Program-made: the position numbers and the translations under genes
Notes under the pieces: generated by a model
What the model was told of the DNA's origin: nothing
The model's database searches: none
The model's input: the letters and a program-made list of their open reading frames with translations, nothing else
From: Dermatophagoides farinae
Taxonomy: Eukaryota; Arthropoda; Arachnida; Sarcoptiformes; Pyroglyphidae
Assembly: GCF_024713945.1 (NCBI RefSeq)
Contig: NC_134678.1
Coordinates: forward strand, 3,782,001 to 3,846,000
Direction of reading: 5' to 3'
Length of the DNA: 64,000 nucleotides
In this document: positions 1 to 64,000 of the stretch, one piece after another
How positions within the stretch are numbered: position 1 is the stretch's first letter
Layout: each line of letters opens with the position of its first letter

Positions 1-2227
1 AATTTTGTTGTTGTTGAGGTTGTGGTGATGTCGTTGGATATTGTGATGTCGATGATGATGATAATGATCCGGATGTTATTGTTCCTTTAGCCACCATTAC
101 CGGTGTCGTTGTCAATTGTTGTGGTGCATAATGTAATATTGTTTGATCACCTTTAACTTCGACCACACATTTTGTTTCCAATTCGATTTCTATTTCAAAA
201 AAATAATAATAATAATAATAATAATAATTGTCATTAAAAAAAAGAACAAAAAAATGGATAAATGGAAAATGTTCATTTCCGGTGGTGGAAAGACAACAAC
301 ATTTTTGAAATGTAAGCAAAAAAATATGATTGTTTAAAATTGAAAGAAATATATAATCCATGCAATAGTATTTTTCCGTATTTGACGATAATTATCCAAC
401 AAGAAGTAGGAAATTGTCAATGTACAGAAAAAAAACAATTGTAAATAACGAGATATCATTGTGATTGTTATCATATCGATATATTGTATCTATACATCCG
501 GTAATAAATTACTGCGAGAAAGTATCTTCTATAGTTCAGTCCACTATATAAATATGTACTTGAACCTTGTGAATATATATTTTAGGATCTTGAACGAAAA
601 TACCGAAATATGTCGATTATTATTGTCGGATAGATAATTAGTAATGTTTTCATAAAGTTTGTTTATCAGTAAATTTTTCGGTGATTACTCTTGTATTGAA
701 TGGATTCATTGTAAAAGACAATTTTTACCTGTCAAGCGAAACGATCCATAATTCCTTTACATTGCGTTTGTGTGTGTGTGAGTTATACATCTATTTTTGC
801 AAAACACCATTCAACAAGGACAAAATACTATGCATGGATGACAAAAATAAATAAAAATGGAAAAATTTCATCGAATTACAAATTTGGATTAGATGAAATT
901 GATTAGCAATTTCTTTTTTTGTTTTTGTTGTTGTTGCAATGAATCATTTATTTATTTATCAACAATGTGATTGAATGGAATAATAAAACATGAATGATTC
1001 ACTCATTATAAATGAGTAGAATGATTTGTTTGTATCATGCACACATAATATTCGAAAATGAAAAGAATTCTATTATAATCATTTCTATTGTGTTGATGCT
1101 TGGATCATGTACCAAGGTCATATATATCATCATCATCTAAATTAATAATCAAAAACATACAGTATGTGATCATCATTAAAAGTGATTAAATATAATAATT
1201 ATGAATCAGGAAAAAAAACATTTTCTTTCCATTTTATTATTCATAAAATATGAATGCTCAATAATGATGATGATGATGATTATGATTTTGATTTTATGCA
1301 TCAATTTATTATATATTCATAATAAAACTTTCATTTGAATAACATTAATTCAATGAATATCGGTATATTTTCAAATATGGGTCGTATTGTTTTTTTTTCC
1401 TGAAGCTCGATGGATACGCTATAGTTGACAAATGTTGATTAAATAATAATGATGAGATAAATTTATTAGTTTATAGATCCAGAATTTAAAAAAAAATCTC
1501 AATCCTAAAGGATTATAGCTTACATTTACATTTTGTTTGTGCATTTGAACCATGATCATCATGATTCAATCAAAACAGATCATAATCACCCTTCTGTTCT
1601 TCTGAGAATCAACATTTGTATTGAAAAAAACAATTCAAGTTAACTCTAACAATTGTCTTTTTTTTTCAACAATTCCATTAGTTTCCACAGAAACAAACAC
1701 ACATCACGCATGCAAAAATGATAATGATAATAAAAATAATAATAATAAAAATAAAATATATATACAATTGAACCAAGAAAACATGCATGAATTCATCCAT
1801 TAAACAACCCATTTGGAGTCTATACAAATATGGTATATATATAACATACATTTTTGTATGCAGTTATTATTGTTATCATCATCATTGTCATTGTGTGTGT
1901 GTGTGTGTATCCTTATTGGATTGTATCTATGTTTATCTATCAATAATAACTTTGACTTTAATAGTAGAAATGGCAAACAGCCATTTTGAGGACACACGCA
2001 AACAGATTAATGGATAGAATGAATTATAGAATATAGAATTCATTTTCAATAATAAATTAATTTAATTTGTTCAATCAAAAAAAAAAAAAAAACGAAAAAT
2101 TCTTACCTCTCCGACTGAATGGACGTACACGAACGGCTACTTTTACTTTATCAGTAGCAGAATTTATGACCTGATGATGATGATGACCGGTCATTGAAGT
2201 TGTTGATGATAACTCAGTAGTAGCCAT
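1..2227 (-). CDS. Khc-73: Kinesin-3 motor protein, KIF13/Khc-73 type (partial, first two coding exons)
   Basis: Plus-end microtubule motor of the kinesin-3 family that carries vesicles and takes part in spindle orientation. Exon 1 is 2227-2107 (40 codons plus 1 nt) and ends in the motor-domain start KVKVAVRVRPFSRR. It splices (donor at 2106) to exon 2, which starts at 189 and runs off the window at 1. The join gives REIELETKCVVEVKGDQTIL, close to my recollection of fly Khc-73 (REIELDTKCIVEMEKQQTIL) and nearer to KIF13 than to KIF1 or KIF16. The ATG at 2227 is followed by a short Ser/Thr/His-rich leader. After ...TILHYAP the exon reads into a Thr/Ser/Gln-rich stretch of at least 35 residues where fly Khc-73 has a short loop. 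Most of the motor domain, the FHA domain and the tail lie outside. Family is certain; KIF13 subfamily is likely. Confidence 0.85.
190..2106 (-). other. First intron of the KIF13-like gene (1.9 kb)
   Basis: Long first intron with GT donor at 2106 and AG acceptor at 191-190. It is far longer than the other introns here and holds simple repeats: an AAT tract at about 202-228, ATG/ATC runs and a GT run near 1892-1909. No coding exon is recognisable inside. Long first introns often hold regulatory elements, but none could be identified. Confidence 0.7.
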
Positions 2228-3971
2228 GTTAATTCAACCAATTAATTTTATTAGAATAATAATTATATAATAACAATGTCGAAAACAAAAAAACAAAATT
2301 CGATTATCAACAATGAGATTTAAAATAAAATTTAAATCATAATTAGAAAGAATTTAATTGGTCGATGATTATGATATAAATGGACACAATAGCCTCTTCA
2401 AAAAAAAACAATGATTAATCAGCCGAAACCTTCAAGTGCATTGTACGAATCATTATAAAGACCGCACCAACAAACGATTAGATTGTCGTTGTCTTATTAT
2501 AGTTAAAGGGTAGGTGAACCAAGCCAAGCCAAAAACTAAACTAACCGAAACGGTACAATCTATTTCTTTGTTGATAAATTGTTAAAGATGATTACAGTCG
2601 GCTATGTATTATTGTAGGTGGATGATGATGATGATTGACATTAACAACAGGTTGACTTCCTTGAATACAGTTGAACTTGTACATGATTCTCATCATCATT
2701 ATCTCTAACTTGTTTTGTGTAGATTCAATGTCTTATGGTCATCAACATCGGTCATCATAGTCGTCCGTATAACATTATCCATTTGATCAACATTGAGGAA
2801 ACAAAACCAAAAAATATGAACACAATTAAATCAAAATAGACAATGTTGTAAAAAAAATGTCTATCCAATATATCAATTTTAATATTTATATTCACAATCA
2901 CATCATGAGCGTGTATGAGTTGCTCATATGTTTGGTTAATATGAATTTGATTAGAATCATAGTAATGATATATCTAAAATTACTCGTTTATGAAATATCC
3001 AAGATGATTTGCACATATAAACAAATGAATTTATTTTTTTTTTTGTGACACGATGATGACAATTGTGATGGCGTTGATGGTCGAATAAAAAGAAACCAAC
3101 TACAGCTTTCAATCGAAAACCGAGTAACAAGAAAAAAATGATCATATCATCATTTAATAATAACCACAATCATCACCAAGACAACCAAAACGATGATGAC
3201 AAATGCAAAAAAACACACACATACACAATGCTATAAATCAACGGAAATCTTGATTGTTTGTTGATTAGGAAAAAATGCATTTGTAAACCATTGGCGACAA
3301 TCAACAACATAATCACTTTATAGAATGAAACAAAATCCGAGAAAAATAAAAACATTTTCAAGTCTCATGCATGGAATCAATGCATTTACATAGAAACATA
3401 AAAGGAATGATGATGATGAAATGAATCCATCCATACATCTAGCTACTTGTTTGCTGCCAGTATATATTTGTTGATGGAAAATTACACGCACATGTTTTTT
3501 GGAAATTAATATGAAAAAAAATGATAGAGACAAACCAATAAAAAAAAGAGGAAAAGAGACAAGAAGTGGTTTGAAATCCATTCATTCAGAAGAAACAAAA
3601 AAAATTATGAGAGACGATAAAAAGAGAATTGGAAATTGAATTGGAGAGAAAACAGCAACAAGTTGCAGATATATAGCTTTATTGAATTCAAAACTCACTC
3701 ATGCAACAGGTGAGAGCATTAGAGCATACTCTGTGTGAATAATAATCATATATGATGATGATGATGTTGATGAAAACCGAAACGAATAAGGATTGTTTAT
3801 GATGACAATAATAACAAATTTCGAAAAAATTAATTTATTTTTAATAGATTTACGAATTAACAACTAATGTGTTTGCATGCAACGAAAAAAATCGGATATA
3901 AAATTATGAATGGAAATATTACATGTCACAAAGATTTTAATATAAAATGTGTAATATATTAAATTTTGATC
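2228..3971. other. Intergenic region, no gene recognised
   Basis: AT-rich stretch between the kinesin start codon (2227, minus) and the stop codon of the NF45-like gene (3972, minus). It should hold the kinesin promoter. Short open frames here (for example 2857-3048 and 3318-3581 minus) are low complexity and lack protein-like composition. Confidence 0.6.
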
Positions 3972-5223
3972 TTAAGAATCATGATCATTGTTTACTATTG
4001 GCTGTATTGTATTTGATGAATGATCAATGAATACTGAAATGCTGGGTTGTACAATAATACCATCCCAAATGGTGACATTTTCAATGTTACGCTCATCCTG
4101 TATGAGTCCAATAACAAAATCGAATCCATTTTCATAATTCATTATACGTAATAATGTTTGTGCCGTACAACAGATTAGATCCAATAGTTTTTCATCCAAA
4201 TCATTCTGTATGGGCATCCAAGTTGTCATCAATGGGTCACAAATACTTACAGAATCTGGCAAAAATATTCCGGATGATAATAGATGAAATGCTCGAAGAA
4301 AAGCTTGATTTAATTTGATTGTTTTTGAACATTTTTGTCGTGATTCTTTCCGGAATTTTCTCCTGTGTTTATGATGGACATTAATTTCATCCATTGATTC
4401 AACTTTGCTATCGATTTGTGGTTGAGAATTTAGACAATAATTCAGTAGCGCTTCAATCATCCATTCATTGAAATGTTGAAAACCTTGAAACCGATGTTTA
4501 ATGTCTTGGAATAATTTAACCAAGATCCTTAATTCATATGTGGCAATTCCAAGAAACCAATCCGTTCTCTGTAGAATATTCAAACGTTGTTTGACTAGAT
4601 TAAAGTTTATCAACGAATCAGCATTCATGACCATCTTACATGTTGAAACACGAAATACTATGTCGGTTAAACCAATTAATATAACAGCTTTTATGTCAAA
4701 TTCATTACTTTTGATGATAAAATGAGCATTTGATATATTAAACGTATCCAATTTAAGATCACTGTAAATTGTATTATTGTTTTGACCTATTTTTTCCGTT
4801 ATTATTTTCCTAATAGATTCAACATGATTAATTAATAGATGTTTTTCATCAAACAATGCCAAAAAATGAACAACAAACGGTTTTTGCTTGATCATCACAT
4901 TTTTCCTATATGGACCGATCTCTTCGATCCTGGAAAACTTGATTCGTTGATCAGTTAATATAATTGAGCCTAATAAATTTCGAACATTTTGAATAAAATT
5001 ATCAATTCGTGTACGATCCTCTGTCTGGATGGAAATTTGCTCCGTTCGTTTATAAATTTTCTATCAAAAAGAAAAATTCCATAAACATCTTATAACTCAA
5101 ATTTTTCAAACTAACCTCCAATTGATTGATTGGATTATCATTAACCATAGGAATATTATGACGAAGATAAAAATGATCCAAAACATAAATTTGATTATAA
5201 TAAGGATATGGAATATCTTCCAT
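3972..5223 (-). CDS. NF45/ILF2-like DZF-domain protein
   Basis: Likely double-stranded-RNA-associated nuclear factor of the NF45/NF90 (ILF2/ILF3) group; NF45 is a catalytically dead nucleotidyltransferase-fold partner. Two exons: 5223-5116 (36 codons, MEDIPYPYYNQ...) and 5060-3972, with a 55-nt intron, giving about 398 aa against about 390 for human ILF2. Recognisable blocks are IEEIGPYRKNVM (ILF2 VEEVRQVGSYKKGTM), ELRILVKLFQDIKHRFQGF (ILF2 VKVLIRLLKDLRIRFPGF), AFHLLSSGIFLPDSVSICDP and TAQTLLRIMNYENG. The order and spacing match the DZF domain. Sequence is very divergent for a normally conserved protein and lacks the RG-rich N-terminus, so it may be a fast-evolving paralogue rather than the canonical ILF2. 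An acidic or charged C-terminus is nearly absent. Confidence 0.82.
5061..5115 (-). other. Intron of the NF45-like gene (55 nt)
   Basis: GT donor at 5115-5114 and AG acceptor at 5062-5061; phase 0. Typical of the short introns in this window. Confidence 0.8.
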
Positions 5224-5904
5224 GAGAAAATAATAATTTGAAAATATTATTTTCAAAATCTGAGAAATATATCTTCAAAATCTCTCAAAAATAATGGCGA
5301 CTATTTCCATAATCATTGGGTAGAAATAACTTTTATACACATTTTACATATTTAGCCACGGTGGTATCTCGGTTAACGACGACGATCCGTCCCAAGACGG
5401 CCAACGTTATCCAAAATACGAATTACCATAAGAAGAATGAAAAAAAATTGGATGACTAATGGCCCTTTGGGTCATCTATCGTTAACCAACGTTACGACGT
5501 TAATTAAGATATTTTTCGGATTTCGATGGGCTATCGTTTACAGAGGTTTCACTGCATCTGAAATGGACAGGGTAATAAGTGGAAAAAAATTCAAATCGAG
5601 TTCATTGTTCAAGGACAGATCGATGACAATATTGATTTTGATTTTACCCAAAATATTTCCAAAATTTATTTTTGATAAACTGATATTATTGCAATAAGGT
5701 CAATAAAATGACTACTACAATATATACAAAAAATGACCTGTTGATATTTTCGGTTTGGACACTATTTAAACTAGAATTAAATTAGTTTTTTAGATCATTT
5801 AACGACGCACTTCATCACCATCCATAACGAATTTTATTTTTAAAAATTTAACATACAAATATATTGATCATCACTGTGAATTGAATTGAACTGTTGTTGT
5901 AAAA
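5224..5904. other. Intergenic region with a GC-richer patch at about 5355-5560
   Basis: Lies between divergent starts of the NF45-like gene and the secreted-peptide gene. Around 5355-5500 it is visibly richer in GC than its surroundings and carries several gttaac/cgttaa words and a small hairpin (ccgtc/gacgg). An 86-codon open frame at 5437-5697 begins at an ATG but matches nothing I recognise. It may be a remnant of an old element or a promoter-linked patch. Confidence 0.4.
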
Positions 5905-6147
5905 ATGAAAAACTTTAAGAATTTTGCCATTTTCGCTATCATGATCGTTTTGATGTTTGGTAATGCTGTTGATGCCGGAATGATAAGTCGTATGTGGAAT
6001 TGGAGCAGTAAACCAGGATATGGCTATAATCAACGATATCCCCCATATGGTGGATATTACCCGGGATATTATCCTGGATATTATCCGGGACATTATCCAG
6101 GAAATTATCCATATAGTCCTCATTACCCAGGATATGGTCGTAGATAA
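5905..6147 (+). CDS. Small secreted Gly/Tyr/Pro-rich peptide
   Basis: 80-residue predicted secreted peptide of unknown function. The N-terminus has a clear signal peptide (basic MKNFKNF, then a hydrophobic core FAIFAIMIVLMFGNAV, probable cleavage after VDA). The mature part is Gly/Tyr/Pro-rich with a tandem Y-P-G-Y repeat (YYPGYYPGYYPGHYPGNYP), encoded by an approximately 12-bp DNA repeat, and ends in GRR. Such peptides occur among cuticle-associated and antimicrobial Gly/Tyr-rich peptides, but composition alone does not decide. A poly(A) signal follows at 6217-6222. Everything from 6020 onward, including the poly(A) signal, is repeated exactly at 13654-13881 beyond the LTR elements; only this left copy keeps the signal-peptide half. 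Confidence 0.8.
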   Translation: MKNFKNFAIFAIMIVLMFGNAVDAGMISRMWNWSSKPGYGYNQRYPPYGGYYPGYYPGYYPGHYPGNYPYSPHYPGYGRR

Positions 6148-6247
6148 ATCTACGAAAAGACTAAACCATTCTTTTTGAATGGTCATTCAATTTTGTATTT
6201 TGACTTTGTTTTTTTGAATAAAATAATCAAAAATTCAAATTGTGCTT
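6020..6247 (+). repeat. Left copy of a 228-bp direct duplication
   Basis: From the codon region atggctata of the peptide gene to aattgtgctt in its 3' flank. By eye it is identical over all 228 bp to 13654-13881. The copies flank the copia-family segment on both sides: at 6248 the sequence changes directly into copia gag, and at 13653/13654 the copia 3' LTR abuts the second copy. Confidence 0.95.
6217..6222 (+). promoter_or_regulatory. Poly(A) signal of the secreted-peptide gene
   Basis: AATAAA 70 bp after the stop codon at 6145-6147. The same signal is carried by the right-hand duplicate at 13851-13856. Confidence 0.65.
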
Positions 6248-8024
6248 AAATAAAAGTCTAATGAACGCGATCATTAGTAATCTGTTGCCTAAGGAGTATG
6301 AATCAGCTCAACAAGTTCTTGCTGTATATAACACTGGAAAGGATGACAGTGATTTGATGTCCGATACCGCATTTGAGTCGCATCTGCTAGAATTGGAACG
6401 AAATCTAAAAACTGATAGTAAACTGGTTGCTGAAACAGAAAACGTTGGTTTGTCAGCATCGTCATCCAAACAAACAAAGAAACAAACGAAGAAGAAGCGT
6501 TTTGGTGGCAAATGTTATAATTGTGGTTTGATTGGACATATGTCGAAAGATTGTCGACGTCCAAAACAAAACGTTGATCCAAGTGGCGCCGCCGCTAATC
6601 CAATCACATTGGTTAATTGGACTGGAATAATGCCATCGAATAATTCAAGCTTTTATAGCGATAGTGGTGCTTCTTATCATATAGTGAATGATCATAGTTT
6701 GTTGTCTGATATACGCAAAAGTAATGTTCGTATCGATTCAATACATGGTGTTGAAGAGAATGTACAGTTTGGTACATTGTTGTGTCAGTTTTTCAATGGC
6801 ACAGTTTGGCTTGATATCAAACTATTAGATGTAGCATTTATACCAAATCAACCGTTTAATTTGATATCAACTGGCAATTTGACCAATCCGCGTATTCATT
6901 CTGGAATGAAGGTCATTGAAGAAGATGGAAAGTTGACTGTATATCGTTTTGGAAAACCGATTTTGACTGGAGAACAGACAAGTGAGATTCGTAATTTATA
7001 TAAACTAAATGTTCGTCCTGTCAATAGAAATACAACCATGGCGTCTGTTTCTTCTGATGATTTTGTGATTTGGCATGAAAGATTGTGCCATTGTTCTACA
7101 TCAGTGTTGGAAAGGATGGTTGCTCTCAAGACTATTATTGGTTTGCCGAAAGATATTCGTAACAATATTGCTTATTGTTCAACGTGTCATACTGGTAAAA
7201 TGACGGATGTTAGTCACAAACCAGTTGCTTCTGTCAATGAAAATATTGTTTCTGGAATGAAGTTGCATGTAGACATTGGTGGTTACATGAAGCCTTCTAT
7301 TCATGGAAATCAATACTATTTATTAGCTGTTGATGATTCGTCATCATATTTAAAAATTGGTTTTATGAAGCAAAGAAGTGAAGTTTATGATAAATTGAAA
7401 TTGTTTATCAATGAAGTCAAAATTGACACTGGTAAAGATGTACTGGTGGTTCGCTCAGACAATGGGTCAGAATTTAGATCCAAGAATGTTCAGCAATATT
7501 TTCGTGATCGTGGAATTGTACATGAATTAGGTGTGGTTGGCGTTCCACAACACAATGGAAAAGCCGAACGATTCATTCGAACAATTTCTGAACGTGCAGT
7601 GGCGATTCTCAACAATAGTGGCTTACCTCAGTATTTATGGGACGAAGCTCTAAATCATGTTGTTTATGTGGTGAATCGTACTTTAAACTCGAAGAATATT
7701 GTGCCATACGAAGAATATTTTGGTAAATCTGTTGATGTTTCAAATCTTCGTGTGTTTGGCTCGAAAGGGGAGAGTTGGATTCCTAAACATGGTAACAAAT
7801 TTTCAACGAAATCTGAATCTGTTTTTATGGTCGGTTATAATGGGTCAAATATATATCGTGTTTATTGCCCTGATCGTCGTTGTATCAAGCTATCATCGTC
7901 AGTGAAATTTGATGAAACTTCAAAGTGTCGTCTTAAGTCAGTTGAGGTTGAATCAAATAGTGGCACGATTATCAATATTGGTGAAAAATCAGATGATGAT
8001 GAAAAATCGAGTCAAAATGCTGAA
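6248..8024 (+). CDS. Copia element: gag (part), protease and integrase coding portion (fossil)
   Basis: Left coding part of the copia element. Visible landmarks are the CCHC zinc knuckle CYNCGLIGHMSKDC near 6513, the aspartic protease motif DSGAS near 6660, the GAG-pre-integrase HxxxxH/CxxC region near 7070-7190, and the integrase core with LHVDIGG, RSDNGSEF and HNGKAERF (D, D, E positions) at about 7260-7570. The part ends at the nested BEL/Pao insertion site. Confidence 0.92.
8019..8024 (+). repeat. Target-site duplication, left (GCTGAA)
   Basis: GCTGAA directly before the BEL/Pao 5' LTR; the same six bases follow the 3' LTR at 11778-11783. BEL/Pao elements commonly make about 5-bp duplications, so one base may match by chance. 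Confidence 0.9.
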
Positions 8025-8250
8025 TGTCGTGAAGTGGGTCGTCCTCGATGAACGGGCCAAGCAATTGGCGCAAATTCTACTGAAAAAGAGTGAGCGAGCC
8101 AGTATTAGCAAGAAAATTGTACATGTGTTTTGTTGTCAAAATTTTTGTATTTATTGTTTAGTTTTTTGCTTTTTGAATTGTATTAAGATACAATCATTTA
8201 ATAAACTACGTTTATTTAACTAAGAAAGTTGTCTTGGTTATTTCTTCACA
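8025..8250 (+). repeat. BEL/Pao 5' LTR (226 bp)
   Basis: Begins TGTCGTGAAG and ends TTCTTCACA; matches 11552-11777 base for base on reading. It carries an AATAAA-like signal near 8200 (tttaataaactacg). Confidence 0.95.
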
Positions 8251-8259
8251 TTTATTAAA

Positions 8260-8640
8260 TGATTTGTACTGTGATCGTGATCATATATTGATTTCGAATA
8301 TTGACTTTGACGTAATTCAAGTATTACGAAAATTTTGTATCGTGATCATTCATTGGTTGCGAAAATTGTTTTGGACGTGACATATTGGTTACGATTATCG
8401 TGGACTCGATTCGGACGTAGCTCAATCATTACGAAAATTTGGACTAAGACTTGGACGTAATATTGGTTACGATTATCGTTTTCCCGTTGTTTGGACGTAG
8501 CTAAATTGTTGCGAAAAATTTGGACTAAGACGTAATACATTGGTTACGACAATTGATTTGTATTTAGATCGTGATCAATTTGTGGTTGCGAATATATTAA
8601 AATTGATTTTGATTGTGGTACTCGTATCGCGAATTTTGAA
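8260..8640 (+). repeat. Degenerate tandem-like repeats in the BEL/Pao leader
   Basis: Between the 5' LTR and the start codon the sequence repeats variants of ttggttacgattatcg, ttggacgtag/ggacgtaat, aaaatttggactaagac and gatcgtgatca several times. Spacing is irregular (roughly 30-110 bp). Such repeated leaders may be packaging or structural RNA signals; this is inference. Confidence 0.6.
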
Positions 8641-8777
8641 AATTTGGTTTTTTGGTATTGTATCATCGGAATTGATTTGATCCCGAACCTTGGAAATTTG
8701 AATATTTGGATAACGGTTACATCTTGGAAACGTATTGAACTTTGGACTGTACCTTTACGATAAACATATAGTAAAAT

Positions 8778-11750
8778 ATGTTGACAATTCCGGATGATGT
8801 GAAGCAACGATTGGCTTCGGCCAGAAGTAATGTATCCCTTCTTCATGTAAGACGTTGGGACATGGCTCGGACAGAACTATTACGTTCTGAATTAGATGAA
8901 TTGAACCAGAAATTGATCGAGTTAGTCGGAGAAGAAGAAATTCCCGAAGAGGAATTAAAAAAGATGGGCGACTACAACAAGAAATTAGATTTGTACATGG
9001 AACATCTGAAAAAGATGAGAATTGTTGTAGTTCGAAATCAGTCCAACGTTCAGGACGATTCTGGTGATCATCTACGTACCTCAACCCCGTTCAATTCAAT
9101 AGTTAACAATTTTGCGGATACATCATCATTGAATAGATGTCGACCAGTTAAGATGGATCAGTTACCGACTTTCGATGGTAAATTCGCATTTTGGAATGCA
9201 TATAAAATCATGATCGAGAAGTTATTGATCAACAATACATCGCTTTCAGAGGATTTAAAGAAATCAATGTTGTTGAAAACCATGAAAAAGGATCCAGAGA
9301 AATTTGTGACAAATTTGATCGGTCAACGATTATCATTAGCCGAGATCTGGTCGAGAGTTTGCGTCAAATTTGATGATCCCCAACGGGCGATATTGGAAAT
9401 CAAGAAAGATCTAGAATCTATCCCAAGAATCGAATCAGAAAATGATGTTCATGATTTGAAAAAGACAAAAGATATAGTAGAAAACGCCAATTTGGCAATC
9501 AAAAATTTGGTTTCAGACGTAATGTTCTACACGATCAATTTGATTCAGGCAGTAGCCACCAGATTCTACTATAAAGCTCAACGTCATATGCTGGCGAAGA
9601 TAAAAGATTTTGATCAATTAGTCAACTATATCGATAAGCTATACGATGAAGCTCTTTGTTATGATTACAATAAGATTCGTAAAGATAGTCCATTGAAGAA
9701 ACAAGAGCCACCGATGATATCGAATAGCACAGCCGCTATCACGACTAATTGTTATATTTGTGAAAAGTTTCATCAAAATAATTTTGAATGTTTGAAAAAT
9801 TATGATGTCAAAACAGTAGCAAATCTAATCAAATCAAAAGGATTGTGCTTCAGATGTTTGAAAAGAGGACATTTAAGTAAAAATTGTCAAATGTCATCGA
9901 AACTTAAATGTGATAAATGTCCACGTCTTCATGCTACCGAAATGCATGAAGTGATTATTGAATTGTTTCAAACGAAACCCAAAGTGATCGACGAATCTAG
10001 TCCAGCCACGGAAGAATCAATGATCGGTAATGCAGCAGCGATATCAGTAGTTGATCAATCGAAAAATGGTTTTGAGATCAAAAAGAATTCTAAGTCAGAA
10101 AGTCGACCGTTATTGTATGGGTCATGTAATGGAATTCAGAGTCGTATGCTGTTTGATTATGGTTCGGATGTTTCGTTGATCGATAAAGAATTGGTAAAAG
10201 ACAAGTCAAATGATTCTGACAAAAATTGTACCGTCTATTCGTCGTCACCACTAGTAGGAAAAGAAGCAAGTCGACGAAAAGTATCGCTGGAAAGACATAA
10301 AGCTAATTTATGTAATGTAAATATTTGTACCAGACCAATCATCGATTTGTCAGAAAATGAAAGTGATATTTATGAACCAATTATTGATCTTTTGAATCGT
10401 CAAGATAATGGAGATATTGATGAACCAATTATTGATCTTTTGAATCGTCAAGATAATGGAGATATTGATGAACTAATTATTGAAGATGACAAAATTATTG
10501 ATCATTCTAGAAATGAATTATTTTTGAAATCTGATCATGAATTATTGAATTTTGAAATTGAAAATGATTTGAACGTTAACGACGAAGACGTTGACGATGA
10601 TTTGAAAATTGTACGAAAAGAGAATGGACGATATGAGGCTCGATTGCCTTTTCTTTCAGATATTCGTCCAGCCAATGATTTTGATAAGGCTCTTATTGTA
10701 TGGAATAAATCGTTCAAACAATCAGAAAATAAGAGCATGAAAAACGAATATGAAAAACAATTATTGGCTTATGTTGATAGCGATCAAACAATGGTAATGG
10801 ATGATCCAAACGGCTATTTGTTGCCGTACCATCCGATTTATCGAGAATCCGCGTCCGCACCGTTGTGTATTGTTTTCAACGGATCGTTTGGATTTGACGT
10901 TTCGAATCAGTTGCTATGGAAAGGCCATGCACACGGTCTTAACATTTTTGATCATCTCATGAAATTCCGCAAAGGAAAATTCGCCGTATCGGCCGATCTG
11001 TCAAAGGCGTTTCTGCAAATGAAAGTTTCAACATTCGGGTTAGTGTCTTCACCCGTGATATTGACATCGGTCACTAAAAAATTATTGTGTGAGCAAAATT
11101 TTGGAACTATTGCTAAATCCCAGATCAAACAGCATCATGAAATGTTATTGCATGATGGTATTGAAACTACCGTTCCTAATTTGTATCATATTGAAAAGAA
11201 ATCTGTTTATTATTGTAAATTTTGTCAAATTGAAAAGCGAAAACCTGTCGATCAACCATTTACTCAATTACCATCAACCCGAACAAGTTTTGTTGCTCTT
11301 TTTGAAGCTGTATGTATTGTTTTATTTGATCTATTGCGATATCGGAACAGAAAAAAGTTTTTTGGTTTGTTGGCCACCGGTTTTGTTTCTCGTAATCATG
11401 ATCTCTTGATGAAAATTGAAAAACTATGGAAGCAAAAATATTTCGATTCATTGATTCAACGTAGACGTTGTGATTGGCCATTGAAATTCAAATTCTTTGA
11501 AATCTTCTACGATCGGTTACGGACATATCCTTTTTGGAATCGGCGGGGGAGTGTCGTGAAGTGGGTCGTCCTCGATGAACGGGCCAAGCAATTGGCGCAA
11601 ATTCTACTGAAAAAGAGTGAGCGAGCCAGTATTAGCAAGAAAATTGTACATGTGTTTTGTTGTCAAAATTTTTGTATTTATTGTTTAGTTTTTTGCTTTT
11701 TGAATTGTATTAAGATACAATCATTTAATAAACTACGTTTATTTAACTAA
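8778..11750 (+). CDS. BEL/Pao element gag-pol-like coding region (fossil)
   Basis: Open frame of about 990 codons starting at an ATG (8778). The N-terminal third is coiled and gag-like (KMDQLPTFDGKFAFWNAYK is the DUF1759 signature, 9150-9210), followed by Cys/His motifs (CYICEKFHQNNFEC near 9750; CFRCLKRGHLSKNC near 9847). A retropepsin-like segment near 10120-10180 contains LFDYGSDVSLID. A 48-bp direct repeat occurs at about 10374-10470. A short RT-like stretch follows (FAVSADLSKAFLQM near 10980), then an integrase-zinc-like stretch (HHEMLLHDGI... near 11130). The frame runs into the 3' LTR. Compared with autonomous relatives, pol is much reduced. Confidence 0.85.
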   Translation: MLTIPDDVKQRLASARSNVSLLHVRRWDMARTELLRSELDELNQKLIELVGEEEIPEEELKKMGDYNKKLDLYMEHLKKMRIVVVRNQSNVQDDSGDHLRTSTPFNSIVNNFADTSSLNRCRPVKMDQLPTFDGKFAFWNAYKIMIEKLLINNTSLSEDLKKSMLLKTMKKDPEKFVTNLIGQRLSLAEIWSRVCVKFDDPQRAILEIKKDLESIPRIESENDVHDLKKTKDIVENANLAIKNLVSDVMFYTINLIQAVATRFYYKAQRHMLAKIKDFDQLVNYIDKLYDEALCYDYNKIRKDSPLKKQEPPMISNSTAAITTNCYICEKFHQNNFECLKNYDVKTVANLIKSKGLCFRCLKRGHLSKNCQMSSKLKCDKCPRLHATEMHEVIIELFQTKPKVIDESSPATEESMIGNAAAISVVDQSKNGFEIKKNSKSESRPLLYGSCNGIQSRMLFDYGSDVSLIDKELVKDKSNDSDKNCTVYSSSPLVGKEASRRKVSLERHKANLCNVNICTRPIIDLSENESDIYEPIIDLLNRQDNGDIDEPIIDLLNRQDNGDIDELIIEDDKIIDHSRNELFLKSDHELLNFEIENDLNVNDEDVDDDLKIVRKENGRYEARLPFLSDIRPANDFDKALIVWNKSFKQSENKSMKNEYEKQLLAYVDSDQTMVMDDPNGYLLPYHPIYRESASAPLCIVFNGSFGFDVSNQLLWKGHAHGLNIFDHLMKFRKGKFAVSADLSKAFLQMKVSTFGLVSSPVILTSVTKKLLCEQNFGTIAKSQIKQHHEMLLHDGIETTVPNLYHIEKKSVYYCKFCQIEKRKPVDQPFTQLPSTRTSFVALFEAVCIVLFDLLRYRNRKKFFGLLATGFVSRNHDLLMKIEKLWKQKYFDSLIQRRRCDWPLKFKFFEIFYDRLRTYPFWNRRGSVVKWVVLDERAKQLAQILLKKSERASISKKIVHVFCCQNFCIYCLVFCFLNCIKIQSFNKLRLFN

Positions 11751-11777
11751 GAAAGTTGTCTTGGTTATTTCTTCACA
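11552..11777 (+). repeat. BEL/Pao 3' LTR (226 bp)
   Basis: Preceded by a purine-rich tract (cggcggggga at about 11541-11550) acting as the likely polypurine tract, and identical on reading to the 5' LTR at 8025-8250. Confidence 0.95.
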
Positions 11778-11783
11778 GCTGAA
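11778..11783 (+). repeat. Target-site duplication, right (GCTGAA)
   Basis: Immediately follows the BEL/Pao 3' LTR and equals 8019-8024, marking the insertion point in the copia coding sequence. Confidence 0.9.
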
Positions 11784-13433
11784 AATGAAGAAGATAATGA
11801 TCATGAACCAGAAGCGACAACATCAACAAATCGTGGTCGTCCGATTGGATCAACAAATCGCAAATATACGGTTTGTGAAGAACGCTTGAAAACGTTGCGT
11901 TCATTTTGTTTGCTGGCTGGTGCAGAACCTTCTACATTTGAAGAAGCTGAAAAATCTGAAGAAAAGGATAAATGGAAGAAAGCTATGAATGAAGAATATG
12001 ACGCATTGATCAAGCACAAAACGTGGAAATTGGTTCCACGACCAATTGATAAAAATATTGTTTCTGTTAAGTGGATTTTTCGTATCAAAAATGATGGACG
12101 TTATAAAGCACGACTAGTAGCTCGTGGTTTTAGTCAACGTAAAAATGAAGATTATTTTGAGACATATAGTCCTGTAGTGTCAATTGAAACAATTAGATTG
12201 GTGCTTTCGATTGCAGCAACATTGAATTATAATGTTTGTCAATTTGATGTGTGCACTGCATTTCTCAATGGTACAATTGATGAAATCTATATTGAACAAC
12301 CGCCTGGATATGTACAAAATGAAAATCTGGTTTGTCGTTTGTATAAGGGCTTGTATGGTCTGAAACAGGCTCCGCGTGCTTGGAACAAGTTATTTGATCA
12401 AGTGATCAAAAGTATTGGTTTTGTTACTTCTCCGTTTGATCCATGTTTATACGTGATGTTTGATGACAACAATCTTCCTATAATGGTTACGTTATACGTC
12501 GATGATGGTTTAATTTGTGCACCGAATATTGAAAATATCGATTTTATTATTTATCATCTTAAAGAAAATTTCGAACTTAAAATCTTAAAACCTGGTAATT
12601 ATCTTGGTCTCGAATTCAGACAAGATAAATCAAAACGTGAAATATATGTGTGTCAAAAATCATATATTCTATTGAAGCTGAAACAATTCAACTTGGATAA
12701 TTCAAAAACTATGAATACACCGATTAGTTCAACAAATGATTGGTATTTGGAATCTACAGTAAACGAAACATTTCCGTATAAAGAAGCAATTGGCAGTCTT
12801 CTTTATTTGAGTACCAGAACCAGAATGGACATTTCATATGCTGTTTCATGTCTAGCTCGTTTTGCTTCTTCATCAAACAACAATCATGTGGTTGCTGTTA
12901 AGCGTGTCTTTCGTTATCTCAAAGGAACAATCGATTATGAATTATGTTTGGGTTCCAAGAACGGTTTCAAATTAACTGGTTATGCTGATGCTGATTTAGC
13001 TGGTGATCAACAGACTCGTGAAACAACAATTGGTACATTGGTGTCGTTAAATGGTCCCATCATCTGGTCGTCAAAACGTGCTAAATGTATTATTGATAGT
13101 ACGTGTGAAGCCGAATATATTGCAACTAGTAAATGTTCCAAAGACATACAATGGTTATTAATTTTAATGGATTATCTTCGTCTTAATATACCAAAACCGA
13201 TTATATTTAATGATAATCAAGCAGCTATTCGACAAATTCATGGTGAAGTCGTGTCTCAAAAATTAAGACATATCGATGTCAAATTTCATCGAATCCGATC
13301 CTTGCTTGGCAAAGTGGACGTAGAATATATTCAGTCATCTCAACAATTAGCCGATATCTTAACGAAAGCTTTGTCAACACAATTGCATCAGAATCTTATT
13401 GATAAATTATTTAATGTATTAGTTGCTGAATGA
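11784..13433 (+). CDS. Copia element: reverse transcriptase and RNase H coding portion (fossil)
   Basis: Right coding part of the copia element. RT landmarks are KHKTWKLVPRP and VKWIFRIK near 12010-12090, YKARLVARGFSQ near 12100, FLNGTIDEIYIEQPPGY near 12260, LYGLKQAPRAWN near 12350 and the catalytic YVDDG near 12496. The RNase H region has TGYADADLAGD near 12980 and CEAEYIA near 13110. The stop codon at 13431-13433 lies about 40 bp before the purine tract and the 3' LTR. Confidence 0.93.
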   Translation, partial: NEEDNDHEPEATTSTNRGRPIGSTNRKYTVCEERLKTLRSFCLLAGAEPSTFEEAEKSEEKDKWKKAMNEEYDALIKHKTWKLVPRPIDKNIVSVKWIFRIKNDGRYKARLVARGFSQRKNEDYFETYSPVVSIETIRLVLSIAATLNYNVCQFDVCTAFLNGTIDEIYIEQPPGYVQNENLVCRLYKGLYGLKQAPRAWNKLFDQVIKSIGFVTSPFDPCLYVMFDDNNLPIMVTLYVDDGLICAPNIENIDFIIYHLKENFELKILKPGNYLGLEFRQDKSKREIYVCQKSYILLKLKQFNLDNSKTMNTPISSTNDWYLESTVNETFPYKEAIGSLLYLSTRTRMDISYAVSCLARFASSSNNNHVVAVKRVFRYLKGTIDYELCLGSKNGFKLTGYADADLAGDQQTRETTIGTLVSLNGPIIWSSKRAKCIIDSTCEAEYIATSKCSKDIQWLLILMDYLRLNIPKPIIFNDNQAAIRQIHGEVVSQKLRHIDVKFHRIRSLLGKVDVEYIQSSQQLADILTKALSTQLHQNLIDKLFNVLVAE

Positions 13434-13474
13434 TGTTATTGTTCATTGTTGGTTTCATGTCCAACAAGGGGGAG

Positions 13475-13653
13475 TGTTGTGATTGTTTGGAACATGAACA
13501 ACAATGATTAACGAATTGTTCAATTAAGAACTTTTGTGCATTGTATAAATATAACCGTAGTTCATTGAAATAAATATATAACTGTTTTTTGTTCGTATAG
13601 TATATACATCTTGTGTTCTTATTTTCATCAACTGTGTAGCAAAATATTCAACA
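13475..13653 (+). repeat. Copia 3' LTR (179 bp)
   Basis: Starts TGTTG after the purine tract aagggggag and ends CAACA, so the ends form a 5-bp inverted repeat typical of copia LTRs. It contains a TATA-like tataaatataa near 13543. No second LTR copy is present in the window. Confidence 0.88.
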
Positions 13654-13781
13654 ATGGCTATAATCAACGATATCCCCCATATGGTGGATATTACCCGGGA
13701 TATTATCCTGGATATTATCCGGGACATTATCCAGGAAATTATCCATATAGTCCTCATTACCCAGGATATGGTCGTAGATAA
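13654..13781 (+). pseudogene. 3' fragment of the secreted Gly/Tyr/Pro-rich peptide gene
   Basis: Corresponds to the C-terminal 42 codons plus stop of the intact gene at 5905-6147, from GYNQRYPPYGG onward to ...PGYGRR. The signal peptide and first half are absent because the copia LTR precedes it directly. The 3' UTR and poly(A) signal are retained. It reads as the downstream half of a gene copy into which copia inserted. Confidence 0.88.
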
Positions 13782-13881
13782 ATCTACGAAAAGACTAAAC
13801 CATTCTTTTTGAATGGTCATTCAATTTTGTATTTTGACTTTGTTTTTTTGAATAAAATAATCAAAAATTCAAATTGTGCTT
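13654..13881 (+). repeat. Right copy of the 228-bp direct duplication
   Basis: Identical on reading to 6020-6247. It begins exactly at the outer end of the copia 3' LTR, and unique flanking sequence begins at 13882 (gcgatgaac...). Confidence 0.95.
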
Positions 13882-14259
13882 GCGATGAACATTGTCATTG
13901 TTTATAGTTGAAATAAAAATTTGACCAATATGCAATTGATCATTTCAATCATTGATGAGCTTGTTTGGTGATATAACAATTGTAATTTTATTTTAATGAA
14001 TGTTTATATTATAGAACAAAAATATAATTATTAATAATTAATAATAATAACCACAATTAATTAGTCATAATATGAATTGATCAAATGACTGGATAATAAA
14101 CAATGGCAAGGATGGATGATGGAAACCACAATAAACAAAAAACAATTACTTAGCAAATCACAGGTTCGAATCAATAAAATGGAACGATCCATAGAAAAAA
14201 AAATACTGATCCATTTGATTGAAATTCGGATAGAACAAGAAGATTCAATGTATGTTTAT
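13882..14259. other. Intergenic region, nothing recognised
   Basis: AT-rich (TTAATAATTAATAATAATAA near 14030) between the duplicated fragment and the stop codon of the MFSD14-like gene on the minus strand. It should hold the 3' UTR of that transporter. Confidence 0.6.
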
Positions 14260-17082
14260 TTAGGTTTTGACAATCGGTGATTTGGTGTACAAAAAACGAT
14301 TGTTCTTGACCAGGTGATGAGTATGAGGAGAAGGAAGGGGAGAATGCTCGATGGTTGACGTGCAGGAATGTGTTATGGTCGAATCGCTACAATTTGATGC
14401 TAATGCTGATAAGGATGATGTCATAGCCGACGACGATATTGGTGGTTTGACAGGCATGTTTATTGATTTTGATAAATTCAACGGACGATGAATTGGTGAT
14501 TTCATTACGGTCATAGGGCCCTCTGTCTTCATGGTCATCGTTGAGGCAGGACAAATCATGGGATACTTTGTTGTGGAACCCTTATCAGAATGACCATAGA
14601 GTGAATGTGGCCAATGTATAGCCGTGGTTGTTGGATGATTTGGTGTTGGAGACATTCTCACAATCGTATTGTGACGGGTATGCATCACATTCGGAAATTG
14701 CTCTCGCTGATGATTGCCAATCCGGTGATGAACAACCTCACCATCAAGTTGATCATTATGGACCATTTGATTGGCAGACGATATTGGCAAAAGCCGTTGC
14801 TTTGAATCAATGTCACTATCAGCTTCACTACTCGGGCCATAGGAAGATGAAGACGAAGAAGGTTGAAATGGCGACAAAGAATGGTCATGTGGTTGTTGAG
14901 AAGTTGACATGGACAAATTATAGGTTATTGTAGATGATGAGGATGACAGTGGACAAGCGATCGCTTGAGTGTAAAGTCCATTATGATGAATGAGGTCACC
15001 ATTAAGCAGCATAGATGCAGGTAATAATTGTCCTCCTTCTTTTGATAAATGATGGGCATTAAACATGGGGACATTCAGTTCATCCTCTTCTTCGTCGTCG
15101 TATTCATCATTGTTGATGGAACAGCATTGATTACTGTTGTAGGCATTGGCCTGTGTATGATGCATATTCTTGTAGTAATAATTATGACTATTCGTAGATG
15201 TTGGCGATCGTTTCACTGATGATTTATAAGATCCACTTGACCCTTTACTGTATTTTTCATCATAGCTTCCAGCGTTCGATGGTGATGGTGAGTATTGTAC
15301 CAATTCTGGCATGAATGCCATGATCAAAATGGCAATCAACACCAGGAAAGAGCCAAACAAAAATGGAGGCCCAGGTATCACTTGGTCGGTGGGTGAATGG
15401 AAAAATTGATTTGTCGTTGAATTGAGAAATGTAATAAATGAGGATGAGGAGCCATTCAGGTTCGTTATCGATGGCATCATGTGTTTGAGTGTATCCAATG
15501 ATTCGGCCGATGAAGAAAGTACTGATGCTGATGACGACGAATGAATCGGATGCGATTGTCGGACGAGATCAACATTGAACAGGCTGAAAATAAGACCAAA
15601 AAAACATGGGCCCAACCCATTAGATAAACCGCGAATTCCAGTTATTATTCCTTGTAGAAGACCTTGTTTATCGGCATCAGCATAAGAGGATACGTAAGCA
15701 CTTAAAGCTGGATAGGTGATGGTACTAATTGCGGCAATTACGCTAACAATCCAAACGACCCTGCATAAGGTAAAAAACAATTAGAATAAAACCAAACAGT
15801 TAGTTATGAGTTTGAGTATTACCAATGGCTAGAGCCAAGACCAAAACAAATCAATTGCAACATTTCGAATATCAGGCCTATCATGATCGTATTTTTTGAT
15901 CCAACTCGTTTCATTAATATGGTCAACAAAAGCGTTTGAGAAATGACCGACAAAATGCCAATGAATGCAATATAGGCAGCCACTTGAATCTGATCGAAGC
16001 CGATGACTAATTTGAGATAGACAAAAAAGCAGGAATACTGGCCAGCTTCCGGTAGATAGGAGAGAAAGACGGCTACACACAAAGTCAATATCATGCGATC
16101 TTTACCGGCACGACGTATCGATGAAAATGGATCAGCAGATTCCCAAATCGAAATAGATTTCAGCCTCAATTTTTCCGGCAATGATTCTGGTACCATTAAG
16201 AGAATGTAAATTAAATCAAAGATGGCTACACCGGTTGCAATACATATGACTAGATTGTCGTCGCCAAATGTTGACGATATTAATGTGCCTAACGATGGGC
16301 TAGAAATTAAGCTTAATGAGAAAGAAGCGGTCAACCATCCATAAGCATGGCTACGTTCATGTTCTTCAGTTATGTCTGCTACGTAGGCGAATATGACCGA
16401 AAAAGTGACTGAGAATATTCCAGACAATATAACTAGACCAAAGTAAATGCTAAGCAAAATTTTAGTCATGAACATAAAAAAACAAAAGCTACTAACCTGG
16501 GACTAAATTTCATGAAAGGAATCGGAAGGCAGGTAAAAAACACGGTGATCAATAGGAAAAATTTCCTTCCCCAAAGGTCGCTCAAAGCACCAATAAGCGG
16601 AGCACTCAAGAATGAAAGGAATCCTTTCACGCCCATTATAAGGCCATTCATAAGAAACGTTTGATCGGGAAAAGTAGTATTCAGAACCTATTTTTTTCCA
16701 GAGAAAATGTAAATTATTTGTTAAGAAATCGGAAAACTTTACATACGGTGATTGCGGGCAAAGTTAATAGACCCCATGCGAAAAATTCAAGAAAGATGAC
16801 GACGATTGCGTGCAACAACGATGGCTTGGATCGAACGGCTGACATCTGCATTTGAATCATGATAAATAAATTGATTTTTATCACTAAAATTTCGATGATA
16901 CATACCAGGCTATTGTTGACAAAGGAGGTTCGTCTCCCGGTTCTAATAATCGCGTTGACCATACGTTTCGATCCCATGTTTAGGGGTGATGTGAGCTCTG
17001 ATTGCTCTTCAACTTTTTGTTCGATCGATTCTTCAACTTCTCTGTTTCTACACACCGTTGAGGGCTGGGAATTCGTATGCAT
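14260..17082 (-). CDS. Mfsd14: MFS transporter of the MFSD14 (HIAT1) family with a long C-terminal tail
   Basis: Twelve-helix major facilitator, orthologous to vertebrate MFSD14A/B (hippocampus abundant transcript), an endomembrane transporter of unknown substrate. Exons: 17082-16906, 16845-16747, 16687-16497, 16449-15823, 15760-14260; all phases agree, giving 864 aa. Family blocks are AIVVIFLEFFAWGLLTLP, FLMNGLIMGVKGFLSFLSAP, LIGALSDLWGRKFFL (MFS GxLaDrxGRK loop), FAYVADITEEHERSHAYG, VPESLPEKLR, FLSYLPEAGQYSCFF and GLLQGIITGIRGLSNGLGP. An in-frame TAA directly precedes the ATG, supporting the start. Odd features are a Ser-rich insertion of about 60 residues between the last two helices and a tail of about 345 Ser/His/Pro-rich residues after the last helix; vertebrate family members total about 500 aa. 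Confidence 0.93.
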
Positions 17083-18142
17083 TTAGAGATATTGAACTGG
17101 TGGTTGACGATGATATGATAATGGATAGATTTCAAATGCCAACAATAATACACTAATATCAAGCGAATGGAAACAACAGCAAGGCACTAAATCACAATCA
17201 AACTTGATTAAATGGACAAGGATTTATCGGATAATGAATAAACAAAATAGAATCTTTTTTTATTTTTATAACAAAGGGTTTAGATTTCTTCATTCTTTAC
17301 AATTCACAGTCTGGTCATTATCATCAATGAATAATGACCAGATTCAAAGAAATAATTTTGGTACCAAGGCCAAACCAAGAGAAAAACCAATGGGCCAAAC
17401 AGCGGAAAATATACACCAGAATATACACTGGTTGCTGATGTGTGTATTCTCACAAATTATCCTTTGCATGTTCGTTTGTTTGGCGTGATACACAACTAAT
17501 AGTGGTATGAGTCAGTGAGAATCGATGCATTTAACACCTGAAAGTAATGCCGCTACCACTGAGGAGAACACAGGTTTAGAGTACCATTTCTCATTGGATT
17601 CAAATTTCATCTGTTCACTTGTAACAGTGCTATTTAGATATGTATTGTGCATTGTACGCCAATTGATTTCGCTTGTCTGATCGATCTGCTTATACCAAAC
17701 ACATACATTGGATTCAAGGACAAAACAACATTATTCTTGTCAAATGAAAGCAAAGAGTTTCCAAAAATCAAACATAACTCCATTTCAACTGGCCACATTT
17801 GATTTATATCGAAATGAATTGTCCGCAATTAGACTGAGCTACATTTATGGAACAAAACATGTATTTCCGATTGATCAATTGTTTCGTTGATATACAAACA
17901 TTTGGCATAGCAAATATATGGATTACATTGACATCGGAATTGATTGTCGAATATATTTCAAGCTGTTTATTTGTTTCATATGACGATCAATAGATGGCGC
18001 ACTGTTGAAATCAAATAAGATTACGTTCGAATTCTGTCAATAGTCAGGAATTGTGCATTGATTTCAAAATTGACGCGTTGCGTTTACGTTTATCAACGAA
18101 ATTTTACATGGAAACAAAAAACGTACAGTTTTGCCATTCTGA
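17083..18142. other. Intergenic region, no gene recognised
   Basis: Lies between the MFSD14-like start (17082, minus) and the stop of the receptor-like gene (18143, minus), so it should contain the transporter promoter and the receptor 3' UTR. Small open frames at 17204-17488 and 17708-17890 have no recognisable features. Confidence 0.6.
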
Positions 18143-19261
18143 TCATTGTGTTTGACCTATCAACAGAGTATAATTCATTACAAAACAAAATATATCAAGC
18201 AAGAATTGAAGATCCAGCTTGCAAATATCAAGAGCATTGGTTGGTAAAAATTCAAAATAGACCTCCATTTCGATCAATTTTATGCGAACTTTTTGGCCGT
18301 GCTGGTTCAACGCTCGATGTTTTGATAACATTTGAGAAATTGTTTGTCGCATCAATTGAGTCATCTGTTGGATATGTGAGTCAATCCAAAATAAATATAA
18401 CCAATAAGTAAGGATACAAAGGAAGAAAGAACAATTTGTTAGCATCGCTTCCGATCTTTTCACCAGATTCGCTATGGTAACTATGAAATCTAATGCAGTA
18501 CAAGTACTGAACATGAGGAATGACCATGAAAACAAGCCATTCAATTGATGATTGATCAATGCCAAAGATCGTAACGACATGATCAATCGATCTGCATCAT
18601 GATTAAACGACGATAAGTGCCTCAAATTATAAAGAATTCTGGACAACTGAATGTGGGTAGCTCGTTTGACATAATGAAAGACCAAAAGGTAAAGATAAAT
18701 ATTCGAATGTATTACAAAGTAGCCAATTATCTGCAATAGGTAGCCATTGGTCAAACATTTTATCAATAGTGGCCAATAAAAGAGCACATAGGTGATATGG
18801 TTCAAAGTGATCACTGTGGTAGCCACAATACATAATCCTGTATATGATTGTGATTCGTACACCTGAATTAACATTTTATCCCTTAAAAGGCGAACCAAAC
18901 ATGGCCCATAATAAAAGAGATAAAGTGCTTGTATAACATAAGCCAGTTCGTAGGCATAATCATAACTTTGATATATGAATCTTAGGAATGCGTTCCCCAA
19001 ATCGGAATTGTTGTAATTCAGGTATTTCAGATTCTGACGTGTGCATATGGAATAGATGACTACGATGAATAGAATCAGATTCCAGAAATTATTCACTATT
19101 GATGGCCATTGCCGTAGATCTACCGGTTTGGTTGGTGTGCCTATATTTCTATCATGACTATTAAAATTTATTCTTAAATAAAAAAAAATATACAAGACTT
19201 ACCCGAAATAATAACACATCCAATCGATAAGGTTTGCTTTTCCGAATTCATCATTCATCAT
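18143..19261 (-). CDS. Gustatory-receptor-like 7TM chemoreceptor
   Basis: Multi-pass membrane protein of 357 aa resembling arthropod gustatory receptors (7tm_7, ligand-gated cation channels with intracellular N-terminus). Exon 1 is 19261-19203 (MMNDEFGKANLIDWMCYYF...), the intron 19202-19158 is 45 nt, and exon 2 is 19157-18143. About seven hydrophobic segments are visible, for example NFWNLILFIVVIYSI, YVIQALYLFYYG, LLQIIGYFVIHSNIYLYLLVF, FLMFSTCTALDFIVTIANLV and LTNCSFFLCILTYWLYLFW. The C-terminus, LDLQFLLDIFCFVMNYTLLIGQTQ (about 334-357), resembles a degenerate version of the GR signature TYxxxxxQF. A second ATG lies one codon downstream. Placement in the GR family rests on topology and the C-terminal motif only. 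Confidence 0.6.
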
Positions 19262-20197
19262 GATCGATGTGTGCTCATTAGATGATCATTTCATTGACTG
19301 ACTTGAATGTACAAAATTTAATTTATTGTTATACATTCAATGATTTGAAAATAAAGATCGATCGATCGATCGACCTTGCTTTTTGTTATTCTTTATCGAT
19401 GAATACCATTATCGACCCCTAGCACAAAATTGTTTTCCAATCCAATTATATGGATAACTACAATTGTAACAATTTTTTCAATTCAACACCTTGCTTTACT
19501 GAAACATTGAGAAAAGGTGTATATTTTCAAACTTTCGTTACATGGTATTAAATGGTGACAAACGTCATAATGAATTAGATTAGATTAGGATGACAATATT
19601 GAAACCGTTGTATACCTAGCTATAGCATTTTTTGTGATAATTATTTGAAATAGTATGCGGCAACCACCACTCACACTACACAACACCATCACTACTATTA
19701 ATGACACACAAAGGACACGACATGTATATAAACTCTGACACGAAAGACACGAAACACACTTGTTGTTTAACCTTTGATTCGTTTCGATTAAAGTTCTTTT
19801 CAACTGTTGGTGCGAACGTTACTTTATGTTTTTGTTTGGTCTCAATGGAATTTAGTTTAATTCATAGAGCTACATAGTCTAACTACTACTACTATCCACA
19901 TATCCACATAAACAGGTTTATTATCGTCAGTATGTCGTTGACCATTCGTTTAAAATTGATTTCACTCTATTTTGAGTTTCATACAACGTTTAGGATTCGT
20001 TCATCAACGTTTTCATTTCGATTATTGACCAGAATTTACCACACATTTCTGTAAATGATTTACTGAATTATTATTGATTCGATAAGTTTTCATGCTCGAC
20101 AATCAGATCTTTTTAAACCGTGATAAAAAGGTTCAGAATTAACAATATCTAACTGGTGTTTGATCAATCAACATTGTCCAAGAATTTGATATTGATC
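19262..20197. other. Intergenic region with a TATA box
   Basis: Between the divergent receptor-like gene and the 44-residue ORF. It contains a run of GATC repeats near 19360 and a strong plus-strand TATATAAA at 19725-19732. No other gene recognised. Confidence 0.5.
19725..19732 (+). promoter_or_regulatory. Candidate TATA box upstream of the Cys-rich microprotein
   Basis: TATATAAA in otherwise non-coding sequence. If active, transcription would start near 19755, about 440 bp before the ATG at 20198, which allows a long 5' UTR or a 5' intron. Assignment to that gene is inference. Confidence 0.3.
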
Positions 20198-20332
20198 ATG
20201 GAACCATTGATAACTATATCAACAGCCATTGGCATTTTTGTTATTTGTTTAATTTTATTCTGGCTATTGATGACCTGTTGTAACCTTTGTCAATGTTGCC
20301 CATGTACTTGTGGTTATTGTTGCTGCTGCTGA
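20198..20332 (+). CDS. Cys-rich single-pass membrane microprotein (44 aa)
   Basis: Short open frame starting MEPLITISTAIGIF and ending YCCCC. Residues 5-25 form one hydrophobic helix (ITISTAIGIFVICLILFWLL), followed by a 19-residue tail holding ten cysteines in CC, CxCC, CxC and CCCC patterns. Composition is far from random and resembles small Cys-rich tail-anchored membrane proteins that are palmitoylated or bind metal, but I cannot name a family. Flanks are non-coding, and an AATAAA lies downstream near 20513. Function unknown; expression evidence would be needed to be sure it is a gene. Confidence 0.55.
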   Translation: MEPLITISTAIGIFVICLILFWLLMTCCNLCQCCPCTCGYCCCC

Positions 20333-21387
20333 TATCATCTCGACTGAAGAACCTTGAGAAATGCCAATTTCATAAATATATCCAACGGAGCCATTGATTG
20401 GTCGCATGTAAATTAAATTTTCTATAATAATCAATTTTATTGAATTTAAAATCGTTTACCGAAACATCAATTCATTTACTATTTCATCATTACCATGATG
20501 ATTGTATTTGATGAATAAAACAAATTTTTCTCAATTTAAAATTATCGATATTTAATGGGTTGATTTTTCAGTTTTAATATATTTGTCTTATTGTCGCTGT
20601 AATTATTATACGGAATAAAATGATGATGGATCATCATCATTTTTCCACAATGAAAATCTATTCGTCAAGTTGTATAATGAGAAAAGTTGTGTCTGCATTG
20701 CCCATAATGATCACAATGAACAATAACCGACGACAAACAATGCCATTACTAAATGCATCGAGAGTTTGGCGCCTGTAAATTTTTGTCCGGGTTGTTGTTA
20801 ACAAAACAATCCAGACGCCTGAAATTCATTTGTTGGGAAAATGCCGTTTTAGACAAGAGACCAATTCATCTGAATGTAGATTGGTGGGATAAAGAATAAA
20901 GTGATGAGAGAGATTCCTGGCCCCATTATGGTTCACATTCTTTACATGGACCCATCGTCACCATCGTTTTCGTATATTAATGAGAAGAATTTCTCACTTT
21001 ATCTCCATGTTATTGGTTTTTTTCTGCTGATAGTCTATTCAATTGGCAAACAATTTTATTTAACACAATTTTCGTATATAATGTCATCTTGGTACAATGA
21101 TAACTGCTGCATAAATGATCGCACGATTCATACGTTTATTGATAAAGAATAATTGACAAACTTATTGAATCAAAATGAAATGAAATGCAGCTACGCCATT
21201 GCCAAGTTTGGCCTAATATAATAATTTTTTCAAATTTTCTACTCACTTTCTGTATATTGGAGTTTGAGTTTCAACTATTCGCATCGAATGATATAAAAAA
21301 TGTCAAGTAGCTCCATGCCATTTATTGTTGAGCTCTTGATTCATCCGTGTGTTCATAAAGACTTTAGACAACAATCTTTGTTAGAAT
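20333..21387. other. Intergenic region, no gene recognised
   Basis: AT-rich with poly(A)-like signals near 20513 and 20615. The open frame at 20901-21152 has weak protein character and no family match. A TATA-like sequence near 21292 belongs to the next gene. Confidence 0.5.
21292..21299 (+). promoter_or_regulatory. TATA-like box upstream of the GNAT gene
   Basis: tataaaaa about 95 bp before the ATG at 21388, a plausible distance for a short 5' UTR. Motif only. Confidence 0.3.
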
Positions 21388-22446
21388 ATGGAACATCATA
21401 ACTTGTCTAGTTTAATGACAACGAAAAATGATAAGATTAGATTTCGTGTACGTCAAATGACCAACGAAGATGTTCCCACCGTATTGGAAATTTGGGCTAA
21501 GAATAATCTTCATGAAGGTACGCATACCATACAGTCATTCATGATACAAGATCCTGAAGGCTTCATCGTTGCCGAACAAATTAACGATTCTGATGACCTT
21601 GATGGAAATCCAAGTCAAACAATCGGAAACGCTTCGATTATTGGAATGTGTGTCGGAATATTTGTACATCCAACCATAGCTTTCATTGGAATGTATGGTG
21701 TTCAACCTGAACTTCATGGACGTGGCATCGGTTTAGCGATGTGGCGAAAAATGCTAGATCATGTTGGCTCATTGAACGCTGGTCTTTACGCTGTTCCGGA
21801 ACATTTAACTATGTACCGTGATAGAGCTGGATTTCATCAACCCGATGATCGTATGTTGATTATCTATGAATCCGATGAGAGTGATCAGTTGAATGTGGAC
21901 ATTTTGGTCCCTTCGATACCTGAGACTAAAATTCAACGAATCACTACCGAATGGTATAGCAAAGTGATTGATTATGATGCACAAGTTCATGGCTACATTC
22001 GTGCTAAATTGTTGCCTCATGTCTTTACGGGTAATGTGATTTTTTTATCGAAATTTTTTTTATAACTGACCCATTTATCATTATGCTATGCAGAAGAAGG
22101 TTCGATAGCATTCGTAGCATCTGACACGACTGGTCAACGAATTTTCGGCTACGGTTGTATGCGTACGAACAACATTGGCAAAGCAATGATAGGGCCATTA
22201 TATGCCAACAATGGTGCCGTAGCTGAGTTATTGATGCGGTATCTGTTTTCCCGATTGTCCACGCCATTCGGTAAAGGTCTCTTATATATGACGCTGGATT
22301 CAAATCATGGTGGGCAATTGATTGCCGATAAATTATGCCTCAAGCAACAAGAGAAGATTCAACGATTTTTTCGTTTCCAACCATATGAAGGAGCCGATTG
22401 GAATCGGGTCTATTGTATTCACTCCCCCAATTTTTCTCTACTATAG
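21388..22446 (+). CDS. GNAT-family N-acetyltransferase with a second C-terminal GNAT-like domain
   Basis: Predicted acetyl-CoA-dependent N-acetyltransferase of 331 aa; substrate unknown. Exons 21388-22030 and 22094-22446 with a 63-nt intron (phase 1, join T|EEGS). The first GNAT domain (about residues 15-160) shows the beta-4/acetyl-CoA loop FIGMYGVQPELHGRGIGLAM, where HGRGIG is the pyrophosphate-binding Q/RxxGxG/A motif, and AVPEHLTMYRDRAGF at its end. The second half (IFGYGCMRTNNIGKAMIGPLYANNGAVAELLM) resembles the Acetyltransf_18 domain found with GNAT domains in invertebrate and bacterial proteins. The family has broad taxonomic spread, so transfer cannot be inferred from reading; the intron argues that it is a resident gene. 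Confidence 0.85.
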
Positions 22447-23350
22447 CTTGCAATTTAGGAATTCAAATCGTTTGATTTCCTTTCGAATATAACCTTGTTA
22501 GCATCTTCCAAACTTAACAGATGGAGACACGGATAACATACATGTTAACAAAAAAAAATTGAATATCTTGTTCTTCTGTCCGATTACCAGTTTTAAGAAT
22601 TTCCTTTTAAAAATTTCGTTTATATTTCCCTTATAGAAATGAAAAGAAAACATTCCTATCTATAATCAAATAGAATAAATGAATGCAGAACAGAATCATA
22701 AATATGAAAATATCTATTCGTTTTCGAAACTAAATCCTATGTATTTTGGATATAATATCAGATATCTCAAACTTTCAGTTACTTTAATTTCCTACTTGGG
22801 AAAACTCTTTGGCAACTAGGGATTCTGATCATAGTTTGGTGTTTATTTTTTAAAACGACAAAATAACATGCTCTTTCTGTTAGATTGCATAGAATTTTAA
22901 TTGAAAGCAAGTTATAACTAACTCTAGATAGAAGGATAAAGACCAATATTGACGAGCACGAGTTACATCCATCCATGGACAATGATTACGATGAGTATGT
23001 GTGTATCAAAAATGGATAAAAAAAACACGGTAACCAAGGCCATTAACCATATTTGGAACTCTTTTTGAAACTGTATTGGTACTGTTTAATTCGTAGTATG
23101 CATACGATGGCTTCAAAATCACCTATTGTATATAAAAGTTTTCATTGACAACTCCACAATACCTGTATACAACAATACAACGGCATCAGCATGAGATCTA
23201 AGTTTGTTGAGCATTGAGTTACAAGAACATCCCCGTTCTGATTCGTCAAAGTGACAATTTTGTTGTTTGTCTTTCATCAAGACGTGTTTGGTCGAGTAAA
23301 TCATCGTCGTTAAATTTATTTGCGTAAATGTATTTGTGCAAACTTCATTG
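22447..23350. other. Intergenic region, no gene recognised
   Basis: Between the GNAT gene and the two-TM gene, both plus strand. AT-rich; small frames at 22779-22982 and 23119-23304 (minus) have no recognisable character. Confidence 0.55.
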
Positions 23351-24039
23351 ATGATGGCTACTCAACGAAGGGATGATGAACCACCACATTATGTTGAATT
23401 GCATTTCGGCAATCTTCATCAGTTGAGCAATGATTCCAATCTGGGCCAGCAAATACCTGTAATATCACCTCCCCACCGACTCAGCCGCTATGAACAACAA
23501 AAACAACGAATTGACAAATACTTTGCCCAGAGTACAGTTGACCAACATTCAACATCAGCACCTTCAATGATGCTCAGGTCAGGTAATAATCCTGATCCAG
23601 TGACCAAACTAAAAATGCCCGATACAACTATCCAGACACGTCAGCATAAAGATCCTAGAGATTTCGCAACCTTTCTTTGTAAGTTTTTGCTATCCTATTC
23701 AGTGTTGAACATGAAAAATTAATATACGGTTTTATTCGTTTACCATTCAAAGGCATATTTGCTTCAGTGATGACGACGGTTCTGATATTGATGTTCTACA
23801 TGGTGGGAGAAGCTGCATTTCGCTTGATGCTGCTGGTCATTTCATTTGTTTTAATATTGACCTTATGCTTGGCTTGTTTTCTTCGCCGTCCAACGTTGTT
23901 CATCCTTGGTCAAGCCACCGTTGTCCATGATTTGGGTGAATCGACGAACAATCTGGATCAAAAATGGATTACGCCTCAACCATATCTATTGATTTTTCCG
24001 ACATTTAGAACTCATTTCCACTCAACATCTTCGACTTAG
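23351..24039 (+). CDS. Two-transmembrane protein of unknown function
   Basis: 204-aa protein, exons 23351-23678 and 23753-24039 (74-nt intron, phase 1, join FL|CIF). The N-terminal 105 residues are hydrophilic, Gln/His/Pro-rich and lack a signal peptide (MMATQRRDDEPPHYVELHFG). A hydrophobic hairpin follows at about 108-150 (IFASVMTTVLILMFYMV and LMLLVISFVLILTLCLACFL). A roughly 50-residue C-terminal tail is rich in Phe/Thr/His. Both ends are probably cytoplasmic. A poly(A) signal at 24097-24102 supports the gene end. I do not recognise the family. Confidence 0.65.
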
Positions 24040-24096
24040 ATTAGCTGCTAAGTGCTTTAGCTGGCAGTTGGTCTTTGCCTGATTTCTTTTAATGTC

Positions 24097-24102
24097 AATA
24101 AA
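24097..24102 (+). promoter_or_regulatory. Poly(A) signal of the two-TM gene
   Basis: AATAAA 58 bp after the stop codon at 24037-24039 and about 150 bp before the next start codon. Confidence 0.55.
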
Positions 24103-24249
24103 ACATTGATTAGTTTCATTTTAATGACATTATTGTTTTTTTTGTTTTTGTTCTTACACATGGGGTGCCATCAGTAGGATCTGGACTGGTGATGTGAAAT
24201 AATCCATTTCATTTGTAAATATCATTCAGCTTTTTGAACTCGATCGGAT

Positions 24250-24873
24250 ATGTCAACAAAAGCAAATCTAGCCATGAATTTGACTCTATTGTTCATTCTT
24301 TTTGTATCTTCATTTAATGATTATTTAGTCTCTTCATTTACGTCTTCTTCGGTTCCAGCTAGCCAACGCATAGAATGGAGGAAACGAACAGACGTTGATG
24401 GTGAGCTAAATTCATCGCCCACCATCTGGCTGCACAAATGTCGAACGATGGAAACTCTGGTCGAGATGAGCAAAGATGAACTCGGTACGAATGGTGAATT
24501 GATACGTCGATGTCATGGTCAAGCGCTGGTTAGCAAATGTGAAGGGGCATGCATTTCTAATCTACGGCCATCGATCCAAACGCCAACAGGGCTGCTTAAG
24601 GTATTGTCATTGAAGGTATTGTTGCTCAAAAACAAAATATTATCTATGGCTAGTGCAAATAAGCTAATCAGTATTTTTTTTTTATTGTTGTCCATATGAA
24701 ATTTAATAATTTAGGAATGCAATTGCTGCCGTGAAACATCGATGCATAGCAAACGTATAGTATTGGATAATTGTTTCGATCTAGATGACAATGCATTGGA
24801 AGATGAAAAGATGATCATTACCGTTAATGAACCCCGCAATTGTGCTTGTTTCAAATGTGCCAATCGAAAATGA
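24250..24873 (+). CDS. pburs: Bursicon subunit beta (partner of bursicon)
   Basis: Cystine-knot neurohormone subunit; the alpha/beta heterodimer activates the LGR2 (rickets) receptor to control cuticle tanning and post-moult events in insects. Exons 24250-24600 and 24715-24873, phase 0, 169 aa. N-terminal signal peptide (MNLTLLFILFVSS...; an internal Met at 24274 could also start). The knot domain begins at CRTMETLVEMSKDELGTNG, then IRRCHGQALVSKCEGACISN, RPSIQTPTGLLKECNCCRET and the final NCACFKCANRK. These match the pburs pattern CxGxxxxxKCEGxCxSxxxPSxxTPTGxLKECxCCRE. The alpha subunit follows 0.9 kb downstream on the same strand. Confidence 0.95.
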
Positions 24874-25792
24874 AACATGCAGAAACCAGATTTGTTTCCA
24901 CACCATTCATCTACAATTAAAATGAATTATTATTAATCTGTTCATTTTGCAATTCAAATGATATTAACCATTCATAGAAGAAAATTTCAAAAACAACAAT
25001 TTCGAAAAAATATGTTAAAAGATATAGTGAATCAGTAAATTTTTTTTTAATTTTATTTATTATTATCAATTATCAATTTTTTTTCTTTTTTTCTATATTG
25101 TAATTTTTGTTTTTTTTCTCTCACTCTCTTGTGTTTCACAAATTTTTTTGCATTTTGGTATACATTCCTATTATTCGTCATAGGAATCGTTAAATTTATG
25201 AAATAAAATGAACCATTGCAAAAGATTTCGAAAATAAAATAAACTTAATTTAAAAACCAATTCCAGCTACACTCATATCATGTGAAGAGAAAATTTTATT
25301 GTCATTTATTGTTGGTTTTATAATTTTGGAAACAGATGATCGTTTTTAGCCAAAATTTTTTCAACAATTCTTTTCTAAATCAAGTGTGCTAAGAAAAAAT
25401 TCTTTATATTGATTTTACTTGATTATTATTGCACAGAGACCAACTTGTGTTTTCATTTGTGCTTGTCTATTCATTTCGAACAGTTAAATAAAAATGTCAA
25501 TTTTGTCTAGAATTACTTTATTGCAATTATAATGTTCGAGTTGATCCCATTTTTGATTTTCTTCTCATTCTGCACACACTGTTGGATATCCTGTTGACAA
25601 GCAAAATCACTTAGGCTGGCAACATGGTTACATTTTCATATTTAAGTTTGATGTTATTCTGATGTCAATATGAATCAATCCCAGTGGATGTCACCTTAAT
25701 TCACCACTTATATAGTTAGATTTTAACAGGTTTCAGATAAAAACAGCATTTGTATTGAAGCGATCAATCAGATCAGACCTTTTAAACAAAGA
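24874..25792. other. Spacer between the bursicon beta and alpha genes
   Basis: AT-rich, with several AATAAA-like signals near 25201 and 25235 for the beta gene and a TATATAG near 25706 before the alpha gene. No coding sequence recognised. The separate poly(A) signals suggest two independent transcripts. Confidence 0.55.
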
Positions 25793-26462
25793 ATGAACAT
25801 GTTTCGAAAAGGTAAATCAATTTGGTTTGACCGATGGCTGCTTCTTCAACTATTATTCGTCACTAACTTGCCCGAGAAAATAATCACCGGTAGTGAATCA
25901 AGTGAATTCATCGATTCTAATATAATGGTCAATGATGGCCAAAGCATCGATAAACACGAGCAGACAAGAATGGCCGAATGTCATTTACGTCCAGTTATTC
26001 ATATTCTACAACGAGCTGGTTGTATTCCAAAACCAATACCTTCGTTCGCTTGCTATGGAACATGTAATTCCTATGTACAAGTTAGTTTTACAAGTCTTAT
26101 ATTCTCTTCATCCTTAATAATCTCATTTTCTCTATCTATTATTTTCAAAGGTTTCCGATTCTAAATTTTGGCGATTGGAACGTTCATGCAATTGTTGTCA
26201 AGAAATCGGTGAACGGGAAGCATCGGTCATGCTTCATTGTCCTGGCCAGACGCCTCAATATCGTCGAGTGACAACCCGGGCTCCAGTTGAATGTCTATGT
26301 CGACCATGTTCAGCTGTTGACGAACAGCAGGTGAAACCATTAGAGATGTTTCTTCATAATCATCAATTTAATTCCAATTTGCCATCCGCGCTGAATGTGA
26401 ATGAAAATGAGAGCAGTGGCCAGCGAATTAATCGTCGAATCAATCTTCATGCCCGTGGTTAA
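25793..26462 (+). CDS. burs: Bursicon subunit alpha
   Basis: Partner of the beta subunit in the tanning hormone. Exons 25793-26080 and 26151-26462, phase 0, 199 aa. Signal-like segment WLLLQLLFVTNL near the N-terminus. The knot domain starts ECHLRPVIHILQRAGCIPKP and continues IPSFACYGTCNSYVQVSDSK, FWRLERSCNCCQEIGEREAS and PVECLCRPCSAVDE. This matches insect burs almost position by position (CxVxPVIHxLxxPGCxPKPIPSFAC...SxxCCQExGEREAS). The intron falls directly after SYVQ. A C-terminal tail of about 45 residues, Asn-rich and ending HARG, extends beyond the usual end. Confidence 0.96.
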
Positions 26463-27510
26463 ATCCACCATCGTAGTCGATCAAATTATTTGTTTTAAAA
26501 GAAGAATAAACTTGATTTGATCAAAATTCTTTAGCTGGTATTCTAACACATTGACATTTCAATGCTAATTCTAAATATTTCTTTAATTGGAATTGTAACT
26601 GTTTTGAATAATCAAAATAAAAATTCAACATCTAATTAGTCATTTGATATTTTTCATGAATAATTAAAATTTTTTTTCTTACATGTGAAACAAATCTGCA
26701 TAATAGTCTATAAATATCCGATTCAATTATTTTGTTTTGGTCAACAAGTATACTCAAAAAGTGACCTTTCTAATGTAAGAATAACATTTCAGGTTTTTAT
26801 GCAATTAATTTAAACTGAATTAGAGAATAATCAATTGTATGCCTCATGAGACCAAAAAAGGACAGACAGCCAAAAACTTTTTGTAACAAAAACAAAAATT
26901 GAACCGTACACGTGCGATGAATTGGCCAAAAACTAGAGCCTGCGTCAATAATGGTACTAACCTAAACCGATTTTAGAAAGGACCCTACCACCAGATTATT
27001 GCTGATTGCAATAAGCATGACACAGAGCAAAGCAAGATGAGAAGAACCTGAAACAGAGTGAAAATTTTGAAACAAATTTCGTCTCAGTTCCGTTTCGTTT
27101 AGATTTCAATGGACTAGGTTTTATCTGATGATGAAAATATATTGTGTATCGTGTGTGATGATAAAGATGCGTCAGTTTCGGTTGTAACTTTGATCGATGA
27201 ACATAACCAGCATATCGCGATTGGATAATGTTAATATATGAATGTGAATTGCCTGATTGAAATTTTATCAGGAATTTGTTTCATTATGGTCGAGAATTGA
27301 TCTCACTCCCGTATCTGATCAAGAAGAAACTAAATTTAAAAATCGATTTTCATCAAATCCATCATAATTCTCATTATAGTTTTTTGTGCAGTAGTGAATA
27401 TTTGATTCTATTTTAAATAAAGACTATCTGTTGGCCGTTCTTTTCAGAATTGCTTTTTTTCATTGAATCATTGCCTTAATTTCAAGCCATGTGAAGTGGC
27501 AATCATTTTG
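26463..27510. other. Intergenic region before the class B GPCR
   Basis: AT-rich, no gene recognised. A polypyrimidine-AG (ttcttttcag) at 27440-27449 could be the acceptor of an upstream exon of the receptor gene, in which case part of this region is 5' exon or intron. Confidence 0.5.
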
Positions 27511-30500
27511 ATGATGATTCAAGATAGCCGTAAAGCATCATTTAATACGCGAAATTGGTCAAAGATTGTAAATGATGAGAACAATGTATCACAAACACTA
27601 AATGATTCCATTGTCATTGATCAAGTTTTTTCTTCCGTATCAATGAGCTTGTCATCATCTACTCCTGCAGCACCAGCGATGAACAATGGCAACAATAACG
27701 ATCGCCAAGATGTTGATCGGCCATCATCGTCATTATGGACAACAAGAATTTTGACTAACAATAATGATACCGTTTCCATACAATGTTCCCAACTGTTTAC
27801 CAATTCAGCCGCCGATCTGGCCGTCAACGATACATCGATTATGGTCAATGTCACAAACATAGCTAATATAACGACAAACACTGGTGGTGCTAGCTTCAAA
27901 TTTGGGCAATTGAGTCAACAATTGAGCAACCAAAGTAAGTTCGTTTCCAGCCATTGAATTGGCCACAAATGATTGATTATTCCATTATTCTCTTTTTCCC
28001 ATACTAGGCCAGCTTTTGTTTAATGAAACCTGGCTATTCAGCAACTTAGCAGCAAATGTGCATGAAGATGGTATAAATGCAACTTCGTCAGCCAATTCAA
28101 TTGTAATGAGCGAAAATTCCTCTTCATTCTATTGTGACACTGTGTGGGATGGCTTCTATTGTTGGCCAATGACCGCTTCCGGTACGATATTAATGCATTC
28201 ATGTCGCGATATATTTGATTCAGTGGGGGAATTGCCAAAAGATCAAATTGACGAGTCCACCTATAACAATGGTAAGTTTTTTTAGAATGGCTTCATAATC
28301 TATCGGTCATTTTGATGGCCACATCAGGTGCTTTATAATTAGCTAACATATAACTGTAACGTAAAGACAATGGATATCACAAATGAGTGAATTTCTTCAT
28401 AATTAGACAATTTTTATTCTGACATCATTTCACAGATTGAATTGAATTGATGCTCATTATCTAGTCGAATTGTCAGTGTGACTATTTATGCATGACCGAC
28501 ATGTTGTTTGCATGCATTGTTTGACTATTTTTCAGCGAATCACTAGATAGTTTATTTCCGAAGAATTCAGTCATAAGAAAGTCATAAATTTGAAGATCGA
28601 AAAAAAATTTGCCTAAAATTGACAAGTTTGATAATTATTGTCGTATTCCAAACGCCTAATCATATACACGGGTATAAGTGAAAACTCTCTGAGCCAGTGA
28701 ACCACAAACAAATTTTGAATTCTATTTTAGATCCAATTAGGGCAAAGTGAAATTTGTGGATCGGAATTATCAAGCCAAGAAATTTTCATAATGATAGTGG
28801 ACATGATGTTCGATAATGCTTGCAATTTAATGATGATCCTGCCAGGAGAAGAGATGGTATCGTTAGAATGAATTACGATCCAGATAATCATTACAAGCTT
28901 GTTTCACTTGACTCGATAAAATGATTCGATAGAACATCCATTAAAACATAATGTGGCCACCTGAAATATGATAACAGCCATTTGCTATTTGATCCTTTTG
29001 ATATTTAGATTTGTAATTGAAACATAAGTTCAATTCAACGAAGCGATCGTAATCACAGTCATCATATGATCAATATGAATATAAACGATGAGACCATATG
29101 GTTCGAAAATAATAATATTCTTAGTTTCGAAATAATACCCACCAAATTATGACTAGCCAATGGAAAGAATAAAGATGAAGCTCCAAATGTCTGATAATAA
29201 TAGTCAAATCTTATTCACGAAACTATACTCGACGAGAACAAATGAAATGATGAACAAAGCAAATTTAATACAATGATACATAAATTAATTATAAAAGAAT
29301 GATTCGAATTAAAAAAAAAACAAACAGCATGGCAGAATAAAATGAATTAATTTCAGTTTCGATATTGGCCTAGTCACTCATAACGCTCTTTCCATATCTT
29401 ATTAAAAATTGTTGAGAATATTAGGTTCCACTCAAATCTACGTTACAGAAATAAATGTCAACTTTTATTTATAGTTACTTGGCAATTCGCCAGTTTATTT
29501 ACAAGAATCACAAAACAGAAATAATCTAACAACACAGGTTATTAAGAAAATAAATTAGCTTTTCCATCTCGAATTCTATTATGTTCATGGCCATCTGAAT
29601 CAACTGCGATAGTCATAGTATGGTAGGATCATGTTGTGGCCAACACGATCATAGAGAAGAGTTTGTTGGCCATTCTCGTTATCCATGCTACGACGACAAC
29701 GACAACAGCAGAATATTACCATAACAATCAGAACAAACACTGTTGTCGTACCTGTCGTGATGGCCGTATATACCACAAACCTATCGGTTACCTCTTCACT
29801 CACTTGAATGGCTGCACCGGAATGAGATAAATTATAGTTTTGCTTGTTTGTCGAATCCCCACTTCGTCCAGTGAATCTGTTTTCATTACGCTCGATTCCA
29901 GACTCCGAAGTGTGCGTCGGTGATAGTGGTGGCGGCAAGACAATCTCTTTGCACACGAACAACGGGTTATTACGTCCGGCTAATTCTGTCAATGCGTTGA
30001 CCGGAAATTGACGAGTGATTTCATTAGTTACGCTAATTTGTCCCGCATTGACCGATTGTAGACAAAGTTCGTATGCGGCCATTGATTCTAATCCATCGAT
30101 TCTATACTGGTAGGTTTTATTGTTTGTTACTGGCGGATCAAGCGTATTATTTTGGTCAATAAATCGATATCTTTCGCGATGTGTTTTACCGTAACGGCGA
30201 ATATACAGGTTAAAACTGAGCGGATTCTGTTCTTGTTCAACTTTAGCTTCTATTTTACGTTTTAAACGACTAGACACTGGTTCCATTCGTAAATGAACGA
30301 CCACTCTCCATCCGACTAATATTTCCCAAGATGTCAGGTTTAACATTGTTACGTAAGTTTCGATTGATTCAATGTGTCGGGGTTTTGGTGGATGTAAATA
30401 TAGTATAGCACTCGAAGGACGAAACGTCGTATGCTAATATCATTCCAAGAATGAGATCAAGGAGAAAATAGAAGAGGATATATGCTTCACAATTCAACTA

Positions 30501-33500
30501 AAGTGAACATACCGTACGGCGATTTAGGTGTTGGTATTGTTGTTCAAGGTTATGAGGCATCAAGATATGGGTGATATTATTGGTTATTTTCAAACGTTCA
30601 TTGTTGGGCATTAGTTCGAATCTTTGACGCAATGATGGCTTCTTTCCACCGCTAACTTTATGGAATGTTATCATGGAATCGCTTTCATAACTGTAATCAG
30701 CTCCACTTTTGACGATCCAGATGACTGTTATCATGATGATTATAGAGTATAATGATTTTAAATGAGTCCTCATTTTGTTGATAGAATAACAAGTCCAATT
30801 AACCGATCGAATAGTAAATTGACGAAGATAGTCAATTCCGTCAAGAGAATTTGACAGAGAGGCAACATAAATTTACACGAAATAATGATTGTTTGTTTTG
30901 TCGATGTTGATGAGAATCTTTTCATCGATCGTCAATGATTCGATGGATGAGATCATGACAATGATTGAGCCAGATAGTCAGCATTGAGTTTCGCCTGCTT
31001 CACCATATTTGCCATTAACATCTTCACCACGAAACTCATTTCATGTGATGTTCAATGCCGCCGCATCCTTTTGTAGCAATTGTTGCTATTCGACACACCG
31101 CCATAAAAAAGTGAAAAAATGCTAGCAGCTGCCAGTTATAGAACAGTTGAAATTAGTGACCACCATTATGAGCACACAGCTAAGAAATTCATTCATACAT
31201 TAAATAGAAATAATGTACATGCTATGACGGTATCCATGACGACAATCATGACGGAAAAGTTGATAAATAACTTTTTAATTTACATACAATCAAACACACC
31301 GGCAAACATATAACGATAATATGCGTGACAATGTTAGTCGACAAATTCTATTGGAAATGAATAATAGGTAATTCAACAATGAAGTGATGAAATGGAAAAT
31401 GAAATTACCTGATCGATCGATCAGTTGCAAACATCAAAATAATTAATCACAGCATAGGATGTGCAGCAGCGTTCATACTTACAAACAGATGGCTGATGGT
31501 TTTTCCAGTCGGTTGACTTGCATCATATTTCATTATTCTCTCGATGCATATTTTTTTATCCAATTTCAATTCATATAAGAGGGTCGGAATTTTTTTAATA
31601 TAAATTTGCATGAAAGATATATGCTCATACAGTCATTTCATTTTCATTAAACAGAAATATAAGAAAACAAAACGACATTTTGATTATAAAACATTGATTA
31701 AATTAAATTATTATTATCAAATTAGACTGCTTTTGCTTACCGTTTAAAATTCGATCGATTCGCACAATTTAATATCAATCAGGCAGCCGTTATAGACAAA
31801 TCCAAACAAACAAACAGGCTTGTATGTTTGTTAACGAATTAATTATAAACAAACAACAACTAATCTGGTCATGAGAGGAGTTTTTGTTTGTTTGCCATTG
31901 GGATAATGTTTCATGTTAGCCAACACTTGTGCATGTTTGTTTGCCTTGTTTAGTGTGTGTATTTTTATTCTGTAATGAAATGAATGGTTATATGACAAAT
32001 TTTTTGAATTGATTTGATTCACACCAGCTTTCGCATATCGCATCTGTGACAATAACGGAACATGGATCAACAATTGGACTAATTATACCGAATGCTTGTT
32101 GTTGATTGCCAATGTGAGTGCATTTAATTCATAAAAATGTTTTCCGAAATGAATTTAATTGATCCGTTTGCCAGAATGAATCGGACACGGATGCTTCCAA
32201 ATATCAGTTCATAAGACAATTGGTCATATTCATCATGTTTTCCTGCTCAATGTTGTCGTTGATTTTATTGTCAATAACATTCTTCATCTTCACATATTTC
32301 CGGTATTTCCTCTCAAATTCGCTTACCCTTAATGTTAATTATTAGTTTCAATCTCTACAGATCATTGACATCGTGTCGACTTCGTGTGCACCGAAACCTG
32401 GTTCTTGCATTAATCCTTCATTCATTATGCTTGTTGTTGATTGCCAGTCCGCATTTATTCAATCCGGATGAATCGCTTTCTTCTTATTGGGAGATCGTAT
32501 GTGTTTTCCATTGATCCATTCAATCATAACCGATAACCTTTTTTTACCGCATAGGAATGGCTGTGTAAATCGATATTGACGTTAAAGCTGTATTCAACAC
32601 TGGCATCAATCAATTGGATGTTTATCGAAGGTTTCCAATTGCACAGCCGAGTCACGGTATCTATTCTACGCAAAGATGCTCCATTCAAGCTTTATCATTT
32701 TCTGGGTTGGGGTAAGTTTTGAATGCCATAATAGAAATATTACCTAGAGCCATGTTCGACAATCCATATCCAATCGTGACATGTATGTTTGTTTTGTTTG
32801 GATTTTTTTTTACATTTTTATTGTCGTTGAATAGAAATTTCAATTTTTATATTTGCAACGTTATATTCTAATCCATATTTTGTTAACAAGTTAGGAAATG
32901 AGAAATCATTGAATTGCTTCTGGGTAGTTTTAGGTCTGAGAGAGTCAAACCTGTATATTTCAAAGGGAAATTTGTAAAAAAAGTTTAGTTTGGAATCGGC
33001 AATGATTTGTCCATTGAAGTACGTGTATAATTTTGTGCTTGTGTTTGATTTATTTCAGGAATCCCACTTGTGTTGGTTACAGCGTGGGCATTACAGATGT
33101 CATTGACAATGGATACCTTATGTTGGAATGGTTACGCTCATTCGCTATACATATGGATTATTGTTGGACCAATGATTCTTGCTCTTTCGGTAAGCTATGA
33201 TAGAAACCTTATGAAACCATCCAATTAAAAGTCAATATCACATACCTATCGGCAGGTAAATTGCATATTTTTAGTGAACATAATACGCGTGTTGCTCACC
33301 AAACTTCGTTTGACTGTAACCATTGAGATCAAACAGATTCGAAAAGCAATTAAGGCGACAGCTTTGTTATTTCCCTTACTGGGTAAGTACAATTCCAATT
33401 CGATTTAACTTTTGATTATCTATTGATTGCAATGAAAGGAATATCGCATCTGTTGTTTTGCATCAATCCGGATGACAATGGTCGTTTAGAGGATGCCTAT

Positions 33501-34278
33501 CTCATTTTCAATGCCTTCCTGCAATCATCTCAGGTATGTTTGTTTAATTTTGACATTGAATGGTAATATTACATATGACATTTTTAGGGCATATTTGTCT
33601 CCATATTGTACTGTTTCATGGACACCGATGTTCAACAAGCGCTGAAACTAACCTATCAACGGACAGTATTTAAAAACCGATCGTTTCCTACTAGATGGTC
33701 CCGACAAACTGCAACCACAACAGCAGCCAAAACACCAACCATACGTGATCGAAATCTGGGATCATTTAAATTTGTCCGACAGCCAATGATCAATAATATC
33801 GTTCGTACTAACAGTTTGAATGAAATAAATATTGGCATGGAAATTGCAAACCACGCAAATAGGTCCTTGAACGACAAGACGCATGACAAAGATGAGACTA
33901 ACAAACATTTGGCACGACAAAATAACGGCTTTGCCTTAAACACGACAAAAATGGTTATAAATTCTACGGCTTATGGGCATCAAATGGATGGTAAGTGATG
34001 AATCCATTTGTATTGCTAGCCATCTTTTAACAAACCTTACGTTATTCTTGACAGTTAGAGAAATATTGAGTCAACAGTCACAATCTCAACGTTCGGCCGG
34101 TAAAACAATATCACCATCAACAACAAGAGAGTCTCAGACCCTATGTATTATGTACAATTCCAATGGCGAAATGGTTCGATTTAAACCCAAAATACAGTAT
34201 TCGAATCCTAAACCGTATTCAATGCCTGATACTGGCATAATAGCTATTGAAATTGATCCGAAAACAAAAAAGAGATGA
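27511..34278 (+). CDS. Class B (secretin-family) neuropeptide GPCR, PDF-receptor-like
   Basis: Eleven exons: 27511-27934, 28008-28271, 32028-32113, 32175-32302, 32361-32496, 32555-32711, 33059-33189, 33256-33382, 33439-33533, 33588-33990, 34055-34278; phases all agree, 724 aa. The hormone-binding domain shows [20 protein letters not shown]...SCRDIF, split by a 3.8-kb intron from [20 protein letters not shown]. Seven helices follow, with [80 protein letters not shown] and [46 protein letters not shown] and the helix 7 end fit PDF receptors better than DH31 or DH44 receptors. The N-terminus is about 150 residues, Asn/Ser-rich with many NxS/T sites; no signal peptide is visible from the ATG at 27511, so an upstream exon is possible. 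Confidence 0.85.
28272..32027 (+). other. 3.8-kb intron of the GPCR gene, hosting an antisense gene
   Basis: Donor GGTAAGT at 28271/28272 and acceptor ACACCAG ending at 32027; the codon G|CT is completed across it and the hormone-receptor domain resumes correctly. It contains a complete minus-strand gene at 29600-30773. The remainder is AT-rich without recognised features. Confidence 0.85.
29600..30773 (-). CDS. Type I membrane protein with an FN3-like ectodomain, nested in the GPCR intron
   Basis: 364-aa protein from exons 30773-30513 and 30433-29600 (79-nt intron, phase 0). A signal peptide follows the first ATG ([18 protein letters not shown]). The ectodomain contains a fibronectin-III-like fold: [54 protein letters not shown] (the FN3 YxixgLxpxtxYxl F-G signature) and several NxS/T sites. 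One helix, [20 protein letters not shown] (about 300-319), is followed by [10 protein letters not shown] and a 40-residue tail ending PYYDYRS, with Tyr motifs. The Cys cluster next to the membrane suggests palmitoylation. I cannot assign a family; a cell-surface adhesion or signalling role is inference. Confidence 0.75.
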
Positions 34279-34438
34279 TTCTTGTATTTTATTTTATCAT
34301 GAATTTATTTTTCATTTCAAATAATGTATATATGATTGGGCGGTGAATTAAATTCTCCATTTTTTTTATAATGTTAACATGAAAATTTATCTCCAAAAAT
34401 ATGAATGTTAAATAGAAAATGAATCATTATAATATTTG

Positions 34439-35555
34439 TCAATATGGTGTTGATAAAGAAAGTTTGGGCAGACTGGAGGAAGGTTTGCGGGGAACATTAT
34501 CCAATTTTTGTTGCTGATATTCGGTCATTGGTCGACCGCCAACACCTATTAATGAGGAAAAATAGGAATCAGATCAAGGAGAAAACCATTTGAAAAAAAC
34601 AACAATGATTGGGCAAAACTTACCACAAGTACCGACACCAACACGTCCAGAAACGGAATCTGGGGATGCGAATATACTTTTCTTTTGATTACCTTTCATT
34701 TTTTTATTCATAACCTGCAAATAGTGATCAATTAAAATGAGTCTACCAAAGTCAAGTTAGAAGCCAAGACCTACCTTATGGGCAAATGATTGCCATTTCA
34801 TTTTGTCTTTTTCCCTTTCCTCCTCTAATTGCTTTAATTTCTCTTTACGTTTCTGCTGTTTTTTCCGCTGTTGTTCCCTAAGTTCTTGCTGTTTTTTGTA
34901 CTGATTGATGTTTGTCGTTTGTTGTTGGGAGCTTGACGACGATAAAGTTGAGCTATCGACCGATAAATAATTGGTAGTCGAACCTAAACCAGTTTTATTT
35001 GTTGATCCTAGAGAAGATATATGTGCTTTATGATTATTATTAAAGGTACCACGTTTTTTGCCCAATGGTTTCAACAATCCGACCAGACATACTTCGGAAA
35101 GACGTTTTTTCGCGTGGGTGAACATGACCGTACATTGACCATCTGAAGTTATATCTTCGACCTGTGCCTCGTAAAATCTAGATGATTCAATCAATGATCA
35201 TCAACAGAGTTGATTGTGAACATAACGAAGACTACTTACTGTCCATCTTCGCTCCAAGGGGCCAACACCCAATCGCCAGCACTGAAATGATGCTCATGTG
35301 TGGGGGCACCATCGTTTTCCAATGATTCTAATGCAGCTAATTCTTCTTTAGTCATCATTTGTATTGTCAATTGTATTACCTCCTACATGGTGAATAACAA
35401 TCTTATGAAAAGATTATTTCGATCATTGATTGACTTACATTTAGATCATGTTGGAGCGTTTTCAGGTCTTCATTATCCGGTTCATTTATCAGGCTCATCT
35501 CGACCTGTCGTAATTGAATCTTGTAATTACGTATGTTGGCCAAATTGTCCGACAT
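34439..35555 (-). CDS. SMNDC1: Survival motor neuron domain protein SMNDC1 (SPF30)
   Basis: Tudor-domain splicing factor that binds dimethyl-arginine on Sm proteins and helps the tri-snRNP join the spliceosome. Five exons: 35555-35439, 35382-35240, 35177-34775, 34714-34624, 34545-34439; phases agree, 286 aa (human 238). N-terminus MSDNLANIRNYKIQLRQVE with LQHDLNEVIQLT; Tudor domain about 65-125 (WVLAPWSEDGQFYEAQVEDI); a coiled, Lys/Glu-rich segment (KRKEKLKQLEEEREKDKMKW); and the diagnostic C-terminal block KKSIFASPDSVSGRVGVGTC followed by GVGGRPMTEYQQ. A Ser/Gln-rich insert between Tudor and coil explains the extra length. It ends 160 bp from the GPCR stop, tail to tail. Confidence 0.96.
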
Positions 35556-35906
35556 TTTCGTTGAGTTGTTGATTTTGGCGAATTCCTAAATTTGAAAGCG
35601 AGATTTGTTTGGAACAACAAAACAATTCATGCATTTACAATAATAAATATCAAAAGCTCATTTGCAGCTCGAGTTTATACCAAATAACCACTAGATGGCG
35701 TCATAGAATGATAAATAAATAAATTATTGTTCGTGTGATAATATAGAAATGTAAAAATGGTTTCAACTTTATTTTTTTAAAACAAATTACGATTTTGTAA
35801 ATGAATAAATTTTTTATTTTATGACAATCAATTCAACATGTAATGCCATTTAGTACACATTGATTTCAATGACGATAAAACAGGCTGCAGAACGATTGAT
35901 GTAAAT
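35556..35906. other. Short intergenic region between TBCA and SMNDC1
   Basis: About 350 bp, AT-rich, presumably the SMNDC1 promoter plus the TBCA 3' end. Nothing else seen. Confidence 0.6.
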
Positions 35907-36412
35907 TCATGGAATGTTAGTCTCTTGCAGTAATGCTTTAGCAGCAGAATAGATTTCATTTTCAGCATAATCTCCCACTCCCTATAATTTACGATTCCAA
36001 TAAGCTGATCAACAATCTCTTTATTCATAAGTTTATACTGACCTCAACTAATTGTTGTAGATCGTGATAAGCGGCCGTTATTCGTTTCTGACAATCTGGC
36101 AATAGCATGGCTGTTTCATTGATAATCTCTTGCTTAATTTTGAAACACAATTAGAAAAAATTTAATGATCTATATAAAGTTAGTAACTAACCTGTTTATT
36201 GATTTCATATACATCCCTTTGCTGTTCACGCATTGTATTCAAACGTTCAGTCTCTCGTGTCAATTCTTGCTCATAGGCTTGTCTCTCTTTGACACATCTA
36301 TCAAAAAAAATGACAATAACAAATCAAAATAACACACTTCACTGCTTGTATGTACCAACCTTTTTAACACGCCCGTTCGGATTCTAATCTGGTTGATTTT
36401 AGGATCACTCAT
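35907..36412 (-). CDS. TBCA: Tubulin-specific chaperone A (TBCA)
   Basis: Cofactor A of the tubulin folding pathway, a three-helix bundle that captures beta-tubulin released from the CCT chaperonin. Exons 36412-36360, 36297-36192, 36132-36043, 35981-35907; phases agree, 107 aa (human 108). Sequence begins MSDPKINQIRIRTGVLKRLC, as in human MADPRVRQIKIKTGVVKRL, then RLNTMREQQRDVYEINKQQE and the conserved ETAMLLPDCQKRITAAYHDL. It is missed by long-ORF searches because every exon is about 100 nt or shorter. Confidence 0.96.
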
Positions 36413-36696
36413 TTTATGGACAAATTTAAACTTACACGAAATTGTAATCGAATGACAAACAAATGATCAATCACGTGCTAACGGTAACAAATCAATATTT
36501 TCCGGAAAATTTTTTTCAGAAAAAATTAAAGTATCCTCAAAAACTTTACGGTTGAAATTTTATTAGAATTAAATGTAACAAAAAAAAATTGATAGTAGGA
36601 AGAAAATGCAAGCAGATTTGTACACACTCAATCTGAAAATTTGATGATTTTTAAGATGACGATGAAATTCATGATCCAAGGATGTTTTTAGATGAC

Positions 36697-38547
36697 TTAC
36701 TCATCGGATTCTTTTTTGATTTTCTTATTTTTCTTTTTCTTTTTCGCCGATGTCACTTGTTGATGATCCTGGTCATCATCCATTGTTTTTTCGCCTACCT
36801 CCTCCTCTTGTTCGTTTGTCTCTTTTGCTGGTGACGGTTTCGCCTCATCATCAACATCATCTTGGTCGAAAGATTTTCGTTTATTCTTTGGCACGAATGT
36901 GGAATCCGCACCATCCTTGTAGATCATAACTTTAGATTTGTTTTCAAACTTTTGAGGATGCTGTGATCGCTGCTGTCTGCCCGTTGCACTGATCCTACGA
37001 ATATTACCTTCTTCAAAAAATTTGAGTTGTGTTTCCAATTTGGCTCGATTTTGTACTCCTAATTCATTGCTCGATTCTTCTCCTAATGCATCGACACGAA
37101 TTGCTAAGGCTGCCTTAGCTGCCAACATTCGAGACATTTTGCCTTTCAACTTGCTATTAGCCTGGGTGATCAGTTGAGCATGATAAATAAGACCATACTT
37201 AGGTGTGTCATGCTTTGTTTTCAATGCTCGAAACAAAGCCTTTTCTGCGCCTAATATTTGGACAGTGGATGCTGGATGTTTTGCTAGATTTAACAATGAA
37301 CCTGCATGCGATATTAGTCGGGCTCCTACCAATTCTCCAACCAAAATGGTTAGATTCGGAGCTACAGCCATCATACGATTCTTGAGATATTCCAACAATT
37401 GTGCACGATATTCATGTAAATCTAGACAATTTCGACACAATGCATGAATATTAATTAAATCTTCTCCAGCAATTTCTGTACCCATGGACACTTCAGCTAA
37501 TTCTTTGACCTGAGTCTCAACTTCTTCAGGAATGATTTCCGAAAGATCGGTAGTCACAGCATTTGTGCGCATACCGATGGTCATGACAGTTCTGATATAG
37601 GCAATGTTGTCTGCGATAATCTTAGATAATTCAGGGAAATGCCAACCATACCATTCCTTGGCTCGCATGATGTAATTGTTCAATTCTTTATCGAGATCAT
37701 CAAGCAAAGCTATGAATAATCAAAAGCAAGTTGTTTCTTTAGAAAAATTGAAAAACTCAATAGGCTTTTAATGAAAACTTACAAATGGCCTGTATGATCA
37801 TTGTATCCACCTTATCCGGGCTAAACTTTAGCTTATATCGACCAAGCCTGAAGAGAAATAGAAAGCAAAAAATATATTACACATTTTACTAAGCAGAATG
37901 GTAAAATTGATGTTACTAGAGTAGAGAGAAATGCATCTCAGAGGTAGTGACGATAATTGCATAATCATATGGTTTCATAAATAATAAAATTCTATCCATC
38001 ATTGATGATAAGGTTCATGAAAGTGTTGTAAATAAAAAAGCCTACTTACCCATGACTCAAGCCAAGTTGCATGGCTGCCTCTTCGTCTTCATTCCAATCG
38101 GGTACTAATTCAGGTAAATGAATTCGAATGCATGACATTAGTTCCTGTATGGCATTACTAGTAACACATGGAACATCAAGCTTCTCTTTGATAGCTCCTG
38201 CTAATTTGGCATCGGCAACGGCTAATGTCTCATCAGAATAGACTGACAACACCTTTTTTGAAAGAAATTTCTTCAGCCTTTTGCTCAATTTTCCTTCAAT
38301 CAAGGCAGTGGTCGATGTCAAAGCATCAGTAGCATCTTTGAATTTTTGATTAACTTCAAATGACAATAATTTGGTTGCCTTTTTTGCATTCTCAAATTCT
38401 TTGTACAAATTGGCAGGTTGATTTAGCTTAGATTCATCATTGACCTAAGAAACAAGCAAACTCATTCATTACACTTGATTATAATTTTTCAGAAATTCAA
38501 ACCTTGAAAATATAAAATCCCGAGGCCGACTCAAGAAGAACCAACAT
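36697..38547 (-). CDS. NOP58: Box C/D snoRNP core protein NOP58
   Basis: Core protein of box C/D snoRNPs that guide rRNA 2'-O-methylation in the nucleolus. Exons 38547-38503, 38444-38050, 37847-37783, 37709-36697; phases agree, 505 aa (human 529). N-terminus [15 protein letters not shown]; the NOP5NT domain contains [19 protein letters not shown]; coiled coil [20 protein letters not shown] and [10 protein letters not shown]; the Nop domain [40 protein letters not shown] and [20 protein letters not shown]. The C-terminus is the expected acidic/[12 protein letters not shown] tail. Closely spaced with TBCA upstream on the same strand. Confidence 0.98.
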
Positions 38548-41500
38548 GTTTATAATCGAATAGAATTATTCTGAAATCTATAAAAAACGGATGGATTGTC
38601 TTTTTCACTTGTGTGCTAAAAAAACGGCATGTCTTTGGGTGATGAACGAAACCGATATCGATATATCAATAAGGTAGTTGTAATTTCAGAAAGGAGATGT
38701 CGTTGCTGGTTGGTAGAAAAAAAAATTCAAATCTATTCCATAATATATTATTCGATTCTATGAATGTGAAAAGATGGACAATATTCAAAATTATGTTAGA
38801 AATTTAAAGCAATTTTATTTCATGCTTTATTAATTTCATTAAAAATTGAATTTTAAGCTGGACGGTTTACTTACAGAAAAAGTTGATCAATAAAAAGATA
38901 GCAACAAAGATAATAAAATTTAAATTTGAGCGAATCCAATTTGATGGACGATCTGGGAATCGTACGGTAGTTATTATTATATTTGATATAATTCATGTTG
39001 TTGAAAAATCCGATTTGTTCTGGAACGATTTTTGCCCTTCTTCTATATTTGATTACCGAGAATCGATGAAATTATATCGATCAATTTTATGATCTAAAAG
39101 TCATTTTTCCTTTACAGAACAATTGATCGGACATAATATGACCATTAAATACTTTCCAAGTTTCTGAGCTGGACCCTCTGATCTATAATAATACAATTAT
39201 TTTCTGGAACAGTGAATGATCAAAACAGCAACTAGTGAATGAAAAGTGCTATTTGATAATAAAAAAAGCTAGATGTTAGATGCTCACTCACTTATGTTTG
39301 TTCATTCGATATTCGTGAAATTGATGAGACCAATGAATAATTGATGGCAAGTTGTGAATGGATGAAGCGAGCAATGCACGCGGCTGCATCTATCTTCTTC
39401 TACATACGGTCTATTATGGTTTAATCATCATAACCACGATTAGCTCCGATAAAAGAGCTTCATGACGACGACACGATCACCCCTTGTCTATGTTTTTCTG
39501 CCATTGGGCGTCGGTAAAAGCTATACTGGTTATTTTGGTTGGATGAGTGCTCATAAAAACATGGATCAATATCTGTTAGATTCTTAGGATGGCCACCATA
39601 ATGTTTGTCGTCATGAGAGAGATGCATTAATCGCGGTAATAAACAACAACAAATTCGTCTTAGATATAGCTTGAACTATGGCAGACCAAAATAGCGATGA
39701 AAGAGAATAATCATGTGCTAAGATGCCAGATGGATTCATCAAGATAAGAATTTGCACAAACAAACCATTTGGCGACATTATCAAACATTTCTGCTGGAGA
39801 TACATGAATGGATATAATGTAAAGACGGCTTTGTTCGGCATTTTCGTCACATGAAAGTCAAAAAAAAATGGTGAAAGATGAGAGAGATAAACCAAAAATA
39901 GATGATGAGAAAAGAGGCCATCGGCAAATATCATTCAGTATGTAATCATCATAATAGTCATTGAAACCAAATTTGAACAAAAGATTGCTAAACGATCCTT
40001 TGTAATGGTGATAATCGGTTGTGAATCTTTTATTTCGATTCATTTTTAGCTAGAATATAGCTATGAATGTTACAAAAATGAAATAATGAACAATCAACTA
40101 GATTGAATTAACGTATGATCCATTCATTCATGATGATCATTGTTCATGATCGTTCTTCTGATTGAATCAATCAGAATTCAAGCAATTAACGATTGTGTGA
40201 GTTACAATGACTTTTGTGTCGACAGGACATTGCTTTAATAAAATCATCAATTTAATGAAAATAAATGCATAGATCCATTGTGTGTGTGTTCTGTTATAAT
40301 TAGAGGGTTAAATATTGGTTCTAAATGACGAGAAAAAGATTACAACATTGCCAATGAATGTCAAATGTCAAAAGGCCATGAAGTCAAAACATTTGAAAAA
40401 GGGCAAATAATTTATTGTTATTATCCCAATCGTCACACTGGTTGTCAATGTACCTTAAGATTTGATATTTTGGCACAACTGGAAAATGTGTGTACCACGC
40501 GAATGGATCGCGTTTTCAATTTTCTCTCTCTCACTCTTTGTGCTAGTCGGTTAATATTTATATGCAGTGTGTCGTGTGTCACTTGGTGTGTGGGTAATTG
40601 GGATCGTGTTTTGGCAACTCAATCATTCTATTTTTTGAAACTAGAATGAATACGATCATTGTTCTCAATAAGCCAAATTAATCTGTTGGCAATTTTCAGC
40701 TCCAAATTTGCTTACACGTCCTGGTGTGTGTTCTATCGATCCGTGAGGTCGATCACGGGATTGGTTTATAAACTTTTACCTTGTTGTACCTCCAACCTCG
40801 TATTAATGTTTGGACAACACCATTCTGATAATATTGGTGTGTGACACACATTGATGAGGATAGATGAATTGAGCCATCAAGGGAACTTTAGCAGACACCT
40901 GACTATAGTTTGTATATGACACTTGTGCTAATCAGTTCAGATGAATTCAATGATTGATCAGATTTCTGTTCAGATTGAATATCGGGAAACAATATGGTAG
41001 GCACTATCTGCATTTCAGGTTATTTTATTTAGGTGTCAGGTGCAGATGTTGAGAATCCGGTATTGTATTTTACGTCCAACAAGCCAAGATGATAGATTTG
41101 ATTATTTGATGCATCATCATTTATCCGTTTGTTCGTTAAATGATCATAGATTTTATAATGAATGAATGTTATTTGACAAGTCCCAAGTTGAGAATCAAGC
41201 ATAAATCGGATTTCGATCATTAATTAAATAGAGCTATGAATCCGAATCTGGTGACAACGTTGTCAAGTGTGGATATATGTGTAATCCGGTTGTTAACAAG
41301 AGCTAATCCGATGTTTATTTGTGTTTCTGACGATTTACGTATTGAACAGTGTTATGATATTGCTCAGTTGATCATAGCAGAACCATTCTGATTCTATCAA
41401 AAATTCATGCCTTTATGTTACATGACAAATTGATTAGAGATTCATTTTCTCGAATTTACGGTTCATTTGATTTGCTAGCTCGGTATGAGTTGAATTGATA

Positions 41501-43816
41501 ATCTCATTGTTACCGGTTTGATTAATTAAACGCTTGTTTTCTCTAGTTGGTAACATTCTTGTCACTTGTAATCAAAAATTTAAGCTTAGTTTAATTAAAT
41601 GCATCTGCTATTATGTCGATCGGATCGAAATGGTTGCATGTCGTCACTTTGGATCATTTGTGGAGCATATAATTGGTTTTGAATATGACAATTGCCGATT
41701 TCATGCCATACATAAATTTGTCTTACTATTCCATTTGATTTGGGTGAAAATGACAAAATTATTGCTTGTCGATTTGGTTCGTGTGCGGCAGCGACGGGTG
41801 TACAGCGAATTGCATAAAATGTTTATCTCAATTGGTTTCGGAGACAAAAACATTTTTTTGCTGTTGTTTATTCTAGCAATATAGAAAGAGCAATAAAATT
41901 TCAATGTAGCCAATAGAACCCCTTTTAACTGGTGTGTACAAAGGGATGTAGTCAGAATGTTGACCAATTTCCACCAAACAAAGCATACAGAATTTGTACA
42001 TTTTTGTTAAGCATGTCAATTCAAGCAATGGTCATCAAGTTGATTGTTTTATAATTTATGCCTTATGTTTGTCGTACAGCAATTAGGACATGATTGGGCA
42101 ATCAACGAAAATCCAATTACACATTCTATGTTTCAGATAACAGAAAAATCTTATATACATCGAACGAAAGAGTGAAGGGGATCATTTCATAAAAAATGTT
42201 TTACACCACTAGGGCCGTTTATAAGAAGATTGCTTTATTGGATTGCTGGAAAAGATCCAAAAAAAAAAATAAGAAAAAAGAATTGAAATTGTATCAGGTC
42301 ATAAGAATCGGTTATTTTTTCTTTGATCTTTGTCATGATCATGATAGCGATGGGCATGGCCATTTGTGACCATCATCGTCGTTTCCATCATGAATGAGAA
42401 TCACTGATCATTGATCACTGATGAGTGATCAATTTTATTATTATTATGGCAATATTATAATCAATGACGCCACCCAGTCATTGCTCATAATTTTTATTAT
42501 GATCATTTTCAATCAAATCTATTGAAACAAACTAAAGACAAAAAACTTCTTCTCAAAGCTATTGTTGGTCATTGCCGCCGTCGTATTTACAGCAAGTTTC
42601 GGTAACTTTGTCCTCAGGTCTTGGGTGCTTAATTTTTTAGGCCACTATGGTCCGTCCCTATGTGTTATGAATTGGCGGTTGTTGTTTGACAGAAAGGCTA
42701 TCGAAGTTATATTGACGAGGCAGCAATTATTGATTGAAACTAATTTGAATCTTTTATTAAATGATTATAACCAATAGAGGCAAATAGGGTATTGACAATA
42801 TAATCATTTTATTATTGGGACTATAGCTATAGCTACATCCAAAAAAGTTGCTCTATGAAACAAATGAAAACGATCTGCTTAAATGAATCTACTTTCTGGA
42901 AACGACCATCTAATCTTATTCATCTCATGAATAACAATAATATCTTTAGTTGTATACAAAGCAATGATGATAGGCCCAAATAACATCATGGTTAATGTAG
43001 ATTGATTGCAGCAGCCATGTCATTACATCGCTCAAATATCAACAACAGCAGTAGGCCATCGTTTATTGCAGATTGCCTGTATGTGTTGTTTTTTTTGTAT
43101 TGGAACCTAGCAAGAAAACCCATGGAGTGTGCATTTATATTCTGGTGCATAGAAAATTCTCACTGTCGAATCAATTTATTACATTATTATTACACACATA
43201 CATAAACATCTATTCTCATATTTAGTATGGCAAGCTCTCCACTTTGAGAACTAAAGCCGACATTGAAACGACAAAGCGAAGATTGCTATTCTTATCATCA
43301 TCGATTCAATTTGGTGTTTACATACAGATGTTACGATTGAAAAAGTCCGGCGTAGATGATGCAGCCCATAATTGCAGCAAAAAGGGAAAAACAGTAATGC
43401 GCCCAATGATGAATCAACCAATGAATGATTACTATTTATGACTGAAATATACAAACACAATGGGCTTGTTTGTTCAAAAGCGATCGTCCAATCATGTAAA
43501 AGCAAAGGCAGGACCCAACCCACTTCGGTATAACTGGCCAATGAGATATAGGTATTGGCATTGGTGATAAAGACCAACAAAAATATGGTGAATGGATCAA
43601 GTATTTATATACCATAATTGGTGATCGACAAAGAACGGGGATCATCATCATAGGCTATTGGAAATTTGAGTGTCCAATGATCATTCATATCGAATCATTG
43701 TTCGGATACACATTGGACATTTAGAGTGATCATCATCATCATCATCATTATCAAAAAAAATCGCACAACGATTATTCTTGACCATTTGTTCATTACAATC
43801 AATCATAAGCTCAAAA
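38548..43816. other. 5.3-kb gene-poor region between NOP58 and even-skipped
   Basis: Divergent promoters flank this stretch, and no exon with family similarity was found on either strand. Open frames such as 40365-40649, 41534-41884 and 43251-43580 (minus) are short and lack protein-like composition. It is long for this otherwise dense window and probably holds eve cis-regulatory DNA; clustered TGATCA/TGATCAC words occur at about 42400-42432. Function is inference. Confidence 0.6.
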
Positions 43817-44524
43817 ATGAAACGAAACGTTTCAGCCACAATGGTTGCTACCAATAGATTTGAACAACAATTACACCATCATCAACAGTCACATGAACAA
43901 ATGAAATTGTTTCAATGTTCCGGCAATGATGTTCATCATCCTCATCACCATCATCGTCGTTCACACGAGCATCATACATCGATCGGCATGGTCGATTCGG
44001 CAGTTGCAGCAACTATGGCACCACAATTACCACCACACCCACCATCCTCAACAACATCAACAAGTTCGGTCAACAAGCGAAACAAATGTAAGTTTTTTCT
44101 TGAATTTCTCATGTGACACTTATTCAAATCGACTATTATTATGAAGAACATTCATTGATTGATTCAAAAACAATCGATCAATTGGTTGAAAAACGAATAC
44201 ATAAAATACAATTTTAATCCTCAATGAATTAGTCATAAATAGCTATTATTATTATTCTTAGCAAAAATTCCATTACTTAGAAATGCAACATAGCATATGT
44301 TTGGCTGTTTTATTGCCCATCAGCAACAGGAATGAATATAATGATCCCATTATTTGCTCAAATTGATTTTCACATTACATTACATACACACACACAAATT
44401 TTATTTATTAACAATCAAACCTCTGTGTTTTAAAGCAGCCGATCATCATTTGCTCATCATCATTTCGATGATAATTGTTGCTCGATGCTCGGTCAGAATG
44501 GACAAACACACAAGTGCCGCCGAC

Positions 44525-44608
<84 letters not shown>

Positions 44609-47261
44609 AAATTCCAAAATTGACACCTCTATGTCTGTCGTGTGTACGATTATTTATAATTCAAACATAGATAATGGCTTCATCATGAACAACGAACGAA
44701 ATAGCGCACAGTGGTGATCATCGATTGATGGTCGAATTTATTGCTTGATGATTGTTGTTTGCAAATCTTTCAATTCAAAAGCTGACAATTTAAACAAACA
44801 CAACGAGACTGCATTTGCATCAGCGAAACACTTTATTCAGTTCTTTCTCCCTTCACCTGATTTATTTGCTTTTAATTACATTAGCTTAGAATGGCATCTC
44901 ATCATCATCAACTGATCGTCACCATGTATAATGGCTTTAATCATATTTCTGATTCATTCTGACATTCATGATGCTTAAGACAAATTCGAGCCAAGTTTGA
45001 ACTATGCGGCATTTCAAATCGCATTCTAAGACAAAATCAACCATTATGATTGATTTCAAATCATCATAAAAAGAAATAGAAATAGAGAAAGTGATTTAAT
45101 GAATAAGGTAATTAAAAGATTTTTATGATTGAGCCGTTAGCATAGGCGGCGAACGTTTGTGATTGGTTGTCATAAAAGTCAGACAAGAGTCAAATTATAA
45201 GCACCAATTGATTTTGTTTCATTGATTCAACTATTTGAGTGATTCTTTAAATTTTCGATTTTGCAATCAGTATAATTACTAGCTAGATTCCCGAAAGCCG
45301 AATAGAAAGATGGGGAGAGAGAGAGATGAAATAGAAATATCAAACTAGTCGACACACCTACACGGTCATTATATGATCACTTGGGTGGTAATGGCCTATC
45401 CTTTGGACTTATCAATCACCATCATAACCTAAGAACGAGTTATTCACAAGAATTTGAATATGTGTTTCTTATTGATGTTGCTCGAGTTCAATTGTCGCCA
45501 CGTACTAACAAATGAACTTGTTCAAAAATTGTCCATGAATGTATGCTAGGGTTGTTTGTTTGGACATATTACCTGCTGTCACTTTGATCCAAATGACAAT
45601 GACAATAACAATTGGTGGTTCAATTCTTCATCTCATTTATTGCCCAAATGTCGCAGTGGGTGGACATAGTAGGAGAATAATTGTTAAATGATCAAATAAG
45701 CCAACAGATCAAGCAGTTAGAAGCAATTAATCTAACTAGTTGTGTACTTGTTTGACAGTTCCTTAGTCACAGTATCTTCTCAGTGTCCACCACTAACTAA
45801 ATTTTGCCATCAACCTGGTATGATAAAGTTGGGCCCGGAAACATTGTGTTTGTTGGTGGTCGATTTCATGCCTGTGGCGATCGATTGAACAAGACATTTA
45901 TACAAATTCAATGATAAGAAGAACAATTTTGAATTGATCTATCATCTGTCAGCATTATAGTTATTATCATAATCATCTTAATAAACAGAAAATGTCATAA
46001 TATCTAAACATGGATTCAGAGTGGGCTAATTTGTTGTTTACTATTTTAAAATTACAGCAGCATCATCAACCAATTCTTCATCGACCAAAGAAAGCCATTC
46101 TGGCGGAGATAATGCGACTGCATCATTACGAAGATATCGAACGGCATTCACCCGTGAACAACTCACCTTACTTGAAAAAGAATTCATACGCGAGAATTAT
46201 GTGTCCAGACATCGACGGTGTGAACTGGCGGCAGCGCTTGATCTACCCGAAAGTACAATCAAGGTACGTGTCAAAAGTCAGTTTGGCAAAAGTTGAAACA
46301 CTATCAACAGAATGTCGCTATAAATAGTCAATCTAAGCATTTAGATGATTGAAAATTTAAAAAATGGAATGACGAAAATAGAAACATTGCATTTAGAAAT
46401 CTGTATATATCATACATTTATTTACCAATAGGGAGCTTTATTCTCGACAATAACACGCATGCAAACAGAATTCATCTAATGGACATTTTTCGCTCTCGCC
46501 TTTCATTATAGGTCTGGTTTCAGAATCGAAGAATGAAAGACAAACGTCAAAGAATGGCATTGACTTGGCCGTATGCCAATCCTCATCTCGCTGTATATAT
46601 GTTCGCAGCAGCAGCAACAGCCGCTTCGTATGGCCAACCAGCAGCTATGTATTGGAATCGTGCTGCTGCTGCTGCGGCAGCTGCTGCTACTGCACCACAA
46701 TCACCATACAATAGCCATCATGATGAACATCAACTACCAACTTCGGCCAATCATCATCATCATCATGAGCAAACATCGGACGTTGATCAAACAACCGGAA
46801 AAGTAAACCAACCAGGAGGATATCATCCATTAATGATTGGAGCACCGGCCGCTGGTGAAACAGTATCACCATTCATGATGATGACCAATGGTATGGCCAC
46901 TACTTGTCCCATAATTGGTAACTCATCGGTGGAATCAACGAAAGTGAATTCACCTACGACTACAATGATCGCTACTATGGATCAAATGGTTCGTCATAAT
47001 GGTGCATGCTGTACATCGCCATCATTACCATTGGTATGTCTAGATGTAAACAGTTCATCCATACATTCTCCAACGACAACGACATCATCTTCCTCCTCGC
47101 CGTCGACAATGGCTATTGCTCATTCACCATCTATGTCAAAATTCAAACAGGAGCAAATGATACACAACAATAACGGAATTATGATGATACCAACATCAAC
47201 GGCAGTAGAAATGAATCGTAAAAAATTATTTCAACCATACAAAAACGATCTAGAAAAATAA
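43817..47261 (+). CDS. eve: Even-skipped (Evx) homeodomain transcription factor
   Basis: Segmentation and neural homeobox repressor. Exons 43817-44087, 46058-46263, 46512-47261; phases agree, 408 aa. The homeodomain reads [40 protein letters not shown] and [20 protein letters not shown], with the Evx-specific [21 protein letters not shown] and KDKRQR residues, followed by WPYA. The second intron splits the homeodomain at IK|VW (position 46/47). Exon 1 is His/Gln-rich, and exon 3 has a polyalanine run (about nine Ala) as in fly Eve repressor regions. The C-terminus ends [13 protein letters not shown], carrying the LFxPY Groucho-binding motif of Eve. The long first intron holds an AG microsatellite. 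Confidence 0.96.
44088..46057 (+). other. First intron of even-skipped (2.0 kb)
   Basis: Donor TGTAAGT at 44087/44088, acceptor ttacag ending 46057. No exon recognised within. It contains a long AG repeat (44529-44605) and AT-rich sequence with many ATTA-type words; it may hold enhancer elements. Confidence 0.75.
44529..44605 (+). repeat. (AG)n microsatellite in eve intron 1
   Basis: 77 bp of uninterrupted AG dinucleotide. GAGA repeats can bind Trl/GAGA factor in insects, but a plain microsatellite is the simpler reading. Open frames through it are artefacts. Confidence 0.95.
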
Positions 47262-47670
47262 TTATTGTTTCATTTATAATTTATCATCATCAAGAAGAAA
47301 AGAGGAGGCCATCTAGTCCGATCATTGGCTCCATTCACTTATAGATACGTAGCATTCTACCATTGTACATCTATAACAGCATCTAATTATTTAGCCATTC
47401 AATGCATATTTTTTTTGATTATTTTTTCCTGTCTGATTCTCTTCTACTTATTTTCTTGGAACAAGAACAGTGAATACTTGAATTACTCATTAAAATCAAC
47501 TTATTGCACATCATACACAATGTATACTGACACACACACACACACACACCAGCAAAAATATTTCAATATAGAAATTTAAACAATTATTTTAAAACAATAC
47601 AATACAATACAATAGAGAAATGATGTTGACAAAAATCATGTAAAGATTAAATACGGATAAGGTGATGGTT
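47262..47670. other. Intergenic region between eve and NUP205 stop codons
   Basis: Tail-to-tail spacer with the two 3' UTRs. It holds a CA repeat at 47531-47549 and an AATAC repeat at about 47594-47619. No gene seen. Confidence 0.7.
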
Positions 47671-50600
47671 TCAATTGCGAAGAAAAATTTGGCTTTTTGG
47701 ACAAGTACTGTCATTAGCAATACTGGTCAATGAAAAGGAATGAGTATGTTTTAGGTAGACAATACGTTTGATACGGCGACTAAGAGCATCTATAAATACG
47801 TTATTATTCGCTCCAGAGACAGATTGTATCTTGGCAAAAAATACTTCGTTGAATGTTGATTCGGCTTGTGATCGCAGCAAATCAATATCTTGCATTAGTT
47901 CCAAGGATAAGTCAGCCGTTGTAGTCGACATGGAAAAATACATGTTGAAATGAGTCCATAACAGGTAGAGAGCTGATTCAATTATGGCAATACTTTCAGC
48001 TAAATCATTGGAGCGAGTTGTGCATCTATGAATAATGGAAACCAAAAGGCCAAGATTGTGCTTACAATACAATCGAGAATCGGTGTATGAGAGTGAGGGC
48101 TCGAATAAAGGTTGATCTGTTGCTGAAAATAGTATAAGTGGAAAAAATTGAATAAAAATTCAAACTGATAAGTTAACATTGAGTAATTACCATTGGACGA
48201 GACAAGTTGTACGCAGGCATTTAGAATAATAAAAACAATCTGACCGTCTGTTGAGGCCAAAGATTGTTCACCTGAACAAAACAGTGGAAGTAATCCAATA
48301 AAATTTGTTTGTAGCGTTCGATTTACATTCAAAACGAGACGGCCGATCAAACGTGAAACTAGCAGCAATAGTTCAGAACCGTTAACGCTTTCTTTAATTG
48401 TAGGGGCCAAACGGATCAAATCATGCAAAATTGAATGGGCCGATATAAACGAGCCAAACTGTATGAAAAAACGGTAAGGATATCAAGAATAGAGTGTGTT
48501 AGTACAAACAAACCTCTGAAATGATCTGCCTGTTATTGCTGATGGTTGTTATAGTGATCATGAGCCGTAAAATGTAGACAAACATCTTGAAACAAACAGG
48601 ATTCTCGCATATCAAATATGGATACATATCAAAACATTGCAGTGATTCGAGCGTTTGAACCAGATCGAGGTTGTTTAGCAAACCATTCAGTAGGTAGTCA
48701 ACGTTGGTAGATGAGAATATAATTAGCAATAGCATCTAAACAGAAAAGATAGAATGAAACATAAAGCCAATTTAGTTTTAAAAGGCTTACCATTTTTGAT
48801 TCAAAAACGTAAAAAGCTTTGATGAATTCGTATTTGTTAGCTCGGATTTCTCGTTCGTCTGATAAAAGACTCAAAAGCAATTGTTTCAATGAACCATTCA
48901 GTATTAATTCATTGAGCCAATTGGTGCAATCGCAACGATTAAGTATGGAAATGGCCAGCATTTTGGCCACTTCATGACCAGCAAGAATATCTCGAGTAAA
49001 TTTATCCAAAAGATTTGATGAGAATCGTAATTCTTTGAATAACAAAGGCGGCAACAAACGAAACAAGTACAATAAAGATGCATAGAAATTGATCCGTGCC
49101 CGCTTTTGTTTCGACCATATTAGCGAGGAATTCTCCAGTACGTGCATGATTGAACGAATGCATGAGGAAATGTTTGTTACACTTTTCGAATCGATTTCGT
49201 TTAATGCCCATGAGGCAATAAGAATGGTGGAAGAGATGGATCGGTAAAAATGATCATTCGTTGATGGATCCATAATTCTGTTGATGAGCTCAAGATTAAT
49301 CTCGGCAAGATAACGAGATTGCATCTCCTGTTCCATTCCAGAGCCAGCAAGGCAGCTACACAAAATGATGACCTGCACTAATTCACACCATGATTCGATG
49401 AATTCACTTTTCTGCTTAACCATCTCGATCGATTGATTAACCGAAGTACAATAAAGCATTATCTTTTTGATCTCTTCACGGAGAAGGCTCGAAGAAGAAA
49501 GACCAATCTGAGTACCGAGAGCACGGATTTCATTGAACAATTTCTGATGCAACAAAGGTAGATCTATGGTCTTATCGACATTCAAACTTTCCAAGATGGT
49601 TTTCTGTAATTCTTTAGAATCAAAATAATCAAAGCTTTGCATGGTCGGGTGGTCATGTTCGAATACGAACGGATACAGGAAGCCTAGAATTCGAGGTTTT
49701 TTGGTCTCTTTGAACAAGAACGAAACGTATGATGAACAGTAGGATTGAAGCTTCTGTTCAGAAGTGATACGTATGTCAATCGCCAGAATCTTGAGAAAAT
49801 ATGTTATTTCGAATAGCAACGATTCGACAAGCTTTTGATCCATCGCAAACTGTGTGACGGTCAATCTATTCCAGAATTTTAAGTATTGAAGGTTGAATTC
49901 GTAGCTTGACCGTAGAACACGCAAAACGATCTCATTTGTATGGACGGATGAACACAATTTGTAGATAATGTGCATGCCTAATTTACGTTCTTCTAACAAA
50001 TCTTGCCATTCAATAATTGAGCCATCGAACAATGAAAGAATCGAATGTAAACACGTATAGCTCTGACAAAAAAGACTAACGTTTTTTAGTGAAAACAGTT
50101 TACTTTCGATACCAATTAATTTGTGAGCAAACGTGTATTTGCTAGTGGCCGATCCCTGTCCCAAATAGGTGTCGATGAACAGGAGGGTTTCTTTACGCAA
50201 TTCTTGACTATCACGTTCCAAGCATTCGACAAACATTTGATTAAACTGTTCGGATTTGAGCAATGGATTCTGTACATTTGAACAACACTGCATTAAGCAT
50301 AAATAAGTCATTTCGAAATTTGCATCACATAACGAACGTAACAGTCGTAATGTATGGATAGCAATTTCCGACGAAAAAGGCAGCATCCGGAATAATATGA
50401 CTAATCGATCTTGACGATTTGTGCGCGGATTGATATTGTTGAACAATGAATCAAATTTGACAAACGTTGATAAGCAAAGGCCAGCTGCCCCTCGTATCGA
50501 TTCAAAGAAAAGGTCTTGACGTTGGCAAACTTCACGTAGCAATGACAATATGGTAACGGTACATTGTTCCACGAATCTGCATGTTTGTTGAGGGCCATGA

Positions 50601-53141
50601 TCATAATCTTTTAAGGTTGGCTGGTTATAATTGACTTCCAAATAGGTAACACTCTCTTCTAAACTTGAAATAATATGCCGAAATAGGAGATTCTCCTGTA
50701 ATATCTGTGAGAACACGGCCAACATTCGAGGAGTGAGTCCTTCGATAAAATCACATCGCTGTACAATGTTCAAGAGCAGCTGGTAAGCCAGTTTCATGAC
50801 GATCCATTTTTCATTTTCATTCTTGAAGATACGATAGGAAGTTTTTAACAGAATGGAATCTATAATGAATTTAAAACAACTTTCAGATGAGCTCATCTGA
50901 TGTATTGTCATGCGAGATTCCAAATGTGAGAACAAGGTGTTCATCAGTTCCAAGAATGCGATTGTTATTGGATATTCTTCATTTTTCACCTCGATCTCTT
51001 CGATTTCAATGGCGATACCGTTCTGCCATAATTTTGGATGACTAAGCATACCTGATTGATTATAGCGAGGTAATATAGTTTCGATTTCACGCCAAATAAT
51101 GTTCGACACGGATGATACAGTGGAGAATGCGGCAAAACATTTCAGTATCTGAGCCTTTAACTCACGCGAAACAGCACAACGAAGGATAGACACCATGATT
51201 GGAATAAAAAGGTATTGCTGATTCTCAGCAATAGCCACACAACAGGTTCGATCATTTTGGACGATTTCCTCTAAAAGGTTCACGATAGCACAAATCGATT
51301 CGACGTCTGCTGTGGTGGCCAATTTTCGTCGGTTGCCTTGATTTTGTACATGTTGATGAATGTGATTATTGAAGCCAACAGATAACGAGAATGAAGCACT
51401 AATTCGTTCGGTATTGTCCGAACCTCGAACAGTGTTTAGATAATCATTTAGCGTTTCACTGAATGAACTTATAGAGAATTGAATGCTAGTGTGAAAACTT
51501 GTGTTCTTAATCAGATTGAACACGTTGAATGGTGAGTGGCGAGCTAGTGACCGAAAGAATTTAATGACAGCAGCATGCAATAGCTGTGGAAAAAAGGATT
51601 CGTGTAATGAACGAACGAATTTGTGTAGTACTTGCTGACGGGATAAAACAGATTTCGAATGAATCTGCTGTTGATCAACGTTAAGCCAAAAGTCATTAGA
51701 TAAGCCATAAGGATCGGCATGATAGAAAGTTGCCAGAAAACGGAGAAATTTATCAAATTGAAGTGAGGCTTGAGACAAATTAGTGAAAGGTTTAATCGAT
51801 TCAGCTGACAAAGCATTCAATATGATGCCCGATTCGTCGGCTTTGTCGCGTAACTCTTTAATCTTATGTGACATGTTCATAATCATATCACAGATGATTG
51901 AATGAATTTTATGAACGAAAAATTCTTCACTGTACAGATGTTTATTTTGAGCCAACAGTTGGTTAATGTTTTCGAATACATTCTCTTCAATTGCCCGATC
52001 AATTAGCTTTTCTTCGTCAATTTCTACCAAATCCAAACCAGGCAACGAGTACATGGACAATGTCTTGAGATTTAACGATACGGCCAATCGAATGATTGGT
52101 TTGATAGATTTGATGACAAATTCAGATTCGTCTAGTTTTGAAACAAATTCTGCGAAAGCATTCCCATTTTTGATCCACCAGCAAGCATCAATAGTAGCAG
52201 ATTGTCGTTGCTCATCGTCCTCGAGTTCTTGGATAAAGCTGACATCCAACGCATAAAGCATGGACAACAACAATTCTGTGGTTACTGTATCTAAATAGGT
52301 ACTCTCCAAACAACTCTTGTTTTGAACAAGCTCAAATATGCTGAACATTTCTTTTGTCGAAAGATATGTCTGTGCTGAATAATTGAATATGATGTTGGCC
52401 GTAATTTTTCGAATGTCTTTCATTGTGTCAAACACTTGTTTCCGGTATCTATAAGGTCCAAGGCCTCGATTCGTTTCTAACATATCATACTCGCGTTTGA
52501 TATCGAATTCATTCAATATATTACAACAGCGTATGACTATGCTCTCCTCTTTTAATTCATTGACGAATCGATTTATGCAGCGAGAAATTTCTTTTGACAA
52601 TTTTGATGTCCAACTGCGGCCACTGCTAACCTGAATTAATGTTTGTAAGGCGCTTAAAAGATTTTTTTTGCTATCGTAGTAGTAGAGAACGGCAACCGTT
52701 CCGCGGCTCATATCTGGAAAGCGGGAAAGTTGGTTCTGGCCGGTAATCAACAATTCCAATGCATTGAGTTCGTTCAGGTTGAATAAATCGGACAGGAGTA
52801 AAGCTTCATTCACCATGTCTTGGGGTATGACTTTTTTTAATTTATTCTGATTTTCAATTATCGTTATGCCATCATTACAAGCATTACGAACAACTTCACG
52901 GTGTAGTGAATTTTTCGGTGCATTTTTCATAGCGGAAATGAAATCGGCTTTATGTTTGATGAGTGCGCTTTCAAGCTTTGAACAAGCTTGAAGAGAACCA
53001 TCGCGAATGGAATTTTTGATGAGATTATTCAATTGCCGATATGGTAGCCAACAATGGCCTGAAAAGAGATCATTTCATGTATAATGATCGAGATTGAAAC
53101 AGATATTACTTACCGAGATCGATTTGATTGTCGACAACCAT
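47671..53141 (-). CDS. Nup205: Nuclear pore complex protein NUP205
   Basis: Large inner-ring alpha-solenoid nucleoporin that connects NUP93 with the pore scaffold. Exons 53141-53114, 53058-48791, 48735-48514, 48458-48191, 48122-47671; phases agree, about 1,745 aa (human 2,012). N-terminal match: ALIKHKADFISAMKNAPKNS (human LILKKHKPDFISLFKNPPKN), ALLLSDLFNLNELNALELLI and DMSRGTVAVLYYYDSKKNLL; further DISFIEQ-like DVSFIQELEDDEQ. The rest is helical, leucine-rich solenoid without other domains. Almost the whole protein sits in one 4.3-kb exon. The C-terminal part is shorter than in vertebrates, so a further small exon cannot be excluded, although the last frame ends cleanly. Confidence 0.93.
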
Positions 53142-53494
53142 TATTTTCACAACAATAATTTCCCGTTATTGAATGATTGAGTTAAAATCGTGTGCTACAA
53201 CCAAATTTCGGCGAAAAGGCATGTGGTAGCACTTGTACATGCACATTCACAATGGGCCAGAGTAACAAAAGATAACGATACAATCGATACTTGAAGTCAA
53301 ATTCAAAACTTTTTTCTTTTCAAAATTAATAATAAAATCAAATTATAATTATTATTATTTGATGGATATGAAAAAAAGAAAAATATTTATACAGATTACA
53401 CACGATTAGGCACTTTTCAATATGTAAATCATTTAATTATAATAAAATCAATGAGATTCAATGAGAAAAAGCATGAAACTGGTTCGAATTATAG
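53142..53494. other. Intergenic region between WDR45B and NUP205
   Basis: About 350 bp, AT-rich; contains the NUP205 promoter and the WDR45B 3' UTR. Nothing else recognised. Confidence 0.6.
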
Positions 53495-54841
53495 TCATTC
53501 GTCAATTGTATCTAGAAATTGGGCATAGACATCACGTTTACATTCGCCTTTGGCATTAAACCGAAATTTGTAATAACTTCCATCAGCACATATAGCTTTT
53601 GAGAAACAATGATTAATGAGCGAATTGATACATGGATAAAATGAGATTCAACTAACCAATTACTGAGTCAGGCTCGGAACCAAAAGCACATATGCATTGA
53701 GCACCAACAGGCACTTGGAATCGAGTGAAACTCCATTTAGAACTGAAATATTTGGAAATAAAAGACGCCGAGGCTAAACTGGAATTGTTGAAATTCATAG
53801 ATAAAGATTCATCAGCAGGTCAGTGTAAGGTATATAAATAGGTAACTTACTTGGACTGTTTATTTTTACGGACATCATCTACAGCAAATATATGTACTGT
53901 GCCGTGATCACTGGATACACAAAGCAAAGAAGAATCCTGATTGAAATTTATACTAAAAATCGAATCATATAACATTACAGAGGCATAAATGATAGATTTG
54001 ACATTCAAATAACTAACCAATAGATGTTAGCAGCATTTGCCCCTCGCCGTAGCTCATTCAGTAGGATTCCAGTAGTCGTATCGAATATTCTTATTAGTGT
54101 GCCTTTCTCTGATGCTGTAGCCAATTTCGTGCCAGAAAGGTTCAATGCTAAACAACTCAATGCCGAATCGTGAGCTGTTATATCAAGTGGATGCTTTTCT
54201 CCATCGGCCAGATCGATAATCTGTACATTGCCGATTTTCCGTGCCGGAAAAGCCAAATAAGAATTATTACTGTTAGGGCAGAGGACGCCAAGACCTTTTG
54301 GATTTGAACAGGTTTCAAACACATGCAACTGCTGTGGTATATGGGTGAATGTGTACACTTTGATCATTGTCTCCAATATGACAACTATTCGATCACGACG
54401 AAGTTTGACAGATTTAACCGCCGATTGAAATTCCAATTCGATTACGTGTTTCTTTTTCAAATCATCCCAGACGATTACTGTCAAATTGATTCATTTGTCA
54501 AATTAGGCAATTGTTTAAAAATTGATTCAATATTTCATACGTTTTTTTGGAGAGAAACAAGGCTTATTACCACCACCGATCAAAGCCAAGTAATTACATC
54601 GGAATAGCATCTCAACGTAACCGATTCCTCCTCCAGTGAAATCTGTGGAAATTAATGTTATATACAAAAAAAACAATCTTTGACTCACTTTACCTTGTTT
54701 CTCTTTTTCTTTGAGTGGATCTGAATTGTAAACACGAAAACCATTCTGCAGGCCACAGGCAAAACATCCTTGGTCCTGATTGAATCCGACGAACAAAAGA
54801 TTCTTGTTGTTCAATGATGAATCGATCTTTTGCACATTCAT
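53495..54841 (-). CDS. WDR45B: WD-repeat PROPPIN, WDR45B (WIPI3)
   Basis: Seven-bladed propeller that binds PtdIns3P and acts in autophagosome formation. Six exons: 54841-54694, 54642-54541, 54477-54018, 53952-53851, 53778-53657, 53595-53495; phases agree, 344 aa, the same as human WIPI3. Strong matches are [100 protein letters not shown] and the phosphoinositide-binding LRRG ([18 protein letters not shown]3-type variant of FRRG). The end is [15 protein letters not shown]. It shares a divergent promoter region with NSF. Confidence 0.97.
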
Positions 54842-55494
54842 TTTTTTACCCTGATGGGATCGCTCGAATATGGGTGGATCACTTTTAGGAATTTATTTTT
54901 TCTACCTCTCTTTCTAACAATAAATGGCCAATTTATATCAACATGCATTCACGATGACTGTATAGATTTTTAAATGTTTGCAATCTTCACCTGATTGAAA
55001 AAGAGCCAATTTACGAATGTTTAATCGATTCCAATGAATGAATGTGGATGATGTATGGTTTATTTTGAAAAAATGACAACACAGAGTATAAACAGATCTT
55101 ATAACCCATTCCGACAACTTTTCCCATACAAACCTTTGAGCAAGATGATTTGGCAGCAGCTGGTATACCAATGTTGAATTGTCATGCATGCATGTGATAA
55201 AATCGGTTATCTATGAATGTTTGGATCGCTCCATGACCATCAAAAACAATCAAATGGACACTCTCATTGATCGTATAGAGCATGAGTAGTAAATCTTTTG
55301 GAAAAACTGAGGGGCGACACATTCATTCTTTAAACTATAATATTTTTTCTTGCTCGGTCCTATATAATCTCATCGAATCCATTCACCTTGTATCGCTCAA
55401 TTTGTTATTTTGAACCAGATTGAAAAAATTTTTGACATTCTGTTAGTTTTTTCATCATCCGTTAGTAGTCATAAAATTTGTAATAATTTACAAA
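54842..55494. other. Divergent promoter region of WDR45B and NSF
   Basis: 650 bp between start codons on opposite strands; no coding sequence recognised. It probably carries both promoters. Confidence 0.55.
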
Positions 55495-58091
55495 ATGGTA
55501 AGAAAAAAAATGTTGTTTCCATTTTAACTGGTAATGAATAAATAAAATTGATTGTTTCGCTTATTATAGGAACTGCAACTAAAGGTAGCCACTTGTCCAA
55601 GCGACGTCTTATCATACACAAATCGAGCTGTGGTCAATCCAAATGATCTACAATTATTGAACAATACCAAGTATGTCAAAGCAGGTATACATTTGATTCA
55701 TATTGATATTTTCATCATTCTCTTTCGATTGATAAAGATATGCCGAGATTATCAACTCACAACATCAACATTTCATTTTCACACTCGAACCAAGCGACTT
55801 GATTCAGCGCAATTTCATTGGATTCAACGTGTTAATGGTTCGTCATTGGTTTTAGTCCTTAGTTTAACGTAAAATTGTGTGTGTGTGTGTGTTTTTTTTT
55901 GTCACAGAGGAAATGGGCATTACTTAGTACAAACGAATTGCTAATTGTTCGTCCATACATACCAGACATGAAGAAACATTCTGTGGCTAAAATGACTGTC
56001 ACTGTAGAATATGTTCAGAAAACGAATGCAGTCGATACGTTCAACACAGATGAAATGGCGGCCGAATTCTTAAGACAATTCACACGACAATCGTTCACCA
56101 AGGACCAAATGGTATTGTTTCTATAATACAGTTTATCCAAATGATGATTTAATATCATTTATCTTTTCCTATTAGTGTGTTTTCAAATTTCAAGACAAAA
56201 AACTGTTAAAATTAGTGGTCAAGGGAATGGAAGCGATATCCGTTGATTTGGATAAAAAAGCAGATAACGGACCAAAGATTGATTTCGGCATACTGTTACC
56301 AAATTCGCAGATAATATTCGAGAAAGCTAATGAATCTGGCATCAAATTGACTGGCCATGCCAAAGGCAAAATTGTACATCAATCAATCATTAATCCAAAT
56401 TGGGATTTCGAATCAATGGGCATTGGTGGCCTCGATAAGGAATTCAATGCCATATTTCGTCGGGCTTTTGCATCTCGTGTATTTCCTCCTGAGATAATCG
56501 AAGAACTCGGTATAAAACATGTTCGTGGAATTCTTTTGTATGGTCCACCTGGAACGGGCAAGACTTTGATGGCTAGACAAATTGGCAAAATGTTGAACGC
56601 TCGTGAACCAAAAATCGTTAATGGACCTCAGATATTAGACAAATATGTGGGCGAATCCGAAGCGAACATTCGTAAATTGTTTGAAGATGCTGAAGAGGAA
56701 CAGACAAGAATGGGTATAAATAGCGGTCTACACATAATTATTTTCGATGAGATCGATGCTATCTGCAAAGCTCGAGGATCGATGGCCGGAACATCGGCAG
56801 TTCATGACACTGTCGTTAATCAATTGTTGGCCAAAATTGATGGCGTTGATTCGTTGAACAACATATTAGTCATCGGTATGACTAACCGCAAAGACATGAT
56901 TGACGAAGCATTGCTTCGACCAGGTCGACTTGAAGTGCAGATGGAAATCAGTCTTCCGAATGAAGATGGCCGTGTTCAAATATTGAATATTCACACTAGT
57001 AAAATGCGCCAATACAAAAAAATTGCACCTGATGTCAACATTCAAGAATTGGCAACGTTGACTAAAAATTTTTCCGGTGCAGAAATTGAAGGCCTAGTTC
57101 GAGCTGCTCAATCGACTGCTATGAATCGACTAGTGAAAGCGACAAGCAAAGTGGAACTGGATCCTCAGGCCTATGAGAAATTACTTGTAAGCCGTAATGA
57201 CTTCATGTTAGCCCTTGAAAATGATATCAAACCAGCATTTGGTACTAGCACTGAGACGATCGAACGTCTTATAATGGATGGTATCATCATATGGAACCAA
57301 ATGATTAAAGAACTTCTCGACGATGGCCACTTGTTCACTGAACAAGTTCGATCTCCCGAAAGTTCGCATGGCATCGTCAGCATCTTGATCGAAGGCAATC
57401 CGAATAGTGGTAAAACTGCTTTGGCCGCTCGTATTGCGCTTGATTCAAATTTTCCATTCATTAAACTGTGCTCGCCGGATGACATGGTTGGCTTCACAGA
57501 ACCGGCCAAATGTCAAGCTATTCGTAAGGTGTTTGATGATGCATACAAATCTACGTTAAGTTGCATACTGGTCGATAACATTGAACGTCTTCTCGATTAC
57601 GGACCCATTGGACCTAGATATTCTAATCTAGTGCTACAAGCGTTGATGGTATTGCTCAAGAAAGAACCACCACCCGGCAAGAAATTGTTGGTTCTATGTA
57701 CGACTAGTTGTCGTCAATTACTGTATGACATGGAATTGTTACCTACATTCACCACCGTACTTCATTGCCCAAATCTGACCACCGCCGATGACATGCTGGC
57801 TGTTTTGCAAGCTTTCTCCATCGATTCTGGCAATACCAAGTCATGTTTTTCCGTTCCAGAAATTCGACAAATTTACGAAATGACAAAAGGACGTCGACTA
57901 AGTATTGGTATCAAAAAATTGGTCGCTTATATCGACATGGCAAAACAGGTAAGAATGATGATGCTTCAACATAATTCATCATTAGATTTATTAATTTTAA
58001 TGACATTTTTTTTTCGCAGATGGATCCTAATGCTCGAACCAGAAAATTCATATGTAAACTGGAAGACGAAGGGGCCATACAATTGAGCTGA
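55495..58091 (+). CDS. Nsf: N-ethylmaleimide-sensitive factor (NSF) AAA+ ATPase
   Basis: Hexameric ATPase that disassembles SNARE complexes after membrane fusion. Exons 55495-55497, 55570-55684, 55748-55830, 55908-56111, 56176-57948, 58020-58091; phases agree, 749 aa (human 744). The first coding exon is just the ATG. N domain: [47 protein letters not shown]1: Walker A GPPGTGKT, Walker [10 protein letters not shown], second region of homology [21 protein letters not shown]2: Walker [13 protein letters not shown], Walker B-like [15 protein letters not shown]-specific blocks are [20 protein letters not shown] and GARE-type [20 protein letters not shown]. The end is [20 protein letters not shown]. 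The join at 55830/55908 (IQR|RKW) is the least certain splice. Confidence 0.97.
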
Positions 58092-58960
58092 ATAATCATT
58101 AACATGTATACTCATGACAGTGGTTTTATTTCTTGTGCAAATTGTTTATTTATTCGTTATTTTGTTGATGCAGATGCCAAGCGATATTCATTCCAATCTC
58201 TATATCAATCAATCAATCTTTGTCCTTGTTTGTAGCCCAATTATTTTTCTCTAGAAAATAATCACTTATGGGTGTGTTTGTGTGTGTGTGTGTGTGTGCG
58301 TGTGATCCAATTCATTATAAATTTCATTGTTAGGTGTTATTTTTATTTATGCAATAATTAGACAATTCGACAATCAATCTGGTATTAATTAGTTGATACA
58401 TTGAAAATATGGTACCAGGTTCAGCATTGTTGATGGCTTTCAGCCATATAAATCTAAGATTGAATAAAATTCCTATTGGATCACATTTATTTTTCATGTG
58501 GATTGGCCATTTATTAGTTGATAGAGAGACAACGACCCAGTTTTCTGTTATATTGCGGTTGTACATCGTGCATCTCCATGGAGATATTGCTTAACTGTAC
58601 ATGTCTATTAAAGAGAAAGAGAGAGAGATAGCAACGCTGGCCAATTGTATTGGTCTGATCAGGTTCCATCATCACCATGATTACGATCATCAACGGAAAG
58701 CAGCAAACCAACTAAAGCATCATCTTATCCCTAACTTTCGGTGCAATGGATACATAGGAGAGATGATAGAACCTGTTGGCTGAATAGGATTGTTATGTTG
58801 TCTGAGTGTCTGTCCGGTTATGTTACTAACATTGTTGGCAACGAACATAACCAACAGCTGTCGTCGTTATCTCCACATCATAACGCGTAGTTATTCTATT
58901 CTGTTTTTTATTTTGTGTTACAAAGTTCCATCATTATTTTTCTTTGAATGATAAATTGTA
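58092..58960. other. Intergenic region between NSF and the PPxY membrane protein
   Basis: About 0.9 kb, AT-rich, with a GT repeat at about 58279-58298. Short frames here (58330-58783) have no recognisable character. Confidence 0.55.
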
Positions 58961-59859
58961 ATGTTCCAATCGATCTATGAAGCTTTGACTTTTGTAACAT
59001 GGAATTGGTCGATGGTACCCGAAACACAATGCCATGTCGATTCGACCGATCATTATTGCGTCAGCATTCCACTTCCAAACGGTATCGATCTTGTTGTCTA
59101 TGCATACAAATTTACTTTTCCTATGTGTTGTGTGTATTCTCCAGTTCAATCATAGCAATTGCAATGGTACAATTTTTTCGAACATTCAATCAACAATGGC
59201 TAGTCTTGATAGGGGGTGGCCTATTATTCATAATAGTAGGCTCATCCATTTACCGTAATGGTGTTCTGAAGATGGATGAGAATGGCCACGAACGTTTTTG
59301 GTCTTTGACCAGCAAACGTGATCGATGGAAACGCTGTAAACGTACAGCACGCGAGAATCATGTATTCGAAAGTCACTTATCAATCAATATGCTGCCACAA
59401 TGTTTTACAAGTTTGGATATCACATCATCATCAGAGGCGAATGCACAACTACAAAACCACGCTAACCGTTCTAGACATCTGATATTACTGCCAATCGATG
59501 CTGAACAAATGCTCAATGATCATTTACATCCTGATTCGGCAACTGTGGTTGATATTCATGGGAATCAACAACAACCGTTGCCAATTTCACAGGCAATTCA
59601 TGTTACTACGGAAATCCATACATCGACAACGACAAACAATGAATTTGAATCTTGTGTAGACAACATTGTTGAATCGGCCATTAATAGTGGTTTGATGGAA
59701 CACGATGATATATCATCTAGTGATCAACTGCAGTTAATGTCGCAAGAACAGACATCGCCAGATTCGAATTCTGATGATGATAATGAGAACATTAACAACG
59801 AAGCACCGCCATGCTATGATGATGTCATTACTGATGGTGGTCTTTACCGGACTTTATGA
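58961..59859 (+). CDS. Single-pass membrane protein with a PPxY motif (Comm-like topology)
   Basis: Best model: exon 58961-59081, 74-nt intron, exon 59156-59859; 274 aa. The N-terminus (MFQSIYEALTFVTWNWSMVP..., two Cys) would be extracellular, then one helix QWLVLIGGGLLFIIVGSSIY. A basic stretch (KRDRWKRCKRTAR) puts the long tail in the cytoplasm. The tail is acidic and Ser/Gln-rich and ends with a PPxY motif, EAPPCYDDVITDGGLYRTL, the kind bound by Nedd4-family WW domains. The layout resembles insect Commissureless and NDFIP-type adaptors, but I see no homology beyond that. Alternatives are a simple start at ATG 59164 (231 aa) or an upstream frame from 58999; the first exon is the weak point. 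Confidence 0.6.
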
Positions 59860-60091
59860 TAAATTAAGAATAATCTGGGATGGATAGTATTAACTGTGAT
59901 ATAGAAGTCTCATTCTACCATTGTAATAATAATAATATTCTATAAAATACGTATCATTTATTGTTAATTTATTTGAATTGTAAATAAAGGGAAAAAATCG
60001 AATTGTATACAAAATGACGGGAAATAGTAATAGTACAATATGATAATTTTTATAATGAACATGAAATTTCAAATTAAATTTTGTAGTGGAG

Positions 60092-60104
60092 CTATTTACG
60101 TGTC
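60092..60104 (-). other. Possible alternative last coding exon of ISWI
   Basis: 13-nt coding segment after the acceptor ttttttacctgtag. With the exon end at 60170 it replaces the final Arg-stop by R-T-R-K-stop. The donor is GTAAGT. Either spliced or retained form is possible. Confidence 0.45.
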
Positions 60105-60165
60105 CTACAGGTAAAAAATAATGATCAAATTAGAATGAGCTTTGAATATACATTTTCGTTTCGAC

Positions 60166-63100
60166 TTACCTTCCGCTTCCTTTAGATGAGGTGGATTTAC
60201 TACCTCGTTGATTTGTAGTCGTGGTTGTCTTTTTGGTGGCCAATTCTCGTTCTTCCAATTCTTGATTCTCACGTTCAATCAATGTGATGAGTGTATTGCA
60301 ACGACGTTGCAGCTCGCTAGTTGTACGAGATTTAAGAAACCAATCGAATCGAAATTGTGGAGCTTCTCGAATGGCTAGTTTCAGATCTTCATACACTTGT
60401 TCGCGATCGACGCCCAATTTATGAAGCATGCATATGAGATAACGATCCTCCTCCTCGATGTAATTCTTTCCTTTATTGGCACCATAATTGATACGTAACT
60501 GATGGAATGGTGCAGAATACCGTTGCATTTTCATTTCAATAGCTCGTTTGATGTCCTGTCGTCGTTTGATGCGTTGTTCACCTTTTTCAATCTGTGCGAT
60601 GATCTTTTCACTATCAGCCAATTCTTGATATCTTTCCCAGAATATTTTAGCATAATCGATAACCTCCTCAGGCGTTTTACCTTCGATCTCCTTGGAGATT
60701 GAATCAATATCCTCGCGACCATATTTTTCACACATCTTGATGAATTGATTGAAATCCCTTCGTGACCAATTTATAAATCCTTCTTGTAGCAATTCTTCTT
60801 TCTCTTGTTGTTCGTCCTCGGTCAGAGGTTCGCTCTTATCAATCAATTTTTGCTCTTGTTTTCGTTGTTTTTCAGCACCTTCGCCAAGATCAGGATTCAA
60901 TGGTACTTTGTAGCCGATAGTTTTTCGGTAATAATAGATTTCTTTGTCTAACAATTCGAACAATCGAGGTGGAAAGAACTGAAAATCTTGTACGTTCGGC
61001 TGTTTCGGTGGCCGAGGAGCTTTGGGTGCTTTCGGTTCAGAAACACGTAACGCTTCTCGAAAATAAGCATCGACAGCATAGTTGGCTTTTCGTTCACGCT
61101 TTGGTGGTTCGATCCAAGCAAAAGTGGCCATTTTTTGTTTTTCTCGATAGTCTTCGCCTTCAAATTGATAGACACTGTCGGTATTTGTATCAAGCGTGAA
61201 ATTCTTTAGCTGTGATTCACCCAAAGTTTCGAGACGTTTTTTCATCTCCTCAGTTTTAGATTCACCCTTTTTGAGAATTGCGTCTAGATCTTCATCGGTG
61301 ATTTCACTGTCTTTCGATGCAAATATGTGATCGGCTCCATGACGAATCATACCCAATACTTCGTCTTTGCCTAACTTGTTGGCATTCGAATCGACAAGTC
61401 TTCCCTGTTGGATGACCAACGTATCTAAACGTAATTTGACTTCTGCTCGTTCGACGATACGTTCTTCAACTGTGTTTTCGGTAATCAATCGAAACACCCG
61501 GACAGTTTTCTTCTGGCCAATACGATGTGCACGATCCTGTGCCTGAAGATCTGCTTGTGGATTCCAATCTGAATCATAGAGGATAACAACATCGGCCGTG
61601 GCCAGATTGATACCAAGACCACCTGCACGTGTACTTAGCATAAAAAGGAATTTATCGCTATCAGGTTTGTTATATTCTTCTATGCTTCGTTCTCGATCTT
61701 CATGTGAAGTCTGGCCATCAAGACGGCAGTATTTATATCCACGCCATAGACAATAATCTTCGAGAATGTCAAGCATCCGAGTCATTTGACTGAAAACGAG
61801 GACACGGCTATCCTGTTCTTTAAGCCGTGGCAATAACTTATCAAGGATTGACATTTTTCCACTATTCTCCACAAGATGCATATCTGTCGTATAAGGTGGA
61901 CCTGGTTCAGCACCATCAAACAAATATGGATGGTTTGCACATTTACGCAACTGCATCAAAATGTTCAATAGTCGAAGTTTGTCTGATTTACCAGCATTGT
62001 TAACAACGTCGATATCTTTCATCAGTATTCGCGTATACCATTCCCGTTGCATTCGACTAAGACCGACATAAATTTTTGTCTCAGCTTTTGGGGGTAATTT
62101 TTTTTCCACTTCACTTTTCAAACGACGCAAAAGAAATGGTCTTAAAACACAATGCAAACGTTCAACAAGGGATTTGTCGCCCAAACAGGAATTGGTGTTA
62201 AACCAGGAATCAAAATCATCCGATGAATTGAACACGTCGGGCAGCAGAAAGTTGAGGAGAGCCCAAAGTTCGTGCAAATTATTCTGCAACGGGGTACCGG
62301 TCAATAACAAACGATTGGTAGATTTGAATTCACGAATTATTTCTGATAGTTTGCTTTTTTCGTTTTTGATACGATGAGCCTCATCGATGACAAGATAACG
62401 CCAATTGAATTTTTTCAGCACACCCTTCTCTCTGATAACCATCTCGTATGATGTCACCAACACGTCGAAACTGTTGGGCGGACCCATGAGGACATCGCGA
62501 ATAATCTCATTACGTGCGTCTTGATTTCCGATTAGACAAACAGGCTTCAACGTGGGACACCATTTCTTTATCTCATTCATCCAGTTAGTCAGAGTTGATT
62601 TCGGACTGATGACCATATGAGGACCAGCGCCATTCTTATAATGTTTCATGTAGCCGAGCAACGAGATGGTCTGCAACGTCTTGCCTAAACCCATTTCATC
62701 GGCAAGGATACCATTGATGCCATTCTCCATTAAGCTGATCATCCAATTCAATCCACGAACTTGATAGTCCCGCATTTCACCGTTTTTGATATAAGTAGGA
62801 CTTTGTTCGAAACGAAAAAAACCAACTGGTTTCTTTGTAGCTGAAAGTAGTTCTTCATCTTCTTCCTGTTCGGTCATTCGATGGCGATGATCACCAGTAG
62901 TAGGAGCAGATACAGAAGGTGCTGATACAGGAGGTGCTGATACAGGAGGAGCTGTCGGCGTTTCTTTAGGTTTTGGTTTACGACCACGTTTGGCTGTCGT
63001 ACTTGAATCAACCATTGGTGTCACACCAGTTGTCATGAAATGAGAGAAAATTTCAGTCTGTTTGAGTAGATAATCGAAACGTTTTGAACGATCTTCTTTG

Positions 63101-63408
63101 ACACGTGCATCGAAATCATTGGATGAGATCATTTTGGAAAATTCGTCCACGGCTGATTCGGCAGGCGTTGTCGATTGAGAATCGTCGGGTTCATTAGATG
63201 AATCGGCTTTTGATTCCATATCATCCGCTTCCATCGGTGTTGCTGATTCGGATGGCCGATCATCTTGCCTTTCATCAATGGCCATATCAACGTCTTCATT
63301 CACGGTCGTTGATGCATCAATTTGGCATTTATCCTTCGCTTCATCTGATTTTTTTTGATCTCGATCCATCGTATCATTATTCACTGTGCTATCATTTGTT
63401 GCAGACAT
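60166..63408 (-). CDS. Iswi: ISWI chromatin-remodelling ATPase (SMARCA5/SMARCA1 type)
   Basis: SNF2-family nucleosome-spacing ATPase, catalytic subunit of NURF/ACF/CHRAC-type complexes. Intronless for 1,080 codons. An acidic, Ser/Asp-rich N-terminus with a short APPVS repeat precedes AutoN-like sequence. ATPase lobe 1: [20 protein letters not shown], Walker [42 protein letters not shown]. Lobe 2: [61 protein letters not shown]-terminal [53 protein letters not shown] and [20 protein letters not shown]. The stop codon (60166-60168) is the TAA inside a consensus donor GGTAAGT; splicing it to an acceptor at 60106-60105 would instead end ...GSGRTRK with a stop at 60092-60094. Confidence 0.98.
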
Positions 63409-63889
63409 TGTAATCGATAATTAAATTGATGTCAGAATATTATGGACACGATTATTAACGTAGAATACAAGAGAATAATTTATTTAAGATGATAGTTGTC
63501 AATTTTTCATTGCTACACAAAAGAACAATAGAATTATGATCGAATACCTGAAACGTGCTGTAGCTACTTCAATGCAATGTATTCGAATAAAGCGAGTTGA
63601 AACATACTCTCTCTCTCCTACAGAGGCGCGCTATATTTTGCCAGATTTGCCAGAAAATTTTTTTTTCAACCCATGATCAAATTTCTCTGTTGGGAACATT
63701 TTTTCTATGATCATTTCTAAACACACACATGTGTTACTTTAATTCTCATCGTTTCTGAGTTCCAGTCCAATTTTAAACATTAACTTTATTGTTAGCTGTC
63801 TGGATTGGATTGTTAAACGATCTGTCTATAGACAACATTTTATTGTGAAAAGTTTTTTTTCGAAAATTGAATAAATTTCAAGTAAAACG
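63409..63889. other. Divergent promoter region at the right end
   Basis: 480 bp between the ISWI start (minus) and the partial gene at 63890 (plus). AT-rich; the word gaggcgcgc near 63624 is GC-rich by local standards. Nothing else seen. Confidence 0.5.
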
Positions 63890-64000
63890 ATGCTCACTAT
63901 AACGGGATTACCATCAAAATTAATGTCATCAAATCGAATAAAATTGATGTTATTGGCCACACCGGTTCTTATTGGCTCCGGTTTATGTCTTTACTACTAT
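63890..64000 (+). CDS. Start of an unrecognised gene (partial, 37 codons)
   Basis: Open frame from an ATG to the window edge reading MLTITGLPSKLMSSNRIKLM, then a hydrophobic LLATPVLIGSGLCLYYY. This looks like the N-terminus of a small membrane or mitochondrial protein with a basic leader and one helix. Too short to name. Confidence 0.5.
   Translation, partial: MLTITGLPSKLMSSNRIKLMLLATPVLIGSGLCLYYY

What the first reader, a model, noticed from the sequence alone, without database searches (positions are those of the whole stretch)
5905..13881. Exact 228-bp duplication of a secreted-peptide gene's 3' end brackets a copia-family fossil
The left copy (6020-6247) belongs to an intact peptide gene and passes straight into mid-gag of a copia element. 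The copia 3' LTR abuts the right copy (13654-13881), which starts mid-gene. So the left boundary is not an LTR and the right boundary is. This fits a rearrangement, or a merged haplotype pair, between an allele with the intact gene and an allele in which copia had inserted at ...GGAT/ATGGC. Either the species carries a recombinant chromosome that keeps an intact gene, or the assembly has joined two haplotypes. The 228/228 identity means it is recent.
Basis: partly seen in the sequence, partly recalled or inferred. Interest (0 to 1): 0.75.

Follow-up and report, generated by a model that had tools for sequence, protein, structure and literature searches.

The report
Jumping gene landed, gene copy survived
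A mobile element inserted into the middle of a small animal gene, but a 228-base stretch of that gene was copied in the process, so a complete gene is still present beside the element; this matches a rare but known kind of botched insertion, and whether it is real or an assembly join still needs sequencing reads.

Summary
6020-6247 and 13654-13881 are identical over 228/228 bases, the longest exact repeat in the window. The left copy finishes an intact 80-aa signal-peptide-like gene and then runs into mid-gag of a copia element. The right copy starts directly after the terminal CA of that element's 3' LTR (13475-13653). No 5' LTR was found in the window.

'Fossil' is wrong. Both copia ORF pieces lack internal stops and keep protease, integrase, RT and RNase H motifs. 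They are split only by a younger nested BEL/Pao-like element with identical 226-bp LTRs and a GCTGAA target duplication.

My best reading is one aberrant integration. Integrase joined the 3' LTR end normally. The truncated 5' end was attached by host repair 228 bp downstream, giving a giant target duplication that spares the gene. Such anatomy is described for HIV (PMC5041404), and naturally for a one-LTR truncated HERV-K provirus between 111-bp duplications (PMC5488345, whose authors also weigh rearrangement).

An assembly join cannot be excluded: no reads, genome or relatives were available. Rare but of a known kind.

The parts
5905..6147 (+). Intact small gene: 80-aa peptide with a signal-peptide-like start (read by eye, no predictor run) and a Gly/Tyr/Pro-rich (GYYP-type) tail; no Pfam match
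6020..6247 (+). Left copy of the 228-bp duplication: gene 3' part, stop, 3' UTR, AATAAA at 6217-6222
6247..6248 (.). Aberrant junction: gene 3' flank joined to mid-gag of the copia element, 25 nt after AATAAA; first base after the junction differs from the host base after the right copy (A versus G)
6248..8024 (+). Copia element, 5'-truncated: late part of gag, CCHC knuckle, protease motif (DSG), integrase (D, D, E motifs), open
8025..11777 (+). Nested younger LTR element (BEL/Pao-like, weak assignment), LTRs 8025-8250 and 11552-11777 identical over 226 bp, flanked by GCTGAA at 8019-8024 and 11778-11783; single long ORF, lacks YVDD
11778..13433 (+). Copia element, second piece: reverse transcriptase (YVDD) and RNase H-like motifs, open to its stop
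13475..13653 (+). Copia 3' LTR, 179 bp, TGTTG...CAACA, TATAAA at 13544, purine tract just before; only copy found in the window
13654..13881 (+). Right copy of the 228-bp duplication, starting at ATGGC directly after the LTR terminus, running into what is presumably the gene's native downstream DNA

Best explanation
A single aberrant, one-ended integration of a copia element into the peptide gene. Integrase joined the complete 3' LTR end to the gene at ATGGC (inferred from the exact CA terminus against host sequence). The other end of the cDNA was incomplete or eroded to mid-gag and could not be joined by integrase. Host repair attached it to the gene's 3' flank 228 bp further on, by copying local host DNA and then recombining, or by filling a staggered break. 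The 228 bp between the two joins were therefore duplicated, as a giant target site duplication. The result is a truncated one-LTR element next to a complete gene. A BEL/Pao-like element later jumped into the copia. Shown: the duplication, the termini, the truncation, the nested insertion and the open ORFs. Inferred: the one-step mechanism, and that the 5' LTR was lost during integration.
For: There is one perfect LTR end on host DNA and one truncated end, with a host duplication of hundreds of bp starting exactly at the LTR terminus. The same three features are reported for aberrant HIV integrations: in most, one end looks normal; the other is often truncated; the host DNA is most commonly duplicated there, by up to hundreds or thousands of bp (PMC5041404). 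A natural HERV-K case, 6p25.2, has one LTR, a deleted ORF, 111-bp duplications and a sequenced empty allele; the same table lists 206-, 250- and 450-bp duplications at other HML-2 sites (PMC5488345). One event suffices. Open ORFs with catalytic motifs fit a recently active element.
Against: No intact relative of the copia or empty allele could be found (0 confirmed loci; 0 exact matches), so neither the missing 5' part nor microhomology on the copia side of 6247/6248 can be checked. The published mechanism usually leaves short homology at the aberrant end; none is visible on the host-downstream side. The same sequence can arise from the rivals below. PMC5488345 itself says its long duplications may come from later rearrangements and not be true target duplications.
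Confidence: 0.5

Rival explanations
1. Two steps: copia first inserted normally at ATGGC. In a heterozygote (or against an empty sister) a break in its 5' part was repaired by copying the gene from the empty chromosome for 228 bp past the site, followed by end joining to mid-gag (SDSA plus end joining), or by unequal exchange between the alleles.
For: Gives exactly the observed structure. In Drosophila, most repair products recovered from wild-type flies in a 14-kb gap assay are reported to come from incomplete repair synthesis followed by end joining (PMC2895639, passages).
Against: Needs an extra event, a break inside the element and an empty template. No trace of the 5' LTR was found, though none is expected to remain.
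Confidence: 0.25
2. Assembly join: a contig of the empty haplotype ending at 6247 was joined to a contig of the occupied haplotype starting in mid-gag.
For: The repeat is 100% identical, the gene part is duplicated, and no reads were available. The junction is not an element end.
Against: The window has no N. The host sequence after the right copy differs from the copia side from the first base on, so an overlap join would have to rest on unseen gag sequence.
Confidence: 0.16
3. The gene was already tandemly duplicated. Copia inserted in the second copy, and a deletion then removed the first copy's downstream DNA, the second copy's 5' part, the 5' LTR and gag start.
For: PMC5488345 offers a model of this type for the truncated provirus at 6p25.2. 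It needs no unusual integration.
Against: Needs three events. blastn found no other substantial copy of the gene's 5' part or of 605 bp of upstream DNA in the window (only chance-like hits of 14-31 bases, E 0.03-0.07).
Confidence: 0.07
4. During reverse transcription the copia cDNA switched template at mid-gag to the peptide gene's own mRNA near its poly(A) site, and the chimera then recombined into the gene.
For: The junction lies 25 nt after AATAAA, where cleavage and polyadenylation would be expected (recalled), and the next three bases are A.
Against: Requires the captured mRNA and the integration target to be the same gene. There is no poly(A) run, and the gene ORF has no intron that could show an RNA origin.
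Confidence: 0.02

Closest known systems
Aberrant retroviral integrations (one end by integrase, one by the host): HIV-1 with integrase inhibitors or weak integrase, ASLV vectors with one bad end (PMC5041404, passages and Discussion seen)
   Same: One normal LTR-host junction, other end often truncated, host duplication of hundreds of bp at the aberrant end
   Different: Here a copia-type LTR retrotransposon in a genome assembly, not a retrovirus in cultured cells; microhomology on the element side not testable
HERV-K (HML-2) truncated provirus at human 6p25.2 with 111-bp duplications, and other long-duplication HML-2 sites up to 450 bp (PMC5488345, abstract, Results and Discussion seen)
   Same: One LTR, other end cut inside the ORF, long near-exact flanking duplication, natural genome
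   Different: Different superfamily (retrovirus-like versus copia). There the 3' LTR is the missing one, here the 5' LTR. Here the insertion lies in a coding gene and the duplication leaves a complete gene copy; the empty allele is not shown here
Ordinary copia (Ty1/copia) insertion
   Same: Domain content, protease-integrase-RT-RNase H order, LTR termini TG..CA
   Different: No 5' LTR or gag start, 228-bp instead of about 5-bp duplication (5 bp recalled)

Membership tests
Ty1/copia LTR retrotransposon | Integrase upstream of reverse transcriptase, with copia-type Pol domains | tested here: met
   Pol_BBD, gag_pre-integrs, SH3_retrovirus (rve just under cut-off) in 6249-8024; RVT_2 at 7.2e-62 in 11778-13433; integrase structure hit 7z0h (name Ty1 recalled)
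Ty1/copia LTR retrotransposon | Two LTRs with TG...CA ends, PBS and PPT | tested here: not met
   Only a 3' LTR (TG..CA) and a PPT-like tract; no 5' LTR found. The gag piece follows host DNA directly, so there is no leader that could hold a PBS (a PBS was not searched for as such). A truncated member, not a complete element
Aberrant one-ended integration with long target duplication | One LTR-host junction exact | tested here: met
   13653/13654: LTR terminus directly on host ATGGC
Aberrant one-ended integration with long target duplication | Other element end truncated and long host duplication flanking the element | tested here: met
   mid-gag start at 6248; 228/228 duplication. By the very weak match to a 'Copia VLP protein' chain (8vvw; query 82-107 on chain 225-250, E 7.9) about 140 gag residues would be missing
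Aberrant one-ended integration with long target duplication | Empty (preintegration) allele with a single copy of the duplicated sequence | not testable with these tools
   No genome held, no population data; no relatives found
Aberrant one-ended integration with long target duplication | Short homology at the aberrant junction (usual, not universal) | tested here: inconclusive
   None on the host-downstream side; the copia sequence upstream of 6248 is unknown
BEL/Pao element (nested element) | BEL/Pao gag/pol domains with RT | tested here: inconclusive
   DUF1759 at 6.8e-04, below its cut-off; CCHC at 0.058, below its cut-off; no RT family match in the two pieces scanned; no YVDD
BEL/Pao element (nested element) | LTRs with TG...CA and a 4-6 bp target duplication (range recalled) | tested here: met
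   226/226 identical LTRs, TGTCG...TTCACA, GCTGAA on both sides

The most novel reading that the evidence does not exclude
A gene-sparing insertion that also founds a new transcript: the giant duplication keeps the host gene whole, while the orphan copia 3' LTR drives the duplicated gene 3' end. The first ATG after the LTR's TATA box is the ATG of the insertion site itself (13654, context CAACAATGG). It opens a 52-codon frame-shifted reading of the repeat region and uses the gene's own AATAAA, which would make an overprinted new peptide.
Probability: 0.05. Interest if true: 0.55.

Novelty: new member of a known kind. Interest (0 to 1): 0.36.

Why it matters
If real, it is a natural case of one-ended integration in a copia-type element, a pathway that the two papers read here document for retroviral vectors, HIV and, as one possible reading, a few HERV-K loci. 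It shows how an insertion inside a coding region can leave the gene intact. The 228-bp repeats also make it reversible in principle, since recombination between them would restore the empty gene. Surveys of LTR elements that look only for two LTRs and 4-6 bp duplications would miss such copies (inference). If it is an assembly join, it is a warning about haplotype merging at transposon insertions.

Tried and rejected
Chance repeat: rejected; Markov resamplings give at most 18 bases against 228. Old fossil: rejected; no stop inside either copia piece. A 5' LTR elsewhere in the window, either strand: none found by blastn at E up to 0.1 beyond an 18-base hit. Further copies of the peptide gene in the window: none beyond the right copy; the other hits of the duplicated stretch were its own inverted low-complexity matches (22-47 bases) and four matches of 16-25 bases at E 0.01-0.04, and tblastn of the peptide gave only the gene and the right copy. 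No tRNA and no Rfam match at gathering thresholds in the window. Relatives: copia pieces and the peptide in viral contigs (4, 61 and 8 pattern stretches, 0 confirmed; one search used 6249-7800 only), the second copia piece in genome contigs (32 stretches, 0 confirmed), exact patterns of gene and LTR in viral contigs (0 and 0). These searches reach only close relatives and these collections are mostly viral and prokaryotic, so the absence says little. Paper searches on mite transposons (1 and 2 papers listed, none opened) gave nothing usable; that the host is a mite is only my guess. Searches on one-LTR or long-duplication LTR retrotransposons (0, 7, 8, 10 of 408 and 10 of 25 papers listed) gave the HERV-K paper; I noticed no copia case among the listed titles and abstract starts. 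Seven of the nine paper searches that I ran bore on precedents, so I do not claim that no copia case is in print.

Full report
Observation. The two stretches 6020-6247 and 13654-13881 are identical in all 228 bases and differ immediately outside. They are the longest exact repeat in the 64-kb window; the next is the 226-bp LTR pair of the nested element. Twenty first-order Markov resamplings of the window gave longest repeats of 15-18 bases (20 of 20). The window has no N and 35% G+C.

Anatomy from left to right. An 80-aa ORF (5905-6147) starts with a hydrophobic, signal-peptide-like stretch (by eye) and ends in a GYYP-type repeat; it has no Pfam match. Its 3' UTR carries AATAAA at 6217-6222, and the shared sequence ends 25 nt further on, at 6247. 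From 6248 the sequence is copia. The ORF piece 6249-8024 contains a CCHC knuckle, Pol_BBD, gag_pre-integrase, integrase core (just under the Pfam cut-off) and SH3 domains. The piece 11778-13433 contains RVT_2. DSG, the integrase blocks HVD, SDNG and AERF, YVDD and RNase H-like motifs are all present, and neither piece has an internal stop (motif meanings recalled). The first piece starts in the middle of gag: the knuckle region lies at residue 82-107 here and at 225-250 in a 'Copia VLP protein' chain (8vvw, E 7.9, very weak; that it is the Drosophila protein is recalled), so roughly 140 residues plus leader and 5' LTR are missing (inference). The element ends in a purine tract and a 179-bp LTR (13475-13653, TGTTG...CAACA). 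The next base is the A of ATGGC, the first base of the right copy. blastn at E up to 0.1 found no other copy of this LTR in the window on either strand, apart from an 18-base hit at E 0.03.

Nested element. Between the two copia pieces lies 8025-11777, with identical 226-bp LTRs and GCTGAA on both sides. It has one long ORF, a weak BEL/Pao-type gag match (DUF1759, below cut-off; that this family marks BEL/Pao gag is recalled), a CCHC knuckle, a protease-like DYGS, part of an RT-like block (SADLSKAF, by eye) but no YVDD; two scanned pieces of its pol part gave no Pfam match at E up to 10. I read it as an internally shortened, non-autonomous BEL/Pao-like element, with low certainty on the family. 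It inserted after the copia and is itself recent.

Age. Zero differences in 228 bp set only an upper bound: about 0.0066 changes per site for each copy at 95% (3 divided by 456). Gene conversion between the copies could also keep them alike.

Mechanism. Three facts must be explained together: an exact LTR end on the right, a truncated end on the left, and a host duplication whose start is the LTR terminus. The paper on aberrant HIV integrations describes this set. In most cases one end looks normal, the aberrant end is often truncated, and the host DNA is most commonly duplicated at that end, by lengths that can be hundreds or thousands of bp; deletions, inversions and insertions from other chromosomes also occur. 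[quoted passage not shown] passages, Discussion). A natural parallel is the HML-2 locus 6p25.2: one LTR (there the 3' LTR is the missing one), an ORF cut short, and 111-bp duplications with a sequenced empty allele. That paper's Table 2 lists 8 sites with flanking repeats over 10 bp, among them 206, 250 and 450 bp, while it inferred 451 putative duplications in all, so such cases are rare. Its authors also say that some long repeats may be 'pseudo-TSDs' from later rearrangement, and give a model for 6p25.2 with a pre-existing duplication and a deletion (PMC5488345; outline and abstract, Results, Discussion). The one-step mechanism is inferred; what the sequence itself shows is the end product.

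What cannot be decided. No genome is held for the window and no relatives were found. So the missing gag sequence, microhomology on the copia side of 6247/6248, the empty allele and read support cannot be examined. On the one side that can be compared, the host sequence after the right copy (GCGATGAAC...) and the copia sequence at the junction (AAATAAAAG...) differ from the first base. A shared ATGAAC lies 3 bases into the host flank and 13 bases into the copia, out of register and away from the junction; I take it as chance. This gives no support to an overlap-based assembly join, but does not exclude one.

Consequence. Unlike an ordinary insertion in an exon, this one leaves a complete gene with its own upstream side, stop codon and poly(A) signal, because the duplicated part includes the rest of the gene downstream of the insertion point. 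The right copy lacks the gene's upstream DNA. An LTR-started transcript would meet its first ATG after the TATA box at 13654 and read 52 codons in another frame before a stop. I regard that as a curiosity unless RNA evidence appears.

Host. An animal is indicated by the ISWI protein at 60166-63408, whose best structure hit is a SWI/SNF-related matrix-associated regulator (8v4y) at 1603 bits, against 965 bits for ISW1; that 8v4y is a human protein and ISW1 a yeast one is recalled. A mite is a guess from memory of similar genomes and was not tested.

Verdict. Interest is moderate.

Noticed in passing
8025-11777: Nested LTR element with identical 226-bp LTRs and GCTGAA duplications, one long ORF but no YVDD: a recently moved, internally shortened, probably non-autonomous BEL/Pao-like element (family assignment weak).
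   Followed up: partly
10155-10166: The nested element's protease-like motif reads DYGS rather than D(S/T)G (motif recalled), so its protease may be inactive.
   Followed up: no
8371-8531 and 10365-10483: Tandem repeats inside the nested element: two 80-bp units in the leader and 2.5 units of 48 bp within the ORF.
   Followed up: no
13654-13812: A 52-codon frame-shifted ORF opens at the first ATG downstream of the orphan LTR's TATA box, in a favourable start context, reading the GYYP-repeat DNA in another frame.
   Followed up: partly
6217-6247: The aberrant junction lies 25 nt after AATAAA, about where the mRNA would be cleaved; possibly coincidence, possibly a break-prone transcription end.
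   Followed up: no
44525-44605: Near-perfect (AG)40 dinucleotide array.
   Followed up: no
14260-63408: Host genes nearby, by Pfam, include an MFS transporter, a GNAT acetyltransferase, a Nop-domain protein, a Nup186/192/205-type nucleoporin, a PROPPIN WD protein, an NSF-type AAA ATPase and ISWI.
   Followed up: partly
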